Shown in pieces: positions 1 through 64,000 of a DNA stretch of 64,000 nucleotides. The stretch lies in assembly GCA_944388145.1 (NCBI GenBank), contig CALXHQ010000001.1, positions 62,001 to 126,000 on the forward strand, given 5' to 3'. This DNA comes from an uncultured Gemmiger sp. GTDB taxonomy: Bacteria; Bacillota; Clostridia; Oscillospirales; Ruminococcaceae. The stretch's first letter is position 1, and every line of letters begins with the position of its first letter. Under the pieces are notes generated by a model. It searched no databases and was not told where the DNA came from. It saw only the letters and a list, made by a program, of their open reading frames with translations. Position numbers and translations under genes: made by a program.

Positions 1-44
1 GCCTGCCCTGGGTGGTGGATGAGCATCCCGCCACCGTCGAGTGA
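1..44 (+). CDS. 3' end of upstream gene, probably carboxynorspermidine synthase (partial)
   Basis: The third frame is open from the window edge and ends at TGA 42-44, encoding only LPWVVDEHPATVE. The stop overlaps the GTG start of nspC by four bases (GTGA), so the two genes are translationally coupled. In spermidine pathways that use aspartate semialdehyde, the gene before nspC normally encodes the Lys1-like carboxy(nor)spermidine dehydrogenase. That identity comes from context only, because 13 residues cannot identify a family. Confidence 0.45.
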   Translation, partial: LPWVVDEHPATVE

Positions 45-1186
45 GCCCCGTGGCGACCTGCCGCGCAGAAGATCTGCGCACCCCGGTTTATCTGGTGGAC
101 GAAGCCGCGCTGACCCGCAACCTGGAGATCCTGCGCGGGGTCGAGGAGCGGACCGGCTGCCACATTCTGCTGGCGCAAAAAGCATTCTCGATGTATAAGG
201 TCTACCCGCTGGTGGCCAAGTACCTGTCCGGCGCCACCGCCAGCGGCCTGTACGAGGCCCGGCTGGCTCACGAGGAACTGGGCAAGGAAAACCACGTCTT
301 CTGCCCCGCCTACACCGACGAGGAAATGGCGGAGCTGTGCAAAATCTGCGACCATATCAGCTTCAACTCTCTGCGCCAGCTGGAGCATCACCGGCCGGTG
401 TGGCAGGCCGCGGGGGTCGGCGTGGGGCTGCGGGTCAACCCGGAGCACTCCACCCAGGAGGGCCACGCCATCTATGACCCCTGCGCGCCGGGGTCCCGCC
501 TGGGCATCCTGCGGTCCGTGCTGGGCGATGCTTTGCCTGAGGGCGTGGAGGGCCTGCACTTTCACACCCTGTGCGAGCAGGACGCCGCCCCGCTGGTGGA
601 AACCTTCGCCGCCTTTGAGGAAAAATTCGGTTCCCTGCTGAAGGGACTGAAATGGCTGAACCTGGGCGGTGGGCACCACATCACCCGCCCCGGCTATGAC
701 ATTGCGGCGCTGGAAAAGCTGATTTTGTACATCCGGGACAAATATGGCGTGGAGGTGTATCTGGAGCCGGGCGAGGCCATCGCGCTGAATGCCGGCACGC
801 TGATCACCACCGTGCTGGACGTGGTGGAAAACACCATGCCCATCCTGATTTTGGACGCCTCCGCCGCCTGCCACATGCCGGATGTGCTGGAGATGCCCTA
901 CCGCCCGCCGCTGTTCGGCGCGGGCGAGCCGGGCGAGAAGGCCGTCACCTGCCGGCTGGGCGCCCGCACCTGCCTGGCTGGGGACGTGATCGGCGATTAC
1001 AGCTTTGACGCGATGCCTAAGATCGGCGACCGGCTGGTATTTGGCGATATGGCCATCTACTCGATGGTGAAAAACAATACCTTCAACGGGATGCCGCTGC
1101 CGGACATTGCCCTGCAGCACACCGATGGCAGCTGCGAGGTGGTGCGCCGGTTCGGTTACGAAGATTTCAAAGGGAGGCTTTCCTGA
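41..1186 (+). CDS. nspC: Carboxynorspermidine/carboxyspermidine decarboxylase
   Basis: This PLP enzyme removes CO2 from carboxyspermidine or carboxynorspermidine, the last step of the aspartate-semialdehyde route to spermidine. The 381-residue protein has the fold-III alanine-racemase-like barrel. The probable Schiff-base lysine is K47 in ILLAQKAFSMY. HFHTLCEQ, LNLGGGHH and the EPGEA motif form the PLP phosphate site, and the C-terminal half has the second-subunit cysteine region around CLAGDVIGDY. The length is typical of the family. The start is GTG at 41, overlapping the previous stop by four bases; a second GTG lies at 50. Its TGA shares one base with the aguA ATG (TGATG), so nspC and aguA are coupled. 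The neighbours aguA and aguB make the putrescine that feeds this pathway. Confidence 0.93.
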   Translation: MSPVATCRAEDLRTPVYLVDEAALTRNLEILRGVEERTGCHILLAQKAFSMYKVYPLVAKYLSGATASGLYEARLAHEELGKENHVFCPAYTDEEMAELCKICDHISFNSLRQLEHHRPVWQAAGVGVGLRVNPEHSTQEGHAIYDPCAPGSRLGILRSVLGDALPEGVEGLHFHTLCEQDAAPLVETFAAFEEKFGSLLKGLKWLNLGGGHHITRPGYDIAALEKLILYIRDKYGVEVYLEPGEAIALNAGTLITTVLDVVENTMPILILDASAACHMPDVLEMPYRPPLFGAGEPGEKAVTCRLGARTCLAGDVIGDYSFDAMPKIGDRLVFGDMAIYSMVKNNTFNGMPLPDIALQHTDGSCEVVRRFGYEDFKGRLS

Positions 1187-2295
1187 TGGTGCTGCTCTCT
1201 ACCCTGCCTGCGGCGGACGGCTTTGCCATGCCCGCCGAGTTTGCCCCCCACAAAGCCACCGTGCTGATCTGGCCGGTGCGCCCCGGAAGCTGGGGACGGG
1301 ACCCCTCCGCCGCGCAGAGGGCGTTCCTCGATGTGATCCGGGAGATCGCAAACGGCGAGGATGTCTACCTGCTGGCCGGCGCCGCGGATCTTGCCGCCGC
1401 GAAGGCCGCTGCGGCAGGCATCCCCCGCGTGACGGTGTTCGAGATTGAGAGCGACGACGCCTGGGCGCGGGATGTCGGCCCCACCTTTGTGACCAACGGT
1501 AAAATCCTGCGGGGCATCAGCTGGAAATTCAACGCCTGGGGCGGCGAGGTGGACGGCCTGTATGCCCAATGGGACAAAGACGATGCCGTGGCCGCCGCGC
1601 TGTGCGACCGGCTGGGCGTAGACTGTTACGATGCAGGGGACTTTGTGCTGGAGGGCGGGTCCATCCACACCGATGGCGAGGGCACCCTGCTGACCACCGA
1701 AGCCTGCCTGCTGAGCGCCGGGCGAAACCCCGGTATGACCCGGGAGCAGATTGCGCAGAAGCTGGCCGGCTATCTGGGCATTCGCAAGGTGCTGTGGCTG
1801 CCGCGTGGCATCTACCAGGACGAGACCAACGAGCACGTGGATAATGTCTGCGCCTTTACCGCACCCGGCGAGGTGGTGCTGGCCTGGACGGATGATCAAA
1901 ACGACCCGCAGTATACGCTGTCCAAAGCCTGCCTTGACTATCTGGAGAGCGTTACGGATGCGGCAGGCCGCAGGCTGAAGGTGCGGCTGCTGCCCATCCC
2001 CGACCATCCCATCTGCTGCACCGCGGCTGACTGCGCCGCCTACGACTTTGCCCCCGGCGAGGATATGCGGGAGCCGGGCGACCGCCTGGCCGGCAGCTAC
2101 GCGAACTTTTATATCGCCAACAGCGCGGTGCTGGTGCCACAGTTTGGCGGCGAGAATGCCGCGAGCGACGCCCGTGCGCTGGACATCCTGCGGGAAGCCT
2201 TCCCCGGCAGGCGGGTGGTGGGCATTGATGCCCGCACCATCCTGCTGGGCGGCGGCAACATCCATTGTATCACCCAGCAGGTGCCGCTGGTATGA
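1186..2295 (+). CDS. aguA: Agmatine deiminase
   Basis: It hydrolyses agmatine to N-carbamoylputrescine and ammonia in the cytoplasm. The 369-residue protein belongs to the peptidyl-arginine-deiminase fold family. Visible signatures are ARDVGPTF, WKFNAWGG, FVLEGGSIHTDGEG, LPRGIYQDETNEHVDN and the C-terminal GGGNIHCITQQ with nucleophile C361. The start ATG overlaps the nspC stop by one base. The 73-base gap to aguB contains a small hairpin (GCTGA 2318-2322 with TCAGC 2336-2340) and then a strong ribosome binding site. With aguB it forms the arginine-agmatine-putrescine branch; an arginine decarboxylase gene is not in the window and is probably upstream. Confidence 0.96.
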   Translation: MVLLSTLPAADGFAMPAEFAPHKATVLIWPVRPGSWGRDPSAAQRAFLDVIREIANGEDVYLLAGAADLAAAKAAAAGIPRVTVFEIESDDAWARDVGPTFVTNGKILRGISWKFNAWGGEVDGLYAQWDKDDAVAAALCDRLGVDCYDAGDFVLEGGSIHTDGEGTLLTTEACLLSAGRNPGMTREQIAQKLAGYLGIRKVLWLPRGIYQDETNEHVDNVCAFTAPGEVVLAWTDDQNDPQYTLSKACLDYLESVTDAAGRRLKVRLLPIPDHPICCTAADCAAYDFAPGEDMREPGDRLAGSYANFYIANSAVLVPQFGGENAASDARALDILREAFPGRRVVGIDARTILLGGGNIHCITQQVPLV

Positions 2296-2368
2296 GTAAA
2301 TAGGGATCATTGATCACGCTGAAAGGGCCTGCCCCTCAGCGGAACGGATTCACCAGGAGGTTTTTTCC

Positions 2369-3244
<876 letters not shown>

Positions 3245-3284
3245 GCTGGCGAGGCGTTCATCCCGAGATAACCGCATAACAATG

Positions 3285-3339
3285 GCCCAGCCCTGAAAGG
3301 AATCACAAATGCGTTCCTTTCAGGGCTGGGCTGTTTTTT
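3285..3339. terminator. Bidirectional terminator between aguB and addA
   Basis: A perfect 17-bp stem pairs 3285-3301 with 3315-3331, with a 13-base loop, and is followed on the plus strand by a T-run (3332-3339). It lies between the convergent genes aguB and addA and can stop transcription from the plus side. The minus side has few Ts but the same stem. Confidence 0.9.
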
Positions 3340-3384
3340 GCGCTCATCAAAAATTAGCCGTGTGCCTGGCGGGCGGAATCTTTC

Positions 3385-6300
3385 TCAGGCAAGCGGCACA
3401 TCAATCTCATCCGCCAATGTGAAGCTGTATATGGTCAATTTGGTCACCGGAACTTTCAGGCGCAGCGCAAAGGCGCGGCGGTAGAGCCGCAGCTGGGCGG
3501 CATAGGCGTCCACATAATACTGCGGTTCGGTCTGGCGGTCGGTTTTATAGTCGAGAATCTCGGCATGGTCGTCGAACACCAGCACCAGATCGGCAATGCC
3601 CTGCACCAGCACCTCGGCGCCGGCGGGGGCGCCGGGCCGGATGTCGGCGGCAGGCAGCGCAGTGATGAAGGGTTCCTCCCGCAGGACCCGCCGGGCATGA
3701 CGGATACGCCGGTAAGCGGCGCTGGCAAAAAACGGCCGCACCACATCCAGGTCCAGCGCATCGGCCAGTGCCGGGTCCAGCAGGCGCAGTGCCTGCTGGC
3801 GCTCAACCTCGGCTGCCAGGTCGGGGGTATCCTGTTCAAAGGGCACGCTTTGCAGGAAGGCATGGATGGCGGTGCCGCGCTCGGCGCCGGTCATGCCGGA
3901 CTTTTGCAAAAAAGCGGGGCGCTGCAGGGCTGTCTGCCGGGCAGCGTGGGTTACATCGCTGACACTGACCTTGACCGGGATTTCCTGAAGTGCCTCGTCG
4001 GGGCTGCGCCAGGCAAAGTTTTGCAGCAGCGCAGCCTCCAGCGACGGGTCGGGGCAGGGTGCCGCGGCAGCCGGAGTGTTCTGCAGCCGGTCCGGGGGCG
4101 TGAGCAGACGGATGACCAGCGGTGCCGTGCTGGTGCCCTGACGGGGCAGGAAGTCCGTTCTGGCCCACAGCACATCGCTGCCCGGATGGCGCAGTGCCGC
4201 GATCAACAGCCAGGCAGCCCAGCTCTGGCAGTCCTGCAGAGCCTCGGGACCGGTCATCTCGGCGTTGGCAAACAGCGCCGGTGTTTTCAGGGCGCTGTCG
4301 GTATCCTTCAAGGGCACGGTGATGAACAGTGCGTCCTGAGCACGGGTAAGCGCCACGTAGAGAATGCGCATCTCCTCGCTGAGGGTCTCGGCGCGGATGG
4401 TCTGGGAGAGCGCCGCATAGGGCAGGGTTTTGTACCGGCTGGCGCCACTGGGGCTGCGCAGTGTCAGGCCGATGCCCAGCTCACGATGGAGCAGCACCGC
4501 TTTGCGAATGTCCGAAGTGTTGAACTGGTGGGAGGTCCCCGCCACAAACACCACCGGAAATTCCAATCCTTTGGAGCGATGCACCGTCATGATGGTAACG
4601 CAGCCCGGCCGGGACTGGCTGGCGGAACTTTGGGTCAGCCCGCCGCTGTCCCGCGCGGCACGCATGGCACGCACCAGGGCAGGCAGCCCCGCGCGGCCCG
4701 CGCCGGAAGCCCAGGCAGCGAACGCCCGCAGGTCCTCCCGGCAGCGGGCCCCCTCCGGCATAGCGCCCACTGCGGCAAGATAGCCGGTATGGGCGAACAG
4801 CTCCTCGATCAGGGCGTCCACCGGCAGCGTGCGGGCCAGGCGGCGATACTCGGCCAGCTGGCGGACAAAGTTTCGGAATTCAGGGGTGCTGTCGGAGAGT
4901 ACCGCGCCGTACAGGCTGCCGCCCCGCGCCCGCTGGCGCAGGTGTACCAGGTCATCCGGCGTGAAAGGGAACATGGGGCTGAGCAGCACCGCAGCCAGCG
5001 CCACATCCTGCGCCGGGTTATCAATGACCTCCAGCAGTGCAGCAAACGGACGTACGTGCGGGGCGTCCAGCAGGTCGGCGGCGGTGTCGGCATAGACAGG
5101 GATGCCGGCTGCCTGAAGCGCAGCCTCATAGACGGCAAAGTCCACCCGGCTGCGCAGCAGAATGCAGCAATCGCCGGGGGTGCAGGGGCGGGTGGTCTCC
5201 CCCTGCCGGACAGCAAACTGCTGTTGGCAAAGTGCCCGGATGCGGTCGGCAATGGTGCGGGCCTCAGCGGCGGTATCGGCATTGTCGACCACGTCCAGTT
5301 CGCAGCGGCCGGGGTAGTCCCCTGCCCTGCCAACCACCAGGCGCTGCCCGGGGCCATAGCAGACGCCGCCCAGCTGCTCGGAAAAAATTGTCTCAAAAAT
5401 GTAATTGACGCCGGCAATGACGTTGGGGGCGCTGCGGAAGTTGGCGTCCAGCGCGATGGTGGCGGGGCCCTCCTGCACCGGCCAGGCTGGCCAGGCCTTC
5501 TGCTTTTCGATAAAAACCGAAGGCTCGGCCTGGCGGAAGCGGTAGATGCTCTGTTTGATGTCGCCCACAAAGAACAGGTTGGAGGCATCCGGCCGGGCCA
5601 GGGCGTAGTAGATGGCGTCCTGCAGGGCGTTGGTGTCCTGGTACTCATCCACCAGAACCGCCGAATATTGGGCCGAGACGGTGGCGCACAGCGGGGTACG
5701 GCGGCCGTCGGCATCCTGCAGCAGTTCCAGGGTCAGGTGCTCATAGTCCGCATAATCCAGCAGCTTCTCGGCGACTTTGGCCTCGAAGTATCGGCGGGAA
5801 AACTCGGTAACAGTGCGCGCCAGCGCCGCCACCAGCGGAGCTGCCTCGACCCGGTCGGCGGCAAACTCCGCGCCGGTGCAGAGCAGGAAATCCGTCTTGA
5901 GCTGATCCACCTGCTTTTTGGCCCGGGTGCGCAGTTCACTGGCGGCAAAGGCGGCGGGGTTGCCATTTTTGCCGCCCTTGATCCTGCCCAGCTTGCCCCA
6001 GCCAAAGTCCTGCACCGCAGCCACGGCGGTGTCCCAGTCGCCGGCAGTCAAACAGCGTTCCAACTGGGCCAGGTTGGCATCGTCCTCCGCCAGGGCAGCC
6101 GCATAGGCGGCGCTGGCAACTTCGTCCCGGGCGGCGCGCTCCTGTGCGGCGCCAAGCAGCCGGCGGGCATTTTGCACCCGGGACAGCGCGCCGTGCAGCA
6201 GCGTTTTACCCCATAGGGTATCCTGGGGGCGTTCATCGCACTGCCACATGGCCACAAAATTGTCCAGCGCCTTTTGCGGGTAGGGCAGGGTTCGGACAAA

Positions 6301-6843
6301 GTCATGCAGGGCCAGAACCGTCTGGCCGGTGGTGTCATCAGTGCGGCCCCGGTCAAACAGATCGGCAAAGGCGCGGAAGTCCGGGTCCTGATAGGCGGTT
6401 TCCAGCGTATCGGACAACACCTGCTGCCGGATGCGGAAGAGATCGGCATCCTCGGCGGTGGTGAAGTCCGGCGGGATGTCCAGCGAGGCGAAATGCTGCT
6501 GTACAAACCGAAGGCAGAAGGCGTCCACCGTTCCGATGGATGCCCGCTGCAGCCGCATCTGCTGGCGGCGCAGGCGCAGATCACCGGGATGGGTGCGGAC
6601 CTCTTTGCCCAGGCGCTCGGTGATGTCGGCACGGAGCTTGGCAGCCGCGGCGTTGGTAAAGGTCATAATCAGCAGGCTGTCCGCCTCCACCGGGTGATCC
6701 GGGTCGGTAATCAGGCCGACGACGCGCTCCACCAAAACGCGGGTCTTGCCGGAACCGGCGGCCGCGCTGACCAGCAGGCTGCCGCCACGGGCGGAGATGG
6801 CCGCGGACTGGGCGGGCGTAAACCGGATGTTGCCATCAGCCAT
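3385..6843 (-). CDS. addA: ATP-dependent helicase/nuclease subunit A
   Basis: AddA is the 3'-5' helicase and nuclease subunit of AddAB, which resects double-strand breaks for RecA. The chosen start gives 1152 residues, normal for AddA. The N-terminus shows RFTPAQSAAI and the Walker A AAAGSGKTRVLVERV. DEYQDT (motif II), GDIKQSIYRFRQAEP (motif III), TVHRSKGLEFPVVFV (motif V) and RILYVALTRAQDALF (motif VI) follow. The C-terminal RecB-type nuclease domain has EILDYKTDR and YAAQLRLYRRA. The start is ATG 6843: it lies behind AAAGGAGGT (6851-6859), begins MADGNIRFTPAQ, and overlaps the addB stop by eight bases. A longer reading to 7062 would run deep into addB and has no homology-like sequence. It is translationally coupled to addB. 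Confidence 0.96.
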   Translation of the reverse strand: MADGNIRFTPAQSAAISARGGSLLVSAAAGSGKTRVLVERVVGLITDPDHPVEADSLLIMTFTNAAAAKLRADITERLGKEVRTHPGDLRLRRQQMRLQRASIGTVDAFCLRFVQQHFASLDIPPDFTTAEDADLFRIRQQVLSDTLETAYQDPDFRAFADLFDRGRTDDTTGQTVLALHDFVRTLPYPQKALDNFVAMWQCDERPQDTLWGKTLLHGALSRVQNARRLLGAAQERAARDEVASAAYAAALAEDDANLAQLERCLTAGDWDTAVAAVQDFGWGKLGRIKGGKNGNPAAFAASELRTRAKKQVDQLKTDFLLCTGAEFAADRVEAAPLVAALARTVTEFSRRYFEAKVAEKLLDYADYEHLTLELLQDADGRRTPLCATVSAQYSAVLVDEYQDTNALQDAIYYALARPDASNLFFVGDIKQSIYRFRQAEPSVFIEKQKAWPAWPVQEGPATIALDANFRSAPNVIAGVNYIFETIFSEQLGGVCYGPGQRLVVGRAGDYPGRCELDVVDNADTAAEARTIADRIRALCQQQFAVRQGETTRPCTPGDCCILLRSRVDFAVYEAALQAAGIPVYADTAADLLDAPHVRPFAALLEVIDNPAQDVALAAVLLSPMFPFTPDDLVHLRQRARGGSLYGAVLSDSTPEFRNFVRQLAEYRRLARTLPVDALIEELFAHTGYLAAVGAMPEGARCREDLRAFAAWASGAGRAGLPALVRAMRAARDSGGLTQSSASQSRPGCVTIMTVHRSKGLEFPVVFVAGTSHQFNTSDIRKAVLLHRELGIGLTLRSPSGASRYKTLPYAALSQTIRAETLSEEMRILYVALTRAQDALFITVPLKDTDSALKTPALFANAEMTGPEALQDCQSWAAWLLIAALRHPGSDVLWARTDFLPRQGTSTAPLVIRLLTPPDRLQNTPAAAAPCPDPSLEAALLQNFAWRSPDEALQEIPVKVSVSDVTHAARQTALQRPAFLQKSGMTGAERGTAIHAFLQSVPFEQDTPDLAAEVERQQALRLLDPALADALDLDVVRPFFASAAYRRIRHARRVLREEPFITALPAADIRPGAPAGAEVLVQGIADLVLVFDDHAEILDYKTDRQTEPQYYVDAYAAQLRLYRRAFALRLKVPVTKLTIYSFTLADEIDVPLA

Positions 6844-9800
6844 GGCGGGTACCTCCTTTCCGGGTGGGATCGTCCTTGGGATTGGTGTGCTCAGGTGCCG
6901 GAGGTTCTTCCGGCGCGGGGGATGCGAAGGGGTCATCCGGCAGGGAAACGCTGCGCTCGGCCACACCGTCGGCATGGCGGCAGACCGCCCGGTAATTGCA
7001 CCAGACGCAGGGGGTACGGTTTGCATCAGGGCAGAGAGGTTCAGCGGCAATGCGGCCGGCATAGAGGTTCCCGGCCATGGTCAAAAGCAGTCCGTCCAGA
7101 TGGTCCCGGATACGGGCCAGTTTATCCGCATCGGCCAGGCTCTTTTTTGCCGAGGCCCAAAACACTTTGCCGTTTTTGTAGCGCAAGGGGGAGAAATCGC
7201 CGGTGCCCTTTGGGTCCATCGCGCGGTAGACACTCTCTTCATCCAGCAGCAGCCCCTCCAGCGGGTAGGCCGGCTGAGCAGAGTCCTCTGCTCCGGCGCG
7301 GGGCTCGGTGGCAGGGCTGGGGTCTGCCAGCAGGTACTCGACGCCGGCGGCGCGGATCTGTTCCCCAGCCTGGCCATTCAGCAGAGGGCGCAGGGCATCA
7401 CCGTTGCGTTCCAGTGTGAAAAGGTACATCAGCATCTGGCAGTCCAGGCCGTACCAGACTTCCCGCAGATCAAAGTGCTTGGTGCCGGTTTTGTAGTCCA
7501 CCACCCGCAGATAGGTGGTGCCGCCCAGCGTCAGGACATCCACCCGGTCCACCGCGCCCACGATACGCACCGAGTGCCCCTGCCCGTCGGTCAGCTCCAC
7601 CGGCGGGATGCGGGGAGCATCCGGTTTTTCCGGGTCCGGACGGTCGTCGATGCGAAGCTCAAAGGCGGCAGGGGTATAGCCCGACTGGCGCAGATCCTGC
7701 TGCAAAAAGGCAAGCAGTGATTTGAGGTTTGCGGCAATGCGGCCGATCAAATACTCCATCCGCACGCCGCTGCCGGGCAGGTTAGCATCCACGTACTCCT
7801 TGACCAGGCTGTCCACCAGGCGGGAGACGCCGGCTGCATCCAGCCCAAGAAAGCCCTCGCCGTCCCGGGAGATCGCCTGCTCCAGTACCCAGTGGGTCAG
7901 CGTGCCGCTGATGTTCGGGGCCAGCTCGGCCTTCTGGCGGGGCCTGGCGCGCAGCACATATTCCATGAAATAGCCAAACGGACAGACGATATATCGCTCA
8001 AACCGGGTGGGACTGACCCGCATATCGGTTCCAAGCAGCGACTCCAGCGCGGCAAGGTCGGTGACGGCGGCGGGTTCGCGGCGAGCTGCCCGCTGCACAG
8101 CGGCATAGCCGGGGGCTGCATTTGGGGTTTGTTCCACCGCTTCCAGCGCGGCCTGCACGGTGGCGCGCACAGGGGTATCCTGCTGCCACAGGCTACCCAG
8201 CAGGTCCAGCGCCGCGGCGGGGGTGCTGGCCAGTTTCTGCGGGGTTAAGACTGCTTTGGGCACCGTCAGCAGGTCCAGGACCGGTGCCAACGCGGCCGAC
8301 ACCGGCAGCCCTGCCGCACCGCCCGGCCAGGACAACCAGACAAAACTGCTGGCTGCGGTAAGAGCCTTGTAAAAGCAGACCTGTTCCCGAATGACACGAT
8401 TTTCAAAACAGTCGGGTAGCTCGGCGCCCTGGGCGATCATGGCGTCCCGGTCGGCATGGGTCAGCAGCCCGCTGTCGCCGGGCGTCTGGGGAAATTCTCC
8501 CTCCGCCAGGCCCAAAATAAAACAGGCATCGGTTTCGGGCAGGCGCATCCGGCCAGCAGTGGTAAAGATGACGCTGTCCATGCTTTGCGGGATATGCCCC
8601 AGGTCGCTGGTGCGCAGCAGCAGTGTGAACAGATCGCTGTACTCAGCAGCGGAAAGGACATTGTCCTCGCCCCCCACCAGGCGGACCATCTGATCCAGCA
8701 GGCCCATGACCGCGTTCCATTCCCGCAGGGCCTCATCGGCGGCAGGCAGCTCGCCCTGGTCCCGCAGCTGCTCCGCCAGGGCGCTCAGGGCGTTGGGGGC
8801 GCCCAGCGATTCAAGAAAGCCGTAGATACGCCGGGTCAGGGTGGTCACATCGGCACCTTTCGCCCCCTCCGTGAACCGGCGGATGCGGGGCATCAGAAAG
8901 GCGCGGGCCTGCTCGGCCAGTTTTAGTTCCTCGGCCTCCTGGGCATCGCCGCGGGCATTGTAGCCGCCGGCGCTGCGGGTAAACTCAGCGCGCCAGTCCG
9001 CCGCCGAGAGCGTCCAGGTATAGGCATAATTTTCCAGAGCGCACTGGGCATCGGCGGGAAGATCCACCAGTCCTGTCTTGAGCAGCCGCAGGATGGAAGC
9101 CGTGTTGGCCCCGCCCCGCAAAAGATCCAGCGCCGCCAGCACCGCATGGGCCGGGGCAGTATTTTCCGGGGTGGTGGGCTCATCGCAAAACAGCGGGATG
9201 CCCGCCAGGCGGAACTCGTACCGCAAAGCGGGCAGATAGGTGGCGGCGTCCCGGCAGATGACTGCCATGCGCCGGTAGGGTGTGCCGCCACGGGCGCAGG
9301 TGCGAACGGCGGCAGCCACCGCCTTGGCCTCCTCCTGGCGGCTGTCGGCGGCAAAGTATGTCACGGCGGGGTTTTGGGGGTCCACCGCACACTGAGGGGT
9401 GTAGGTTGGATCGGCCAGCAGCAGGGCCAGCTCTGCCAAAGCGGGGGCGTTCTTGTGGCGGAGGTCATCGGTCAGTATTTGTGTATGGCAAGGCACGCCG
9501 GCGCGCTCGGCCATCTGGCGCAGCTGCGCCGCCACCCGCTTGGCACCGGCAAACAGGCCCATGCCGCCGGTCTTGTCCTGAGGACCGTCGCAGCAGAGCG
9601 CCACCGTCATATCCGCCACCGGCAGCATCGCCGCCAGCATCGCCCGCTTGGAGGCATTAAAGGTATCAAACTCATCAATGTACACACCTCGGCCGGCGAA
9701 GAAAGAGGCATCCAGCTGGCGAGCCGCCAGTTCCACCCGGTCACCCGGGTCCATGCCGGTACCGGCCAGCAGCCCCTCGTAGGCAGCGTAAATCAGCGCC

Positions 9801-10258
9801 AGCTCAGACAGCTTGTCCCGGTCGGCGCCGGGGGCCGCGGCATAGGAGGCCAGAGCGTCCGGGGTGACGCCGGCACTTTTCAGTTCGTCGATGGTCTGCG
9901 CAGCTTTCTCACAGAAGGCGGCGCTCTGCCGTTGGCGGCTGTAATAGACGACCTTGTCCATCAGCGAATCCAGCGCACGGCGCACCAGCACGGTACGCCC
10001 AGCCTCGGTCAGGGTGGGTACCGCCGCGCCGCCGTACCGGCGCAGCAGCGTCTCAGCCAGCGAGGTGAAGGAGTAGCTTTCCACATAGCCGGACAGCGTG
10101 TCCCCCAAAAGGCGGTAGAGGGCGCCCTCGGTGGAGGAGGTGAACTGTTCCGGCACAATCAGGATACTGCGGCGGCCGGACTCGGCATTTCTTTTCAGCT
10201 GCCGGCGCAGCAGCGAGGACTTGCCGCTGCCGGAAGGGCCTAAAATCAGTGTGAGCAT
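6836..10258 (-). CDS. addB: ATP-dependent nuclease subunit B
   Basis: AddB is the partner of AddA; it supplies the second nuclease and the Chi-recognition scaffold. The 1140-residue protein begins MLTLILGPSGSGKSSLLRR (Walker A). Near the C-terminus it has VVDYKTGTKHF of the RecB nuclease fold. The four-cysteine iron-sulfur pattern is visible: one Cys in FERYIVCPFGYF and three in TPCVWCNYRAVC. The ATG at 10258 follows AAAGGAAG with correct spacing, and a longer open frame upstream is rejected. It lies 35 bases after spoIIR and overlaps addA, so the three are probably one transcript. Confidence 0.95.
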   Translation of the reverse strand: MLTLILGPSGSGKSSLLRRQLKRNAESGRRSILIVPEQFTSSTEGALYRLLGDTLSGYVESYSFTSLAETLLRRYGGAAVPTLTEAGRTVLVRRALDSLMDKVVYYSRQRQSAAFCEKAAQTIDELKSAGVTPDALASYAAAPGADRDKLSELALIYAAYEGLLAGTGMDPGDRVELAARQLDASFFAGRGVYIDEFDTFNASKRAMLAAMLPVADMTVALCCDGPQDKTGGMGLFAGAKRVAAQLRQMAERAGVPCHTQILTDDLRHKNAPALAELALLLADPTYTPQCAVDPQNPAVTYFAADSRQEEAKAVAAAVRTCARGGTPYRRMAVICRDAATYLPALRYEFRLAGIPLFCDEPTTPENTAPAHAVLAALDLLRGGANTASILRLLKTGLVDLPADAQCALENYAYTWTLSAADWRAEFTRSAGGYNARGDAQEAEELKLAEQARAFLMPRIRRFTEGAKGADVTTLTRRIYGFLESLGAPNALSALAEQLRDQGELPAADEALREWNAVMGLLDQMVRLVGGEDNVLSAAEYSDLFTLLLRTSDLGHIPQSMDSVIFTTAGRMRLPETDACFILGLAEGEFPQTPGDSGLLTHADRDAMIAQGAELPDCFENRVIREQVCFYKALTAASSFVWLSWPGGAAGLPVSAALAPVLDLLTVPKAVLTPQKLASTPAAALDLLGSLWQQDTPVRATVQAALEAVEQTPNAAPGYAAVQRAARREPAAVTDLAALESLLGTDMRVSPTRFERYIVCPFGYFMEYVLRARPRQKAELAPNISGTLTHWVLEQAISRDGEGFLGLDAAGVSRLVDSLVKEYVDANLPGSGVRMEYLIGRIAANLKSLLAFLQQDLRQSGYTPAAFELRIDDRPDPEKPDAPRIPPVELTDGQGHSVRIVGAVDRVDVLTLGGTTYLRVVDYKTGTKHFDLREVWYGLDCQMLMYLFTLERNGDALRPLLNGQAGEQIRAAGVEYLLADPSPATEPRAGAEDSAQPAYPLEGLLLDEESVYRAMDPKGTGDFSPLRYKNGKVFWASAKKSLADADKLARIRDHLDGLLLTMAGNLYAGRIAAEPLCPDANRTPCVWCNYRAVCRHADGVAERSVSLPDDPFASPAPEEPPAPEHTNPKDDPTRKGGTRHG

Positions 10259-10293
10259 GAGACTTCCTTTCCAGTTGCATTCCAAGAAGCAGG

Positions 10294-10923
10294 TCAGTGC
10301 CCGCCTGTTACCCGCCTGGCAAGCCGCTGCAGACCGTCCCACAGGGCGGAACGGACCTCGAATCTGCCAAACACCAGGGCGTTCTCCGCGGCAGTATCAT
10401 AGCGGGCCTCACTGGAGCCGATGCACAGTTCCGGGTATAGCACGCAGAACCAGTTGTGGCCGGCGGCATCCCCCAGCTCGATACGCAGGGCTGTGTACTC
10501 CCCCGCCGGCAGTCGGAAATCGCCGTAATTTCTGGCGGAAAAGTCCGCCTGTTCCAGCCGGACCTGCACCGTCTGACTGCTGCCGGCCGCACGCAGGGCG
10601 TGCTCGGCGGTCTGCTTGAGCCTGGGCAGAGCAGCCGCGACGGCAGCTTCCGCCTGCTGTTTGGTGGAGACCCCCTGCAGGATGTCCGGCATAAGTTCCA
10701 GCACTGCATTGCGCACCTGAAGCTTCAGGCCCTGGTCCCGGGCGCTATCGCTGTTGGCCAGGATGTGCAGGCGCAGCGTATCGGCACAGACCTTGGCTCG
10801 GGTTTGCTCGCAGCGCCAGAGAAAAATGGTAAGTAACAGGGTCAAAACCAGCCCCAGCGCCACACCCAACTCCAGGGCGGTGCGGCGGATTGGCGGCCGG
10901 CGGAAAGATGGCAAACGTTCCAT
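10294..10923 (-). CDS. spoIIR: Stage II sporulation protein R
   Basis: SpoIIR is the forespore-made, secreted signal that activates SpoIIGA, which processes pro-sigma-E in the mother cell. The 209-residue protein has one N-terminal membrane/signal segment (LGLVLTLLLTIFLW). The family signature LRLHILANSDSARDQGLKLQ comes right after it, then VLYPELCIG. The start ATG 10923 follows GGGAGG; an upstream in-frame ATG at 10992 lacks a site. The 164-base gap before it contains a weak sigma-F-like candidate (GATTA at 11021-11017, 15 bases, then GACCATACTT at 11001-10992), which I do not count as established. Its placement before addBA suggests co-transcription. Confidence 0.93.
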   Translation of the reverse strand: MERLPSFRRPPIRRTALELGVALGLVLTLLLTIFLWRCEQTRAKVCADTLRLHILANSDSARDQGLKLQVRNAVLELMPDILQGVSTKQQAEAAVAAALPRLKQTAEHALRAAGSSQTVQVRLEQADFSARNYGDFRLPAGEYTALRIELGDAAGHNWFCVLYPELCIGSSEARYDTAAENALVFGRFEVRSALWDGLQRLARRVTGGH

Positions 10924-11087
10924 AAAAACCTCCCGGCGAAAGCCATAGCTCATGCGGCCTGCCCCAAAGATCGGGGGCTGGCCGGTACCCAAAGTATGGT
11001 CCGCGCCGGGATGGTTTAATCATGGTTTTGGAACGTCAGAGGTTCGGCTCGGGATGAACCAATCCATCCAGAGCGATACCAAGCTGC

Positions 11088-11978
11088 CTACCGCCGGGCG
11101 GCACGGCTGTATACCACCCGGGCGCCGCCGCGGTCGGGCTGGGCCAGGTACACCTGCTTATACTGCCTGCGCAGGGCTGCACAGGCGGCCTTTGCCTTTG
11201 CCTCATCGTCAAAGATGCCGAACACCGCCGCCCCGGACCCGGTCATCTGGCTGGTCAGGGCGCCGTGGCTGTTCAAAAGGGCACGGATGGCGGGAGTCTC
11301 CTTCGCGCCGCTGCAGTGCTCCAGGGCATTGCCCGCCGCGGTGCACAGGGCGGCCAGATTTCCAGCGCGGATCGCATCCTCCTGGGCCTGGCAGTCTGGG
11401 TGGACGGGGCTGCCCATGGTGTCGTACCGGGCAAAGGCCTCCGGCGTGGAGACCCCCACCGACGGCATGGCGATGACAAACCAACACCCCGGGCAGGGCG
11501 GCAGGGCCTTCATCAAATCGCCCACCCCCTGCACCCGGCAGGTGCCGCCCATCAGTGCAAAGGGCACATCGGCGCCGATGGATGCGCCCAGAGCGCACAG
11601 CTCACTCATGGACAGTCGGGCGCCGTACAGCGCATTCATCCCCACCAGCACACCGGCGGCATCGGCGCTGCCGCCCGCCATGCCGGCGCGCACCGGCGTA
11701 ACCTTGCGGATGGTGATATCCACCCCCGCCAGCAGGCCGGTGTAATCAAAAAAGGCCAGCGCCGCCTTGACGGCGGTGTTTTTGTCGTTGACCGGCACAA
11801 AGCTGCCGGGCATGCGGACGTTCAGCGTGTCGCTGCGGCGCAGGGTCAGCTGCTCCCGCAGGGTGATGGCCTGCATGACCATGTCCAGGTCATGGTATCC
11901 GTTGGGCAAAAGGCCCCGCACGTCCAGCGAAAGGTTCAGCTTGGCGGGCGCGAGGACCGTTACGCTCTGTTTTTGCAT
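11088..11978 (-). CDS. ispE: 4-diphosphocytidyl-2-C-methyl-D-erythritol kinase
   Basis: IspE phosphorylates CDP-methylerythritol in the non-mevalonate isoprenoid pathway. The 296-residue GHMP kinase opens with VLAPAKLNLSLDVRG. Its ATP-binding glycine loop is VRAGMAGGSADAAG, a small variant of the common GLGGGSSDAA. MTGSGAAVFGIF is the C-terminal GHMP motif. The ATG at 11978 sits behind GGGGAGA. The gene lies 16 bases after the CPBP protease gene, so they likely share a transcript. Confidence 0.95.
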   Translation of the reverse strand: MQKQSVTVLAPAKLNLSLDVRGLLPNGYHDLDMVMQAITLREQLTLRRSDTLNVRMPGSFVPVNDKNTAVKAALAFFDYTGLLAGVDITIRKVTPVRAGMAGGSADAAGVLVGMNALYGARLSMSELCALGASIGADVPFALMGGTCRVQGVGDLMKALPPCPGCWFVIAMPSVGVSTPEAFARYDTMGSPVHPDCQAQEDAIRAGNLAALCTAAGNALEHCSGAKETPAIRALLNSHGALTSQMTGSGAAVFGIFDDEAKAKAACAALRRQYKQVYLAQPDRGGARVVYSRAARR

Positions 11979-11994
11979 CGGGATCTCCCCTTTT

Positions 11995-12867
11995 TCAGTT
12001 TTGCGGTTTTGCCGCCGCAGCGGTCTGCGGCAGGTGAGCAAGACGCCACAGGCACAGGCTGCCAGCCATGATCAGTCCCGCACCGCCCAGTATCCCGACC
12101 GGATTTGGTCCCAGGAAAGCGTTGGCCGGGCGGGACATCAGCAGGTCCGCCGGTGCCCACAGATCGATGCCGTTGAGCGCCGCATGGAACAGTGCCGCCG
12201 GCCAGACCGACCCGGTGCGCAGGAACAGAAATCCCTCGATGCTGCCCACAAAGACGCAGAACACCACCATAGCCGCGATATTGGCAGCCGGGTGCCCTGC
12301 GCCGTAGTTGTAGCCCATCGCCACAAAGGGCGCATGCCACAGCCCCCAGATCACACTGGTGACCAACACTGCGCGCGCCGGCGAAAGCACTTTGGCCAGC
12401 TTGGGCAGCAAATAGCCGCGCCAGGCAAACTCCTCGCCAAAAGCCTGCGCCAACCCGGTCAGCGGATTGACCAGGACGGCCAGCGGGATCATCTGGGCCA
12501 GCGCCGCCGCATATTCGGCAGGCGCGGCGGCTTCCAGCTGTGCCGCCAGCACCGACCCCATGGGGTCAAAGTCCTGCGGAAAAACAACAAAATACAAAAG
12601 CGCGCCGGCATACACCAGCAGCGGCGTGGCGAACCATACCGCCAGATACCAGCGTACCTGCCCGCGGAAGCGCGGCGCCAGATAAAGATCTCTGGCCCCC
12701 TCGCCGGTGACAAGGCGGGTCAGGATCACGCTGAGCATCGGCGTAAACATGCACGCCACCAGCACATTGCTCTGCCCGGTCAGGCCATACCAGACGGCCA
12801 TGACCGCATCGAACAAAACGACCAGAACGGCAAACACCAGCAGCCGCCGCTTTTCCTGTGGTTCCAA
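11995..12867 (-). CDS. CPBP-family intramembrane metalloprotease
   Basis: The 290-residue protein has about eight hydrophobic segments and the Abi/CAAX-protease (CPBP) motifs. These are E145-E146-x3-R150 in FGEEFAWRGYLLP, H178 in IWGLWHAPF and H228 in AALFHAALNG. Members cleave substrates within membranes; in bacteria the roles are varied (prenyl-protein-like processing, bacteriocin immunity, signalling) and none can be chosen here. The start is TTG 12867 behind AGAAGG. It precedes ispE by 16 bases and follows the aminotransferase gene by 16 bases. Confidence 0.88.
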   Translation of the reverse strand: MEPQEKRRLLVFAVLVVLFDAVMAVWYGLTGQSNVLVACMFTPMLSVILTRLVTGEGARDLYLAPRFRGQVRWYLAVWFATPLLVYAGALLYFVVFPQDFDPMGSVLAAQLEAAAPAEYAAALAQMIPLAVLVNPLTGLAQAFGEEFAWRGYLLPKLAKVLSPARAVLVTSVIWGLWHAPFVAMGYNYGAGHPAANIAAMVVFCVFVGSIEGFLFLRTGSVWPAALFHAALNGIDLWAPADLLMSRPANAFLGPNPVGILGGAGLIMAGSLCLWRLAHLPQTAAAAKPQN

Positions 12868-12883
12868 CCTGTTTTGCCTTCTT

Positions 12884-14068
12884 TCAATCCTGTTTCAGCC
12901 AGCCGTGCTCTTTCAAAAAGGCGCGGATGCGCTTGATGGCGGTCTCCAGATACTCGACGCTGTAGGCGTAGCTGATGCGGGCGTAGCCCTCGCCGGAAGC
13001 GCCGAAGGCGTCGCCGGGGACGATGGCCACGTGTTTTTCCTGCAAAAGCTGTTCGCAGAACTGGGCGCTGGTCAGGCCGGTGCGCTGGATGCTGGGGAAC
13101 ACATAGAACGCCCCCAGCGGCGTGAAGCAGTCCAGGCCCATCTCGTTGAGGGCCTTGACCAGAAAACGGCGGCGGCGGTTATACTCGTCCCGCATTTTGA
13201 CAATCTGGTCATCGCACTGCTGCAATGCTACAATGGCCGCATACTGGCTGGTGGTGGGGGCGGACATGATACAGCTCTGGTGAATTTTTGTCATCACCTT
13301 CAGGACGGGCGCAGGCCCCGCCGCGTAGCCCAGCCGCCAGCCGGTCATGGCGTAGGATTTGGAAAAGCCGTTGACCACGATGGTGCGCTCGGCCATACCG
13401 GGCAGTGAGGCGATGCTGATGTGGCGCTGCCGGCCGTAGGTCAGCTCGGAGTAGATCTCGTCCGACAGGACCATCACATCGGTGCCGCGCAGCACCTCGG
13501 CGATGGCTTCCAGGTCTTCCCGCTCCATCACCGCGCCGGTGGGGTTGTTGGGGTAAGGCAGGATCAGCAGCTTGGTGCGGGGGGTGATGGCATTTTTCAG
13601 CTGTTCGGGCTTGAGACGGAACTGGTCCTCCGGCCGGGTGGCAATGTGCACCGGCACGCCGCCGGTGAGGGATGTGATGGGCTCGTAACAGACAAAGCAG
13701 GGTTCCGGGATGATGACCTCGTCCCCCGGCTGGACCATGGCGCGGATGGCCATATCGATGGCCTCGCTGCCGCCCACCGTGACCAGCACCTGGTCATCCG
13801 GTGAATAGTGCAGGCCGAACCGACGAGCCAGATAGTTGCAGATCTCCACCCGCAGCTCCTTCATGCCGGCGTTGGCCGTGTAGCGGGTGCGGCCCTGCTG
13901 CAGGGTGCGGATAGCTGCGTCCCGGATGGCCCAGGGTGTCTTGAAGTCCGGCTCGCCCACCCCCAGGGAGATGCACTCCGGCATATCGGCGGCCAGGTCG
14001 AAAAACTTGCGAATCCCGGAGGGGCGCATTGCCTTGGCCGCCGGCGCAAGAATCTGATCGTAATCCAT
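12884..14068 (-). CDS. PLP-dependent class I/II aminotransferase
   Basis: A 394-residue fold-I aminotransferase of the aspartate/aromatic type. Visible motifs are SLGVGEPDFKTP, YTANAGMKELR, the nucleotide-like NPTG loop in PYPNNPTGAV, the SDEIYSELTY segment, and the PLP lysine K237 in NGFSKSYAMTGWRLGY. The final Arg for the carboxylate is in YARISYA. The substrate cannot be fixed from sequence. The start is ATG 14068, sharing one base with the Lrp stop (TGATG); an ATG five codons earlier lies inside the Lrp gene. Coupling to an Lrp/AsnC regulator suggests amino-acid-responsive expression. Confidence 0.92.
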   Translation of the reverse strand: MDYDQILAPAAKAMRPSGIRKFFDLAADMPECISLGVGEPDFKTPWAIRDAAIRTLQQGRTRYTANAGMKELRVEICNYLARRFGLHYSPDDQVLVTVGGSEAIDMAIRAMVQPGDEVIIPEPCFVCYEPITSLTGGVPVHIATRPEDQFRLKPEQLKNAITPRTKLLILPYPNNPTGAVMEREDLEAIAEVLRGTDVMVLSDEIYSELTYGRQRHISIASLPGMAERTIVVNGFSKSYAMTGWRLGYAAGPAPVLKVMTKIHQSCIMSAPTTSQYAAIVALQQCDDQIVKMRDEYNRRRRFLVKALNEMGLDCFTPLGAFYVFPSIQRTGLTSAQFCEQLLQEKHVAIVPGDAFGASGEGYARISYAYSVEYLETAIKRIRAFLKEHGWLKQD

Positions 14069-14556
14069 CACAGTACCGTACACTCTCTTTCATCGATCTC
14101 TTCATCCTGGTACAGGACGCCGCCCCGTTTGTAGGTGCGCAGCACAAAGCTGGTGGCGGTGGAAAGCACATCGTCCAGCGGGGACAGACGCTTGGCCACG
14201 AACAGTGCAATTTCCTGGAAGCTTTGCCCCTTGATGCTGACCAGCAGGTCGTAGCTGCCGCTCATCAACATGACGGAATCCACCTCCTCGAAGGCGGCAA
14301 TGGCGGTGGCAATCTCCTCGAAGCCGCGGTCCTTGCGGGGGGAGACATGCAGCTCGATCATGGCCTCCACCTGGTTGACACCGGCCTTTTCCCAATCCAC
14401 CAGGGCCTGATAGCCGTGGATATAGCCCTTCTCATTGGCTTCATCCATCATGGCTGCCACCTGTTCTGTGGGAAGATCCATCATGGCGGCGATATTTTCC
14501 AGCGACAGCCGGGCGTTTTTCTCCAAAATCTGAAGCAGTTCCTGCATGGTATCCAT
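14068..14556 (-). CDS. Lrp/AsnC-family transcriptional regulator
   Basis: The 162-residue protein has an N-terminal winged-helix DNA-binding region (about residues 1-60, LLQILEKNARLSLENIAAMM) and a C-terminal RAM/ACT-like ligand domain (about 65-150, with VDSVMLMSGSYDLLVSIKG). Such proteins sense amino acids and regulate transport or metabolism genes. The ATG at 14556 follows AAAGGAGAT. It is the first gene of the unit with the aminotransferase, and is divergent from the ACT-domain gene at 14893. Confidence 0.92.
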   Translation of the reverse strand: MDTMQELLQILEKNARLSLENIAAMMDLPTEQVAAMMDEANEKGYIHGYQALVDWEKAGVNQVEAMIELHVSPRKDRGFEEIATAIAAFEEVDSVMLMSGSYDLLVSIKGQSFQEIALFVAKRLSPLDDVLSTATSFVLRTYKRGGVLYQDEEIDERECTVL

Positions 14557-14632
14557 ACGTTATCTCCTTTCCCGTCCCGGATTGGCCGGGGCGCGCGGCA
14601 ATGTCCTGCAAGGGACAGAGAATTATGCGAGT

Positions 14633-14641
14633 ATTATAGCA
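14633..14641 (-). promoter_or_regulatory. Extended -10 promoter for the Lrp-aminotransferase unit
   Basis: On the minus strand the sequence reads TGCTATAAT, an extended -10. The region where a -35 would sit has no good match. Transcription would begin about 70 bases before the Lrp start codon. Confidence 0.6.
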
Positions 14642-14829
14642 TACCGCAGCGCAGATTGCACCTTTTTTGGCGGCGGCAAGCGAGAAAGTCCCGCAAAACA
14701 GCCAAACGTCCAACATTTCTATATGCAGGCAGCGGCAATGACACGGCTGCCCGCCGCCTGCGGCGGGTTTCCGCCCAGCCGATCAGGCGCGAGAATTTTT
14801 CCAGGCCGGTACACAAGCACAATGGAATC

Positions 14830-14838
14830 TGGTATAAT
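14830..14838 (+). promoter_or_regulatory. Extended -10 promoter for the ACT-PFL unit
   Basis: TGGTATAAT is a consensus extended -10, about 55 bases before the ACT-domain ATG at 14893. The -35 region is weak. The 336-base gap 14557-14892 holds this and the divergent Lrp promoter; I see no gene or other feature in it. Confidence 0.65.
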
Positions 14839-14892
14839 GGCAATACATGCAATCATTCATGCACTTGAAAAATTTGGGATGGAGGAACTTCC

Positions 14893-15162
14893 ATGAAAGC
14901 TGTTATCACCGTGATCGGCCGGGACACCGTGGGCGTTGTGGCCAAGGTCAGCGCCGTCTGTGCCGAACTGAACATCAATATTGAGGACGTGACCCAGAGC
15001 ATCCTGCAGGAAATGTTCTGCATGATTATGCTGGTGGACCTGTCCAAAGCAAACGCCGCCCCCGATGCCGTCCGCGCCCGCTTTGAGCAGCTGGGCCATG
15101 ATATGGGCATGCAGGTGACGCTGACGCGCCAGGAAGTGTTTGACGCGATGCACACCATCTGA
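14893..15162 (+). CDS. ACT-domain protein (UPF0237 family)
   Basis: An 89-residue single ACT domain beginning MKAVITVIGRDTVGVVAKVS. The GRD-x-VGV-x-AKVS pattern is the ligand-binding turn seen in GcvR-like regulators. It has no DNA-binding or catalytic part, so it probably senses an amino acid or modulates the partner encoded next. The ATG follows GGAGG. The UPF0210/PFL gene starts 18 bases later, and this pair is widely conserved in Firmicutes. Confidence 0.93.
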   Translation: MKAVITVIGRDTVGVVAKVSAVCAELNINIEDVTQSILQEMFCMIMLVDLSKANAAPDAVRARFEQLGHDMGMQVTLTRQEVFDAMHTI

Positions 15163-15180
15163 CGAAAGGGGCGGACCAAT

Positions 15181-16548
15181 ATGCGGATTTTGAATACCGG
15201 CGATATCATGGAAACCATCGAGATGCTCACCAGCGAGAACCTCGATGTGCGCACCGTGACCATGGGCATCAGCCTGCTGGACTGCATCGACCCGGATGGC
15301 AAAAAGGCCTGTGAGAAGATTTACAACAAAATCACTTCCAAAGCCAAAAACCTGGTGCCGGTGGTGGACGCCATCGCCCGGGAGTACGGCATCCCCATTG
15401 TGAACAAACGTATCAGCGTAACGCCCATCGCCATGCTGCTGGGCGCCGCGCCGGACGCCGATCCGGTGGACTACGCCAAAGCGCTGGATGCCGCCGCCAA
15501 GGCAGTGGGCGTCAACTTTATCGGCGGGTTCGGCGCGCTGGTGCACAAGGGCTTTTCGGCGGGCGACAAGCGCCTGATCGAGAGCATTCCCCGCGCCCTG
15601 GCCGAGACCGAGCTGGTCTGCTCCAGCATCAATGTGGGCTCCACCAAGTCGGGCATCAACATGGACGCCGTGGCCATGATGGGCCGGGTCATCCGGGACA
15701 CCGCCGAGCGCACCAAGGACAACATGTGCATGGGTGACGCCAAGCTGGTGGTGTTCTGCAACGCGCCGGAGGACAACCCCTTTATGGCGGGCGCTTTCCA
15801 CGGCCCCGGGGAGCCGGACTGTGAGATCCATGTGGGTGTTTCCGGCCCGGGCGCCGTCCGTGCCGCGCTGGCCAAGCTGCCCAAGGACGCCCCCATGGAC
15901 GAGGTGGCCGAACTGGTCAAGCGCACCGCCTTCAAGATCACGCGGCTGGGCCAGCTGGTTGCCAATCTGGCCAGCCAGTACCTGGGCGTGCCGGCGGGCA
16001 TCATTGACCTGTCGCTGGCGCCCACCCCGGCCATCGGCGACAGCGTGGCCAACATCCTGGAGGAGATGGGCCTGGAAAGCTGCGGCTGCTGCGGCACCAC
16101 CGCCTGCCTGGCCCTGCTGAACGACGCGGTCAAAAAAGGCGGCGTGATGGCCTCCAACCATGTGGGCGGCCTGTCCGGCGCTTTCATCCCGGTGTCGGAA
16201 GATGACGGCATGATCAAGGCGGCCGAATGCGGCAGCCTGACGCTGGAAAAGCTGGAAGCCATGACCGCCGTCTGCTCGGTGGGCATCGACATGGTGGTCA
16301 TCCCCGGCAACACCCCGGCTGAGGTCATCAGCGGCCTGATCGCCGACGAGGCGGCCATCGGCATGGTGAACAGCAAAACCACCGCCGTGCGCGTCATCCC
16401 CGCCATCGGCCACAAGGCCGGCGACGTACTGGACTTCGGCGGCCTGCTGGGCCACGCGCCCATTATGCCCATCAGCAAATTCAGCCCCGCGGTGATGATC
16501 CGCCGGGGCGGGCGCATCCCCGCCCCGATGCAGGCGCTGAAAAACTGA
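15181..16548 (+). CDS. PFL-family protein (UPF0210)
   Basis: A 455-residue soluble protein of the UPF0210 family, distantly related to pyruvate formate-lyase-type barrels but without a shown activity. Characteristic stretches are [40 protein letters not shown] and [20 protein letters not shown], the last with a cysteine cluster CGCCGTTAC. The ATG follows AAAGGGG. It is coupled to the ACT-domain gene and very likely works with it. Confidence 0.93.
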
Positions 16549-16639
16549 GTTTTCTGTACGGGGATGCATCGAATCTGCCAAATTTGCGGGGATCTCTCCG
16601 ATGCCCCCGGGGAAACGCTACTGGAAAGGAAGCAACACA

Positions 16640-17356
16640 TTGGACCTGCGGCCGTATTATGATGTTTTGCGCAAGACCTCGCTGCTGAGGGGGATGCGTG
16701 ATGATGAGCTGGACAACATGATGCAGTGCTTTCACCCTCGGGTGCGCCGCTATGAAAAGGGCGAGTTTTTGCTGCTGGCCGGATATGAAAACCACGAGGT
16801 GGGGATCATTCTGGAGGGAAGCATCACCGCGGTGAAAAACACCCCCGACGGGGCCAGCGTGGCGATCACCCACATGGGGCCTGCCGGGCTGTTTGGGGAC
16901 GTGCTGTCCGGGTCCAGCCTGCGCAGCCCGGTAAGCGTGATGGCCGACGCCCCCTGCCTGGCCATGTACCTGCCCTACCGCAAAATCATTCACCCCTGCC
17001 CCAGCCTGCATGAGAGCCACTGCCAGCTGATGGCGAATCTGGTGACCACCATCAGCAACAAATACTTTGCCTTGGACCGCCGGGTGGAGCTGCTGATCTG
17101 CAAGAGCCTGCGGGCGCGCATTTGCATCTGGCTGCTGGATGAGGCCGAGCGGGCCGGCAGCAACACCTTCAACGTGGAATTGACCCGCGCCGGTCTGGCT
17201 GAATATCTGAACTGTGACCGCAGCGCCCTGAGCCGGGAACTGAGCAGGATGCAGCAAGAGGGGTTGATTGAAACCTACCGGGGCAGTTTTAAGATTCTGG
17301 ACGAGGAGCGCCTGAGGGCGCAATACCAGGGCACCGGGCGGGAAAAGGCACAGTGA
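16640..17356 (+). CDS. Crp/Fnr-family transcriptional regulator
   Basis: A 238-residue regulator with an N-terminal cyclic-nucleotide-binding-like barrel (about 20-125) and a C-terminal helix-turn-helix (ELTRAGLAEYLNCDRSALSR). The cAMP-contact residues of Crp are not obvious. The hinge contains HPCPSLHESHC, a cysteine pair placed as in clostridial redox or haem-responsive members, so a redox role is possible. The start is TTG 16640 behind GGAAAGGAAG. An in-frame ATG at 16601 lacks a binding site and lies in a hairpin stem. It is in the same direction as the ACT-PFL pair. Confidence 0.85.
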   Translation: MDLRPYYDVLRKTSLLRGMRDDELDNMMQCFHPRVRRYEKGEFLLLAGYENHEVGIILEGSITAVKNTPDGASVAITHMGPAGLFGDVLSGSSLRSPVSVMADAPCLAMYLPYRKIIHPCPSLHESHCQLMANLVTTISNKYFALDRRVELLICKSLRARICIWLLDEAERAGSNTFNVELTRAGLAEYLNCDRSALSRELSRMQQEGLIETYRGSFKILDEERLRAQYQGTGREKAQ

Positions 17357-17393
17357 CGGTTCCCGCCGTTTGATCAGGACTTGGGAGGTTTCC

Positions 17394-18383
17394 GTGAACA
17401 ACCGCGAACATCCGATTTTGTACATTGTCATTCCCTGCTACAATGAAGAAGCCGTGCTGCCCATCACGGCACCGCTGTTTCTGGGCAAGATCCGTGATCT
17501 GGCCGCTGCCGGCAAGGTAAGCCCGGACAGCCGGGTGCTGTTTGTGAACGACGGCTCCAAGGACACGACCTGGCAAATCATCTGTGATCTGGCTGCAAGC
17601 GATCCACACTACATCGGCATCAGCCAAAGCCGCAACCGCGGCCATCAAAATGCCGTGCTGGCCGGCCTGATGGAGGCCAAGGACCGCTGCGATATCACCA
17701 TCTCCATCGACTGTGACGGTCAGGACGACATCAACGCCATGGACGCCATGGTGGACGCCTACCGGGACGGCTGCGAGATCGTCTACGGTGTGCGCAGCAG
17801 CCGGGCCACCGATACCTTTTTCAAGCGTTTTACCGCCGAAAGCTTTTACAAGCTGCTGAACGCCATGGGCGCCGAGGTGGTCTACAACCACGCCGACTAC
17901 CGCCTGATGAGCGCCCGTGCCCTGCAGGAGTTTGCCAAATTTAAGGAAGTCAACCTGTATCTGCGGGGCATGGTGCCGCTGGTCGGCTTCAAAAGTACCT
18001 GTGTTGCCTACGAGCGGCATGAACGCATCGCCGGGGAGAGCCACTATCCCCTATCCAAAATGCTGTCACTGGCCTTTGACGGCATCACCAGCCTGTCGGT
18101 CAAGCCAATCCGCCTGATCACCGGGTTCGGCTGCCTTGTGGCGTTGGTGAGCTTTATCGGCGTGATCTGGGCAGTCATTCAGGCTGTGCTGGGCAATACG
18201 GTTTCCGGTTGGGCAAGTACCACCAGCATCGTATGCTTTGTGTCCGGCGTACAGCTGATCTGTCTGGGCGTGATCGGCGAATACATCGGCAAGATTTATA
18301 TGGAATCCAAGCACCGACCGCGGTACATCATCAGCGACCGCACCTGGGACACGGAAACCAGCAATATCAAGGAGGAACACTGA
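17394..18383 (+). CDS. Family 2 glycosyltransferase, membrane-anchored (GtrB/DPM1-like)
   Basis: A 329-residue polyprenyl-phosphate sugar transferase type. The GT-A domain (1-230) has IVIPCYNEEAVLP, FVNDGSKD, SRNRGHQNAVLAGL and the metal-binding SIDCDGQDD. Two transmembrane segments follow (LITGFGCLVALVSFIGVIWA and TSIVCFVSGVQLICLGVIG) and then the GEYIGKIYMESKHRPRYII tail typical of the family. It probably charges undecaprenyl phosphate with a sugar for envelope glycans. The start is GTG 17394 after GGGAGG. Its stop shares a base with the next ATG (TGATG). Confidence 0.92.
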   Translation: MNNREHPILYIVIPCYNEEAVLPITAPLFLGKIRDLAAAGKVSPDSRVLFVNDGSKDTTWQIICDLAASDPHYIGISQSRNRGHQNAVLAGLMEAKDRCDITISIDCDGQDDINAMDAMVDAYRDGCEIVYGVRSSRATDTFFKRFTAESFYKLLNAMGAEVVYNHADYRLMSARALQEFAKFKEVNLYLRGMVPLVGFKSTCVAYERHERIAGESHYPLSKMLSLAFDGITSLSVKPIRLITGFGCLVALVSFIGVIWAVIQAVLGNTVSGWASTTSIVCFVSGVQLICLGVIGEYIGKIYMESKHRPRYIISDRTWDTETSNIKEEH

Positions 18384-18958
18384 TGGCGCGTCAGGTATGG
18401 AAGGGTTCTACCCTGCTCAACCCGGAACCGCCGGTGCTGGTCAGCTGCGGCAGCACCGAAAAGCCCAATCTGATCACGGTTGGCTGGTGCGGGACCATCT
18501 GCACCCAACCGCCCATGGTCAGCATCAGCGTCCGGCCGGAGCGGTACAGTTACGGTCTGATCAAGGACAGCGGGGAGTTTGTCATCAATCTGCCCACTGA
18601 GCAGCTGACCCGCGCGGTGGACTGGTGCGGCGTGAAAAGCGGCCGAGAGGCGGACAAGTTTGCCGCTATGCACCTGCATGCCGCCCCCGCCGCCCGCGTG
18701 GGCACCGTGCTGTTGGAGGAAAGCCCGGTTAACCTGGAGTGCCGGGTGACACAGCGCATCCCGTTGGGCAGCCATGACCTGTTTTTGGCGGAGGTGGTTG
18801 CCGTGGATGTGGAGGAAAGCCTGCTGGATGAAAACGGCAAGCTTTGCCTGAACCGGGCCAAGCTGATTGTCTACTCCCACGGGGATTATCTGGCGCTGGG
18901 CCGCCGGCTGGGCAGGTTCGGGTACAGTGTGCGGAAGAAAAAGACTCCCCGCCATTAA
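18383..18958 (+). CDS. Flavin reductase-family (FMN-binding split-barrel) protein
   Basis: A 191-residue FMN-binding split-barrel protein. Family marks are NPEPPVLVSCG, NLITVGWCGTICTQPPMVSIS, the RPERYSYGLI segment and FVINLP. Related proteins reduce flavin or act as flavoredoxins in anaerobes. The ATG at 18383 overlaps the glycosyltransferase stop and has GGAGG before it. The functional link to that gene is unclear. A terminator hairpin follows at 18971. Confidence 0.9.
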   Translation: MARQVWKGSTLLNPEPPVLVSCGSTEKPNLITVGWCGTICTQPPMVSISVRPERYSYGLIKDSGEFVINLPTEQLTRAVDWCGVKSGREADKFAAMHLHAAPAARVGTVLLEESPVNLECRVTQRIPLGSHDLFLAEVVAVDVEESLLDENGKLCLNRAKLIVYSHGDYLALGRRLGRFGYSVRKKKTPRH

Positions 18959-18970
18959 TTCTATAAGCAC

Positions 18971-19022
18971 ACAGCCAGCCTTCCGCGGAATTGCACTCCA
19001 CGAAGGGCTGGCTGTTTTTTTG
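18971..19022. terminator. Terminator between the flavin reductase gene and tmcAL
   Basis: ACAGCCAGCC (18971-18980) pairs with GGCTGGCTGT (19005-19014), followed by a T-run on the plus strand. The stem serves the plus-strand unit and lies after the convergent tmcAL. Confidence 0.85.
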
Positions 19023-19071
19023 CATTTCCGAATGCCTGTATGCCGCGGGCAGCCGGCAGTTCCACTGTGGT

Positions 19072-20259
19072 TTACAGTATTACCGGTTTAGCAGTGTACA
19101 CAAGTCCTGCGGGCAGCGGCTTCTCGCGGCAGAGGGCGGACAGATCCGCAAAACGGCTGTACAGGTCGGCCAGGCCCGCGGCCTGCGGCGAGGTCCGCGC
19201 CAAATCCGCCAGTGAGGTGGCTGCGGGAAGCGCCGCATATCGCAGCACTGGCAGCGCTTGCCGCCGAGCCCCCAGGACATGAAGAAAAGGCGGGGGTTCC
19301 GGCACGCAGTCGGCACGAACGTCCAGCGCTGCATCCAGCACCAGGCGGCGCAGACGGGCGTGGGGATAGCGCTTTGTCTTGAGCAGAGCGTACAGTTCCG
19401 CGGCGGTACCGGCCCTTTGCACCGCCGTATACAGGCGATTTTCCAGTCCCTCAGACAGGCCGCGTGTGCTGGCAAGTTCCTGCCTGCTTTTGCCGCGCAG
19501 ACGGCTGAGCAGCGCCACCGAGAACTTGTCCGGGTCCAGCAGCTGGCCCCCGGCGGCGGCAGTGCGGTACAGCTCTGCCGCCTGGCTGGGGACAAACGGT
19601 GCGGCAGCCTCCATGCCAAGGAGACGGATCTGTTCCCGCAGATGGCTGGCAGAAGCAATGGCGCGTCCCTCCACCATACCGGTTTCATCCGTATTGTGTC
19701 CGGCGGCAAGGCGGGGCAGCGGCAGCGGCACCATATGGCTGTCCTGCCGCAGGATGGCCTTGCAATACTCCACCCCCAGGATATTGTTTGGCCGGCGGAG
19801 CAGATCCCCCATACCAGGCAGCAGTTGATCGGCAGCGTCCGCCCGGGCCGCCGCAAAGGTCTGCCCCCTTGCCAGCCTTGCGGGCAGCAGCCGGGTCAGC
19901 GCCGGACCCGCCACCAGCCCGGCCGCCTGGAGGAGCAGGTCTGCATCCGGCGTCTCTGCGCCAAAGGCCAGGGTATCGCACCCCAGTGCCGTGAGCAGCG
20001 CCACACCGGCAGCGGCAAATCCCTCGGCCCCCAGGCAGGCATAAGGGGCCGGCAGAGCCACCACAATGTCCGCCCCGGCCTGGAGCGCAGCCCGCACCCG
20101 CACCGGGCCAGGCAGCACAGGAAAGCTGCCCCGCTGCACGGCGGCATGGCTCATACAGACGGCGATTTTATGTGCGCCGGCAGCACGCAGCATCCGCAAC
20201 TGGCGGGCATGGCCATTGTGGAACGGATCATATTCGGCGATAATGCCCGCAAATTCCAT
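19072..20259 (-). CDS. tmcAL: tRNA(Met) cytidine acetate ligase (TmcAL/YlbM)
   Basis: TmcAL uses acetate and ATP to acetylate C34 of elongator tRNA(Met). The 395-residue protein begins MEFAGIIAEYDPFHNGHARQ, whose HxGH nucleotidyltransferase motif (HNGH) is the ATP site. RRPNNILGVEYCKAIL is the second conserved block. The ATG at 20259 follows TAGGAGGC; sequence further upstream is open but carries no family homology. It is divergent from ackA. Acetate kinase handles the same small molecule, acetate, and this neighbourhood is common in Firmicutes. Confidence 0.93.
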   Translation of the reverse strand: MEFAGIIAEYDPFHNGHARQLRMLRAAGAHKIAVCMSHAAVQRGSFPVLPGPVRVRAALQAGADIVVALPAPYACLGAEGFAAAGVALLTALGCDTLAFGAETPDADLLLQAAGLVAGPALTRLLPARLARGQTFAAARADAADQLLPGMGDLLRRPNNILGVEYCKAILRQDSHMVPLPLPRLAAGHNTDETGMVEGRAIASASHLREQIRLLGMEAAAPFVPSQAAELYRTAAAGGQLLDPDKFSVALLSRLRGKSRQELASTRGLSEGLENRLYTAVQRAGTAAELYALLKTKRYPHARLRRLVLDAALDVRADCVPEPPPFLHVLGARRQALPVLRYAALPAATSLADLARTSPQAAGLADLYSRFADLSALCREKPLPAGLVYTAKPVIL

Positions 20260-20312
20260 AAAAACGCCTCCTACCGACGGCACAAACTGTGCCAGTACCA
20301 CAAAATTGATTC

Positions 20313-20341
20313 TTGAAAAGACTTCGCTTCCATTATATAAT
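20313..20341 (+). promoter_or_regulatory. Sigma-A promoter of ackA
   Basis: TTGAAA (20313-20318), a 17-base spacer and TATAAT (20336-20341) form a near-consensus promoter. Transcription would start near 20348, giving a leader of about 110 bases that can form two alternative hairpins (see findings). Confidence 0.88.
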
Positions 20342-20461
20342 AATTTTGTACTATGCAAAAGAGGGGCAGTCCGTCGGTTTGCCGCAGGGACGGGTGAGAG
20401 TGGCTGTCCCATGGATTCCCGACCGCGCGGCATGTGAAAAAGCAAGGAGGATTTCTGAACG

Positions 20462-21709
20462 ATGAAAGTCCTGGTTATCAACTGTGGTTCTTCCAGCCTG
20501 AAGTACCAGCTGATCGAGATGGAAGGCGAAAAGGTGCTGTGCAAGGGCCTGTGTGAACGCATCGGCATGGAAAGCAGCATGATCACCCACGAGGCCAACG
20601 GGAAAAAGGCCACCACCCCTGCCATCTTCCCCACCCACAATGAGGCTTTCCTGGAGCTGGTCAAAAAGATGACCAGCGGCGAGGGCAAGGTCATTGACAG
20701 CATTGATGAGATTGACGCCATTGGCCACCGCGTGGTCCACGGCGGCGAAAAGTTCAAGAAAAGCTGCCTGATCACCCCCGAGGTTATCCAGGCTATCCGC
20801 GACTTGAGCTCGCTGGCGCCGCTGCACAACCCCGCTGCCATCCTGGGTATCGAGGCCAGCTACAAGGTGTTCGGCCAGGACAAGCCCAACATTGCGGTGT
20901 TTGACACTGCCTTCCACAGCACCATGCCCCCCAAGGCCTATATGTACGCCATCCCCTACGAGTACTATGAAAAGTACGGCGTGCGCCGTTACGGCTTCCA
21001 CGGCACCAGCCACAAGTATGTCAGCCATCGTGCCGCCGAGTATCTGGAAGAGCCCATCGAACGCCTGAAGCTGATCACCTGCCACCTGGGCAACGGCTCC
21101 TCCATCGCCGCTGTTGACCAGGGCAAGGTGGTGGATACCTCCATGGGTATGACCCCGCTGGCCGGCCTGATGATGGGCACCCGCTGCGGCGACCTGGACC
21201 CCTCGGTGGTGAACTACCTGAAATACACTCTGGACATCACCGGCCATCAGCTGGACGAGATCCTGAACAAGAAGTCCGGCCTGCTGGGCGTTTCCGGCGT
21301 GTCCAGCGATATGCGCGACGTGGAGGTCTCCGCCAAGCAGGGCAACGAGCGTGCACAGCTGGCACTGGATATGCTGAACTACCAGATCAAAAAGACCATT
21401 GGCAGCTATATTGCGGCCATGGGCGGTGTGGACGCCATCATCTTTACCGGCGGCATCGGCGAGCATGACGATGAATCCCGCGCCAAGATCTGCCACCATA
21501 TGGACTGGCTGGGCATCCGCATTGACACGGATAAGAACAGAGATGTGCGCAACCAGCACAAGGACGTGGTGGAGATCACCGCCTGGGGCGCCCGTGTCCG
21601 CACCCTGGTTGTGGAAACCAACGAGGAACTGATGATCGCCCGCGATACCCGCGACGTGCTGAAAGAAATGACCGAGGAACCGGCCGCGGAAGCTTCGGCC
21701 GAGGCATAA
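20462..21709 (+). CDS. ackA: Acetate kinase
   Basis: AckA interconverts acetyl phosphate plus ADP with acetate plus ATP, the energy-yielding end of acetate fermentation. The 415-residue protein has VLVINCGSSSLKYQLIE at the N-terminus, RRYGFHGTSHKYVS, TCHLGNGSS, DTSMGMTPLAG, MMGTRCGDLDP and FTGGIGEHD. It is a little longer than usual because of an acidic Ala/Glu tail. The ATG lies behind AAGGAGG. No phosphotransacetylase gene is adjacent, which differs from many clostridial pta-ackA operons. Confidence 0.97.
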   Translation: MKVLVINCGSSSLKYQLIEMEGEKVLCKGLCERIGMESSMITHEANGKKATTPAIFPTHNEAFLELVKKMTSGEGKVIDSIDEIDAIGHRVVHGGEKFKKSCLITPEVIQAIRDLSSLAPLHNPAAILGIEASYKVFGQDKPNIAVFDTAFHSTMPPKAYMYAIPYEYYEKYGVRRYGFHGTSHKYVSHRAAEYLEEPIERLKLITCHLGNGSSIAAVDQGKVVDTSMGMTPLAGLMMGTRCGDLDPSVVNYLKYTLDITGHQLDEILNKKSGLLGVSGVSSDMRDVEVSAKQGNERAQLALDMLNYQIKKTIGSYIAAMGGVDAIIFTGGIGEHDDESRAKICHHMDWLGIRIDTDKNRDVRNQHKDVVEITAWGARVRTLVVETNEELMIARDTRDVLKEMTEEPAAEASAEA

Positions 21710-21747
21710 CCGCACCGGGAATTCTGATCCCAGCGCACGATTTCGAC

Positions 21748-21788
21748 ACAGCCCGGCCCCACACCATGCAGGTGGGGCCGGGCTGTTT
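21748..21788 (+). terminator. ackA terminator
   Basis: A GC-rich stem (ACAGCCCGGCCCCAC paired with GTGGGGCCGGGCTGT) is followed by TTTGTG. It lies 38 bases after the ackA stop. Confidence 0.8.
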
Positions 21789-21813
21789 GTGTCGGCATGT
21801 GGCCGCCCAATTG

Positions 21814-21856
21814 TAAAAAACTGCCCGCAGCAGAGATCGCCTCCGCTGCGGGCAGT
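21814..21856 (-). terminator. metK terminator
   Basis: ACTGCCCGCAGC and GCTGCGGGCAGT form a perfect 12-bp stem (21820-21831 with 21845-21856). On the minus strand it is followed by TTTTTT. It lies 26 bases after the metK stop, back to back with the ackA terminator. Confidence 0.92.
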
Positions 21857-21882
21857 TTGCTGTATATCGGAACGGCCGGGGA

Positions 21883-23040
21883 TCAGTTGCTCAATTCCTC
21901 CACCGCTGCCTTGAGGGCCCCCGCGCGGGAGGTATCCTCCCATTTGACGCCCAGCTCCTCGCGGCCCATATGGCCATAGGCCGCCAGTTTGCGGTAGATA
22001 GGCTTGCGCAGATCAAGGTCGCGGATGATGGCAGCGGGGCGCAGGTCAAAAACCTTTTCCACTGCCCGCTCCAGAACTTCGTCATCCACCGTGCCTGTGC
22101 CGAAGGTGTCCACCATGATGGAAACCGGCTCGGCCACGCCGATGGCGTAAGCCAACTGCAGTTCACATTTTTTGGCCAGGCCGGCCGCCACGATGGTCTT
22201 GGCTACCCAACGGGCTGCATAAGCGGCAGAACGGTCCACCTTGCTGGGGTCCTTGCCGGAGAACGCACCACCGCCATGGCGGGCATAACCGCCATAGGTG
22301 TCCACAATGATCTTGCGGCCGGTCAAGCCGGTGTCGCCCTGGGGCCCACCCACCACAAAGCGGCCGGTGGGGTTGATATAGTAGCGGGCGTTTTCGTCCA
22401 GCAGCTCAGCGGGAAGCACGCTGCGGACCACCTTTTCCATCACATCCTCGTGCAGCTGGCCCATGGGGACTTCGGGGCTGTGCTGGCAGCTGATGACCAC
22501 CGCGTCCACCCGCACGGGGCGGCCGTTGTCGTACTCGATGGTGACCTGACTCTTGCCGTCCGGCCGCAGATAAGGCAGCGTACCGTCCTTGCGAACCTCG
22601 GTCAGGCGCTTTGCCAGTCTATGGGCCAGGCTGATGGGCAGCGGCATCAGCTCAGGGGTTTCGTCGCAGGCAAAGCCGAACATCATGCCCTGGTCGCCGG
22701 CGCCGGCCACATCATCGTTGGTGCCCAGCGCAATGTCGGGGCTCTGGCCGTCGATGTTGGAGATGACGCCGCAGGTATCGCAGTCAAAGCCATACTTGGC
22801 CCGGTCGTAGCCGATGTCGCGGATGACCTGGCGGGCGATCTCGGGAATATCCACATAGCAGCTGGTGGTGATCTCGCCCATGATATGCACAAGGCCGGTG
22901 GAACAGGCAGTCTCACAGGCGACACGGGCGCCGGGGTCCTCAGCCAGGATGGCGTCGAGGATGGCATCGGAGATTTGGTCGCAGATTTTGTCGGGGTGGC
23001 CTTCGGTGACGGATTCGGACGTGAAAAGAACTTTGGACAT
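21883..23040 (-). CDS. metK: S-adenosylmethionine synthetase
   Basis: MetK makes SAM from methionine and ATP. The 385-residue protein begins [20 protein letters not shown] and contains [56 protein letters not shown] and [14 protein letters not shown], all family-diagnostic. The ATG at 23040 follows GGGAGG. It is preceded by a SAM-I riboswitch with its own terminator, so high SAM should stop its transcription. Confidence 0.98.
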
Positions 23041-23128
23041 AGGTACCTCCCTGTCAGTTGTCGGGCGGAGAACACCGCCCTGTGGTGGTTTGCTCAGAAA
23101 AGGCAACTGCCGGGATCGTGTTTCGCGT

Positions 23129-23271
23129 GCAAAACAAAAGGCGCGCAAGGCCCCAAAAGAGCCTGCGCGCCCAGCGCTTATCTTTCGGTTCCCCGCAGGA
23201 ATTGGCACCTTACGCAAACGCGCAGGTTGCCGGGCGTCACAGGGCCTGTTCCCTCAGCCTCTCTTGATAAG
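23129..23271 (-). promoter_or_regulatory. SAM-I (S-box) riboswitch with transcription terminator
   Basis: Read on the minus strand from 23271: CTTATCAAGAGAGGCTGAGGG opens the P1/P2 helices. GCCCGGCAACCTGCG, AAGGTGCCAATTCCTGC and GAAAGATAAG follow in S-box order and close the aptamer at about 23174. Directly after it, GGCGCGCAGGC (23171-23161) pairs with GCCTTGCGCGCC and is followed by TTTTGTTTT, an intrinsic terminator (to 23129). The arrangement fits OFF control of metK by SAM. Confidence 0.95.
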
Positions 23272-23380
23272 TTGCTATTCTGATGTGGCAGCCGGAAAGC
23301 TGCGAGAGAAATCATACCATTTTGCCGCGGATTTGTCAACGGTTTTCCGCATGACCGGACGTGTTTCTGTGAAGGTTCGC

Positions 23381-23998
23381 TCAGACACCGCGGGCCGCAG
23401 CGGTATGCCGGCCGTGCAGGATGGGCGAAAGCGGTTTGTAGATGGCAAAGCAGAGCACTGCATCCACCAGTCCTTTGAACAGCGTGAAGGGCAGATTGAA
23501 CAGAATCAGGCATCCCAACAGGCTGCCCACGTTGGGGTTGATCTCTTGATAAGCCGCAATGATGGCTTCCATACCGCCAAAAGCCGCCGCGTACACCGGA
23601 TAGCTGAAAAAGAAATTGACCGGCACGCTGGCTACCGCCATGGCAGCGGCCCCCACCAACGAGGCGATCGCAGCCGCTTTGCGGCTCTTGTGCCGCTTAT
23701 AGATCAACCCGGCAATCCCCACAAAAACAGCCCCCAGCAGGAAATTGCAAATTTCGCCGATGCCCAGGGTGGAACCGTGAAAAATGGCGGAAAGCACATT
23801 TTTGATCAAACAGACGGCGATGCCGTAAACCGGTCCCAGCCCAAAGGATGCCAGCAGCGCGGGCAGCTCAGACACATCCATCTTCACAAAGGCAGGGATC
23901 AGCATGGGCAGCGGGAAATCCAGCATCATCAGCACACAGCCCACAGCGGACAGCATGGCGGTGACAACCAGCGGACGAATGGAACTTTTTGTTTGCAT
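23381..23998 (-). CDS. ribU: ECF transporter S component, riboflavin-type (RibU)
   Basis: A 205-residue, six-helix membrane protein of the ECF substrate-binding class. It starts MQTKSSIRPLVVTAMLSAVG and shows DFPLPMLIPAFVKMDVSELP and LGPVYGIAVCLIKN, which fit RibU-type riboflavin transporters. The FMN riboswitch in its leader is independent evidence for riboflavin or FMN as the cargo. The ATG at 23998 follows GGGAGGG. The shared ECF ATPases and EcfT are not in the window. Confidence 0.92.
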   Translation of the reverse strand: MQTKSSIRPLVVTAMLSAVGCVLMMLDFPLPMLIPAFVKMDVSELPALLASFGLGPVYGIAVCLIKNVLSAIFHGSTLGIGEICNFLLGAVFVGIAGLIYKRHKSRKAAAIASLVGAAAMAVASVPVNFFFSYPVYAAAFGGMEAIIAAYQEINPNVGSLLGCLILFNLPFTLFKGLVDAVLCFAIYKPLSPILHGRHTAAARGV

Positions 23999-24103
23999 AA
24001 TAACCCTCCCGGCCGGACTGTCGGCACCGGCCTTTTCAAAATAGATTGGAAAGCCGGCAACAGTTTGAACCGGGAGGTTTGTCCGGGCGCGCACCGGATA
24101 TGC

Positions 24104-24285
24104 CAAACAAAACGCCCTGTCAGCAAGTACACTGACAGGGTGGGATGCAAGCATAGCAAACAGCTTCCGTTTCTTCCATCCGGACTATACCGTCGGCCCC
24201 GGAATCTCACCGGGTCAGCGCCTGGCATCGGCCAAGCGGTCGCGGGCTGTACCGCCGGTGGGGAATTTCACCCCGCCCTGAAACA
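24104..24285 (-). promoter_or_regulatory. FMN (RFN) riboswitch with transcription terminator
   Basis: On the minus strand the RFN core appears in order: GGCGGGGTGAAATTCCCCAC, CGGCGGTA, AGCCCGCGA, GACCCGGTGAGATTCCGGGG, GCCGACGGTATAGTCCGGAT and GGAAGAAAC (aptamer 24285-24169). CCCTGTCAG (24140-24132 on the minus strand) then pairs with CTGACAGGG (24123-24115) and is followed by TTTTG, an intrinsic terminator before ribU. FMN binding should end transcription. Confidence 0.95.
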
Positions 24286-24299
24286 GACTTTCTGTTTTT

Positions 24300-24327
24300 A
24301 TTATAGCAAAGGTTTTGAAAAATGCAA
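24300..24327 (-). promoter_or_regulatory. Promoter of the FMN riboswitch-ribU transcript
   Basis: On the minus strand TTGCAT (24327-24322), a 16-base spacer and TATAAT (24305-24300) lie just before the aptamer. It interleaves with the divergent mscS promoter. Confidence 0.7.
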
Positions 24328-24343
24328 CAGGGCATGGTAAAAT
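24315..24343 (+). promoter_or_regulatory. Promoter of the MscS gene
   Basis: TTGAAA (24315-24320), a 17-base spacer ending in TGG and TAAAAT (24338-24343) form a good promoter with an extended -10, about 60 bases before the ATG at 24407. Confidence 0.78.
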
Positions 24344-24406
24344 ACAGATAAGTTTTTTGAGCCGCAGGGCAGCATCCGCTGCCGCCCCGCAGAGAAAGGA
24401 GCCTGT

Positions 24407-25540
24407 ATGAACGAATCCACGGCACTTTTGACGCAGTCCAGCGATGTCACCGCCTTTTTGGCAGAGCTGGGCAAGTACGCTTTTGTGTTCCGGCTGATCC
24501 TGGCCGCTGTGCTGGTGCTGGTCGGCCTGGTGGGTGCGCGGGCGTTTTTGGCGCTGTTCCACAAGTTGCGGGAAAAACTGGCCAGCCACCTGCCGGAATG
24601 GGTGCAAATTTTGATTGATGGGTTTGCCGACCCGGTGATCCTGTTTGTGCGGTGCCTGTTGTGGTACTGCGCCTTTTTGGCGCTGCCCTGGCCGGCAAAT
24701 TGGACTGTGAACCTGACCGGCGCCTCAACCACTGTGCTGAGCATTATCATCGCCTTGCTTTTGACCCGGGGCCTGTGGAACTCGGCCGGACTGTGCGGCC
24801 TGCTTTTGCGCAGCACCCAGAACAAGCTGGACCTGGCGACCAACAAGACCATGAATCTGTTCTTTGAAAAAATCTATCGGGCGCTGGTATTCCTGTTTGG
24901 CTGTATCCAGGTTTTGACCATCCTGGGCTTTGACGTAAACGCACTGATTGCCGGTGCCGGCGTTGTCGGCATTGCCGTCTCGCTGGGCGCACAGTCCACC
25001 CTGTCCAACTTGATCGCCGGGGTCGCGCTGGTGATTGAGCGCCCCTTCGGCATCGGCGATTGGATTGTATTGAGCAGCTGCGAGGGTATGGTGGAAGACA
25101 TTTCGTTCCGATCCACCCGCATTCGAGCGCTGGATAACAGCGTGGTCACTGTGGAGAATTCCAAGGTCAGCGCCGAGTACATCTGCAATACCACCACCCG
25201 CTCCAACCGGCTGTTCCAGTGCACCATCGGCCTGACCTATGACACGCCCCGGGAAAAACTGGCCAAAATCTGCACCGACCTGAAAGATATGATGAATGCT
25301 GATGAGCAGGTTATCACCGGCAGCGCCGAAGCCACGCTGTCCGCCTTTGGTGCCTCCAGCATTGACATTGATGTTCGCTGCTATGTAACCGCACTGGGCG
25401 GGCCGGCATTCCGCGCCATGACCGACAAGCTAAACTGGAAGATCATGGACCTGGTGGCGGCGGACGGCTGTGATTTTGCCTTTCCCTCCACCACAGTCTA
25501 CTTCAGCCAGACCGAGAACCCGCCGGTCCCCCGCTCCTGA
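24407..25540 (+). CDS. Mechanosensitive ion channel, MscS family
   Basis: A 377-residue membrane channel that releases solutes on hypo-osmotic shock. It has about four N-terminal hydrophobic helices, then the pore helix and MscS beta domain: VNALIAGAGVVGIAVSLGAQ, STLSNLIAGVALVIERPFGIGDW and EDISFRSTRIRALDNSVVTV. The C-terminal alpha/beta domain follows. The ATG follows AAAGGAG. It is monocistronic: its own promoter lies before it and a terminator at 25561 after it. Confidence 0.94.
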   Translation: MNESTALLTQSSDVTAFLAELGKYAFVFRLILAAVLVLVGLVGARAFLALFHKLREKLASHLPEWVQILIDGFADPVILFVRCLLWYCAFLALPWPANWTVNLTGASTTVLSIIIALLLTRGLWNSAGLCGLLLRSTQNKLDLATNKTMNLFFEKIYRALVFLFGCIQVLTILGFDVNALIAGAGVVGIAVSLGAQSTLSNLIAGVALVIERPFGIGDWIVLSSCEGMVEDISFRSTRIRALDNSVVTVENSKVSAEYICNTTTRSNRLFQCTIGLTYDTPREKLAKICTDLKDMMNADEQVITGSAEATLSAFGASSIDIDVRCYVTALGGPAFRAMTDKLNWKIMDLVAADGCDFAFPSTTVYFSQTENPPVPRS

Positions 25541-25560
25541 CCGTCTGTCCATCCCACAAG

Positions 25561-25608
25561 AAATCCCCGGCTCTGCCAATGTGATGGCGCAGCCGGGGAT
25601 TTTGTTTT
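25561..25608. terminator. Bidirectional terminator between mscS and ftsQ
   Basis: AAATCCCCGGCT (25561-25572) pairs perfectly with AGCCGGGGATTT (25591-25602), followed on the plus strand by TTTGTTTTG and on the minus strand by a short T-stretch. It ends the mscS gene and probably also the division cluster after ftsQ. Confidence 0.88.
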
Positions 25609-25666
25609 GTGCCGGTGTGGGGATTCGGTTCGGCGAAAGGCCCGCCGTGCCGGCATTTTCGGAATA

Positions 25667-27103
25667 CTATGTGCCGTCCTGTGGAACCGGCGTGGGAGTG
25701 GGCGCCGTCTGATCCGGGTCAGCCGCCGCATCGGGAACCGGGCTGGCAGAAGGGTCCGGCGTGGGGGCCGGGGTCGGTGTGGGGGCCGGCTGCTCCGGCG
25801 CAAAGTAACCTGCAATGGTGCCATCATTGCGCTGATAGGAAACATCCAGCGTGCCGCGGTCAGTGGTGGAAAGCCCATTGCCGTCCTGATCCAGCACCAC
25901 TTTGGCTGTGATCTGCATCTTATAGTCCAGATTGTTGGCAGTTCCCAAAATTACCGAAACCCGCCCTTGATACAGGAAATTGATGTCCTCCAGATCCCGC
26001 ACCGAAACCAGTGTCACGTCGCCAAGCATCCCGTACTGGTCCAGGCTGTCCATCAGATCAGCCAGCACCGTAGCGGCCCGACTGGCTGCGGCGGACTCCG
26101 GCGTTTGCGCCTTTTTCTGTTCCTCGGTGCGGTCCACAAAGGCTGACTCAGCTGTGGCGGGCGAAACCGCATCCACCAGCGCCAGGTGGCTGCCCGGCGT
26201 AAGCGGCTGGCTGGTATCGTAGGCAGCATCCAGCTGGATCAGCCCGTCCGGTTTGCCGGAATCGGTGCGCAGCACCTTCAGGCTATCACTGAGGATCAGC
26301 CAATCGTTCGCGCGCTCTATGGCAAAGCGCTCGGTGGCGGGGCGTACCTTGATGACGACCGTGCTGGGCATCTGCACATCCACCCGGATCTCGTCCAGAT
26401 AGGGCAGCTGCTCCTGCAGTTCCTGAGACTTTTTGCTTGTGGAAAAGCCGAAGAGGTTATCCCCCACCTGCACCCCCAACAAATCAATAATCTGCTCCTC
26501 GGTATAGATACCTGTATTGGCCGGGGTGGTGCGGTCCATGTTCTCAACGCGGAAATCGGCCACTTTGAACAGGAGGTTGATGGACAGGATCACGCCGACA
26601 GCCAGCGCTGCCAGGATACAGATAACGCCCACCACCTTGCGGCGGCGACGGATGCGCAGCCGCTCCACCTGGGTAACGCGGCGCTGATGCTTTACCGCAC
26701 CGGGGCGGTACCGGGCACTTTGCGGGTTGCGGCTATCCGGGGCGGGGTGACTGCCGGCAGACGATGTACGCCGGTAACGGGTGCTGTGCGGCGGTTGCGG
26801 AGCTGGCTGCCGGCGAGGCTGCTGTGTTCCGCCATTCCCTGCCGGCTGTTGTGCCGGGCGGCGGGCATCCTTTGCCTGCCGCCGCGGCGGGTTTTGAGCC
26901 TGTCGGGCGGCCGGTTGGCGGGACTGTTCCGATCTGCGGCGGGAGGTGGGGGCGGCGGGCTTTTCGATGCCCAGGCGGCTGCCCAGGCCGCGTTTGGGCG
27001 GAACCGCCTGGCGCGGTTGCTGGGCGGGCTGCCTTTTGGGCCGGTAGACGGCATGGGAAGCCGCGCCGGCTTTTTTCCGACGGCTTTGCTGATCTCGGTC
27101 CAT
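25667..27103 (-). CDS. ftsQ: Cell division protein FtsQ/DivIB
   Basis: A bitopic divisome protein that, with FtsL, controls septal peptidoglycan synthesis. The 478-residue protein has a basic N-terminal cytoplasmic tail of about 155 residues rich in Arg, Gln and Pro. One transmembrane helix follows (about 157-178), then a POTRA domain (about 180-250, starting VADFRVENMD and containing EEQIIDLLGVQVGDNLF). A beta domain comes next, then a Pro/Thr repeat tail (PAPTPTPAPTPDPSA). Typical DivIB is 260-330 residues, so both tails are extra. The ATG follows AAAGGGGGG. It is the last gene of the cluster, 42 bases after murG. Confidence 0.9.
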   Translation of the reverse strand: MDRDQQSRRKKAGAASHAVYRPKRQPAQQPRQAVPPKRGLGSRLGIEKPAAPTSRRRSEQSRQPAARQAQNPPRRQAKDARRPAQQPAGNGGTQQPRRQPAPQPPHSTRYRRTSSAGSHPAPDSRNPQSARYRPGAVKHQRRVTQVERLRIRRRRKVVGVICILAALAVGVILSINLLFKVADFRVENMDRTTPANTGIYTEEQIIDLLGVQVGDNLFGFSTSKKSQELQEQLPYLDEIRVDVQMPSTVVIKVRPATERFAIERANDWLILSDSLKVLRTDSGKPDGLIQLDAAYDTSQPLTPGSHLALVDAVSPATAESAFVDRTEEQKKAQTPESAAASRAATVLADLMDSLDQYGMLGDVTLVSVRDLEDINFLYQGRVSVILGTANNLDYKMQITAKVVLDQDGNGLSTTDRGTLDVSYQRNDGTIAGYFAPEQPAPTPTPAPTPDPSASPVPDAAADPDQTAPTPTPVPQDGT

Positions 27104-27145
27104 TTGTCGCCCCCCTTTGTAACATTTTTCTGTGTTTTTCTTATC

Positions 27146-28261
27146 TTAGCGGCACAGCTTGAACAATGCCTCTGTAATTCGTTTCAGGCTGTCCGGCTGA
27201 CCCAGCGTTTTGGCCTGCTCGCCCATGGTGCGCAGCTTGCCAGGCTGGGCGATCAGCTGCTGTACCGTGGCAATCAGCTTATCACCGGTCAGGTCCTTCT
27301 CCTCAATCACCACTGCGGCCCCCGCATTTTGCAGTTCCATAGCGTTGTAGTATTGATGGTTTTCGGCCACATTGGGGCTGGGGATCAGGATGGAAGCCCG
27401 GCCCATGGCCTCCAGCTCGGCCAATGTCAGTGCCCCGGAGCGAGAGATGACCAGGTCTGCTGCCGAAAGCAACTCCGGCATATTGTCGATGTATTCCCGA
27501 ACCACCAGATGCTTCCCTGTTGTAAAGCCGATCTGCTTGCCAAGGTCCCGGAACAACTCCACCCCACGGCTGCCAGTGGCGTGCAGGTGCAGGATCGGCT
27601 GATGGGTGCGCTGTTCCCACCCGCAGAGTTCGGCCACCACTTCGTTGATGCGGCGGGCACCCAGGCTGCCGCCAAAGCTGAGGATAACAGTGTCGGTGCC
27701 GGCGTTCAGCCGGGCGCGGGCGGCGGCGCGATCCTGGGTGAAGAGCTCGGGACGGACAGGGTTGCCCACCACAATGGTCTTGCCGGGGGCGCCAAGTTTT
27801 TCCACTGCGGCAGCGCTGGCGGCCATGACCAGGTCCACCTCCTTTGCAAGGATCTTGTTGGTCACGCCGGGGAAGGCATTTTGCTCGTGAATGGCAGTGT
27901 GAATGCCCTTCTTGGCCGCTGCCCGCAGGATGGGGCCGCTGACATAGCCGCCGCAGCCGATGACCAGATCCGGCTGAACCTCCCGCAGGATCGCAGCACA
28001 GCGGGGACCGCTGATGGCCAGATGCCACAGTGCAATAACATTGCGGCGGATATTGTTGGGGGTCAGTTTGCGCTGAAACCCGTTGATCTCGATGTGATGG
28101 AAGGGATACCCCGCTTTGGTGACAAGGCCGTACTCCATTCCCTCGCGCCGGCCGGCAAAATGGATTTCGATGGCCGGATCTGCCGCCCTCAGGGCGCCGG
28201 CAATGGCAAGTGCCGGATTGATATGGCCGGCAGTGCCGCCGGCTGCGATCAGTACACGCAT
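27146..28261 (-). CDS. murG: UDP-GlcNAc--lipid I GlcNAc transferase
   Basis: MurG adds GlcNAc to lipid I to give lipid II at the inner face of the membrane. The 371-residue GT28 protein begins MRVLIAAGGTAGHINPALAI, a variant of the usual GGTGGHxxPAL loop. HEQNAFPGVTNKIL, SFGGSLGARRINE and ISRSGALTLAELEAMG follow in order. The ATG at 28261 has AGGAGG before it. The open frame continues upstream into ftsW without homology, so the longer start is rejected. It follows ftsW by 115 bases. Confidence 0.96.
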   Translation of the reverse strand: MRVLIAAGGTAGHINPALAIAGALRAADPAIEIHFAGRREGMEYGLVTKAGYPFHHIEINGFQRKLTPNNIRRNVIALWHLAISGPRCAAILREVQPDLVIGCGGYVSGPILRAAAKKGIHTAIHEQNAFPGVTNKILAKEVDLVMAASAAAVEKLGAPGKTIVVGNPVRPELFTQDRAAARARLNAGTDTVILSFGGSLGARRINEVVAELCGWEQRTHQPILHLHATGSRGVELFRDLGKQIGFTTGKHLVVREYIDNMPELLSAADLVISRSGALTLAELEAMGRASILIPSPNVAENHQYYNAMELQNAGAAVVIEEKDLTGDKLIATVQQLIAQPGKLRTMGEQAKTLGQPDSLKRITEALFKLCR

Positions 28262-28376
28262 GGTTTTTCCTCCTGTTCCGGGTGTCAGCCCGACAGGGGT
28301 CAGGCTGCACAGACACCAAAAAGCCGGCTGTGCCCCTTTTGCACCGCATGGGGCGCGGCCTGGCTGTGAAAACGGT

Positions 28377-29657
28377 TCAGATGGTACGGGCACTTTCCCG
28401 CCGGCGATAGGTCGTGCGGCGGCCGCCGTCCAGCTTTTTGGCAAATTCTTCCCGCTTGCGGCGGCGGCGCTCCTCGATGCGGGCGTTGCCCACCCGGGAG
28501 ATACTGAGCATGACGCCCATCTCGCCCAACAGCATCAGCAGGCTGGTGCCGCCTGACGAGAAAAAGGGCAGACTGATGCCCGTGTTGGGGATGGTATTGG
28601 TAACGACACCCACGTTACAAAATACCTGCCACGCAATCTGGCCCATAATGCCCACGCCGAGAATACTGCCGAACAGATCCGGGGCACGCATGGCGATGAG
28701 GATCCCCTGAATAATCAGCGCGGCAAACAGCACCATACAGACCACGGCGCCGATAAAGCCCAACTCCTCACAGATCACGGGGAAGATGAAGTCGTTGGCA
28801 ACCTCGGCCAGCCACTGATGTTTCTGGCGGCCATTGCCGATGCCCAGCCCGAACAGGCCGCCGGAGGCAATGGCATACACACTCTGCCTGGTCTGGTCCG
28901 TCATGGTGGAGGTGTCGTAGGAAAAAAGCTGCCAGCCGTCCAGACGGGTCTGGACATAGTTTTGCTGGCTGGTCAGGAAAAAGACAACACCCGCCGCCCC
29001 AATAGCCAGGAACATCGGCATCCAGCGCAGACCGCAGCCGGCACAGACAAGCATGGTAACATAGATCAGCAAAATCAGAATGATGGCTGAGTAATGGGGC
29101 TGCTGGAGGATGAGCAGCAGAATGGGAATGAGCGGCAGCGAAGGCAGGATGATGCCGTAGATCAAGCCCTTGATCTTTTGGCGGTAGGCGTCCACATAAG
29201 CGGCGGTCCCCAAAATGACCGCAAACTTGGCCAGCTCAGACGGCTGAAAAGTGACACCGAAGATATCCACCCAACGGTAGCACTTGGCCTGCAAGTTGGT
29301 GGGGTTGTTGCTGAACAGAGCGGCCACCAGCAGAACCAGGGAAAGCAGATATACATAAATGGTGGCGTGGCGCAGGGCGCGGTAATCGCAGAGAGACACC
29401 ACAAACATGATGGCCAGTCCGATGACGGCAAAGATCAGCTGCTGACGGATCTGGCCGAAACTGTCGCCGCTTTCCTGGTAGGACATCGAATAGCTGGCAG
29501 AAAAAAGGATGACCAGGCCGTAGGCCAGCAGCACCAGCAGCGTGATGACAAAGTACCAGGACAGCGGGCCCCGGTCTTTTTTGCGCAGAGGCAAGTCCTT
29601 GACCAGTGTGAAGAACGGCGCAAAGAGAATCTGGAACAGGTCAGCGGTGGTATGCAA
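28377..29657 (-). CDS. ftsW: SEDS-family peptidoglycan polymerase FtsW/SpoVE
   Basis: A 426-residue polytopic glycosyltransferase that polymerises lipid II with its cognate class B PBP. It has about ten transmembrane helices. Conserved SEDS patches are KCYRWVDIFGVTFQPSELAK, LLVLILQQPHYSAI-like loops and GLFGLGIGNGRQKHQWLAE. The segment before SLPFFSSGGTSLL is the conserved late-loop region. The start is TTG 29657 behind AGGGGGA. Its place between mraY and murG is the usual FtsW/SpoVE site; the murD that often precedes it is absent. Confidence 0.94.
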   Translation of the reverse strand: MHTTADLFQILFAPFFTLVKDLPLRKKDRGPLSWYFVITLLVLLAYGLVILFSASYSMSYQESGDSFGQIRQQLIFAVIGLAIMFVVSLCDYRALRHATIYVYLLSLVLLVAALFSNNPTNLQAKCYRWVDIFGVTFQPSELAKFAVILGTAAYVDAYRQKIKGLIYGIILPSLPLIPILLLILQQPHYSAIILILLIYVTMLVCAGCGLRWMPMFLAIGAAGVVFFLTSQQNYVQTRLDGWQLFSYDTSTMTDQTRQSVYAIASGGLFGLGIGNGRQKHQWLAEVANDFIFPVICEELGFIGAVVCMVLFAALIIQGILIAMRAPDLFGSILGVGIMGQIAWQVFCNVGVVTNTIPNTGISLPFFSSGGTSLLMLLGEMGVMLSISRVGNARIEERRRRKREEFAKKLDGGRRTTYRRRESARTI

Positions 29658-29760
29658 TGCGCTGTCCCCCTTTCATGTGGCTGAAATGGCAAAACCGCCC
29701 CGCCGGGCCGATCCCCGGCCGGTGGTGCGGCTGCCCTGTCGCTCTGGTTTCGATGCAGGG

Positions 29761-29790
29761 TGTATCTGATCCAGCAATGTCTCAGATACA
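29761..29790 (-). other. Perfect inverted repeat in the mraY-ftsW gap
   Basis: TGTATCTGA (29761-29769) pairs with TCAGATACA (29782-29790) around a 12-base loop. A second GC-rich hairpin lies closer to ftsW (around 29703-29725). The 141-base gap carries no gene. There is no T-tract after the first stem, so it is not an ordinary terminator. Confidence 0.6.
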
Positions 29791-29798
29791 ACTCAGGT

Positions 29799-30812
29799 TC
29801 AGGTAAGATAAATGTACAGAACCCCCAGCACTGCGCCCATCAGGGCGATCAGGCTGAAGAACGCGTCGATTTTGACCTCCCGCCAGCCGCGCATCTCAAA
29901 GGCGTGGTGAATGGGCGTCATGCGGAAGATCCGCTTGCCATGGGTCAGCTTGTAATAGACGCGCTGGATGACCACCGTCATAGCGTCCCAAATGTAGACA
30001 ATGCCAAAGAACAGCACCAGCTCGGGGCGGCAAAGCACAAAGGCCAGCGCCGTAACAATCCCCCCCAGGAACATACTGCCGGTATCTCCCATGAAGACTT
30101 TGGCCGGATAAAAGTTCCACACCAGAAAGCCTGCACAGGCCCCCGCTGTGGCTGTGGCCAGAATGGACACATGGTAGAAACCCAGCAGGCTGGCACCCAC
30201 CAGGTAACCCAGCATGGAGACAAAGGTGACGCAGGAATCCAGACCATCCAGGCCGTCTGTCAAATTGACTGCGTTGACCAGAAAGATGATGCCGAAGAAG
30301 GCGATGGGATAATATACCCAGCCCAGATCAATGGCTCCGCCGCCGGGCAGTGTGATAACGGTGGTAAGCAGCCCCAGCGAGTGAAGCCCCACCAGAAAGG
30401 CACCGGTGACCAAAAACTGCATGATCAGCTTCTGCCAGGCCAGCAGCCCCAGATTTCGGTGTCGGACCACCTTGACAAAATCATCAAGAAACCCGATGAA
30501 GCCCGACCCACCGGCCAGCAGCATGACCAGCATAATGGCCTGTACCTGCTGGGTACCGATCAGGTCCGGGGCATAACGGCGAAACCCGATGAGCACCAGC
30601 ACAAGCGCCAGGGCAATGCCCAGGATAAAGCAGAACCCGCCCATGGTGGGGGTGCCCTGCTTTTTGTTGTGCCAAGTGGGACCGCTTTCGCGGATAGTTT
30701 GACCGAAGTGCAGTTTGTGCAGGGCCGGTATGATAAAGCAGCCCGAAAGTGCCGTGATCGAGAAGGCACCGACCGCGGCAGCGATCAGCATCCAGGAGAC
30801 CATCATCCCCAT
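29799..30812 (-). CDS. mraY: Phospho-MurNAc-pentapeptide transferase
   Basis: MraY transfers phospho-MurNAc-pentapeptide to undecaprenyl phosphate, making lipid I. The 337-residue protein has about ten transmembrane helices. The family motifs are KKQGTPTMGG, FLDDFVKV with the catalytic Asp pair, NAVNLTDGLDGLDS and FMGDTGSMFLGG, plus HHAFEMRGWRE near the end. The ATG at 30812 follows GGGGGAG. It lies 57 bases after murF and 141 bases before ftsW. Confidence 0.97.
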   Translation of the reverse strand: MGMMVSWMLIAAAVGAFSITALSGCFIIPALHKLHFGQTIRESGPTWHNKKQGTPTMGGFCFILGIALALVLVLIGFRRYAPDLIGTQQVQAIMLVMLLAGGSGFIGFLDDFVKVVRHRNLGLLAWQKLIMQFLVTGAFLVGLHSLGLLTTVITLPGGGAIDLGWVYYPIAFFGIIFLVNAVNLTDGLDGLDSCVTFVSMLGYLVGASLLGFYHVSILATATAGACAGFLVWNFYPAKVFMGDTGSMFLGGIVTALAFVLCRPELVLFFGIVYIWDAMTVVIQRVYYKLTHGKRIFRMTPIHHAFEMRGWREVKIDAFFSLIALMGAVLGVLYIYLT

Positions 30813-30869
30813 GTAAATACTCCCCCCATGCCCGGGCGCAGCGCACCGCGGCCGGGCACAAATCTTGTG

Positions 30870-32225
30870 TTACAGTGTCTGGTAGAACCGGTCCAGCACC
30901 TCATCCAGTTTCATGGCGTGACTGGCCTTGGCAAGCAGGGCATCGCCCGCGTGTACCATTTGCTTTACATATCCTACCACTTCATCTGCTGCATTGCAAT
31001 GCAAAGTTGTTACCCCCTTTTCTGCGGCGGCATCGGCGGTAGCCTGGCTCAGCGGACCATAGGCGATCACCAGATCCACCCCTGCTTCGGCAGCCCATAC
31101 ACCCACCTGACGGTGGGCCTGTTCGCTGACCGTGCCAAGCTCCAGCATATCCCCCAGCAGGGCGATGTGGTGCCGGGCCGGAATGTCCCGCAAAACCTGC
31201 AGGGCAGCGCGCATACTGTCCGGGCTGGCGTTGTAGCAGTCCTCCACGATGGTGATGCCGCCTCTGTGCACAATATGCTGCCGCATACCGGTGGTCCGGT
31301 AGTCAGACAGCGCCTGGGCTGCCCGGGCAGAGTCCAGCCCCAGTCGGGTAGCTGCGGTGTAGGCGGCCAGCGCATCGCTGACGGTGTGCAGACCTACGGT
31401 GGGGATAAACACCGGAAATTCGCCATGGGTCCGATCCGAAATGACAAAACGGGTGCCATCGGCCTCCGGCTGAATCTTGACGGCACGCACGTCCGCGGCC
31501 GCGCTCTCAATGCCAAACCACACCGGGCGCAGTCGGTCCGGCAGCTTGGCGGTGGGCAGCAGGTCATCGTCGGCGTTGAGCACCAGCGGCGCGCCGTCCG
31601 GCATGCCGTGGCAAATTTCCAGTTTTGCCTTCAGTATATTCTCGCGGCTGCCAAGGTTTTCCAGATGAGAGACGCCGATCCGGGTGATGATGCCTGCCGC
31701 CGGCCGGGCCGCACGGGTCAGGCGGTCGATCTCTCCCAGGGCGCTCATGCCCATTTCCACCACAGCGTACTCGGTGGCGTCATCCAAACGGAACAGGGTA
31801 TTGGGCAGGCCGATCTCGTTATTCTGGTTGCCCTCGGTCTTGAGGGTGTTGCCAAAGGCGGAAAGCACCGCATAGCAAAATTCTTTGGTGGTGGTTTTGC
31901 CCACACTGCCGGTGACACCGATTACCAACGGAGAGAAAAGCATCCGATAATTGGAGGCCATACGCACCATGGCATGATGGCTGGAAGCCACCACAACCGT
32001 ATGGTCCTCGGGCACGCCGTCCACCGGATGATTGGCCACAATGTAAGCTGCGCCCGCCCGGAAGGCGGCTGCCGCGTAGTCATGGCCATCCACGTGCTCG
32101 CCAGGGAAGCAGACGAAGACGCAGCCGGGGGTAACCTTGCGGCTGTCCGTCACAACGCTGGTGATCATCTCCGGGCCGGCCAGGGCCAGCCCGGCCAGCA
32201 GCTGATTGGCATGGATCGGTTTCAT
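30870..32225 (-). CDS. murF: UDP-MurNAc-tripeptide--D-Ala-D-Ala ligase
   Basis: MurF joins D-Ala-D-Ala to the UDP-MurNAc tripeptide in the cytoplasm. The 451-residue Mur ligase shows VTDSRKVTPGCVFVCFPGE, the P-loop GVTGSVGKTTTKEF, EGNQNNEIGLPNTL, EMGMSALGEIDRL and EDCYNASPDSMRAAL. The last block with NASPDS marks MurF among Mur ligases. The ATG at 32225 follows AAAGGAG. It follows the PBP gene by 51 bases; murE, its usual neighbour, is not present. Confidence 0.96.
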   Translation of the reverse strand: MKPIHANQLLAGLALAGPEMITSVVTDSRKVTPGCVFVCFPGEHVDGHDYAAAAFRAGAAYIVANHPVDGVPEDHTVVVASSHHAMVRMASNYRMLFSPLVIGVTGSVGKTTTKEFCYAVLSAFGNTLKTEGNQNNEIGLPNTLFRLDDATEYAVVEMGMSALGEIDRLTRAARPAAGIITRIGVSHLENLGSRENILKAKLEICHGMPDGAPLVLNADDDLLPTAKLPDRLRPVWFGIESAAADVRAVKIQPEADGTRFVISDRTHGEFPVFIPTVGLHTVSDALAAYTAATRLGLDSARAAQALSDYRTTGMRQHIVHRGGITIVEDCYNASPDSMRAALQVLRDIPARHHIALLGDMLELGTVSEQAHRQVGVWAAEAGVDLVIAYGPLSQATADAAAEKGVTTLHCNAADEVVGYVKQMVHAGDALLAKASHAMKLDEVLDRFYQTL

Positions 32226-32247
32226 CTGTCATCGCTCCTTTGTTGGC

Positions 32248-32266
32248 GCGGCCTGCAACAGACCGC
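32248..32266 (-). other. Hairpin in the PBP-murF gap
   Basis: On the minus strand GCGGTCTG and CAGGCCGC form an 8-bp stem (one G-T pair) with a TTG loop, immediately before the murF ribosome binding site. No T-tract follows. Confidence 0.5.
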
Positions 32267-32276
32267 TGTGGTGATT

Positions 32277-34712
32277 TTATGCGGCGGGGGCCGCGGCCGT
32301 GTCGCCGGAATCCGACGATGCCGCGGTGGTGATGGTAATCACGGAACCCATGGGGGCACTCTCCCCTTCCTGGATGCTCTGGCCGGTAACCAGCGCGTTT
32401 CCGTCGCCATCCAGCTGTGCGTTCAATCCCGCGGCGTTGAGCATCTGGATGGCAAAATTGCCGCTCTTACCCACCACATTGGGCACGGTGGCCATCTGGT
32501 CTGTGGTGGACTGGGTGTACAGGTAAACTGTGGACCCCACCGGCACCTTGGTACCCGCGGCGGGATACTGGTAGACGACGGTGCCGGTGCCCTCCACCAG
32601 CTGATGGCCAAGGCCGACCTTGTTCATTTCCACCTGGGCACGCACCCAGGAACTGTTGTTGTTGCCGACCACGTTCGGCACCGTAACCATGGCACCGGTA
32701 TCGTACTCCGGGTCCCGTTCCAGCCCCAGGTAAGGGGCAATCTCGCTGATGATATTGCCCACCACCGGGGCGACAATCTCGCTGGCGTAATCGTTATAGT
32801 AACGGGGATCGTCCATCATCACAAAGACTTCGATCTCGGGGTCGTCGATGGGCAGCACGGCAGCAAAGCTGATCTGCTTATAGTAGTCGCCGTCCTCCCG
32901 CTCGCCACGGCCCAGGTTCTCGGAGGTGCCGGACTTGCCGCCAATGCGGTAACCGGCCACATAGGCGTTGCGGCAGGAGCCGGAGGTTGCAGTGCTGACG
33001 CCCTTGCCCACGTTTTGCTCCATCATGGTGCGGACCTCGGCACTGACCTCCTCTGAGATGACCTGGCGGCGAACCTGGGTTTCCACATTGGAGATGACAT
33101 TGCCGTTCTCGTCGGTGATGCTGCCCACCACGTGGGGCTTGACCAGATAGCCGCCGTTGGTAACAGCCGCCACGGCGGTGGCTATCTGCAGCGGCGTGCA
33201 GGTCTGCGCCTGGCCGAAGGAGCTGGAGTCCAGGTTGGCCTCGGTCTGGGCAAGGGCCTCCTCGTCATGGTAGATCATCCAGGGGGTCTCGTTGGGCAGG
33301 TCCACGCCGGTGCGCTCGGTAAAGCCGAAGGCATCAAAGTAATCGAAAAAGACCTGGGGGCCCAGTTTCAGGCCCACCTGAATGAAGTAGACGTTGCAAC
33401 TGTTGTTCAGCGCAGTGGCCATATCCTGCGTGCCATGCGCATTGTTGTTGGCACAGCGGTAGGTGTGGCGGTACAGCTCACTGTCCGCATTGATAACCCA
33501 GCCGTCCTTGGTACAGGTGAACTGCTGGGAGGTATCCATCAGGCCGGAATCCAGCGCTGCGGAGGCGGTCACCAGCTTGAAAACAGAGCCGGGATAATAC
33601 AGTTCGGTGATGGTTTTGTTTTTCCACTGTGCCTCACGCATCATACCCTGCAGGTCGGAATACTCCTGATCATCGCCGATCCGGCCGTCTGCAACAATTT
33701 CCTCCAGGCGAGTGGACTTGCCCAGTCGGCTGACCAGTGTGTCAATGGCCTCCGGCGTAAGGCTGTCACTGTCCAGGATGGTCTGCATCTCACTGTCGTA
33801 GATGGTGAAGGGGTCGTTGGGGTCGAACTGGTTCATGGTGGCCATGGCCAGGATCTCGCCGGTGTTGACATTCATCACAATGGCACAGGCGCGGCTCTTG
33901 ACATCAAAGTCCTCAATTGCCTGGGCAAGATAACGCTCAGTGACAGACTGGATATTGTCGTCAATGGTCAGGATCAAATTGGAGCCGTTGATGGGGGCGT
34001 AATATTCCGACTGCGAGTCATCCAGCACAATGCCGCCGGCGCTCTCCAGCGCCACGCTTCGGCCGGGGGTGCCGGCCAGAACGTCGTTGTAGGAGGCTTC
34101 CAGGCCATACTGGCCCTTCCCTTCACTGTTTGTAAAGCCCAGCACCGGGGCCAGAAACGCGCCGTAAGGATATTCCCGGGTGGAGGTCTGCTCTTCATAA
34201 AGATAGAGGACGGTTTTGCCCGCCGCCTCGTTCAGGTCATCGGCATACTGAAGGATCGCCTCGGCGGTGGGCATATCCAGTTCCCGGACCAGTACCCGGT
34301 ATTTGCGATCTGACATGGAGAGGTTGTCGGCAATGCTGTCAGCGGTGGTGCCGTTATCGGCCAGCTCTGCGATTTTCTCGCTGGCCTGCTGGATGTAACT
34401 GCTGTCGCAGCGGGAAGGGTCGGCAACAATGTTCCACACCACGCTGCTTTTAGCCAGCAAGTTGCCGGTGGAGCTGTAAATAGAGCCCCGGGCTGCCGGA
34501 ATGGTGGTGTCGGACAGCTGCTGGGCAGTGGCGTCGGCACGGAAGGTCTCATAGTCCCGGATCTGCAGCACGTAAAGCTGATAGATCAGGATGCCGAAAC
34601 CGAAGATCAAAAAGAAAGCCACCAGAACAAGGGTGCGCACCCGCATGCCATTGGATGCGCCGTAGGCTTCCTGTTCCGGATTGCGGGGAGGTTCGTTGGC
34701 AGATTTTGACAT
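32277..34712 (-). CDS. Class B penicillin-binding protein with two PASTA domains (FtsI/SpoVD-like)
   Basis: A D,D-transpeptidase that cross-links septal or cortex peptidoglycan. Of the 811 residues, 24-45 are the transmembrane anchor and about 50-240 the PBP dimerisation domain. The transpeptidase domain has S376-x-x-K379 (YPGSVFKL), S438-C-N440 and K593-S-G-T596. Two PASTA repeats follow at about 677-734 and 741-798, then a short acidic Ala tail. PASTA repeats on a class B PBP fit SpoVD or Gram-positive PBP2x. As the only such gene in the cluster it may serve division; separating FtsI from SpoVD is not possible here. The ATG follows AAAGGAAAG. Confidence 0.93.
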   Translation of the reverse strand: MSKSANEPPRNPEQEAYGASNGMRVRTLVLVAFFLIFGFGILIYQLYVLQIRDYETFRADATAQQLSDTTIPAARGSIYSSTGNLLAKSSVVWNIVADPSRCDSSYIQQASEKIAELADNGTTADSIADNLSMSDRKYRVLVRELDMPTAEAILQYADDLNEAAGKTVLYLYEEQTSTREYPYGAFLAPVLGFTNSEGKGQYGLEASYNDVLAGTPGRSVALESAGGIVLDDSQSEYYAPINGSNLILTIDDNIQSVTERYLAQAIEDFDVKSRACAIVMNVNTGEILAMATMNQFDPNDPFTIYDSEMQTILDSDSLTPEAIDTLVSRLGKSTRLEEIVADGRIGDDQEYSDLQGMMREAQWKNKTITELYYPGSVFKLVTASAALDSGLMDTSQQFTCTKDGWVINADSELYRHTYRCANNNAHGTQDMATALNNSCNVYFIQVGLKLGPQVFFDYFDAFGFTERTGVDLPNETPWMIYHDEEALAQTEANLDSSSFGQAQTCTPLQIATAVAAVTNGGYLVKPHVVGSITDENGNVISNVETQVRRQVISEEVSAEVRTMMEQNVGKGVSTATSGSCRNAYVAGYRIGGKSGTSENLGRGEREDGDYYKQISFAAVLPIDDPEIEVFVMMDDPRYYNDYASEIVAPVVGNIISEIAPYLGLERDPEYDTGAMVTVPNVVGNNNSSWVRAQVEMNKVGLGHQLVEGTGTVVYQYPAAGTKVPVGSTVYLYTQSTTDQMATVPNVVGKSGNFAIQMLNAAGLNAQLDGDGNALVTGQSIQEGESAPMGSVITITTAASSDSGDTAAAPAA

Positions 34713-34750
34713 GGTCTTTCCTTTTTTCTACACAATGAATACAGACAGCA

Positions 34751-34789
34751 AAAGCGTGCGAGGCCCGGCAGTTCCGAGCTGCACGCTTT
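34751..34789 (-). terminator. Terminator-like hairpin inside the division cluster (ftsL-PBP gap)
   Basis: AAAGCGTGC (34751-34759) pairs with GCACGCTTT (34781-34789), and a smaller CGG/CCG stem lies in the loop. On the minus strand the stem is followed by TTTTGC, a weak T-tract. It may attenuate transcription between ftsL and the PBP gene or be an RNA-processing site. Confidence 0.5.
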
Positions 34790-34822
34790 GGACCGGCCCC
34801 GGAGAGCCGTGCGGCGGCGCGC

Positions 34823-35296
34823 TCAAGGGTCCAGATTATCGATCAGGCTGAGGGCTGCTGCCTGAAAGTTGGACAGCAGCTTGGACAGGGAACTCTCGTT
34901 GCGGCGGATCAAGCCTTCGTTCTCCAGGTTCAGATAGGTGATCTGGCTGGGATCAGCCTTGACCAGACCCAGCTTTCCCTCGGCAATGGCAGCAATGTTG
35001 GTGGTACTGGTGATATCGTCCATCTTGCCGGAGAGATAATCGTAGGTGCTCTGCTCCTCGACCAGGTCCTGGCGGGTGGACTCAATCTCGCTGGACAGCG
35101 CGGAGATGGTGGCCTGGCTGTACAGCAGGCTGATAATGAGTCCCAATACCAGCAGCGAGAGCAGCACAGCCCGCATGGCATAGGCTGCCTTGCGAAGCTT
35201 CTCCAGCCGGATGCGGCCGCCGCGGACAACGCGTACGCGGGGCGCGCGATAGTGCGTTTCCGCTTTGCCGTGAAGATCATAGGCTGTCTGGGTCAT
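34823..35296 (-). CDS. ftsL: Cell division protein FtsL
   Basis: A 157-residue bitopic protein with a basic cytoplasmic tail (1-44), one membrane helix (AVLLSLLVLGLIISLLYSQA) and an extracytoplasmic coiled coil (ALSSEIESTRQDLVEEQSTY). The GLVKADPSQITYL segment is typical of FtsL before the class B PBP gene. FtsL, DivIB and DivIC form the septal regulatory complex. The sequence is poorly conserved, so position in the cluster supports the call. The ATG at 35296 has AAAGGAG before it. Confidence 0.88.
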   Translation of the reverse strand: MTQTAYDLHGKAETHYRAPRVRVVRGGRIRLEKLRKAAYAMRAVLLSLLVLGLIISLLYSQATISALSSEIESTRQDLVEEQSTYDYLSGKMDDITSTTNIAAIAEGKLGLVKADPSQITYLNLENEGLIRRNESSLSKLLSNFQAAALSLIDNLDP

Positions 35297-35371
35297 AATG
35301 GGTTCTCCTTTCCGCTGCGGCACTGCCCTGGGCAGGGTCGGAAGCAGTTATCTTGCATTGTACACAGGATG

Positions 35372-36295
35372 TTACAGTTTTTCCAGCACCCGCAGTTTTG
35401 CTGAACGGCTGCGGCGGTTTTCTTCCAGCTCGCCGGCATTGGCCTCGATGGGATGGCGGGTGATCAGCTTGGCCTTAGCCTTGCCGCCGCAGACGCAAAC
35501 GGGAAATTCCGGCGGGCAGGTGCATTGCTGTGCCCAGCGGCGGAACTTGTTTTTGACCAGGCGGTCCTCCAAGCTGTGAAACGTGATGACACACAGCCGG
35601 CCACCGGGGGCCAGGCAATCAAAAATGCCGTCCAGTCCCTCGTTCAGGGCGTCCAGCTCCCCGTTCACCGCGATGCGGATCGCCTGAAAGGTGCGGCGCG
35701 CCGGGTTTTTGTGTTTGCGGCGCTCGGCGGGGGGCACGGCGCCGGCAACCAGATCGGCCAGCTGCATTGTTGTGGTGATGGGTTGGTCCGCCCGGGCGGC
35801 GACAATCTTGCCGGCAATCTGCCAGGCGTAGGGTTCCTCGCCATAATCCCGCAGGATGCGTGTCAGCTCCTCCCGGTCCAGGGTATTGACCAGGTCAGCC
35901 GCGGTGGGGCCGGACTGGCTCATCCGCATATCCAGCGGCGCGTTGGCATGGTAGGAAAATCCCCGTGCGGCATCGTCCAGCTGATGGCTGGAAACCCCCA
36001 GGTCCAGCAGCGCACCGTTGATGCTGGTAATGCCCAGCTCCGCCAGAACGCGGGGCGCCTCCCTGAAATTAGACCTGACCACCTGGGCGGGAAGCCCCTT
36101 GAGCCTTTCGGTGGCGGTTGCCACCGCATCCGGGTCCTGATCCAGTGCGATCAGCCGCCCGGTGGTCAGGCGTTTGGCAATTTCACGGGAATGCCCCGCG
36201 CCACCCGCCGTGCCATCCAGATAGATGCCGGCGGGATCGATGGCAAGGCCATCCAGACATTCGTTGAGCAGTACCGGGATATGATGAAACTCCAT
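35372..36295 (-). CDS. rsmH: 16S rRNA (cytosine(1402)-N(4))-methyltransferase
   Basis: RsmH (MraW) methylates C1402 in the ribosomal P site using SAM. The 307-residue protein starts MEFHHIPVLLNECLDGL, then has GIYLDGTAGGAGHS (SAM loop), NGALLDLGVSSHQLDDAARG and ITFHSLEDRLVKNKFRRW. CTCPPEFPVCVCGG is the cysteine-rich part. The ATG at 36295 follows AAAGGAAG. It is the second gene of the division cluster, 42 bases after mraZ. Confidence 0.97.
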   Translation of the reverse strand: MEFHHIPVLLNECLDGLAIDPAGIYLDGTAGGAGHSREIAKRLTTGRLIALDQDPDAVATATERLKGLPAQVVRSNFREAPRVLAELGITSINGALLDLGVSSHQLDDAARGFSYHANAPLDMRMSQSGPTAADLVNTLDREELTRILRDYGEEPYAWQIAGKIVAARADQPITTTMQLADLVAGAVPPAERRKHKNPARRTFQAIRIAVNGELDALNEGLDGIFDCLAPGGRLCVITFHSLEDRLVKNKFRRWAQQCTCPPEFPVCVCGGKAKAKLITRHPIEANAGELEENRRSRSAKLRVLEKL

Positions 36296-36337
36296 GCTGT
36301 GACTTCCTTTCTGAGCGGCAGACAGGGCTGCTTCCTG

Positions 36338-36754
36338 TCAGAAGTCCAACTCTTCCATGGCGGCGGTGAAATCCTCATCTGCGCCCGCCTGGGTCATATT
36401 CCAGGCCTCGGTATTCCAGATCTCGGCAAACTCGCGGTTGCCGATGATGGTGACATCGTGGGCAAGGCCGGCATACTCCCGCAGCTTGGCCGGCAGTTGG
36501 ATGCGCCCCTGCTTGTCCGGGGCAACCTCCACCGCTGAGCTGTACAGCATCCGGGTGACCTTGCGGCCCTTGACCAGGCCTTTTTCCTCAATTTTCTGAG
36601 CGATCTTTTCAAACTGTTCGCTGGAGAAGGCGGCCAGGCAATGGTCCAGCCAGCAGGTGACAATGAATGTTGTGCCCATCTCCTCGCGGAACTTGGCGGG
36701 GAAATTCAGCCGGCCCTTGGCGTCGATGGCATAATCATACTGCCCCATCAGCAC
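36338..36754 (-). CDS. mraZ: Transcriptional regulator MraZ
   Basis: MraZ binds repeats upstream of its own gene and controls the division cluster. The 138-residue protein has two SpoVT/AbrB-like halves, marked by IDAKGRLNFPAKFRE and DKQGRIQLPAKLREY. I choose the GTG at 36754. It gives an N-terminus MLMGQYDYAIDAKGR that matches the usual MFMGEYxHxID pattern, and it lies nine bases after AAAGGGGG. The ATG two codons later (36748) is the alternative. Four binding boxes lie upstream at 36837-36871. Confidence 0.93.
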   Translation of the reverse strand: MLMGQYDYAIDAKGRLNFPAKFREEMGTTFIVTCWLDHCLAAFSSEQFEKIAQKIEEKGLVKGRKVTRMLYSSAVEVAPDKQGRIQLPAKLREYAGLAHDVTIIGNREFAEIWNTEAWNMTQAGADEDFTAAMEELDF

Positions 36755-36831
36755 GGCGGTTTTCCCCCTTTCGCCATTTTTTGACATAGCACTGTGAAGT
36801 ATCCGTTGAAAACCCGGTTGAAAAGGTGGAT

Positions 36832-36871
36832 AACTCTCCACTTTCACCCTCAAATAACCACTTTTACCCAC
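36832..36871 (-). promoter_or_regulatory. MraZ-binding repeats (four boxes, 10-bp period)
   Basis: On the minus strand GTGGG, GTGGT, GAGGG and GTGGA end at 36867, 36857, 36847 and 36837, that is exactly every 10 bases, one helical turn. This matches the known direct-repeat operator of MraZ in other bacteria. The boxes start about six bases downstream of the predicted transcription start, so binding would block the promoter. Confidence 0.85.
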
Positions 36872-36883
36872 AAGTGCAGTTTT

Positions 36884-36912
36884 ATCATACCAAATTCAGG
36901 GGCAAAAAACAA
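36884..36912 (-). promoter_or_regulatory. Promoter of the division cluster (PmraZ)
   Basis: On the minus strand TTGTTT (36912-36907), 17 bases ending in TGG, and TATGAT (36889-36884) form an extended -10 promoter. The -35 lies within the T-tract of the upstream terminator. Confidence 0.8.
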
Positions 36913-36941
36913 GCCCACAGCAGTCGAAAACCGCTGTGGGC
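36904..36941 (-). terminator. Terminator of the rsmD/coiled-coil unit
   Basis: GCCCACAGC (36941-36933 on the minus strand) pairs perfectly with GCTGTGGGC (36921-36913) around an 11-base loop and is followed by TTGTTTTTT. It ends the unit coming from 38100 and directly abuts the mraZ promoter. Confidence 0.9.
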
Positions 36942-37006
36942 AGTAAAATTTCATATTTGTCACAATCTGCCAGACAGTGGGGAATTCCCCCTGCCGGGCA
37001 GCCGGA

Positions 37007-37480
37007 TTACTTGCTGCGGCGGCTGCCGCGGGCCGTGGCATTGCGCAGGTTCATGCGGGTGTTTTTGATGTCGGCAATGCTGTGGGCCAGTGTTTCCTCG
37101 GTGTTTTTCAGGATGGTTTCACAATAATTGGTAGCGCTCTTGCTGATCTCCCGGCTTTGGTTCTGGGCTGTGGTCAAAATCTCCACCGCACGCTTCTGGG
37201 CACGCTTGGTAATTTCCTGGTCCGAGGTCAGGACCTTGGCGCGGTCCTCGGCCTGTTTGATGATACTGTCAGCCTCCTTGCGGGCATCCTGCACAATCCG
37301 TTCCCGGTCTTCCACAATCTTTTTGCTCTGGCGCATCTCGTCGGGCAGATTGGCACGCACATCGTCGATGATGTCTCTCATCTTGTCCACATCAACCACA
37401 CGTTTGCCCGCGGAGAAGGGCATGGCAGTACCCTCTTCCAGCGTTTCTTCCATCAGGTCAAGCAATTCATCCACATTCAT
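37007..37480 (-). CDS. Coiled-coil protein, ATP-synthase subunit B/DivIVA-like (unknown function)
   Basis: A 157-residue, highly charged protein without membrane segments. Residues about 30-130 form a long helix (VEDRERIVQDARKEADSII, AQKRAVEILTTAQNQSREIS) like the stalk of F-type ATPase subunit B or a DivIVA coil. The C-terminus is basic (ARGSRRSK). Similar proteins lie beside rsmD and coaD in clostridia and are annotated only as ATPase-like. The ATG at 37480 follows GGAGG. It lies 71 bases after rsmD, in the same unit. I do not assign a function. Confidence 0.82.
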   Translation of the reverse strand: MNVDELLDLMEETLEEGTAMPFSAGKRVVDVDKMRDIIDDVRANLPDEMRQSKKIVEDRERIVQDARKEADSIIKQAEDRAKVLTSDQEITKRAQKRAVEILTTAQNQSREISKSATNYCETILKNTEETLAHSIADIKNTRMNLRNATARGSRRSK

Positions 37481-37551
37481 GGCGATACCTCCAGAGTGTT
37501 CAAAACAGATTGGCCGGCGTCCGGCACAGACAGTCCGGTGCCGGGCCGGCA

Positions 37552-38100
37552 TTATTCCCGCGGGGCTTTTTCGTAGCGGGACACCAATATTTTGCCATAG
37601 GTATATTGTTTGGTGCGGGTCAGCTCCCCTGCCGTCTCAGGCAGCTGCGCTCCCCGCTCGCTTTCACAGAGCACGACGCCGCCGGGGGCAACAATACGGG
37701 ACAGTTCCGGCAGCACACGGTTCAATGTCCCGTGGGCGAAGGGCGGGTCCAGCAGGACCAGGTCAAAGGGTCCCCGGGCCGACGCGAGAAACGCAAAGGC
37801 ATCGCAGTGATGCAGTTTGCTTTTCATTTCCACATGGGCAGCGCGGCAGTTCTCCCGAACGACGGCGAAAGCCTCCGGCGAGGCATCGACAAAATCACAG
37901 GTGATGGCCCCGCGGGAGAGCGCCTCAATGCCCAGCTGACCGCTGCCGGCAAACAGGTCCAGCACGCGGGCGCCCGGCACCAGGAACTGCACGCTGGAGA
38001 ACATGGCCTCCTTGACACGGTCAATGGTCGGGCGGGTGATGTCCTGCCCGGGTAAGGCTTTGAGGACCTTGCCCCGGGCGGTACCTGCGATAACACGCAT
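37552..38100 (-). CDS. rsmD: 16S rRNA (guanine(966)-N(2))-methyltransferase
   Basis: RsmD methylates G966 of 16S rRNA. The 182-residue protein starts MRVIAGTARGKVLKALPG and has the SAM-binding loop VLDLFAGSGQLGIEALSRGA. The catalytic motif is LVLLDPPFAHG (the DPPF form of NPPY). The ATG at 38100 follows AAAGGAG. The coaD gene that often follows rsmD in Firmicutes is absent here; the coiled-coil gene comes next. It has its own promoter at 38204-38176. Confidence 0.93.
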   Translation of the reverse strand: MRVIAGTARGKVLKALPGQDITRPTIDRVKEAMFSSVQFLVPGARVLDLFAGSGQLGIEALSRGAITCDFVDASPEAFAVVRENCRAAHVEMKSKLHHCDAFAFLASARGPFDLVLLDPPFAHGTLNRVLPELSRIVAPGGVVLCESERGAQLPETAGELTRTKQYTYGKILVSRYEKAPRE

Positions 38101-38175
38101 GGCGGGCTTCTCCTTTCTTGCCGGCCAACAGCCGCCTGGGCATAGAATCCGGCAGGGTACAGTGGTGTAGTTACC

Positions 38176-38204
38176 ATTATGCGGGTTTTGCACCGGGTTG
38201 TCAA
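38176..38204 (-). promoter_or_regulatory. Sigma-A promoter of rsmD
   Basis: On the minus strand a perfect TTGACA (38204-38199), a 17-base spacer and CATAAT (38181-38176) lie just after the uvrC stop, so rsmD starts a new unit. Confidence 0.85.
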
Positions 38205-38227
38205 TAGCGCAGGATAACACCGGACCG

Positions 38228-40072
38228 TCAGCCGTGCAGGCCGTTGTAGATGGCCTCGGCCTTTTTGTGGCTGATACCGGGCACCTCCTCCAAGTCGGAG
38301 ATGGAGGCATTGCGAACATTGGCCACCGTCTTGAAGTGGGCCAGCAATGCAGCGGAGGTCTTTTCCCCCACACCCGGCAGCGAGGTGAGGGTGGCGGCGT
38401 AGGACTTTTTGTGCATCATCTGCTTGCGGTAGGCGTTGGCGTAACGGTGCACTTCGTCCTGAATGGAGGTGACAAAGGTAAAAATGCCCCGGTTGCGGTT
38501 GATGGCGATCTCTGCGCCGGTATCGTCCACAATGGCGCGGGTGCGGTGGTGGTCATCCTTGACCATGCCGAACAGCGGTACCTGTTCCAGCGGGGTGCCC
38601 TTCAGGGCCGCGCGCACGGCCGAGACCTGTCCCCTGCCGCCGTCCAAAAGGATCAGGTCGGGCAGCACCGAGAACTGGTTTGCCGGGGTGTCCGGCTTTT
38701 CCCCCCGCTTGGCGGCGGCATACTCCCCCGCGCGGCGGGAGAGAGTCTCCGCCATGGAAGCATAATCGTCGGTTCCGGCCACGGTTTTCATGCGGAAGCG
38801 CCGGTAACCGGTACGGAAGGGTTTGCCGTCCTTGAACACAATCATGCCGCAGACACTGGACCCATCGCCCCAGTTGGAGATGTCATAACTCTCGATGACC
38901 CGGGGCGGGGCTTTCAGCCCCAGCATCTGGGCGGTTTCCTCCAGCAGCTTTTCCTCCCGGGTGTAGCGGCCGCTCTCCCGGGCAAGACGCTCCACGGCGT
39001 TTGTGTAGGCCATAGTGACCAGCTTGGCCACATCTCCCCGCTGGGGCACATACAAGTTGACCGCGCTGCCCCGGGTTTTGGACAAGGCCTCCGTCAGGGC
39101 CTCGTGATCCCCGGGCAGGGCATCCACCGCAATGGTCTTGGGGATTTCCTCACCATCCAGGTAATACTGGGGCAGAAACTCCTCCCGCAGGGCGGGGATG
39201 TCGGCGGTATCGTGGAAGAGGAACTCCCGCTTGTCGCTCAGGCGGCCGTCCCGATAACGCAGGATGGCCGCGCAGACCGCCTTGGTGGTGCCGGCGAAGG
39301 CCAGCACGTCCATGTCATCCTCGGCGCCGCGGACCACCTTTTGGCCCGGAGCCACCCGGTCAATGGCAGCAATCTGGTCCCGCAGCAGGGCGGCAGTCTC
39401 AAAATCCAGCCGATCGGAGGCCGCCTGCATTTTTTCCCGCAGCTGGCGGACAATGTCCTTTTTGCCGTAGCGGATCATGTGGACCGCGCTCTGCACGGCA
39501 TCGTTGTAGGCTTCCCGGCTGATCTTGCCGGTGCAGACCGCCATGCACTTGCCGATGTGAGAGTTCAGGCAGGGGCGTCCCTTGCCCAGGTCGCGGGGGA
39601 ATTCCCGATTGCAGCGGGGCAAAAGAAAACAGTCCTGGGCAGTTTCCACCATCTGACGCACTGCAAAGGAGGAGGTGAAGGGACCGATGTACTCGGCGCC
39701 GTCATCCTCCTTCTGCAAGACGGCCGAGAGGCGGGGCCACTCCCCTTTTGTCACCTTGACATAGCTGTATCCCTTGTCGTCCTTGAGCAGGATGTTGTAT
39801 TTTGGGGTGTGGGCCTTGATCTGGCTGGCCTCCAACACCAGGGCCTCGAACTCCGACTGGCAGACGATCACATCGAAGTTAAAGGCGTGGGCGATCATCT
39901 GGGTGACCTTGGCGTCATGGGGGACACCCTCGCGGAAATACTGCGAGACGCGGGTTTTCAGCCGCTTGGCTTTGCCGATGTAGATGATGGTATCGCTTTT
40001 GTCCCGGATGATGTAAACGCCGGGCAGCAGCGGCAGCATACAGGCTTTTTGGTAAAGTTCCGCTTTGGTCAT
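38228..40072 (-). CDS. uvrC: Excinuclease ABC subunit C
   Basis: UvrC makes both incisions of nucleotide-excision repair after UvrB loading. The 614-residue protein has a GIY-YIG domain (PGVYIIRDKSDTIIYIGKAK), a UVR motif (about 198-235, ASDRLDFETAALLRDQI) and an RNase-H-like 5' nuclease part (ESYDISNWGDGSSVCGMIVF, LILLDGGRGQVSAV). Two helix-hairpin-helix motifs close it (LTSLPGVGEKTSAALLAHF). The ATG at 40072 has AAAGGAG. It lies after a terminator that separates it from the HPr gene. Confidence 0.97.
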   Translation of the reverse strand: MTKAELYQKACMLPLLPGVYIIRDKSDTIIYIGKAKRLKTRVSQYFREGVPHDAKVTQMIAHAFNFDVIVCQSEFEALVLEASQIKAHTPKYNILLKDDKGYSYVKVTKGEWPRLSAVLQKEDDGAEYIGPFTSSFAVRQMVETAQDCFLLPRCNREFPRDLGKGRPCLNSHIGKCMAVCTGKISREAYNDAVQSAVHMIRYGKKDIVRQLREKMQAASDRLDFETAALLRDQIAAIDRVAPGQKVVRGAEDDMDVLAFAGTTKAVCAAILRYRDGRLSDKREFLFHDTADIPALREEFLPQYYLDGEEIPKTIAVDALPGDHEALTEALSKTRGSAVNLYVPQRGDVAKLVTMAYTNAVERLARESGRYTREEKLLEETAQMLGLKAPPRVIESYDISNWGDGSSVCGMIVFKDGKPFRTGYRRFRMKTVAGTDDYASMAETLSRRAGEYAAAKRGEKPDTPANQFSVLPDLILLDGGRGQVSAVRAALKGTPLEQVPLFGMVKDDHHRTRAIVDDTGAEIAINRNRGIFTFVTSIQDEVHRYANAYRKQMMHKKSYAATLTSLPGVGEKTSAALLAHFKTVANVRNASISDLEEVPGISHKKAEAIYNGLHG

Positions 40073-40098
40073 ATGGGCTCCTTTTTCAGACGGGCAGG

Positions 40099-40133
40099 CA
40101 AAAGAAAAGGCGGGTGGTGAAAAACCGCCCGCC
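40099..40133 (-). terminator. Terminator after the HPr gene
   Basis: On the minus strand GGCGGGCGGT and ACCACCCGCC form a stem (one mismatch) followed by TTTTCTTTT. It lies 26 bases after the HPr stop and 27 bases before uvrC. Confidence 0.82.
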
Positions 40134-40158
40134 GCAACATAATTTGGTCCAAATAAAA

Positions 40159-40422
40159 TTACTCGGAGAAGCCAGACTCAACCAGCTTGACCAGGCCGTC
40201 CACAGCAGCCTGCTCATCGGTACCATCGGCAATGATGCGGATGGTGGTGCCGCCGACGATACCCAGGCTCAGCACGCCCAGAAGGCTCTTGGCGTTGACA
40301 CGGCGTTCCTCTTTCTCGACCCAGATCGAAGATTTGTACTCGTTCGCCTTCTGGATAAAGAAGGTAGCCGGACGGGCGTGCAAACCAACCTGATTCTCAA
40401 CGGTAACTTCTTTCACATACAT
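40159..40422 (-). CDS. ptsH: Phosphocarrier protein HPr
   Basis: HPr passes phosphate from enzyme I to sugar EIIA proteins. The 87-residue protein has H15 in VGLHARPAT, the catalytic histidine, and S46 in VNAKSLLGVLSLGI, the site HPr kinase uses for carbon-catabolite control. H15 excludes a Crh-type paralogue. The ATG at 40422 follows GGGAGAG. Enzyme I and HPr kinase are not in the window. It stands alone between a promoter and a terminator, unlike clostridia where an HPr gene lies beside whiA. Confidence 0.95.
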   Translation of the reverse strand: MYVKEVTVENQVGLHARPATFFIQKANEYKSSIWVEKEERRVNAKSLLGVLSLGIVGGTTIRIIADGTDEQAAVDGLVKLVESGFSE

Positions 40423-40521
40423 AGTTATTCTCTCCCATTTCGAAAATAATATGCCCAAGCATTCACCGCGGGCTTCCTCAGGCGGCATTGCACATCTGTT
40501 CTTCCGCTCTGAATTGATTTT

Positions 40522-40550
40522 ATTTTAACCCATTTTGTTCCTTTTGTACA
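40522..40550 (-). promoter_or_regulatory. Probable promoter of the HPr gene
   Basis: On the minus strand TGTACA (40550-40545), a 17-base spacer and TAAAAT (40527-40522) lie about 100 bases before the HPr ATG. The -35 deviates from consensus. Confidence 0.55.
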
Positions 40551-40679
40551 GTAGATTTTGTCAAATTTAGCAAGATTCCGCAATCCTGCCAAAGCCACAC
40601 AGGCTTCTTTGTGCATATTTACCAGTTTATTTTCAACATTGTTGTTCAACAGTACCGAAAACGCAGCAAAAACCAGCGT

Positions 40680-41927
40680 TCAGTCGTCCATTTCGCTGTC
40701 CCTCAGCTGTGTACGGACGAGTTTTTGCTCCCGCACGCGGTTTGTAAAAGTTTGGTGTGCCTCCGGCGAAACCGCCGGTGTGCCCGCCTCCTCCCGGTAG
40801 CCCATGCGCAGGTACAGCGCAATGGCAGGGCGGTTGGTTTCCAGCACAGTCACAAACGTACGCGTGTGTTCCGGCAGCTTTTTTTGGGCAAAGGCCAACA
40901 GCTTTGCCCCGATCCCCCTGCCCTGCGCTGCGGGGGACACGTACAGCCGGCCGATCTCGCCGGTTTTGTGGCAGACCCCCACAATGGCGTCCGGCTTCCC
41001 CGCCGTGCTGTGCAGGTAAAATGCCCAGCCGGCAGTGCGGTCGGCCTCCAGCCGCTGCCGCATGGCTTCCGGCGTGTGTTCGGCCAGAAAGTCCGGCGTG
41101 CAGGCCTCCCGGTGGGACATCTGCCAGCTTTCACTGTAAATTTGGGCGGCGGCAGCCAGCTGTTCCCCTGTCCGAACCAGCGCGGCGCGCTCGCTGCGTT
41201 TCCAGCGCGCGGGGGTCAGCGGGTGGGTGCGGCACCATTCCTCATACAGGTCGGGGCGGCGTTCGGCGGTGCGGGCATGGCTCTGCTTGGCCCGCCAGGC
41301 ATCGATTCTGGTATGGTCGCCGGTGAGCAATACCGAAGGCACCGGGCGGCCCTCCCAGATTTCGGGGCGGGTGTACTGGGGATATTCCAACAGGCCATCC
41401 CAGTAGCTTTCCTCCTGGTAGCCTTTCTCCTCGGCCAGCACACCGGGCTGCAGGCGAAGCACGCTGTCCGCCACCACCAGGCTGGCCAGCTCGCCGCCGG
41501 TGAGCACATAGTCGCCGATGGACAGTTCCTCATCGCCAAAGGCATCGATCACCCGCTGGTCGATCCCCTCATAGTGGCCGCAGACCAGCGTCAGGCTGTC
41601 GCAGGCGGCCAGCCGGCGGGCAACCCCCTCGTTGTAGGGCCGGCCGGCAGCGGTCAGAAAAACCACATGGGGCCTGCCGCGCCCCTGGGCGGCACACTGG
41701 GCCTGGACCTCCCGCAGGCAGTCGGCGATGGGCTGGGCGTACAGCACCATACCACAGCCGCCGCCGTAAGGGTAATCGTCGGTCTGCTTCTGCTTGTTTT
41801 TGGTGTAATCCCGGATCTGGTGACAGTGTGCCTCGAACAGATTTTTGGCCGCCGCACGCCCCAGTATGCTGGCGTGCAGGAAACTGTCGCACAGCTCCGG
41901 GAAGAGCGTCACAATGTCAATTCGCAT
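40680..41927 (-). CDS. trmD: TrmD tRNA (guanine-37-N1)-methyltransferase fused to a GNAT acetyltransferase
   Basis: The 415-residue protein is about 170 longer than normal TrmD. Residues 1 to about 235 are a complete SPOUT methyltransferase that makes m1G37: MRIDIVTLFPELCDSF, YGGGCGMVLYAQP, LVCGHYEGIDQR, SIGDYVLTGGE and LLTGDHTRID. Residues about 245-385 are a GNAT domain with the acetyl-CoA loop RLYVSPAAQGRGIGAKLL and the late ETNRPAIALYLRMGY strand-helix. The frame is continuous, with no stop or start signal between the parts. The ATG lies three bases after rimM. The acetyltransferase substrate is unknown. A sequencing error that joins two genes is unlikely but would look similar. Confidence 0.92.
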   Translation of the reverse strand: MRIDIVTLFPELCDSFLHASILGRAAAKNLFEAHCHQIRDYTKNKQKQTDDYPYGGGCGMVLYAQPIADCLREVQAQCAAQGRGRPHVVFLTAAGRPYNEGVARRLAACDSLTLVCGHYEGIDQRVIDAFGDEELSIGDYVLTGGELASLVVADSVLRLQPGVLAEEKGYQEESYWDGLLEYPQYTRPEIWEGRPVPSVLLTGDHTRIDAWRAKQSHARTAERRPDLYEEWCRTHPLTPARWKRSERAALVRTGEQLAAAAQIYSESWQMSHREACTPDFLAEHTPEAMRQRLEADRTAGWAFYLHSTAGKPDAIVGVCHKTGEIGRLYVSPAAQGRGIGAKLLAFAQKKLPEHTRTFVTVLETNRPAIALYLRMGYREEAGTPAVSPEAHQTFTNRVREQKLVRTQLRDSEMDD

Positions 41928-41930
41928 AGG

Positions 41931-42461
41931 TCACTCCTCGTCGCCGTTGACCGGCGTGTCGAACATGCCGGGGATGGGGTTGACCAGCACCTGGCGGGTC
42001 TCAATGTCAATGCGCACCACAAACTCCGGCACGACAGGAATCATATGGTCACCACCGGCGGCATCCCGCACCGTGTAGATATCCTGCGCGGCCGGATGAC
42101 TGACCTCGGTGACGGTGCCGTACTCCCGGCCGGTGGCAGCATCCACCACTGCGCAGCCCAGTACGTCATCAATAAAATAGCGGCCCTCCGGCAGCTTTGC
42201 CTCCCGCTTGTCCAGATAGAGGGTGCGGCCCACCATGGCGCGGGCTGCATCCATATCGGCAACGCCTTCCAGCCGGACCAGCAGCATATTGCCCTGGGCG
42301 CGCACCCCCAGCAGTTTGCGGGGACCGTCGCCATCGGCGGAGGTGTACAGCATTTTGAAGCCGGACAAAAAACCGGCGCCGTCGCACAGCGGCAGGGCTT
42401 TCATCTCGCCGCGGACGCCGTGAGTGGTGACAATTTTGCAGGCGGGCAGATAGGTTTGCAT
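41931..42461 (-). CDS. rimM: Ribosome maturation factor RimM
   Basis: RimM helps 30S head assembly by binding S19. The 176-residue protein has the N-terminal barrel (ACKIVTTHGVRGEMKALPL) and the PRC-barrel half (EGRYFIDDVLGCAVVDAAT, HMIPVVPEFVVRIDIETRQV). The ATG at 42461 follows AAAGGAG. It lies 83 bases after khpA, across an internal terminator, and three bases before trmD. Confidence 0.95.
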   Translation of the reverse strand: MQTYLPACKIVTTHGVRGEMKALPLCDGAGFLSGFKMLYTSADGDGPRKLLGVRAQGNMLLVRLEGVADMDAARAMVGRTLYLDKREAKLPEGRYFIDDVLGCAVVDAATGREYGTVTEVSHPAAQDIYTVRDAAGGDHMIPVVPEFVVRIDIETRQVLVNPIPGMFDTPVNGDEE

Positions 42462-42495
42462 GGAGTTCTCCTTTGATTTTGATCTGTACAAGCGC

Positions 42496-42529
42496 CAAAA
42501 AAGGCACCCCGCACCGTTCGCGGAGTGCC
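42496..42529 (-). terminator. Internal terminator between khpA and rimM
   Basis: GGCACTCCGC pairs with GCGGGGTGCC (42529-42520 with 42512-42503; one mismatch), followed on the minus strand by TTTTTT (42502-42497). It lies within the rpsP-khpA-rimM-trmD unit and should lower rimM-trmD relative to rpsP. Confidence 0.85.
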
Positions 42530-42544
42530 AGCTGTTTTGGCTTG

Positions 42545-42778
42545 TCAGCCGATCTCCACCACGACTTTTTCGCCATGGCGGACGGCGGCGGCCCGCATCA
42601 CAACACGGATCGCCTTGGCGATGCGGCCCTGTTTGCCGATCACACGGCCCATGTCATCCTCAGCCACAATCAGGTGGTAGACGACGGTGCCATCCTCGCG
42701 CACAGGGTCGACTGTGACCTGCACCGCTTCCTTGTTTTCCACAAGGCCGCGGGCAACAGCAATCAGCAGTTCCTGCAT
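42545..42778 (-). CDS. khpA: KH-domain RNA-binding protein KhpA
   Basis: A 77-residue KH-domain protein (YlqC type) with the RNA-binding GxxG loop at 48-51 in MGRVIGKQGRIAKAIRVVM. KhpA dimerises with KhpB and binds many RNAs, affecting cell shape in other Firmicutes. The ATG at 42778 is 18 bases after the rpsP stop, the standard rpsP-khpA-rimM-trmD order. Confidence 0.95.
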   Translation of the reverse strand: MQELLIAVARGLVENKEAVQVTVDPVREDGTVVYHLIVAEDDMGRVIGKQGRIAKAIRVVMRAAAVRHGEKVVVEIG

Positions 42779-42796
42779 GGTGCGCCTCCGTTCTGA

Positions 42797-43036
42797 TTAC
42801 AGGATCTCGGACTTCTTCAGCAGAACGCGAACGGTATCGGTGGGCTGAGCGCCGTTTGCCAGCCACTGCTTGGCCTTCTCAGCGTCGATCTTGACGACAG
42901 AGGGCTCCTTGGTGGGATCGTAGTAGCCGATCTCCTCAATGAAACGGCCATCGCGGGCGTAGCGGCTGTCGGCAACGACAACGCGGTAGAAGGGGGCTTT
43001 CTTGGCGCCCATACGGCGCAGACGAATCTTGACCAT
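42797..43036 (-). CDS. rpsP: 30S ribosomal protein S16
   Basis: A 79-residue S16 with [39 protein letters not shown] and [16 protein letters not shown]. It is needed for 30S central-domain assembly. The ATG follows TGGAGG. It lies 99 bases after ffh, a gap in which I find no clear promoter or terminator, so ffh read-through is possible. Confidence 0.98.
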
Positions 43037-43135
43037 TGTTACTTTCCTCCAGAATTTGTGTTCGGCCCGTTTCGCGGGGCACTTGATTTATATCACCCTC
43101 GGGGCCGAAAAGCCATAAGGGGAATACCAGATTTT

Positions 43136-44485
43136 TCAGCGCATGCCGCGGAAGCCGGGGATGCTGCTCAAGCGGCGCATAAAGCCCTTAGGGTTGCGCT
43201 TGACCTGTTTCATCATTTTCTGCATCATTTCATACTGACGCAGCAGCTTGTTGACTTCCTCCACCGTGCGGCCGCTGCCGGCGGCAATACGGCGCTTGCG
43301 CTTGGGATTGATGATGGAGGGCTTGGCCCGCTCCTCCGGCGTCATCGAATAAATAATCGCCTCAATATGAGGCAGCGCCTTCTCGTCCAGCTGATCCACA
43401 TCCACCTTGGCGCCGGCACCGCCGGGCAGCATGGAGAGCAGCGCCGAAGCACCGCCCATCTTTTTGATCTGCTGAAACTGGGCCAGCATGTCGTTCAGGT
43501 CGAACTTGTTGGCCATCATCCGCTTGGCAGTTTCTTCGGCTTGTTTTTCGTCCTGGGTGGCCTGAGCCTTCTCGATCAGGGAAAGCACATCGCCCATGCC
43601 CAGGATACGGCCTGCCATGCGGGCGGGATAGAAGGGCTCCAAATCATCCAGCTTTTCGCCGATGCCCTGAAAGTAGATGGGCTTGCCGGTGACGGCCAGC
43701 ACCGAGAGGGCCGCACCGCCGCGGGTATCGCCGTCAGTCTTTGTCAGGATAACGCCATCAATTCCCACCTTCTCGTTGAAGGTCTTGGCCACATTGACGG
43801 CCTCCTGGCCAGCCATGGCATCCACCACCAGCAGGCTGTAATCCACTTCCACCGCCTGCTTGATGCGCACAAGCTCATCCATCAGGGTATCATCAATCTG
43901 CAGCCGGCCGGCGGTATCAATAATGACGATGTCGTTGCCATGGTCGCGGGCATAGGCCATGGCCTTCCGGGCGATGTGTTCCGGTTTTTCGGTGCCCATC
44001 TCAAAGACGGGGACGCCGGCCTGCTCGCCCACAATGCGCAGCTGGTCGATGGCGGCGGGGCGGTAAATATCGCAGGCCACCAGCAGCGGGCGGCGGCCCA
44101 GCTTTTTGTAATACTTTCCCAGCTTGGCTGCATGGGTGGTTTTGCCGTTGCCCTGCAGGCCGCACATCATCAGCACGGTCTGGCCCTTGTTTTTGATGCG
44201 CAGCTGCTGGGGATCGTCGCCGCCCATCAGGCGGGTGAGTTCCTCGTTGACGATCTTGACCACCTGCTGGGCTGGGGTCAGGCTTTCCATAACCTCCTGG
44301 CCCATGGCCCGTTCAGACACCTGGCTGCAGAAATCTTTTGCAACCTTGTAGTTGACATCGGCTTCCAGCAGGGCCATGCGCACTTCCCGCATGGCAGCCT
44401 TGATATCCGCCTCGCCCAGCTTGCCTTTGCCGCGGAGTTTTTTGAAAACGCCCGAAAGGCGCTCGGTCAAAGATTCAAATGCCAT
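43136..44485 (-). CDS. ffh: Signal recognition particle protein Ffh
   Basis: Ffh binds SRP RNA and signal sequences and targets proteins to FtsY. The 449-residue GTPase has an N-domain (LTERLSGVFKKLRGKGKLGE) and a G-domain with MMCGLQGNGKTTHAAKLGKY, DIYRPAAIDQL, IIDTAGRLQID and LTKTDGDTRGGAALS. The Met-rich M-domain follows (MMANKFDLNDMLAQFQQI, LLRQYEMMQKMMKQV). The ATG overlaps the ylxM frame by 11 bases, with its ribosome binding site inside ylxM. Confidence 0.97.
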   Translation of the reverse strand: MAFESLTERLSGVFKKLRGKGKLGEADIKAAMREVRMALLEADVNYKVAKDFCSQVSERAMGQEVMESLTPAQQVVKIVNEELTRLMGGDDPQQLRIKNKGQTVLMMCGLQGNGKTTHAAKLGKYYKKLGRRPLLVACDIYRPAAIDQLRIVGEQAGVPVFEMGTEKPEHIARKAMAYARDHGNDIVIIDTAGRLQIDDTLMDELVRIKQAVEVDYSLLVVDAMAGQEAVNVAKTFNEKVGIDGVILTKTDGDTRGGAALSVLAVTGKPIYFQGIGEKLDDLEPFYPARMAGRILGMGDVLSLIEKAQATQDEKQAEETAKRMMANKFDLNDMLAQFQQIKKMGGASALLSMLPGGAGAKVDVDQLDEKALPHIEAIIYSMTPEERAKPSIINPKRKRRIAAGSGRTVEEVNKLLRQYEMMQKMMKQVKRNPKGFMRRLSSIPGFRGMR

Positions 44486-44873
44486 TGGGCGTTTCCTCCT
44501 GTGTGGTGAGACGCTCCACGATGGCCAGCATCTCGTCGGTATCCTGCTGGATGCGGGGCACCGGCGTGAACAAGCCGGAATTGCAGCAGCGCACCTCCCG
44601 GATCAGCTGCTCCAGCCGTTCCAGATCAGCCAGCATGGCCTGATGGCGGCGGGCGTTGCCGATCTTTTCCTCCATCTGGCGCAGAGTCGCCTCACCATGC
44701 TTGATGGCATCCCGCACCCCCTGACGGGAGATGCCGAAGTTTTCGGCTATCTCAGAGAGGGAGAGATCCTCGTCGTAGTATTCGGTGAGGATCTCTCGCT
44801 GGCGTTGGGTCAGCACAGGGCCGTAGTGGTCCAGCAGGATGGAATATTCCAGATCCTTTGGAGTCTGTGCCAA
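44475..44873 (-). CDS. ylxM: YlxM-family SRP-associated helix-turn-helix protein (UPF0122)
   Basis: A 132-residue sigma-factor-like helix-turn-helix protein: LLDHYGPVLTQRQREILTEYYDEDLSLSEIAENFGISRQGVRDAIKHGEA is the family block. YlxM proteins stimulate the Ffh GTPase in Gram-positive SRP. The start is TTG 44873 behind GGAGGGC. It is translationally coupled to ffh by an 11-base overlap. A consensus promoter lies at 44967-44939. Confidence 0.93.
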   Translation of the reverse strand: MAQTPKDLEYSILLDHYGPVLTQRQREILTEYYDEDLSLSEIAENFGISRQGVRDAIKHGEATLRQMEEKIGNARRHQAMLADLERLEQLIREVRCCNSGLFTPVPRIQQDTDEMLAIVERLTTQEETPNGI

Positions 44874-44938
44874 TGTACTGCCCTCCTGCGCCGTTCAGAG
44901 CGTCATTCTGTGTAAAGCATCCCGCTTTACAGCTGCCA

Positions 44939-44967
44939 ATTATAGCAGAGGCAGGGGCCGGTGTCAA
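44939..44967 (-). promoter_or_regulatory. Consensus sigma-A promoter of ylxM-ffh
   Basis: On the minus strand TTGACA (44967-44962), 17 bases ending in TGC and TATAAT (44944-44939) match the full consensus with an extended -10. A palindrome GTAAAGC-GGGAT-GCTTTAC follows at 44930-44912 in the leader. Confidence 0.92.
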
Positions 44968-45041
44968 GTAGTTTTGCCTGACAGGGGCAGGAATCTTTTC
45001 AAAATTCTCTGTCGAAAAAGCGCGCACAAGCGGGTGGAGTA

Positions 45042-45050
45042 TGCTATAAT
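45042..45050 (+). promoter_or_regulatory. Extended -10 promoter of the CysK-like gene
   Basis: TGCTATAAT is a perfect extended -10; no -35 match lies at the right distance. Transcription would start near 45057, about 210 bases before the TTG at 45270. The 396-base gap 44874-45269 holds two divergent promoters and the leader described next. Confidence 0.7.
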
Positions 45051-45056
45051 AGAGAG

Positions 45057-45269
45057 GATTTCCGGTCTTTGCGGCCGGCTGCGGCGCTGCGGCGGCCGGG
45101 TACAGGGGCGCGGACAGTTCTGTATCATGGTTCTGATTCATCCGATCTGCCGGGAAGTCCGCTGGGCAGCAGCGGGTGCTGGGTGCAAAACCGCACAGGA
45201 GGCACGGAATTTTCAGACATACTTGTATGGTTGTGTATTGTTGTAGTTTGGTGAAAGGCGGTCGGCATT
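45057..45269 (+). promoter_or_regulatory. Long GC-rich leader with a 39-codon ORF containing three Cys codons
   Basis: The leader has a strong GC-rich inverted region at about 45070-45103. An ORF from ATG 45127 to TAG 45244-45246 encodes 39 residues with three Cys codons (ICREV, AGCKT, YGCVLL). Its ribosome binding site is weak. It ends 23 bases before the CysK-like start codon. It resembles an amino-acid leader peptide but no terminator with a T-tract is obvious. I found no T-box sequence. Confidence 0.4.
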
Positions 45270-46163
45270 TTGGGCATCCTGCAAAGCTACTATCAGCATG
45301 TATATAAATGTCCGGTGGTGGAACTGTCGGGCTTTTCGGGGCGGCATGGGCTGCAGGCCAGCATTTTGGCGTATCTGGATTTTGGCGGTGCCACCGGCAC
45401 CTGCAAGGATGGTGTGGCCGAAACCATGCTGGCCCTGGCAACCGAGCGCGGCACCCTGCGCCCCGGTATGCCAGTGGTGGAGGCCAGTTCGGGCAGTTTT
45501 GGCGCAGCGCTGGCAGTTTCCTGTGCGACCACTGGGCACCCCTGCATTCTGGTGGTTCCCAATGCGCTGCCCATCAGCCGGCGCCAGCATCTGCAAAGCC
45601 TTGGTGCACGCATCGTGGTGTGCAGCAGCGGCGGCCGCAAGGCACTGGACCGGGTGGCCGCGGACACCGCTGCCCGGTACAACGGCTACTTTACCAATTA
45701 CTTTGCCAACGATGACAACCCCGAGTATCACCGCCGGGTGACGGGCCCCCAAATTTTGAAGGCCGCCGGCGACAGCATTGATGCGGTGGTGATCGGCGTG
45801 GGCAGCGGCGGCACCATCACCGGTGTGGCCGAATACCTGAAAGCCTGGAACAGCATGGTGCGCATTGTGGCAGTGGAGCCCAGTGAGTGCGCAGCCATCA
45901 GCGGCGGTATGCCGGGCCACCATGGCATTGCAGGCATCGGCCCCGGGTTTGTGCCGGAGAACTACAACCCCTATGTGGTGGACACCGTGCTGACTGTTTC
46001 CACCGCCGATGCCAACCGCGCCGCCAAGGAAGTGTTGTTCTTTGACGGCGTGCCCGCCTGTGCCAGTGCCGGCGCCACGCTTGCAGCCGCTCTGCAGCTG
46101 ATGAATGCAGGCAAATCCAAGCGGCCGCTCTGTGTCTTTGCCGGCCGCCGTACCTATGAATAA
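45270..46163 (+). CDS. Cysteine synthase-like PLP enzyme (atypical)
   Basis: A 297-residue fold-II PLP enzyme of the CysK/CBS family. K46 in ATGTCKDGVAE corresponds to the SVKDR lysine that holds PLP. G178-SGGT-182 in IGVGSGGTITGVAEYLK is the phosphate loop. The substrate-binding loop, normally TSGNTG in O-acetylserine sulfhydrylase, reads SSGSFG (73-78), with no Asn. The canonical N-terminus and C-terminal active-site serine region (ACASAG) are short. The donor may therefore not be O-acetylserine. The start is TTG 45270 after AAAGGCGG, since a stop lies in frame at 45252. A leader with a Cys-codon ORF precedes it. Confidence 0.82.
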   Translation: MGILQSYYQHVYKCPVVELSGFSGRHGLQASILAYLDFGGATGTCKDGVAETMLALATERGTLRPGMPVVEASSGSFGAALAVSCATTGHPCILVVPNALPISRRQHLQSLGARIVVCSSGGRKALDRVAADTAARYNGYFTNYFANDDNPEYHRRVTGPQILKAAGDSIDAVVIGVGSGGTITGVAEYLKAWNSMVRIVAVEPSECAAISGGMPGHHGIAGIGPGFVPENYNPYVVDTVLTVSTADANRAAKEVLFFDGVPACASAGATLAAALQLMNAGKSKRPLCVFAGRRTYE

Positions 46164-46226
46164 ATAGCCTGCTCCCTACCCCGCCAGTGTCTTTTCAGAT
46201 AACGCTCCACGTGAATACAAAATACA

Positions 46227-46273
46227 GCCCGGCCCGGAAGCCTGCCTGACAGGTTCCCGGGCCGGGCATTTTT
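46227..46273. terminator. Bidirectional terminator after the CysK-like gene and the vWA gene
   Basis: GCCCGGCCCGG (46227-46237) pairs perfectly with CCGGGCCGGGC (46257-46267), then ATTTTTA on the plus strand. It lies between the two convergent genes. Confidence 0.88.
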
Positions 46274-46305
46274 AGCCAGAGCGGCCTTCGGTCATCCGCA
46301 ACGGT

Positions 46306-49300
46306 TCATTGCCTGTTGCGGCGGTACAGCAGCACCCCCAGCAGACTGGCCGAAACCACCGCAGCAGCGAGCAGCCCGGCAAGAGGGTAACGATCCCCTG
46401 TCTGGGGGACAGCCAATGCAGACGCCGCAGGGGTCTGCGCCGGCTGCCGGGAATCCGCGGGCTGCGTTTGGCTCGCGGGGGTTCCGGGCTGCGGTGTGGC
46501 GGATGCGGGCGGTTCGCTGGTCCGGTTTTCAAACTCCGCGCCGGTTGCCGTCTCCGGGGAAGGCAGCACAGTGCCATCGGCATCCGCCACCCGGGTTAGG
46601 CTGGTGAGCGCCGCGGTCAGCACACCCTTGCCGTCATCTGTCACTGTGATGGCAGCCTCGTAGCGGGAAAGGTCCTTGGTAACCCCCTGATCCGCCAACG
46701 AGGCCGCATCTCCCATCTCGGTGATAGTGTAATAATAGGTGCCGGGAATGCTGTCCAACAGCGCCCGGGCTGTGTCCGGAGCCAGACGTGCGGCCTGTTC
46801 GGCGGTGAGGCCCGCCAATGTGGCCCGGGCGGGCTGAGGTGCCCGGCGGACAGCCTCGGCAGCCGGGCCGGACGGGGTCGAAGTCTCAGGGGTACTCGGC
46901 AGGGTGGGCATTGGCGTGGAATCGGAGGTTTCCGGCGTGGCGAGGGCCGTCTCCTGTGTGGCGTGCCCCGGGTCGGCAGGGCTGCTTTCCGGCGTGGAGA
47001 CCGGTTCTGGAGCGGCAGGATACTCAGCGGCACGGCTGCGCAGGGCATCCAGCACAGCGGCGTCCAGCAGGCGGCTGAAATTCAGCACGAAATTGCCAGC
47101 GGGTACCCCTTGGCTGAGTGTCAGTTCCGTGGCGGTGATGGGGATCGCCGCGTTGAGATTGTTATCCGCGCGGCTGGCCGGTGCGATGTGGAAGGTGTAG
47201 CTTTCCCCCGGCAACCAGGTATCCCGGTAGCCGGACAGGGTCTTGTACACCGGAATGCGCAGCACCTGTGCATCCGCGGCAAACTGCGCCCGATAGGCGT
47301 TGGTGAAGGTGATCATGGCCGGGTCTGCGGCAACGCTGCCGGCAAAGCTGCGGTTTGCGGCGTCAAAGCTGCCAATTCCGGCGGGCACCGTGCTGACGGA
47401 ATCCAGCACGAATCCGTCGGGGGCAGTTGACTCCTGTACGGTGAAGGAAGTGTTCTGCATATCGGGTATGGTGAGGATGTCCCCCGGCTGCAGGGTGAAA
47501 TCCGCATTGCCCCCACCATCGAAGGCAAGCGGCTCGGTGGAAGTACTGCCCTGTGTACTGCGGGTGGCGGTGATCGTCTGCCCCGCCTTGGAGGCCACCG
47601 TAAGGGTGAACCCGAAGCTGGTTCCGGCGGGGATATCCAGCCCGGCATCCGCCGTAACAATCTTGGCGATGCTCAGCGCAGCCGGGGCCGCCAGGGCCAG
47701 CCGCCCGTTGTTGCCCTGGAAGGCGTTCAGCACACCGCCCGGCTGACTGCCCGTGGTGTAAATGGGGTAAAAGCTAGCTTGTGCCGTCTGGGTCAGATTG
47801 CCCTGGCCCTTTGTGCGGATCAGATCGGTCAGATTGCCCAGACGGGGCGCATCCGCGCGGATATACCAGCCGCCGGCGTCCCTGGCCACATTGTCCTGCA
47901 GGGTAATGCCCATGCGGCGGATAACATAGGTTTCCGATTGTACGGTCTCCCCCGCCCCGGCATAGTAGTCATCCTTAAAGTAGTAGTAGCGGTCCGGGTC
48001 AAAGCTGGCGTCGTTTGCCCGGATGGTACAGGCTGAGTCGGTATACAGCGGGGTGTTTTCCTGCAAAAAATAGAACGGGTTGGTGGAGGCAGGCTCAAAC
48101 TCCACAGTGGCGTTTCCCACCGTGATGCCGTCCTCTGCATTGCCGGAATAGCGGTTGGCGTAAAAATAGACCTGGTTTGTGGCTGGGTCGGTGTGGGCTG
48201 CCAGATAATCCGGCGTGACGCCGCCGGTATCTGGATTGGTGTTCAGCGTCCCGTTCGGATCGGTAACGCCGGGTTTAAGCCCCACCGTGTAGCAGACACG
48301 GAGCGGGAACGCGCCGTTGGAGACGTTATCCACCGGCAGATCCTCCGGATTCAGGGTAACGCTGTTGACCCGGATGGGAATGGCCGAGGCGGGCACCGCC
48401 ACATGAAGGGTCTGGTCTCCGGCGGCGTCCTCATCCACATAGACGAGGATGTCGTTCACATTGCCGCGGCCGTAGACCTGGCTGTCAAAGTTTTTGTTGC
48501 CGTTTGCATCCGAAAAATGCCCTGTATAGACATAGCGGACACCGCCGCCCGGTTGGGGCTGCGGGGTTGGGGTATAACCATTGTCCAGGTCAAACTGGAT
48601 GCCGGCCCACAGGATGGTCTTGACCGAGTTCACCTGCATATACTGCCCGATGGGGTCCCGGTAATAGATATAGCCGCTGTGCACAGGATCATTGTTTTCC
48701 ACACGGGTGGGGCCCTGCGCTGAGCTGGTGATATTGTTGACTATACGGCTGAAGGCATTCCACAGAGCGTCGGCATCATCCGCAGCAAAATAGGCGTCCG
48801 GGTACACCAGCGTTGTGGGATTGTAAGGTTCCGGCGCCACATCCGCTGTATAGGATTCCTCCCGGCCCGACTGGGTGTACTGCACCTGCGGGGCTGTACC
48901 GGCAAGATATTGCTGCCAGGCTGTGTTGACCGCATCCACGGCAGGGGTGCCGGTGGCCGTATAGTTGTTGCCGGCATCCCAATGCCGGCCGGGTTCCAGC
49001 ACCAGGTCCGCCATGTTAACCATGGCCTGGTTCTGCTGGCTTGTCATAAAACCGATGGTAAAAACGCGGGCGCTCTCCCCCGGCTGTGCATTGGGGTAGT
49101 AATGGGCCGTCACGGCGTTTTTCATGTAAGCAGCTGTCACCAGCGGCAGAAAGCCGTTGCCGCTGTGCGGGGTGTTGTTGTCGCCGGACCCGATGGGGGT
49201 ATTCTCGATGCCCGCCCACCACTCTCCGCCGGTGATTGCCCGGGAAAAGGTGGTGGGAGCGCCGTCCGACATAAGGATCAGGTTTGGCACACGGGTGACC

Positions 49301-50067
49301 ATCTGATTCTCCACTTCCACCTGGGTGTCGGTGGCATTGAGCAGCATCTGCATGCCGAAATAGATGCCCGCATGAATGTTGGTGTAGGAATCCAGCGGCA
49401 GGGTAACCTGGTCGATATTGCAGGTCACCCGGACATTATTGTTATTGCCGTCATCCTGGCCGGGGGTGGCATTCCAGTAGGTTATGGCAAGATAGTCCTT
49501 GTCTGGCCGGGCGCTGACAGAATTCAGGTTCAGCATGGTGGATGCACCGCGATTGAACACAACAATGCCAATGCGATTATTTTCGTTGGCCTGCACCAGC
49601 GCGTCAATGGCGTTGTTGATACCGTCCACCATCGCCTGCACACGGCTTTCCGCCTGGGTGGTGACGGTACCTTGGCCGTTCTGATACTGGCCCCAGGCCA
49701 TACTGGCGGAGAAATCCAGCACAAAAACCACATCCACCGGGGCGGTGCTCTCGGATATGATTTGGGTGGAGGTGGCCAGTGCCGAGTAGGTGACCAGAAA
49801 GTCCGAATCATTTTCCACGGTGATGGTACCGGCGTCACCGTCAAACTGGATGTTCCCGGTGGAGACAGATTTATCCGTCCAGACGCGGCCATCCAGCAGG
49901 GTGGAATCGTCATCTCCCAGGCTGATGGTGAAATCATTCCGGGTATCGGCATCGGCTACGCGGACAGCACCCGGTGTGGGCGCCGCCTGTGCAGCGGGAA
50001 GAATGCCGCACAGCAGTGTCCCCGCAAGGGCCAGCGCTGCAATGCGGCGCAGCGGTGAAATTGACAT
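46306..50067 (-). CDS. Sortase-anchored vWA-domain surface protein (adhesin-like)
   Basis: A 1253-residue exported protein. Residues 1-28 are a signal peptide ending AQA. A von Willebrand A domain starts near 112 with the metal-site D118-F-S-A-S (VVFVLDFSASMAWG) and LMSDGAPT. Middle beta domains follow (YIYYRDPIGQYMQVNSVKTI). Near the C-terminus is a SpaA/Cna-B-like region (FTLQPGDILTIPDMQNTSF) and an FctA-like region ending YYYTITEMGD. A Pro/Thr/Ser linker precedes the sorting signal V1220-PQTG with a hydrophobic helix and RRNRQ tail. This resembles pilus-tip or mucus adhesins. Its sortase is not nearby. The ATG at 50067 follows AAAGGA. No isopeptide bond can be proved from sequence. Confidence 0.88.
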   Translation of the reverse strand: MSISPLRRIAALALAGTLLCGILPAAQAAPTPGAVRVADADTRNDFTISLGDDDSTLLDGRVWTDKSVSTGNIQFDGDAGTITVENDSDFLVTYSALATSTQIISESTAPVDVVFVLDFSASMAWGQYQNGQGTVTTQAESRVQAMVDGINNAIDALVQANENNRIGIVVFNRGASTMLNLNSVSARPDKDYLAITYWNATPGQDDGNNNNVRVTCNIDQVTLPLDSYTNIHAGIYFGMQMLLNATDTQVEVENQMVTRVPNLILMSDGAPTTFSRAITGGEWWAGIENTPIGSGDNNTPHSGNGFLPLVTAAYMKNAVTAHYYPNAQPGESARVFTIGFMTSQQNQAMVNMADLVLEPGRHWDAGNNYTATGTPAVDAVNTAWQQYLAGTAPQVQYTQSGREESYTADVAPEPYNPTTLVYPDAYFAADDADALWNAFSRIVNNITSSAQGPTRVENNDPVHSGYIYYRDPIGQYMQVNSVKTILWAGIQFDLDNGYTPTPQPQPGGGVRYVYTGHFSDANGNKNFDSQVYGRGNVNDILVYVDEDAAGDQTLHVAVPASAIPIRVNSVTLNPEDLPVDNVSNGAFPLRVCYTVGLKPGVTDPNGTLNTNPDTGGVTPDYLAAHTDPATNQVYFYANRYSGNAEDGITVGNATVEFEPASTNPFYFLQENTPLYTDSACTIRANDASFDPDRYYYFKDDYYAGAGETVQSETYVIRRMGITLQDNVARDAGGWYIRADAPRLGNLTDLIRTKGQGNLTQTAQASFYPIYTTGSQPGGVLNAFQGNNGRLALAAPAALSIAKIVTADAGLDIPAGTSFGFTLTVASKAGQTITATRSTQGSTSTEPLAFDGGGNADFTLQPGDILTIPDMQNTSFTVQESTAPDGFVLDSVSTVPAGIGSFDAANRSFAGSVAADPAMITFTNAYRAQFAADAQVLRIPVYKTLSGYRDTWLPGESYTFHIAPASRADNNLNAAIPITATELTLSQGVPAGNFVLNFSRLLDAAVLDALRSRAAEYPAAPEPVSTPESSPADPGHATQETALATPETSDSTPMPTLPSTPETSTPSGPAAEAVRRAPQPARATLAGLTAEQAARLAPDTARALLDSIPGTYYYTITEMGDAASLADQGVTKDLSRYEAAITVTDDGKGVLTAALTSLTRVADADGTVLPSPETATGAEFENRTSEPPASATPQPGTPASQTQPADSRQPAQTPAASALAVPQTGDRYPLAGLLAAAVVSASLLGVLLYRRNRQ

Positions 50068-50212
50068 GGTTCGATCGTCCTTTCCTGTTGGCGTGCGGGC
50101 AGAGACTGGAGCCGCAGGAGTTTTTGCGGCTTCAGTATAGCGCACCATCAGGGAAAAGGCAGTCGAAGCCTGGCAGGGTTGCGGGAACTATGGGCCGTGC
50201 GGGGGAAAGGCG

Positions 50213-50686
50213 TTACCGCCGGCAAGCGGACAGCCATTGCCGCAGCGCGGCCATCATCTGTCCCCCATCCAGCCCGGGCAGCGGCAGAAGGTTGGTACCA
50301 CCCACCAAAAGGTTTGTGGCTGTAAACCACAGACCAAAGTAGCTGTACCCGCCAAACGGCATCCAGACCATGGCTCCGGCAGCCAGCAGCAGATTTACCG
50401 CCGGGCCGGACGCTGCCAGCAAAAGCATCCGCCCCGGCGGCAGCGTCACCCCCCGCATGGACAGGCAGATCCCCGCCAGCGAGACTTCCAGCCGGGGAAT
50501 ACGGCGTTCCAGCAGGCAGAAGGCCATCACATGACCACATTCATGCAGCCATGCACAGAGCAGGCCGACACGCAGCACACCGGTGGTGTCCGCCACCAAA
50601 AGCAGGACGAGCAGGAAGAGGGTCAGGCAGGGGCTGCGCAGCCGCAGCCTGAGCCTAAGCCAGGCCCAGCGCCGCCGCGGGGTCAT
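50213..50686 (-). CDS. M50-family intramembrane metalloprotease, short SpoIVFB-like
   Basis: A 157-residue membrane protein with the zinc motif H48-E-C-G-H52 (AWLHECGHVMAF) and the third ligand D140 in NLLPLPGLDGGQMM, both M50 signatures. It has about four membrane helices and a very basic N-terminus (MTPRRRWAWLRLRLRLR). SpoIVFB releases sigma-K in the mother cell; it is usually about 285 residues with a CBS domain, which is missing here. The ATG at 50686 overlaps the M23 gene by 32 bases and has no clear ribosome binding site, which fits translational coupling. The start is uncertain; ATG 50737 is also possible. Confidence 0.82.
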   Translation of the reverse strand: MTPRRRWAWLRLRLRLRSPCLTLFLLVLLLVADTTGVLRVGLLCAWLHECGHVMAFCLLERRIPRLEVSLAGICLSMRGVTLPPGRMLLLAASGPAVNLLLAAGAMVWMPFGGYSYFGLWFTATNLLVGGTNLLPLPGLDGGQMMAALRQWLSACRR

Positions 50687-51473
50687 GGCGAATGCCGTCG
50701 TGCAGCAGCTCAAAGTGCAGGTGAGGACCGGTGACATCGCCGGTCTGCCCCACCGTGCCGATCACCTGCCCCTGACGGACCTGCTGGCCCGGGTGAACAA
50801 AAATGTACTGCATATGGGCGTAGAGCGTCTCGTCACCGCCGCTGTGGAGAATGCGCAGATAATTGCCATAGCTCTGCCCCAACCCGGACCATCGGATGGT
50901 GCCGTCCGCCGCCGCATAAACCGGTGTGCCCTCAGCAGCGGCCAGGTCCAGCCCCAGGTGGAAATCCTCGGTTTGCCGGGTGGTCAGCGGGTCCTGCCGC
51001 CAGCCGAAACCCGACGTACGTGTAAAGCCGGCAGGCAGCGGCTGTGCCAGAGAGAAAGGCGGCTGGTAGAGATCCGCGCTGGCTCCGGCGGGCACTTCGG
51101 AGCCGGTTTTGCCGTGAGCGGGACGGGCAGACTCACCGGTGGCGACACCGTCCACCAGACGCACGGCGGCATTGGCCGCGGCATCCTCCAGCGCCCTGGC
51201 ACCGGTCTGTATAAAGCGGACCAGGCTGCGCTCCCCCTGGAAGGCCTCCAGACCTTCCAGCGCCATGGCCTGCTCAAACGTCCGGCGCAGCGTCTCACCG
51301 GCAGGCAGCTGCAGCCGCTGCACAGCAAACACAATGCCCAGCGCCAGGACAACCAACAGCACCTGCGCCCAAAGGATATAATTTCCCGCCGGCTGCGTCC
51401 CCTTGCCCCGGCTGGGCGCCGGCCCCTCGACGGGGGTGTCCGGCGCTGATTTTGGTGTGGCATCCTCCCACAT
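50655..51473 (-). CDS. Membrane-anchored M23 (LytM) peptidase, SpoIVFA/SpoIIQ-like
   Basis: A 272-residue protein with one transmembrane helix (about 33-51) and a C-terminal LytM domain (about 150-265). The zinc residues of active M23 enzymes are present: H172 and D176 in FHLGLDLAA, H220 in LYAHMQ, and H251-L-H253 in GPHLHFELL. SpoIVFA has a LytM domain and partners SpoIVFB; SpoIIQ is also of this type. Overlap with an M50 gene makes SpoIVFA the likelier relative, although SpoIVFA usually has a degenerate site. The ATG at 51473 follows AGGAGG. Confidence 0.85.
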   Translation of the reverse strand: MWEDATPKSAPDTPVEGPAPSRGKGTQPAGNYILWAQVLLVVLALGIVFAVQRLQLPAGETLRRTFEQAMALEGLEAFQGERSLVRFIQTGARALEDAAANAAVRLVDGVATGESARPAHGKTGSEVPAGASADLYQPPFSLAQPLPAGFTRTSGFGWRQDPLTTRQTEDFHLGLDLAAAEGTPVYAAADGTIRWSGLGQSYGNYLRILHSGGDETLYAHMQYIFVHPGQQVRQGQVIGTVGQTGDVTGPHLHFELLHDGIRHDPAAALGLA

Positions 51474-51549
51474 GGCTGTGCGTTCCTCCTCTCCGGGCTG
51501 GCGGCCCACAACATACAGGTATGCGGCCAAGTCCCCCGCTATGCGCCGG

Positions 51550-51597
51550 AAACACAAAAGCCGTGCGGCCAGGCAGGTTTTGCCCGGCCGCACGGCT
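51550..51597 (-). terminator. Terminator of the SRPBCC gene
   Basis: AGCCGTGCGGCC (51597-51586 on the minus strand) pairs perfectly with GGCCGCACGGCT (51570-51559), followed by TTTGTGTTT. It separates the ppk1/SRPBCC side from the M23-M50 pair. Confidence 0.85.
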
Positions 51598-51612
51598 GCG
51601 GTTTGTTTATCT

Positions 51613-51993
51613 TTAGTCTCCCAGCGCCGCTGAGAGCATCTTCATGCGTTCTTCCAGCAATTTTTTGGGCTTGGCAAAAAGGCCCAGGCCCTTCACGTCC
51701 ATGGTGCACTCAACGCTGGTGGAATCGCCGCCGCCCAGCAGGATGGCGGTGAAGGTGCCCTCCACCCGGCCGTGGGTAAAGGTGCAGGTCATGCGGCGGG
51801 GCTTCTCCTTGACCGAGAAGACGATCTCGGTGGTGCTGCCGTCGGGCGCCGTCTCTGTCACCTGCATCCCGTCCGGGCTGATCTCTGCCGATTTCACATC
51901 GCGCCGCCACCCCTGCAGGGTGGGGTTGGTCATGTACAGCCAGACCCGCATGGGATCACAGGAGAACGAGTAGGTCAGAACACAGTTTTTCAT
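51613..51993 (-). CDS. SRPBCC-fold (polyketide cyclase/START-like) protein
   Basis: A 126-residue soluble protein with the START/SRPBCC pattern: MKNCVLTYSFSCDPMRVWLYMTNP opens the fold, with WRRDVKSAE, TCTFTHGRVEGTFTAILL and a C-terminal helix (LLEERMKMLSAAL). Members bind small hydrophobic ligands; no ligand can be named. The ATG at 51993 follows GGGGGAG. It lies 118 bases after ppk1 and may be read from the same transcript. Confidence 0.75.
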   Translation of the reverse strand: MKNCVLTYSFSCDPMRVWLYMTNPTLQGWRRDVKSAEISPDGMQVTETAPDGSTTEIVFSVKEKPRRMTCTFTHGRVEGTFTAILLGGGDSTSVECTMDVKGLGLFAKPKKLLEERMKMLSAALGD

Positions 51994-52111
51994 ATGGAAG
52001 AAGCTCCCCCTTTATACAGCAGCCAACGGCTGCCTGATTTCAGATACCATAGAGATTTGTCCGGAGATCGGCAGGGAACTTTGTCCCTCTTCCCGCCTGA
52101 CCGGAAGTGGT

Positions 52112-54316
52112 TTACTTTTTGCCGCGGCCGAACAGCGAACCGAAGATACCGCGGAACCGCAGTGAGCTACTGTCCTTGTTCGGGGCAGGCTTGGCAGTTG
52201 CCCTGCCGGCCGGCTTGGCGCCCTTGTGCGCCGCGGCAGAGCCGGTTTTTTCCGGCAGCGGGTCCCAGCCGTGCTGGAAGTAGCCGTACATGGCCATCTG
52301 GCTGTCCACCGGCGGCTGCCCCGCCACCGGCTTGATTTTAACGTAGGTGCCATCCGGCTGCATAACGCGGGCGTTGACTGTATCGTGCAGCTGAAGGTCC
52401 AGAATGCCGTAAAGCTGCCGGGCAATGCGCTTGTCGTCAATGCGGACGCCAACCTCAACGCGGCGCTCGGTGTTGCGGGTGAGGAAGTCGCCGGAGGCGA
52501 TATAGATGCGCATATCCTCCCCGGAGCCGAAGCAGTAGATGCGGGAGTGCTCCAGATAGCGGCCGACGATACTGCGGATATGGACGTTCTCGGTCCTGCC
52601 GGGCACACCGGCGCGCACACAGCAGATGCCGCGGACAATCATGTCCACCCGGACGCCGGCGCAGCTGGCCTCGCTGATCTTATTGATGATCTCCGGGTCG
52701 TTGATGGAGTTGTTTTTCAGGATCATCGAGGCAGGCAGCCCGCTTCTGGCACGGGCGATCTCGTTGTCCATCTCCCGCATCAGCACGCTCTTGAAGCGCA
52801 GGGGTGCCACCAGCATGGTGTCCACATCGCTGGTCAGGCGCTGCAGAGCCATGTTGTTGAAAACCGCGCTGGCTTCCTCGCCAATCTGCTGGTTAGCGGT
52901 GATGAAAGACAGGTCGGTGTACTGCTCGCTGGTCTTTTCGTTGTAGTTGCCGGTGCCGATCTGGGTCAGGTAACGGTACTTGCCGTCCACCTTGCGGGTG
53001 ATCAGTGTCAGTTTGGAGTGAACCTTGTAATCGTCAAATCCGTAAAAGACGGTGCAGCCTGCATCTTCCAGCTGTTTGGACCAGTCAATGTTGTTCTGCT
53101 CATCAAAGCGGGCGCGCAGCTCCACCATGGCAACCACCTGCTTGCCGTTCTCAGCAGCGTTGATCAGCGCCTGCACAATTTGGGAGTCGTTAGCCAGGCG
53201 GTAGAGGGTCATCTTGATGGAGACAACCTCCGGGTCGGAGCCGGCCCGCATCAGCATACGGATAAAGGGGCGCATGCTCTGGTAAGGGTAGGCGATCAGC
53301 ACATCATGCTTGCGGGCCTCGTCGTAAAGGCTGTACCCGTGGGGTGCCTGAATCGGCTTGGCCGGCGGGTAGGCCAGCTCACTGTGACCATCGGCAGACA
53401 GGCGGGAGGCCAGCTTGAACATACAGCCCAAATCCAACGGTGCGGTCTGGGCGATGCAGCGGTCGGCAGGAACCACCAGCTTGTCGCGCAAAAAACGAAC
53501 AATGTCCTGGGGTGCTTCCGGCCAAAACTGCAGCCGGACGGCGGCCAGCTTACGCCGCTTTTTCAGCAATTCACTCATCACATCGCGGAAGTCGATGTCA
53601 TGGTCCATCATGCCCTCGTCCACCGTGATGTCGGCATTGCGGGTTACACGGAACAGGCAGCTTCGCTGCACATTGCTCTTGCCAAAAACCGACGCTGCAT
53701 AGTGGGCGATCAGTTCCTCAATAAAGGCAAAGCGGGTGATCTCCCCTTCCTTGACATAGAGCACCCGCTCAAACTGGGTATTGATGGGGATGATGCCGTA
53801 GTAGACGCCGTCGGTCTTGTTGGACAACTGAACGATCAGATAAGTTTCCTTGTTGCGCAGGAAGGGGAACGGGTGGCGCTGGTCCACAATCTGCGGGCTG
53901 AGCACCGGGAACACCTCGTTCTGGTAGTAGCTCTTCCAGCGGCGTTCCTCCTGCTTATCCAGGTTGTTAAAGTCCACTTTCTGATAGCCATGTTCAGCCA
54001 GCTGGTCCATCAGGTGCTGATAGTACTTGTTGCACTTGGCCTGAAGTTCCTCCACCTTGGGCATGATGGCCGCCAGCTGCTGCGTGGCGGTCATGTGGGT
54101 CATCAGGTCGGGTTTGTTGTCCTTGAGCAGCGTCTGGTCATAGAGCGAGCCAACCCGGACCATGAAAAATTCGTCCAGATTGCTGCCGTAGATACCGGCG
54201 AACTTCAGGCGCTCCCCCAGAGGCACGGTCTTGTCCTTGGCAAGGGCAAGCACCCGGCTGTTAAAGTCCAGCCAGCTGAGTTCGCGGTTGATAAAAATCG
54301 AATCCGTTGCTTCCAA
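52112..54316 (-). CDS. ppk1: Polyphosphate kinase 1
   Basis: Ppk1 makes polyphosphate from ATP. The 734-residue protein starts DSIFINRELSWLDFNSRVL. It has the phospholipase-D-like halves with the two catalytic histidines: one in DDYKVHSKLTLITRK, the other in GRYLEHSRIYCFGSGED. RAGSDPEVVSIKMTLYRLA is a further signature. About 40 residues after the usual end form a Lys/Arg/Pro-rich tail ending FGSLFGRGKK. The start is TTG 54316 behind AGGAGG. It lies 18 bases after the ComEA-like gene and is probably co-transcribed. Confidence 0.95.
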   Translation of the reverse strand: MEATDSIFINRELSWLDFNSRVLALAKDKTVPLGERLKFAGIYGSNLDEFFMVRVGSLYDQTLLKDNKPDLMTHMTATQQLAAIMPKVEELQAKCNKYYQHLMDQLAEHGYQKVDFNNLDKQEERRWKSYYQNEVFPVLSPQIVDQRHPFPFLRNKETYLIVQLSNKTDGVYYGIIPINTQFERVLYVKEGEITRFAFIEELIAHYAASVFGKSNVQRSCLFRVTRNADITVDEGMMDHDIDFRDVMSELLKKRRKLAAVRLQFWPEAPQDIVRFLRDKLVVPADRCIAQTAPLDLGCMFKLASRLSADGHSELAYPPAKPIQAPHGYSLYDEARKHDVLIAYPYQSMRPFIRMLMRAGSDPEVVSIKMTLYRLANDSQIVQALINAAENGKQVVAMVELRARFDEQNNIDWSKQLEDAGCTVFYGFDDYKVHSKLTLITRKVDGKYRYLTQIGTGNYNEKTSEQYTDLSFITANQQIGEEASAVFNNMALQRLTSDVDTMLVAPLRFKSVLMREMDNEIARARSGLPASMILKNNSINDPEIINKISEASCAGVRVDMIVRGICCVRAGVPGRTENVHIRSIVGRYLEHSRIYCFGSGEDMRIYIASGDFLTRNTERRVEVGVRIDDKRIARQLYGILDLQLHDTVNARVMQPDGTYVKIKPVAGQPPVDSQMAMYGYFQHGWDPLPEKTGSAAAHKGAKPAGRATAKPAPNKDSSSLRFRGIFGSLFGRGKK

Positions 54317-54334
54317 AATGGTTCCCTCCTGACA

Positions 54335-54712
54335 TTATTGTGAAACAGTGACCCGGTCGCCCCACTGGGCGACCATACGCCGTGAGATGCCATCCACCTG
54401 TTCCAGTTCCTCCACTGTAGCAAAGGGGCCATGGGCTTCCCGGTAGTCCAGGATTGCCTGCGCCTTTACCTGCCCGATGCCCGGCAACTCCATCAGCTGT
54501 GAGAGGGTGGCTGTGTTGACGTTGATCGGCTGGGGATCGGGCGTTGGGGCGGGGACCGGTGTGGTGAGCGCCCGGGCAAGCACATCGCCGCCCGAGGCGT
54601 GGTAGCCATACTGCCACACCGGTGCGATCAGGAACGCGGCGCCCAGGCAGATGGCCGTCAAAGCGCCCGCGACCCCAGCCAGAAGCGAAAACCGCCCTTT
54701 GTGCTTTGTCAT
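54335..54712 (-). CDS. ComEA-like helix-hairpin-helix DNA-binding protein
   Basis: A 125-residue protein with one N-terminal membrane helix (LLAGVAGALTAICLGAAFLI), a Pro-rich linker and a ComEA-type tandem helix-hairpin-helix domain (about 70-125: INVNTATLSQLMELPGIGQ, AQAILDYREAHGPF, ELEQVDGISRRM). ComEA binds incoming DNA in competence; without comEC nearby the role is an inference. The ATG at 54712 follows GGGGGCGG. It leads the unit with ppk1. Confidence 0.85.
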   Translation of the reverse strand: MTKHKGRFSLLAGVAGALTAICLGAAFLIAPVWQYGYHASGGDVLARALTTPVPAPTPDPQPINVNTATLSQLMELPGIGQVKAQAILDYREAHGPFATVEELEQVDGISRRMVAQWGDRVTVSQ

Positions 54713-54754
54713 CGGCACCGCCCCCGCGCCTGTCAAGCATTTCGCAATCAATTT

Positions 54755-54763
54755 ATTATACCA
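54755..54763 (-). promoter_or_regulatory. Extended -10 promoter of the comEA-ppk1 unit
   Basis: On the minus strand TGGTATAAT lies about 45 bases before the ComEA-like ATG. The -35 is weak. Confidence 0.6.
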
Positions 54764-54849
54764 TGGCAGAAGGGAATTTCCACCTGATTTTGCAAGATTT
54801 TACCGCAATTTTATATTTTGGCGGTTCGGCTGTTCCCCATTGTCACAGC

Positions 54850-54878
54850 TTGTATTTGATGCAGCGCTTTGCTAGAAT
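54850..54878 (+). promoter_or_regulatory. Promoter of the PatB-type gene
   Basis: TTGTAT (54850-54855), 17 bases ending in TGC and TAGAAT (54873-54878) form a promoter with an extended -10, about 70 bases before the start codon. Confidence 0.72.
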
Positions 54879-54951
54879 AGAACCAGACGCCCCGGCTGCA
54901 CTTTCGGGGAAAGACCGTGGGCAATACTTTAAGAAGGAAGTGCTGCACTGT

Positions 54952-56151
54952 ATGCCCTTTGATTTTACCACCATGCTGTCCCGGGATGGCCAGGACGCCA
55001 TCGCGGTGGAAACCATTCCGGTCCCGGGGGCTGCCATTGATCCGGGCTTTTCCCGCATTCCCATGTGGGTGGCCGACATGAACTTTGCCACCGCCCCCAG
55101 CATCACCGACGCCCTCCTTGCCCGGGCATCGCACCCGGCGTTTGGCTATTTTTCCCCCCACCAGGACTTCTATGACGCCATTGTGAATTGGCAGCGCACC
55201 CGCAATGGGGTGGAAGGGCTGGAGGCAAAGCACATCGGCTATGAAAACGGCGTGCTGGGCGGCGCGGCCACCGCACTGCGGGTATTGTGCTCCGCCGGCG
55301 ACGCGATCCTGCTGCACTCTCCCACCTATATTGGGTTCACCCATGTGTTGGAAAACTACGGTTACCGCATCGTTTTGAGCCCGCTGTATCAGGATGAGGA
55401 TGGCGTTTGGCGGATGGATTATGCGGACATGGACCGCAAGCTGAAAGAGAACCACATCCATGCGGCCATCTTCTGCACACCGCACAACCCCTGCGGCCGC
55501 GTCTGGACCCGGGAGGAAGTGGAACAGGCCATGGAGGTCTACCGCAAAAATGACGTGACAGTTATCTCGGACGAGATCTGGAGCGATCTGGTACTGCCCG
55601 GGCACAAACATATTCCCACCCAGTCGGTGAGCGAGGACGCCCGACAGCGCACCATCGCACTGTACGCTCCCTCCAAGACCTTCAACCTGGCCGGCCTGGT
55701 GGGCAGTTATCACATTATCTATAATGATCGGCTGAGGGACCGGGTGGACAAGGAAGCCTCACTGTGCCATTATAATGAGATGAATGTGCTGTGGATGCAC
55801 GCGCTGATCGGCGCCTATTCGGGCACCGGCGCTGCCTGGCTGGACGAACTGCGCCAGGTGCTGGGCACCAACGTGTGGTATGCGGTCAAGTTTATCCGCA
55901 GCCACTTCCAGGGGGTCTCGCTGGCCTGGCCGGAAGGCACTTACATGCTGTTTTTGGACTGCACCGGTTGGTGCGAAGCACATGGCAAAACGCTGGATGA
56001 CCTGCTGAAAGCCGGCATCCGGGTGGGTGTCATCTGGCAGGATGGGCGGCCTTTCCACGGTGCATGCAGCATCCGTATGAACCTGGCCGTGCCCACCCAG
56101 GTGGTAAAAGACGCGTTTGCCCGGCTGGACCAGTATGTGTTCAACGCTTGA
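54952..56151 (+). CDS. PatB/MalY-family aminotransferase (cystathionine beta-lyase type)
   Basis: A 399-residue fold-I PLP enzyme of the MalY/PatB subgroup, which cleaves C-S bonds of cystathionine or cysteine. Motifs are IPMWVADMNFATAPSI (typical of PatB), GYENGVLGGAATALRVL, FCTPHNPCGRVW, ISDEIWSDLVLPGHKH and the PLP lysine in APSKTFNLAGLVGSY. The last is the Lys-Thr-Phe-Asn form found in the subgroup. The ATG at 54952 follows AAGGAAG, somewhat far; a GTG at 54940 would be too close. Open sequence further upstream is not homologous. With the CysK-like gene it would belong to sulfur amino-acid metabolism. Confidence 0.93.
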   Translation: MPFDFTTMLSRDGQDAIAVETIPVPGAAIDPGFSRIPMWVADMNFATAPSITDALLARASHPAFGYFSPHQDFYDAIVNWQRTRNGVEGLEAKHIGYENGVLGGAATALRVLCSAGDAILLHSPTYIGFTHVLENYGYRIVLSPLYQDEDGVWRMDYADMDRKLKENHIHAAIFCTPHNPCGRVWTREEVEQAMEVYRKNDVTVISDEIWSDLVLPGHKHIPTQSVSEDARQRTIALYAPSKTFNLAGLVGSYHIIYNDRLRDRVDKEASLCHYNEMNVLWMHALIGAYSGTGAAWLDELRQVLGTNVWYAVKFIRSHFQGVSLAWPEGTYMLFLDCTGWCEAHGKTLDDLLKAGIRVGVIWQDGRPFHGACSIRMNLAVPTQVVKDAFARLDQYVFNA

Positions 56152-56197
56152 CAGGCCAACCGCGGAGTTGTTTTTCTGCTTGTTCTGAATACAGAAA

Positions 56198-56235
56198 AGG
56201 AGCCGCAGTTCTGTGGAACTGCGGCTCCTGCTTTT
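56198..56235. terminator. Bidirectional terminator between the PatB-type gene and pfkA
   Basis: AGGAGCCGCAGTTC (56198-56211) pairs perfectly with GAACTGCGGCTCCT (56216-56229) with a four-base loop. Ts follow on both strands (CTTTTA plus, TTTTC minus). Confidence 0.92.
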
Positions 56236-56241
56236 ATAGGA

Positions 56242-57216
56242 TCAGATCGAGATGGTGTTGGCAATCTCCACCATATCCATATCAATGGTCTTGTGCATGG
56301 ACAAAGCGACATTGACGTCGTAGTCCACGATCTTGCCGCCGGAAACAGCGACAACACGGTTGTAAATGCCCTTATCCAGCAGATCAACGGCATGATAGCC
56401 CATCAGCGATGCATAGACACGGTCCTGCACCGTGGGAGAACCGCCGCGCTGAATATGGCCAAGCACCGTGGCACGGCTGTCCACCCCTGTGGCTGCCTGG
56501 ATCTGGTTGGCCAGCTCCTGGGCATCCACAACGCCCTCAGAGACGATGACGATAAAGTGCTTTTTGCCGGTGGACTGGGTTTGACGCATGCGGGAGAGGA
56601 TGTCACGCTCAAAGTCAAACGGGCGCTCCGGCAGCAGCACCGCCACGGCGCCGGTGGCGATGCCCACATTCAGGGCAATGTAACCTGCATGGTGACCCAT
56701 AACTTCCACAACACTGCAGCGGTCATGGCTCTGGGTGGTATCGCGCAGCTTGTCGATGGCCTCCACCGCGGTATTCATGGCAGTGTCATAACCGATGGTA
56801 TACTCACTGCAGGCGATATCATTGTCGATGGTGCCGGGGATGCCAATGCAGGGAATGCCCTGGTTGGCCAGCGCGCGGGCGCCCATGAAGGAGCCGTCAC
56901 CGCCAATGACAACCAGAGAATCAATCCCCAGCTCTTTGCAGCGGGCCAAAGCCTTTGCCTGACCAGCAGCCGTCTTAAACTCAAGGCAACGGGCGGTGTA
57001 CAGGATGGTGCCGCCGCGGTGGATGATCTCGGAAACGCTGCGGACATTCATCTCGTAGCACTCGCCGTTGATCAGACCGTTATAACCGCGCTGAATGCCC
57101 ATCATCCGGTAACCTTTGGTAATGCCGGTGCGAACAATAGCGCGAACCGCCGCGTTCATGCCGGGCGCGTCGCCACCGCTTGTCAAAACACCGATCGTTT
57201 TAATTTCCTTTGCCAT
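56242..57216 (-). CDS. pfkA: 6-phosphofructokinase
   Basis: PfkA phosphorylates fructose 6-phosphate with ATP, the committed step of glycolysis. The 324-residue protein has IGVLTSGGDAPGMNAAVRAI, VVIGGDGSFMGARAL and IPGTIDNDI with the catalytic Asp. The last glycines and GDGS (not GGDD) indicate an ATP rather than PPi enzyme. The ATG at 57216 follows GGAGGGG. It is 204 bases downstream of dnaE and has its own promoter at 57373-57365. Confidence 0.97.
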   Translation of the reverse strand: MAKEIKTIGVLTSGGDAPGMNAAVRAIVRTGITKGYRMMGIQRGYNGLINGECYEMNVRSVSEIIHRGGTILYTARCLEFKTAAGQAKALARCKELGIDSLVVIGGDGSFMGARALANQGIPCIGIPGTIDNDIACSEYTIGYDTAMNTAVEAIDKLRDTTQSHDRCSVVEVMGHHAGYIALNVGIATGAVAVLLPERPFDFERDILSRMRQTQSTGKKHFIVIVSEGVVDAQELANQIQAATGVDSRATVLGHIQRGGSPTVQDRVYASLMGYHAVDLLDKGIYNRVVAVSGGKIVDYDVNVALSMHKTIDMDMVEIANTISI

Positions 57217-57364
57217 AAGAGTTGCCCCTCCGTTTCAGCAAACGATACAATAAATTTTTCACAAACCAGGGCGGTAACCCACCTTGGCCGGAAACAGGAT
57301 CCGCCCCGCCCGCCGGCCTGGCAAAACCGGCAACCTGCGAAACGGCAGACTAAATCCCTCGAAT

Positions 57365-57373
57365 ATTATACCA
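57365..57373 (-). promoter_or_regulatory. Extended -10 promoter of pfkA
   Basis: On the minus strand TGGTATAAT, with no clear -35. The transcript would have a leader of about 140 GC-rich bases. No terminator separates it from dnaE, so read-through is also possible. Confidence 0.6.
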
Positions 57374-57420
57374 CAGCACACCGCCGCGGATTATGGACGA
57401 ATCTTGCAAAACGCATGGAC

Positions 57421-60400
57421 TTATTTTGCAGTTTGCTGTTTTACGTGGTCTTTGCCCAGAATCCTTACCAGTTCCTTGCGCAAAAATGGATGGTCGTTGG
57501 CCCACAGGCTCTGCGGGGCGCGCATCCGCTGGCCGGTATCCTCAAATTTGAAATAGACCGGCGTTGAACCGTCAAAAATATTGCGCAGCAGGTTTTCCAC
57601 CCGGTGCATCTGCTCACTGTGCATCGACGGGACAAGCAGCCACAGTGCCGTTACCTTTGGCTGGGCGTGGCGCTGCTCCCCTGCCGCGGCCGCCCGGTTT
57701 TCACCGAACGATTTGTCCGGGTCATAGCTGTCGATGGGGCGCACCCCCTCCGCCAACAGGCGGGTTCCCTCGTCCTCCTTGTAGGAGACGCGGCCCTGCA
57801 CCACAATGACGGCATTTTCCTGCAGCCAGGCACGGCACTCGGCGTAGATTTTGGGAAAAACCAGCATTTCCATGGTGCCGGTCAGATCCTCGATGGTGGT
57901 AAATGACATCAGCGTGTTGGAGCGGGTGGTCATCACCTTGTTCTTGACCACGGTACACAGGATGGTGATCATCTGGTTGTCCAGGTCTTTGGCCTCATCG
58001 CCGGTGAGCTGGGCAACAGTGCAGGTGGACACCTTGGCGATCTCTGCCCGGTAGGCGTCCAGCGGGTGGCCGGACAGGTACAGGCCGGAAACATCCTTTT
58101 CCATCTGCAGCAGCTCGGCGGTGGAGAACTCCGCCATGGGCGGAACCTCGTAGTCGTCGGTCTGCCCTTCCCCGCCGGACATCAGGCCGAACAGGTCGAT
58201 CTGGCCGTCCAGATTGTGGCGCTGGTCGTTCTCGATGCTCTTCAGGATCGGCTCCACGCTTTCCAGCATGCCGCGGCGGGAGGGTTCCAGCCCATCGAAG
58301 GCGCCGGCGCGGATCAGGCTTTCCACCGCACGGCGGTTGAGCTCGGCGCCGTGCAGCCGCTTGCAGAAATCATACAGCCCGCGGAAGGGCCGTTCCTCCC
58401 GCTTGGCCACCACCGTGTCGATCAGGTTGCGGCCCACGTTTTTGACTGCGTTCAGGCCAAAGCGGATGGCATCGCCGTCCACCGTAAATCCCCCGCGTGA
58501 AACGTTGATATCCGGCTGCAGCACCTTGATGCCCAGGCGCTGGCACTCGGTGGAATACTCGATCACCTTGGAGGTGTTGTCCAGCACGCTGGTGAGCAGC
58601 GCGGCCATAAACTCCTTGGGGTAATGGCACTTGAGGTAGGCGGTCTGGAAAGCCACATAGGCGTAGCAGGCCGCGTGGGATTTGTTGAAGGCGTAGGAGG
58701 CAAAACTGATCATCTCGTCGTAGATCTCATTTGCCACCTGTTCCGGGATGCCGTTGTTGACGCAGCCGGGGCACTCGCGGCCCGGCTCGGTGCAGCCATG
58801 GACAAAGTGCTCCCGCTCGGCCTCCATGACCTTGTGCTTCTTTTTGCTCATGGCGCGGCGGACGTTGTCGGCCTGGCCGTAGCTGAAGCCCGCCAGCTCC
58901 CGGCAGATCTGCATGACCTGTTCCTGATAGACGATACAGCCGTTGGTCACATCCAGAATGTGGGCCAACTGAGGGGTTTTGTACTGGATCTTGTCCGGCT
59001 CCCTGCGGTTGCGCAGGTAGGTGGGGATGGAATCCATAGGACCGGGGCGGTAGAGTGAGATCAGGGCGATGATATCTTCCAGGTTTTTCGGGCGCAGGCC
59101 GGTGAGCACCTGCCGCATGCCGGTGGATTCCAGCTGGAACACGCCCTCGGTCTCGCCGTTTGTCAGCATAGCGTAGGTAGCCTGGTCGTCGTAGTCGATC
59201 TTGGAGACGGCGAACTCCGGCGTGTGGCGCTGGATGGCCACCTCGGTGTCATGGATGACGGTGAGGGTGCGCAGGCCCAGAAAGTCCATTTTGAGCAGGC
59301 CCAGGCGCTCGATCTCGGTCATGTTGAACTGGGTCACCGGCAGGCCGTCGTTTGTGGAAAGCGGCACATACTCGGTGGCGGGCTCCCGGGTGATGACGAC
59401 GCCGGCCGCATGGGTGGAGGCGTGGCGGGGCATGCCCTCCACCGCGATGGCAGTGTCGATCAGCTCGTGAATTTTGGGATCGGCGTCGTACAGCCCTTTC
59501 AGGTCAGGAGAAACCTCCAGCGCGTGGTGGAGCGTCATTTTCAGCTCCATGGGGATAAGCTTGGCCACCTTGTCCACGTCCTGGTAGGGCAGACCCATCA
59601 CCCGGCCCACATCCCGCACGGCGTTGCGGGCGGCCATGGTGCCAAAGGTGACGATCTGCGCCACATGGTCCCGGCCATATTTTTCATTGACGTAGTCGAT
59701 GACCTCCTGCCGGCGCTCATAGCAGAAGTCCACGTCAAAGTCGGGCATCGAGACGCGCTCCGGGTTCAGGAAGCGCTCGAAGATCAGGTTGTAGCGGATG
59801 GGATCGATGTCGGTAATGCCCACACAGTAGGCCGCCAGACTGCCTGCGCCGGAACCGCGGCCCGGTCCCACCGGGATGCCCTTGCTCTTGGCATAATTGA
59901 TAAAGTCGTAGACAATGAGGTAGTAGTTGGTATACCCCATCTTTTTGACCACGCCGATCTCGTATTCCAGGCGGTCCTTCAGCTCCTGGGTCACCTTGCC
60001 GGGGTAACGGCGTTCCAGGCCCTCGCGGCAGAGCTTTTCGAAGTATTCCTGGTTGTCCATGCCATCGGGCGCTTTGAAGTAGGGCAGCTTGGTGTTGCCA
60101 AACTCAAAGTGAAAATCGCACATGTCGGCGATCTTATTGGTATTCTCGCAGGCTTCCGGCACCATGGCGAAGAGGTCATACATCTCGTCGGTGCTTTTCA
60201 GATAGAACTCGTCGGTCTGGAACTCCATCCGGTCCACATCGGCGATGGTCTTGCCGGTCTGGATGCAGAGCAGGATGCTCTGGGTCTTGGCGTCCTCTCT
60301 GCGGATGTAGTGGGCGTCGTTGGTGGCGACCATAGGGATGCCGGTCTCGCGGGAAAGGCGGATCAGCTGGGGCAACACCACCCGGTCCTCATCCAGGCCG

Positions 60401-60942
60401 TGGTCCTGCAGTTCAATGTAATAGTTGCCCTGGCCGAACAGGTCGTTATAGTAAAGCGCCGCCTGCTTGGCGCGGGCATAGTCCCCCGCCAGGATGGCCT
60501 GGGGGATCTCGCCGGCCAGGCAGGCGGACAGGCAGACCAGCCCTTCGTGGTGCTGCTCCAGCAGCTGCTTGTCGATGCGGGGCTTGGAGTAGAACCCCTC
60601 CAGGAAGCCGGCGGACACCATTTTAATCAGGTTTTTATAGCCGGTCTCGTTTTTGCAAAGCAAGATCAGGTGGTTGTTGCCGTCCACCCGGTTAACTTTA
60701 TCGAACCGGGTGCGGGTGGCCACATAAACCTCGCAGCCGATGATGGGCTTGATCCCCGCGGCCACGGCGGCGTCGTAAAACTGGACGCAGCCGTACATGA
60801 CGCCGTGGTCGGTGATGGCTACGGCGGTCTGGCCCATCTCCTTCAGCCGATCAAACATCCGGTCGATGCGGCAGGCGCCGTCAAGGAGGCTATATTCGGT
60901 GTGCACATGCAGGTGGGTAAACTGGCGCTTTGTCTCGCTCAT
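57421..60942 (-). CDS. dnaE: DNA polymerase III alpha subunit DnaE
   Basis: The 1173-residue replicative polymerase of the DnaE type. The PHP domain opens the protein (FTHLHVHTEYSLLDGACRID, AITDHGVMYG). The catalytic core has GPGRGSGAGSLAAYCVGITD and the Asp pair in MPDFDVDFCYERR. Helix-hairpin-helix and OB-fold parts follow (LTGTMEMLVFPKIYAECRAW). The C-terminal region is present; length fits DnaE1/DnaE3. Firmicutes normally also carry PolC, which is not in the window. The ATG at 60942 overlaps whiA by four bases and has GGAAGG before it. Confidence 0.97.
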   Translation of the reverse strand: MSETKRQFTHLHVHTEYSLLDGACRIDRMFDRLKEMGQTAVAITDHGVMYGCVQFYDAAVAAGIKPIIGCEVYVATRTRFDKVNRVDGNNHLILLCKNETGYKNLIKMVSAGFLEGFYSKPRIDKQLLEQHHEGLVCLSACLAGEIPQAILAGDYARAKQAALYYNDLFGQGNYYIELQDHGLDEDRVVLPQLIRLSRETGIPMVATNDAHYIRREDAKTQSILLCIQTGKTIADVDRMEFQTDEFYLKSTDEMYDLFAMVPEACENTNKIADMCDFHFEFGNTKLPYFKAPDGMDNQEYFEKLCREGLERRYPGKVTQELKDRLEYEIGVVKKMGYTNYYLIVYDFINYAKSKGIPVGPGRGSGAGSLAAYCVGITDIDPIRYNLIFERFLNPERVSMPDFDVDFCYERRQEVIDYVNEKYGRDHVAQIVTFGTMAARNAVRDVGRVMGLPYQDVDKVAKLIPMELKMTLHHALEVSPDLKGLYDADPKIHELIDTAIAVEGMPRHASTHAAGVVITREPATEYVPLSTNDGLPVTQFNMTEIERLGLLKMDFLGLRTLTVIHDTEVAIQRHTPEFAVSKIDYDDQATYAMLTNGETEGVFQLESTGMRQVLTGLRPKNLEDIIALISLYRPGPMDSIPTYLRNRREPDKIQYKTPQLAHILDVTNGCIVYQEQVMQICRELAGFSYGQADNVRRAMSKKKHKVMEAEREHFVHGCTEPGRECPGCVNNGIPEQVANEIYDEMISFASYAFNKSHAACYAYVAFQTAYLKCHYPKEFMAALLTSVLDNTSKVIEYSTECQRLGIKVLQPDINVSRGGFTVDGDAIRFGLNAVKNVGRNLIDTVVAKREERPFRGLYDFCKRLHGAELNRRAVESLIRAGAFDGLEPSRRGMLESVEPILKSIENDQRHNLDGQIDLFGLMSGGEGQTDDYEVPPMAEFSTAELLQMEKDVSGLYLSGHPLDAYRAEIAKVSTCTVAQLTGDEAKDLDNQMITILCTVVKNKVMTTRSNTLMSFTTIEDLTGTMEMLVFPKIYAECRAWLQENAVIVVQGRVSYKEDEGTRLLAEGVRPIDSYDPDKSFGENRAAAAGEQRHAQPKVTALWLLVPSMHSEQMHRVENLLRNIFDGSTPVYFKFEDTGQRMRAPQSLWANDHPFLRKELVRILGKDHVKQQTAK

Positions 60943-61892
60943 GGTACTTCCTTCCGGGATGGGGATTGAGAGGTGCTGCTCTGCCGGCGGGCCTCCTCGA
61001 CCCGGCGGGCAGCCTCCTGGATGCGTTTGAACCGGTGGGAGAGCCCCGCCTTGCTGACCGGCGGGTCAAATTTTTCCGCCAGACGGGCCAGGGTCAGATC
61101 GGGATATTCCATCCGCAGGCGGGCAGTCTCCCGCAGAGGTTCGGGCAAGGTGTCCATGGCACCGGACTCCTGCAGGGTACGGATAGCCATCTGCACCTGC
61201 ACGGTGGCCTGCACGCTCTTGCCCAGGTTGGCTGTTTCACAGTTGGAAAGGCGGTTGGTGCGGTTGCGCATATCATTGTAGATCCGCTGTTCCATCACCC
61301 GCATGGCGCAGTTCCCCGCCCCCATAAAGGTGAGCAGGTTTTCAATCTGATCACTGGCCTTGATATAGATCACGTTAGCTCCCTTGCGCAGCGTGCGGTG
61401 GGGACGGAAATGATGTTCTGACAAGATTGCTTCCAGCTGGCGGGAAACATGATACCGCTGGGAGAGGAACTCAATGGTATAGCCCTTCTCCGGGTCGGTG
61501 GCGGTGCCGCAGCAGAGAAATGCCGTGGACAGAAAGTAGGATACACATCGCTGACAGGCAAAACAGGCAGGGTTGATGCGCAGCGCCGGCTCTCGGCCGG
61601 TGTGGCCGAAGAGTGCCAGCATCTTGGTTACCTCCGCCGGGTCCTTGACAGCAAACTCGTACAGAATGCCGGAAGCACGCTGCTTTTCGGTGATGGTGCC
61701 AAGGATGCCGCAGCGGTCGTACAGCTTGCGGACCAGCGCGGCAACGCCCTCCTGCTCGGTCTGCAGCACAACACCGCGCTCGTCAAAATATTTGCCAAAA
61801 CAGGCCACCGCGTAGGCGGCAGCCTGTGCGCAGCAATGGCGCTGGATCTTGCGGCGCAGGATCTCGTTCTTGACATCCTGAGAAAAGCTCAA
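60939..61892 (-). CDS. whiA: DNA-binding protein WhiA
   Basis: WhiA has a LAGLIDADG-like N-terminal domain and a C-terminal helix-turn-helix. In Firmicutes it affects division and chromosome segregation. The 317-residue protein shows FSQDVKNEILRR and the C-terminal LTLARLAEKFDPPVSKAGLSHRFKRIQE. The start is TTG 61892 after GGGAGG. Its stop overlaps dnaE by four bases (ATGA). It lies 57 bases after rapZ; the yvcK gene usually placed between them is missing. Confidence 0.95.
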   Translation of the reverse strand: MSFSQDVKNEILRRKIQRHCCAQAAAYAVACFGKYFDERGVVLQTEQEGVAALVRKLYDRCGILGTITEKQRASGILYEFAVKDPAEVTKMLALFGHTGREPALRINPACFACQRCVSYFLSTAFLCCGTATDPEKGYTIEFLSQRYHVSRQLEAILSEHHFRPHRTLRKGANVIYIKASDQIENLLTFMGAGNCAMRVMEQRIYNDMRNRTNRLSNCETANLGKSVQATVQVQMAIRTLQESGAMDTLPEPLRETARLRMEYPDLTLARLAEKFDPPVSKAGLSHRFKRIQEAARRVEEARRQSSTSQSPSRKEVP

Positions 61893-61949
61893 GGTTTGGG
61901 GCCTCCCTGGAATTGGATTTGAAAGGGCTGTTCGGCATGAGGGATGCCG

Positions 61950-62813
61950 TTACAGGGTACGGCGGGCATCCCGGTGCTGGACGGTGGGGGCGTACCCCAG
62001 TTTTTGACAGTACTCACCAATTTTGCGTGCAAAGGTGATGGAACGGTGTTTGCCTCCAGTGCATCCCACCGCAATCATCAGCTGGCTTTTGCCCTCCTTG
62101 ACATAGAGGGGCAGGGCAAACTCCAAAAAGCTTTCAATCCGGCGCAGAAACTCCTGTGATTCAGGTGCTTTCATCACGTAGTCCACCACTGCCTGGTCCA
62201 GACCGGTGAGGTTTTTCAATTCAGGCACATAGAAAGGATTGGGCAGGCAGCGCACATCGAAAACCAGGTCGGCCTCCTGGGGGATGCCGTACTTAAAGCC
62301 GAAGGAAACCACCATCAGCGACATACCGGTTTGCCCCTTGTTCAAAAACAGGCTGCAGACCCGCTCACGGTTTTGGGCAGCGGAAAGCATGGAGGTATCG
62401 ATCACATACCGTGCCCGGTCCCGCAGCGGCTGAAGCAGCTGACGTTCCCGGCGAATGGCCTCCTGTACAGGCAGCCCTTCACTGATGGTCAGCGGATGCT
62501 GGCGGCGGGTTTCCTTGTAGCGGCGGCGAATCACGTCATCCGCCGCATCCAGAAAGAGAATCTCGTAATCTACCCGCTTTTCGTCCAGTGCTGCCAGTGT
62601 CCGGTCCACGTCCTTCACACTGCGCAGCCCCCGCACGTCCAGCACCACCGCCACCCGGTTGAGCTGGTTCTCGCCCTGCTGGGCAAAATCCACCAGGCGG
62701 GGCATTAACCCGGCCGGGATGTTGTCAATGCAGAAAAAGCCGATGTCCTCCAGGGCGTTGACCGCCATCGACTTGCCCGCGCCCGAAAGGCCGGTTACAA
62801 TCAGCAATTTCAT
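61950..62813 (-). CDS. rapZ: RapZ-family nucleotide-binding protein
   Basis: The 287-residue protein has the P-loop VTGLSGAGKSMAVNALED and the family block CIDNIPAGLMPRLVDFA. VAVVLDVRG is Walker B-like, and VGCTGGKHRSITFARKI the C-terminal ligand site. In enterobacteria RapZ guides RNase E to a small RNA; in Firmicutes (YvcJ) its role is less clear. The ATG at 62813 follows AAGGAAC. It lies 66 bases after murB. Confidence 0.95.
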   Translation of the reverse strand: MKLLIVTGLSGAGKSMAVNALEDIGFFCIDNIPAGLMPRLVDFAQQGENQLNRVAVVLDVRGLRSVKDVDRTLAALDEKRVDYEILFLDAADDVIRRRYKETRRQHPLTISEGLPVQEAIRRERQLLQPLRDRARYVIDTSMLSAAQNRERVCSLFLNKGQTGMSLMVVSFGFKYGIPQEADLVFDVRCLPNPFYVPELKNLTGLDQAVVDYVMKAPESQEFLRRIESFLEFALPLYVKEGKSQLMIAVGCTGGKHRSITFARKIGEYCQKLGYAPTVQHRDARRTL

Positions 62814-62879
62814 GTTGGCCCGTTCCTTCCCTTCTGCCGTGCCGCCCGCAGAATGGCGGTGCAGCAACCGCCGTTGGAA

Positions 62880-63785
62880 TTATTCCACCACACGGATCTC
62901 CCGTTCCAGGCGGTATCCGGTTTTTTCGTACACAATGCGAATGATCTCGTCGGTCAGGCGGAGCACATCCGCACAGGTAGCACCGCCGGTGTTCACCACA
63001 AAACCGCAATGCTTGGTACTGACCGCAGCACCGCCCACCGCAAATCCGCGCAGGCCGGCCTGTTCGATCAGCGCACCGGCAAAGGCGCCCTGGGGCCGCT
63101 TGAAGGTGCTGCCGGCAGAGGGCAATTCCAGCGGCTGCTTTTCCCGGCGGCGGGTCATCAGGTCCTGCATCTTTGCCTCAATGTCGGCGGAATTCCCCTG
63201 CTGAAGCTGGAACTCTGCCTCCAGGATCAGGCCGCCCTCCGTCTCAAAACGGCTGGTGCGGTAACCCAGCGCCAGCCGGTCCACCGGCAGCGTTTCCAGT
63301 TTCAGCTCATGATTGAGGAAGGACACACGGGCCAGCACCTGCTTCAGCTCACCGCCGTAGGCCCCGGCGTTCATGTAGACCGCACCGCCCACCGTACCGG
63401 GAATGCCAAAGGCAAACTCCAGTCCGGTCAGGCTGTGGCGCAGTGCCTCGCGGCAGACGTTGGCCAGCGACGCCCCCGCCGCAGCAGTCAGCCGGGTTCC
63501 GGTAACCTGAACGGGGCGCTTCATTTCCACCGTGCAGATCACAGCGCCGCCAAAGCCGGCGTCCGAAAAGAGCGTGTTGGAGCCGTTGCCCAGCAGATAT
63601 ATCCGCACGCCGGCGTCCCGGCAAAGTTCTACTGTGCGCAGCAGCTGCGCCGGGGTCTCGGGCAGGCAGAACACCGCGGCGGGGCCCCCGATCTTGAAGG
63701 TGGTGTGCCGGCTGAGCGGTTCGTCCTGCATAACCGGCAGTTGTTCTGCCCGCAACGCCCGCACAAGTGCTGCAATCTCTGCCAT
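62880..63785 (-). CDS. murB: UDP-N-acetylenolpyruvoylglucosamine reductase
   Basis: MurB reduces the enolpyruvyl group to form UDP-MurNAc. The 301-residue type II MurB binds FAD through RHTTFKIGGPAAVF and LGNGSNTLFSDAGFGG. GIPGTVGGAVYMNAGAYGGE and the catalytic serine in PSAGSTFKRP follow, then KHCGFVVNTGGAT. The ATG at 63785 follows CGGAGG. It is the first complete gene of the murB-rapZ-whiA-dnaE unit, 52 bases after a ROK gene. Confidence 0.97.
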   Translation of the reverse strand: MAEIAALVRALRAEQLPVMQDEPLSRHTTFKIGGPAAVFCLPETPAQLLRTVELCRDAGVRIYLLGNGSNTLFSDAGFGGAVICTVEMKRPVQVTGTRLTAAAGASLANVCREALRHSLTGLEFAFGIPGTVGGAVYMNAGAYGGELKQVLARVSFLNHELKLETLPVDRLALGYRTSRFETEGGLILEAEFQLQQGNSADIEAKMQDLMTRRREKQPLELPSAGSTFKRPQGAFAGALIEQAGLRGFAVGGAAVSTKHCGFVVNTGGATCADVLRLTDEIIRIVYEKTGYRLEREIRVVE

Positions 63786-63837
63786 AAATGTCCTCCGTCC
63801 AGGATAAGTTTGTACCGGGCCGCCGGGGCCTGGGCCA

Positions 63838-64000
63838 TCAGATTGAGTTTGCCAGGGCGGCTGCGCCGATCACACCGGCATCGTTGCGCAGTACGCAGGC
63901 GCGGATCTCGGGGCAGCGGCCTGTGGTAATATTATGCGTTTCCCGTTCCACATAGGCGCGGACGGGGGCCAGCAGGACCTCGCCCTGATTGGAGACGCCG
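63838..64000 (-). CDS. ROK-family glucokinase, 3' end (partial)
   Basis: The minus strand is open from the window edge to TGA at 63840-63838. It encodes the last 53 residues, GVSNQGEVLLAPVRAYVERE to ACVLRNDAGVIGAAALANSI. The DAGVIGAA ending is that of ROK sugar kinases, where it lies near the C-terminus. The 5' part is outside the window, so glucokinase versus other ROK members cannot be separated. It is in the same direction as murB. Confidence 0.82.
   Translation of the reverse strand, partial: GVSNQGEVLLAPVRAYVERETHNITTGRCPEIRACVLRNDAGVIGAAALANSI

Follow-up and report, generated by a model that had tools for sequence, protein, structure and literature searches.

A TrmD-GNAT fusion protein in Gemmiger and recurrent fusions headed by TrmD in Clostridia, as read from genome sequences

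The m1G37 modification of tRNA guards the reading frame, and TrmD is an antibiotic target. Fusion of TrmD to a second enzyme has a precedent in TrmD-Tm1570 (PF01746-PF09936), which is described in PMC1829167 and PMC11187310; in PMC11187310, this protein is reported to be a homodimer that still modifies tRNA. As for a TrmD joined to a GNAT acetyltransferase, a literature search by title and abstract, with most subscription papers lying outside it, found no published description, in agreement with the remark of the first-pass annotation that no role had been described.

Here, we analysed such a gene in a stretch of 64,000 nucleotides from an uncultured Gemmiger sp. (hereafter the window). It occupies positions 41927..40680 of the minus strand as one frame of 415 codons without internal stop, as had been claimed with the strand left unstated. 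The gene, its parts and its neighbours are as follows.

44939..44967, minus strand: promoter-like site upstream of ylxM, 12/12 consensus bases (consensus match only)
44475..44873, minus strand: ylxM-like regulator (UPF0122)
43136..44485, minus strand: ffh (SRP54)
42797..43036, minus strand: rpsP (bS16)
42545..42778, minus strand: khpA (KH domain)
42503..42529, minus strand: terminator-like hairpin, 11 pairs then TTTTTT, in the khpA/rimM gap (consensus match only)
41931..42491, minus strand: rimM, directly upstream of the fusion gene
40680..41927, minus strand: fusion gene trmD-GNAT, with 415 codons and a stop (open reading frame, Pfam and NCBIfam profiles)
41226..41927, minus strand: TrmD domain (SPOUT and C-terminal helices), residues 1-234 (Pfam, NCBIfam, model, PDB matches)
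41193..41225, minus strand: short linker, residues 235-245 (genus alignment; block pLDDT 94 and 97)
40785..41192, minus strand: GNAT acetyltransferase domain, residues 246-381 (profile, selection, model, fold search)
40908..40925, minus strand: acetyl-CoA loop QGRGIG, residues 335-340 (pattern in the genus alignment)
40683..40784, minus strand: variable C-terminal tail, residues 382-415 (alignment, dN/dS, model)
40159..40488, minus strand: ptsH (HPr), next downstream gene, same strand

Both enzymes are recovered by profile searches, which bear out the two domains and the limits proposed for them in the first-pass annotation. Pfam tRNA_m1G_MT (PF01746) covers residues 23-225 with 177 bits, and the protein scores well above the cut-offs of the TrmD equivalog NF000648 of NCBIfam (291.1 bits vs 220) and of TIGR00088 (271.7 bits vs 195); it is the single TrmD match in the window's genome. 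Acetyltransf_1 covers residues 263-377 (51.7 bits vs a cut-off of 20.7), and the predicted acetyl-CoA loop SPAAQGRGIG is indeed found at residues 331-340. The product is almost certainly one chain with two folded domains.

The ATG of trmD-GNAT, at 41927, stands 3 nt past the rimM stop and has GAGGAG upstream. On the same strand, the genes follow one another in the order ylxM-like, ffh, rpsP, khpA, rimM, trmD-GNAT and ptsH. The gene order of the rpsP-khpA-rimM unit with trmD thus stands as annotated, but its being a single transcript is in doubt: the hairpin between khpA and rimM means that the unit from rpsP to trmD may not be transcribed as one. This strong terminator-like hairpin (42503-42529) falls within a gene run commonly regarded as a single operon; 8 terminator-like sites were found in the region vs 5.9 (sd 2.8) in shuffles. 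Elsewhere in the window, positions 46306-50148 (minus strand) encode a surface-type protein of 1280 aa that carries VWA, DUF7601 and FctA isopeptide domains and a C-terminal QTGD-like sorting motif.

The first-pass annotation proposed a search of related genomes for the same domain order. In a search of 61 genomes, the TrmD-GNAT match was unbroken, with that order, in 32 of the 35 genus genomes, the window's own included. In two others (G023 and G017) the contigs are broken and the junction lies in an open frame, and G030, which is 82% complete, gave no match. No frameshift or stop between the domains was found, the junction being open in 34 of the 35 genus genomes. Among 245 genomes of the order, only two have the GNAT type of the window (type A) joined to TrmD, namely the window's own and G637, a member of another genus of the same family; G602, listed in the genus of G637, has no match. 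In a TrmD tree with 17 fused rows, no row for G602 and some unsure deep branches, all fused rows fall on one side of a branch with a support of 92/87, present in 88% of 200 bootstrap trees. The unfused L002, L003, L004 and L005 branch just outside this group. Because the fused rows share one supported branch, the type A fusion most likely arose once. Among the nearest named loci, several carry the label Faecalibacterium.

We then considered each half of the protein. According to PMC1829167, the catalytic residues of TrmD are E116, R154 and D169. Mapped via the H. influenzae chain, E120 and R158 of the window protein fall on E116 and R154, and E173 sits at D169. Column 173 is at least 90% Glu in a 55-row TrmD alignment, three rows of which are GNAT-only, so that the change from D169 to Glu appears common to the aligned clostridial TrmDs. 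The GNAT half was followed in a genus alignment of 27 of the 32 unbroken fusions, G015, G010 and G034 having been dropped as near copies and G011 and G029 being without a locus. The acetyl-CoA pattern [QR]xxGx[GA] is present in 27/27 members, and in the AlphaFold model the loop lies between a strand (324-330) and a helix (339-349). Linker residues P236, W242, K243 and R244 are invariant in all 27, as is E246 at the first strand. Pairwise dN/dS has a median of 0.121 in TrmD, against 0.295 in the GNAT core and 0.461 in the GNAT N-terminal part; the C-terminal tail has no median, its closest pair giving 0.242/0.357. Judged from these alignments, purifying selection acts on the GNAT core across the genus. 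Separate translation of the GNAT was rejected since no conserved internal start occurs near the junction in the 27 aligned members, the best column between 215 and 300 being ATG in 13/27.

The predicted structures are of high confidence, with a mean pLDDT of 91.3 and a pTM of 0.77 for the whole chain, and of 92.1 and 0.87 for the GNAT alone. As a fold search with the whole chain returned only TrmD entries among the best 50 matches, the TrmD-Tm1570 structure (PDB 8b1n) included, the GNAT domain was searched by itself. Altogether, both halves look functional in alignment and model, and the GNAT is very probably selected and competent.

Concerning the type of GNAT, PaiA of B. subtilis (PDB 1tiq), a polyamine N-acetyltransferase, is the best solved relative by profile and near-best by fold. 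It gave a value of 0.036 in a single-sequence search, and the PaiA family model NF053587 scored below its cut-off (21.1 of 250 bits). By profile and fold, the domain leans to PaiA-type amine acetyltransferases, with no tested family cut-off passed. At another locus (L152:112-1920), an Orn/Lys/Arg decarboxylase is fused to a GNAT related to that of the window. The polyamine clue that this fusion offered is weakened because it occurs in only 1/22 genomes, judged on about 1.5 kb or less on each side. The neighbours of two free-standing GNAT relatives, read by eye, had no common theme.

We can propose the following explanation. The protein would be truly bifunctional. Its TrmD half would dimerise and, as in other bacteria, place m1G at position 37 of tRNA, whereas its GNAT half would be an acetyl-CoA-dependent N-acetyltransferase of a PaiA-like kind, acting on a primary amine, either a polyamine or a protein lysine. 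The short conserved linker would hold the GNAT beside the tRNA and ribosome-maturation machinery. This reading, an ordinary TrmD with an amine-acetylating GNAT near tRNA or ribosome maturation, is our leading one and is advanced tentatively; that the substrate is a primary amine is in itself more doubtful.

TrmD had been described in the first-pass annotation as almost always about 240 residues long, which is less true in the Clostridia surveyed here. Indeed, in surveys with TrmD profiles, C-terminal extensions of at least 100 aa were seen in 14 of the 142 genomes with TrmD from the order and in 12 of the 144 from the class; these surveys share some genomes, the inspection covered frames from about 296 aa upwards, and G464 was counted among the 14 on the strength of a 548-aa frame and by comparison with G039 and G479 of its genus. 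TrmD was present in 380 of the 391 clostridial genomes sampled, and a fused-protein profile run on 391 class genomes spanned both domains in G000, G316, G054, G172 and G246, among the about 155 best matches listed. Pooled tails of at least 80 aa form 15 clusters, or 16 partner kinds if type F is separated from type A, a count over loci that were retrieved by several routes, L065 (type D) having been picked up with a query that included a GNAT. GNATs make up five or six of these kinds, mutually distant: type A, that of the window; type B, intact in L007, L009 and L193 and decayed in L048, L146 and L182; type C (L027, L145 and L238); type D (L065), 50% identical to a free-standing GNAT; type E (L142, L192 and L198); and type F (L144). 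The number is five or six because type F joins type A through a weak match (24% over 72 aa). On the evidence of these frames, TrmD has repeatedly become the head of a fusion in Clostridia.

The tails of L048, L146 and L182 are GNAT-B tails in which no GNAT domain is recognisable, and their TrmD is intact. Other enzymes are also found in the TrmD frame. A NifS/IscS-like cysteine desulfurase occurs in several clostridial families, in L012 and L239 by scanning (Aminotran_5, 252 and 263 bits) and in L040, L069 and L204-L207 by clustering; such proteins would join a tRNA methyltransferase to a likely sulfur donor enzyme. An aldose epimerase was scanned in L147 and assigned to L210 by clustering, a phosphomannomutase is found in L149 and a tyrosine phosphatase in L209, from G112, where the TrmD match is split in two pieces. 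Six further tail kinds have no significant Pfam match. Tails of 97-455 aa without such a match occur in L191, L194 and L195; L200-L202; L074; and L022 (the scan omitted L194).

The main rival to our proposal, and a serious one, is that the GNAT is a passenger domain: TrmD would often fuse to any adjoining gene, and the GNAT would do an unrelated job with its expression tied to trmD. The diversity of unrelated partners, with four enzyme kinds and six tails without significant Pfam match, fits this reading, as does the restriction of type A to one clade; the decayed GNAT-B tails on an intact TrmD also speak for it and indicate that, in one lineage at least, a functional link is not always needed. 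We regard it as quite possible. What it leaves unexplained is the over-representation of GNATs. Acetyltransf_1 gave 128 matches in ten genomes totalling 21.7 Mb, or about 0.6% at one gene per kb, with 25 matches in the window's genome, and GNATs make up about 0.6-1% of genes. They are nevertheless 6/16 partner kinds, for a binomial tail of 3.5e-10 at 0.6%; without A (the query), D (biased) and F (doubtful), the proportion is 3/13 and the tail 5.9e-5 at 0.6% or 2.0e-3 at 2%, all these tails assuming independent events and random partners over pooled, differently found loci.

The passenger reading is also at odds with what lies beyond unfused trmD genes. The first-pass annotation had raised the case of relatives with separate genes; among 101 trmD loci that lack a GNAT fusion, none has a distinct GNAT frame starting within 1.5 kb downstream, or up to the end of the locus. 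These 101 are 110 loci minus three with less than 500 nt downstream and six that are GNAT-fused, some reach less than 1.5 kb, and detection used profiles built for this analysis. The GNAT as a usual trmD neighbour is rejected on this count, and a ready-made neighbour is not an evident reason for the fusions. In L065, itself a GNAT fusion, a second GNAT-like frame follows 142 nt downstream. Finally, the invariance of the linker residues is not what a passenger would lead one to expect. The repeated joining of TrmD to several unrelated GNATs argues for a functional link, and suggests that selection may act for acetyl-CoA chemistry coupled to TrmD and not for one particular substrate.

Taken further, this would be a convergent coupling, in which at least five clostridial lineages have put different GNATs on the TrmD C-terminus and thereby tied m1G37 formation to an acetylation whose target is tRNA, TrmD or a partner bound to tRNA; stated so fully, we consider it unlikely. 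Alternatively, the GNAT might acetylate TrmD itself or sense acetyl-CoA, tuning m1G37 synthesis to metabolism. This would account both for the GNAT subfamily not mattering and for the short, conserved linker, and we give it a small chance.

Slightly less probable is that the GNAT acetylates the tRNA delivered by TrmD, for example near positions 34-37. Some GNATs, such as TmcA and TacT, modify RNA or aminoacyl-tRNA, and the tether to an anticodon-loop enzyme and the basic invariant residues of the linker are in line with this idea. Against it, TmcAL, the ac4C34 enzyme in bacteria such as these, was found in 27/28 genomes tested, missing only in G316; its replacement by the fused GNAT is not supported because all ten genus members tested have it. 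In addition, no RNA-binding domain besides TrmD was found with Pfam, and different lineages use unrelated GNATs. TmcA-type RNA acetyltransferases have a helicase-like domain in the same chain; no such Pfam match was seen in the fusion protein up to E 1. In the window, a TmcAL homologue lies at 19141-20259 (minus strand), divergent from a gene at 20462-21709 (plus strand) that, from its open frame, reads like an acetate kinase; TmcAL uses acetate.

It is only weakly possible, and on our assessment very improbable, that the fused GNAT has replaced RimI as the acetyltransferase of ribosomal protein bS18. RimI over its cut-off was found in 0/35 genus genomes (G000-G034) vs 20/26 family and order relatives, the window GNAT scores best among the NCBIfam models with TIGR01575 (RimI), and the fold Z to RimI is 17.0; however, the score is 36.0 bits vs a cut-off of 86.4. 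Moreover, the unfused L002-L005 genomes, for which completeness was not given, also have no RimI over cut-off, so that on the TrmD tree the loss of RimI preceded the fusion. RimI is kept in 5/6 other fusion genomes, namely those of L009, L048 (with a decayed GNAT), L027 and L065 and G054, in a test that left out G637, G316, G172, G520 and G246; the sixth, the L007 genome, shows no RimI but is only 1.2 Mb. RimI replacement as a general reason for the fusions is thus not supported. As for an assembly or frameshift artefact, 32/35 unbroken frames and two further open junctions mean that neither chance nor sequencing error explains the fusion, and we set this aside with near certainty.

If the GNAT affects TrmD, the fusion would, in common gut bacteria, link acetyl-CoA status to translation fidelity. 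Since unrelated GNATs have been joined to TrmD repeatedly, nature also offers fused, unfused and decayed examples in which the coupling could be compared.

Compared with known systems, the GNAT half resembles PaiA by profile and fold and differs from it by falling below the family cut-off and by being joined to TrmD. It shares with RimI the GNAT fold and the best NCBIfam model, whereas its score is below cut-off and the presence of RimI does not track the fusion. The TrmD half has the full equivalog score of free-standing TrmD (TIGR00088/NF000648) and two of three catalytic positions identical, but free-standing TrmD normally ends near residue 240, where a GNAT follows in the window protein. 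With TrmD-Tm1570 it has in common a second enzyme domain fused at the TrmD C-terminus in one chain. There, however, the second domain is a SPOUT methyltransferase and not a GNAT, and the examples named in the papers come from other lineages; in the window protein, Pfam found no PF09936 after TrmD, the C-terminal matches being to GNAT families only. A TrmD with a second C-terminal enzyme is therefore already known; in the window protein the partner is a GNAT.
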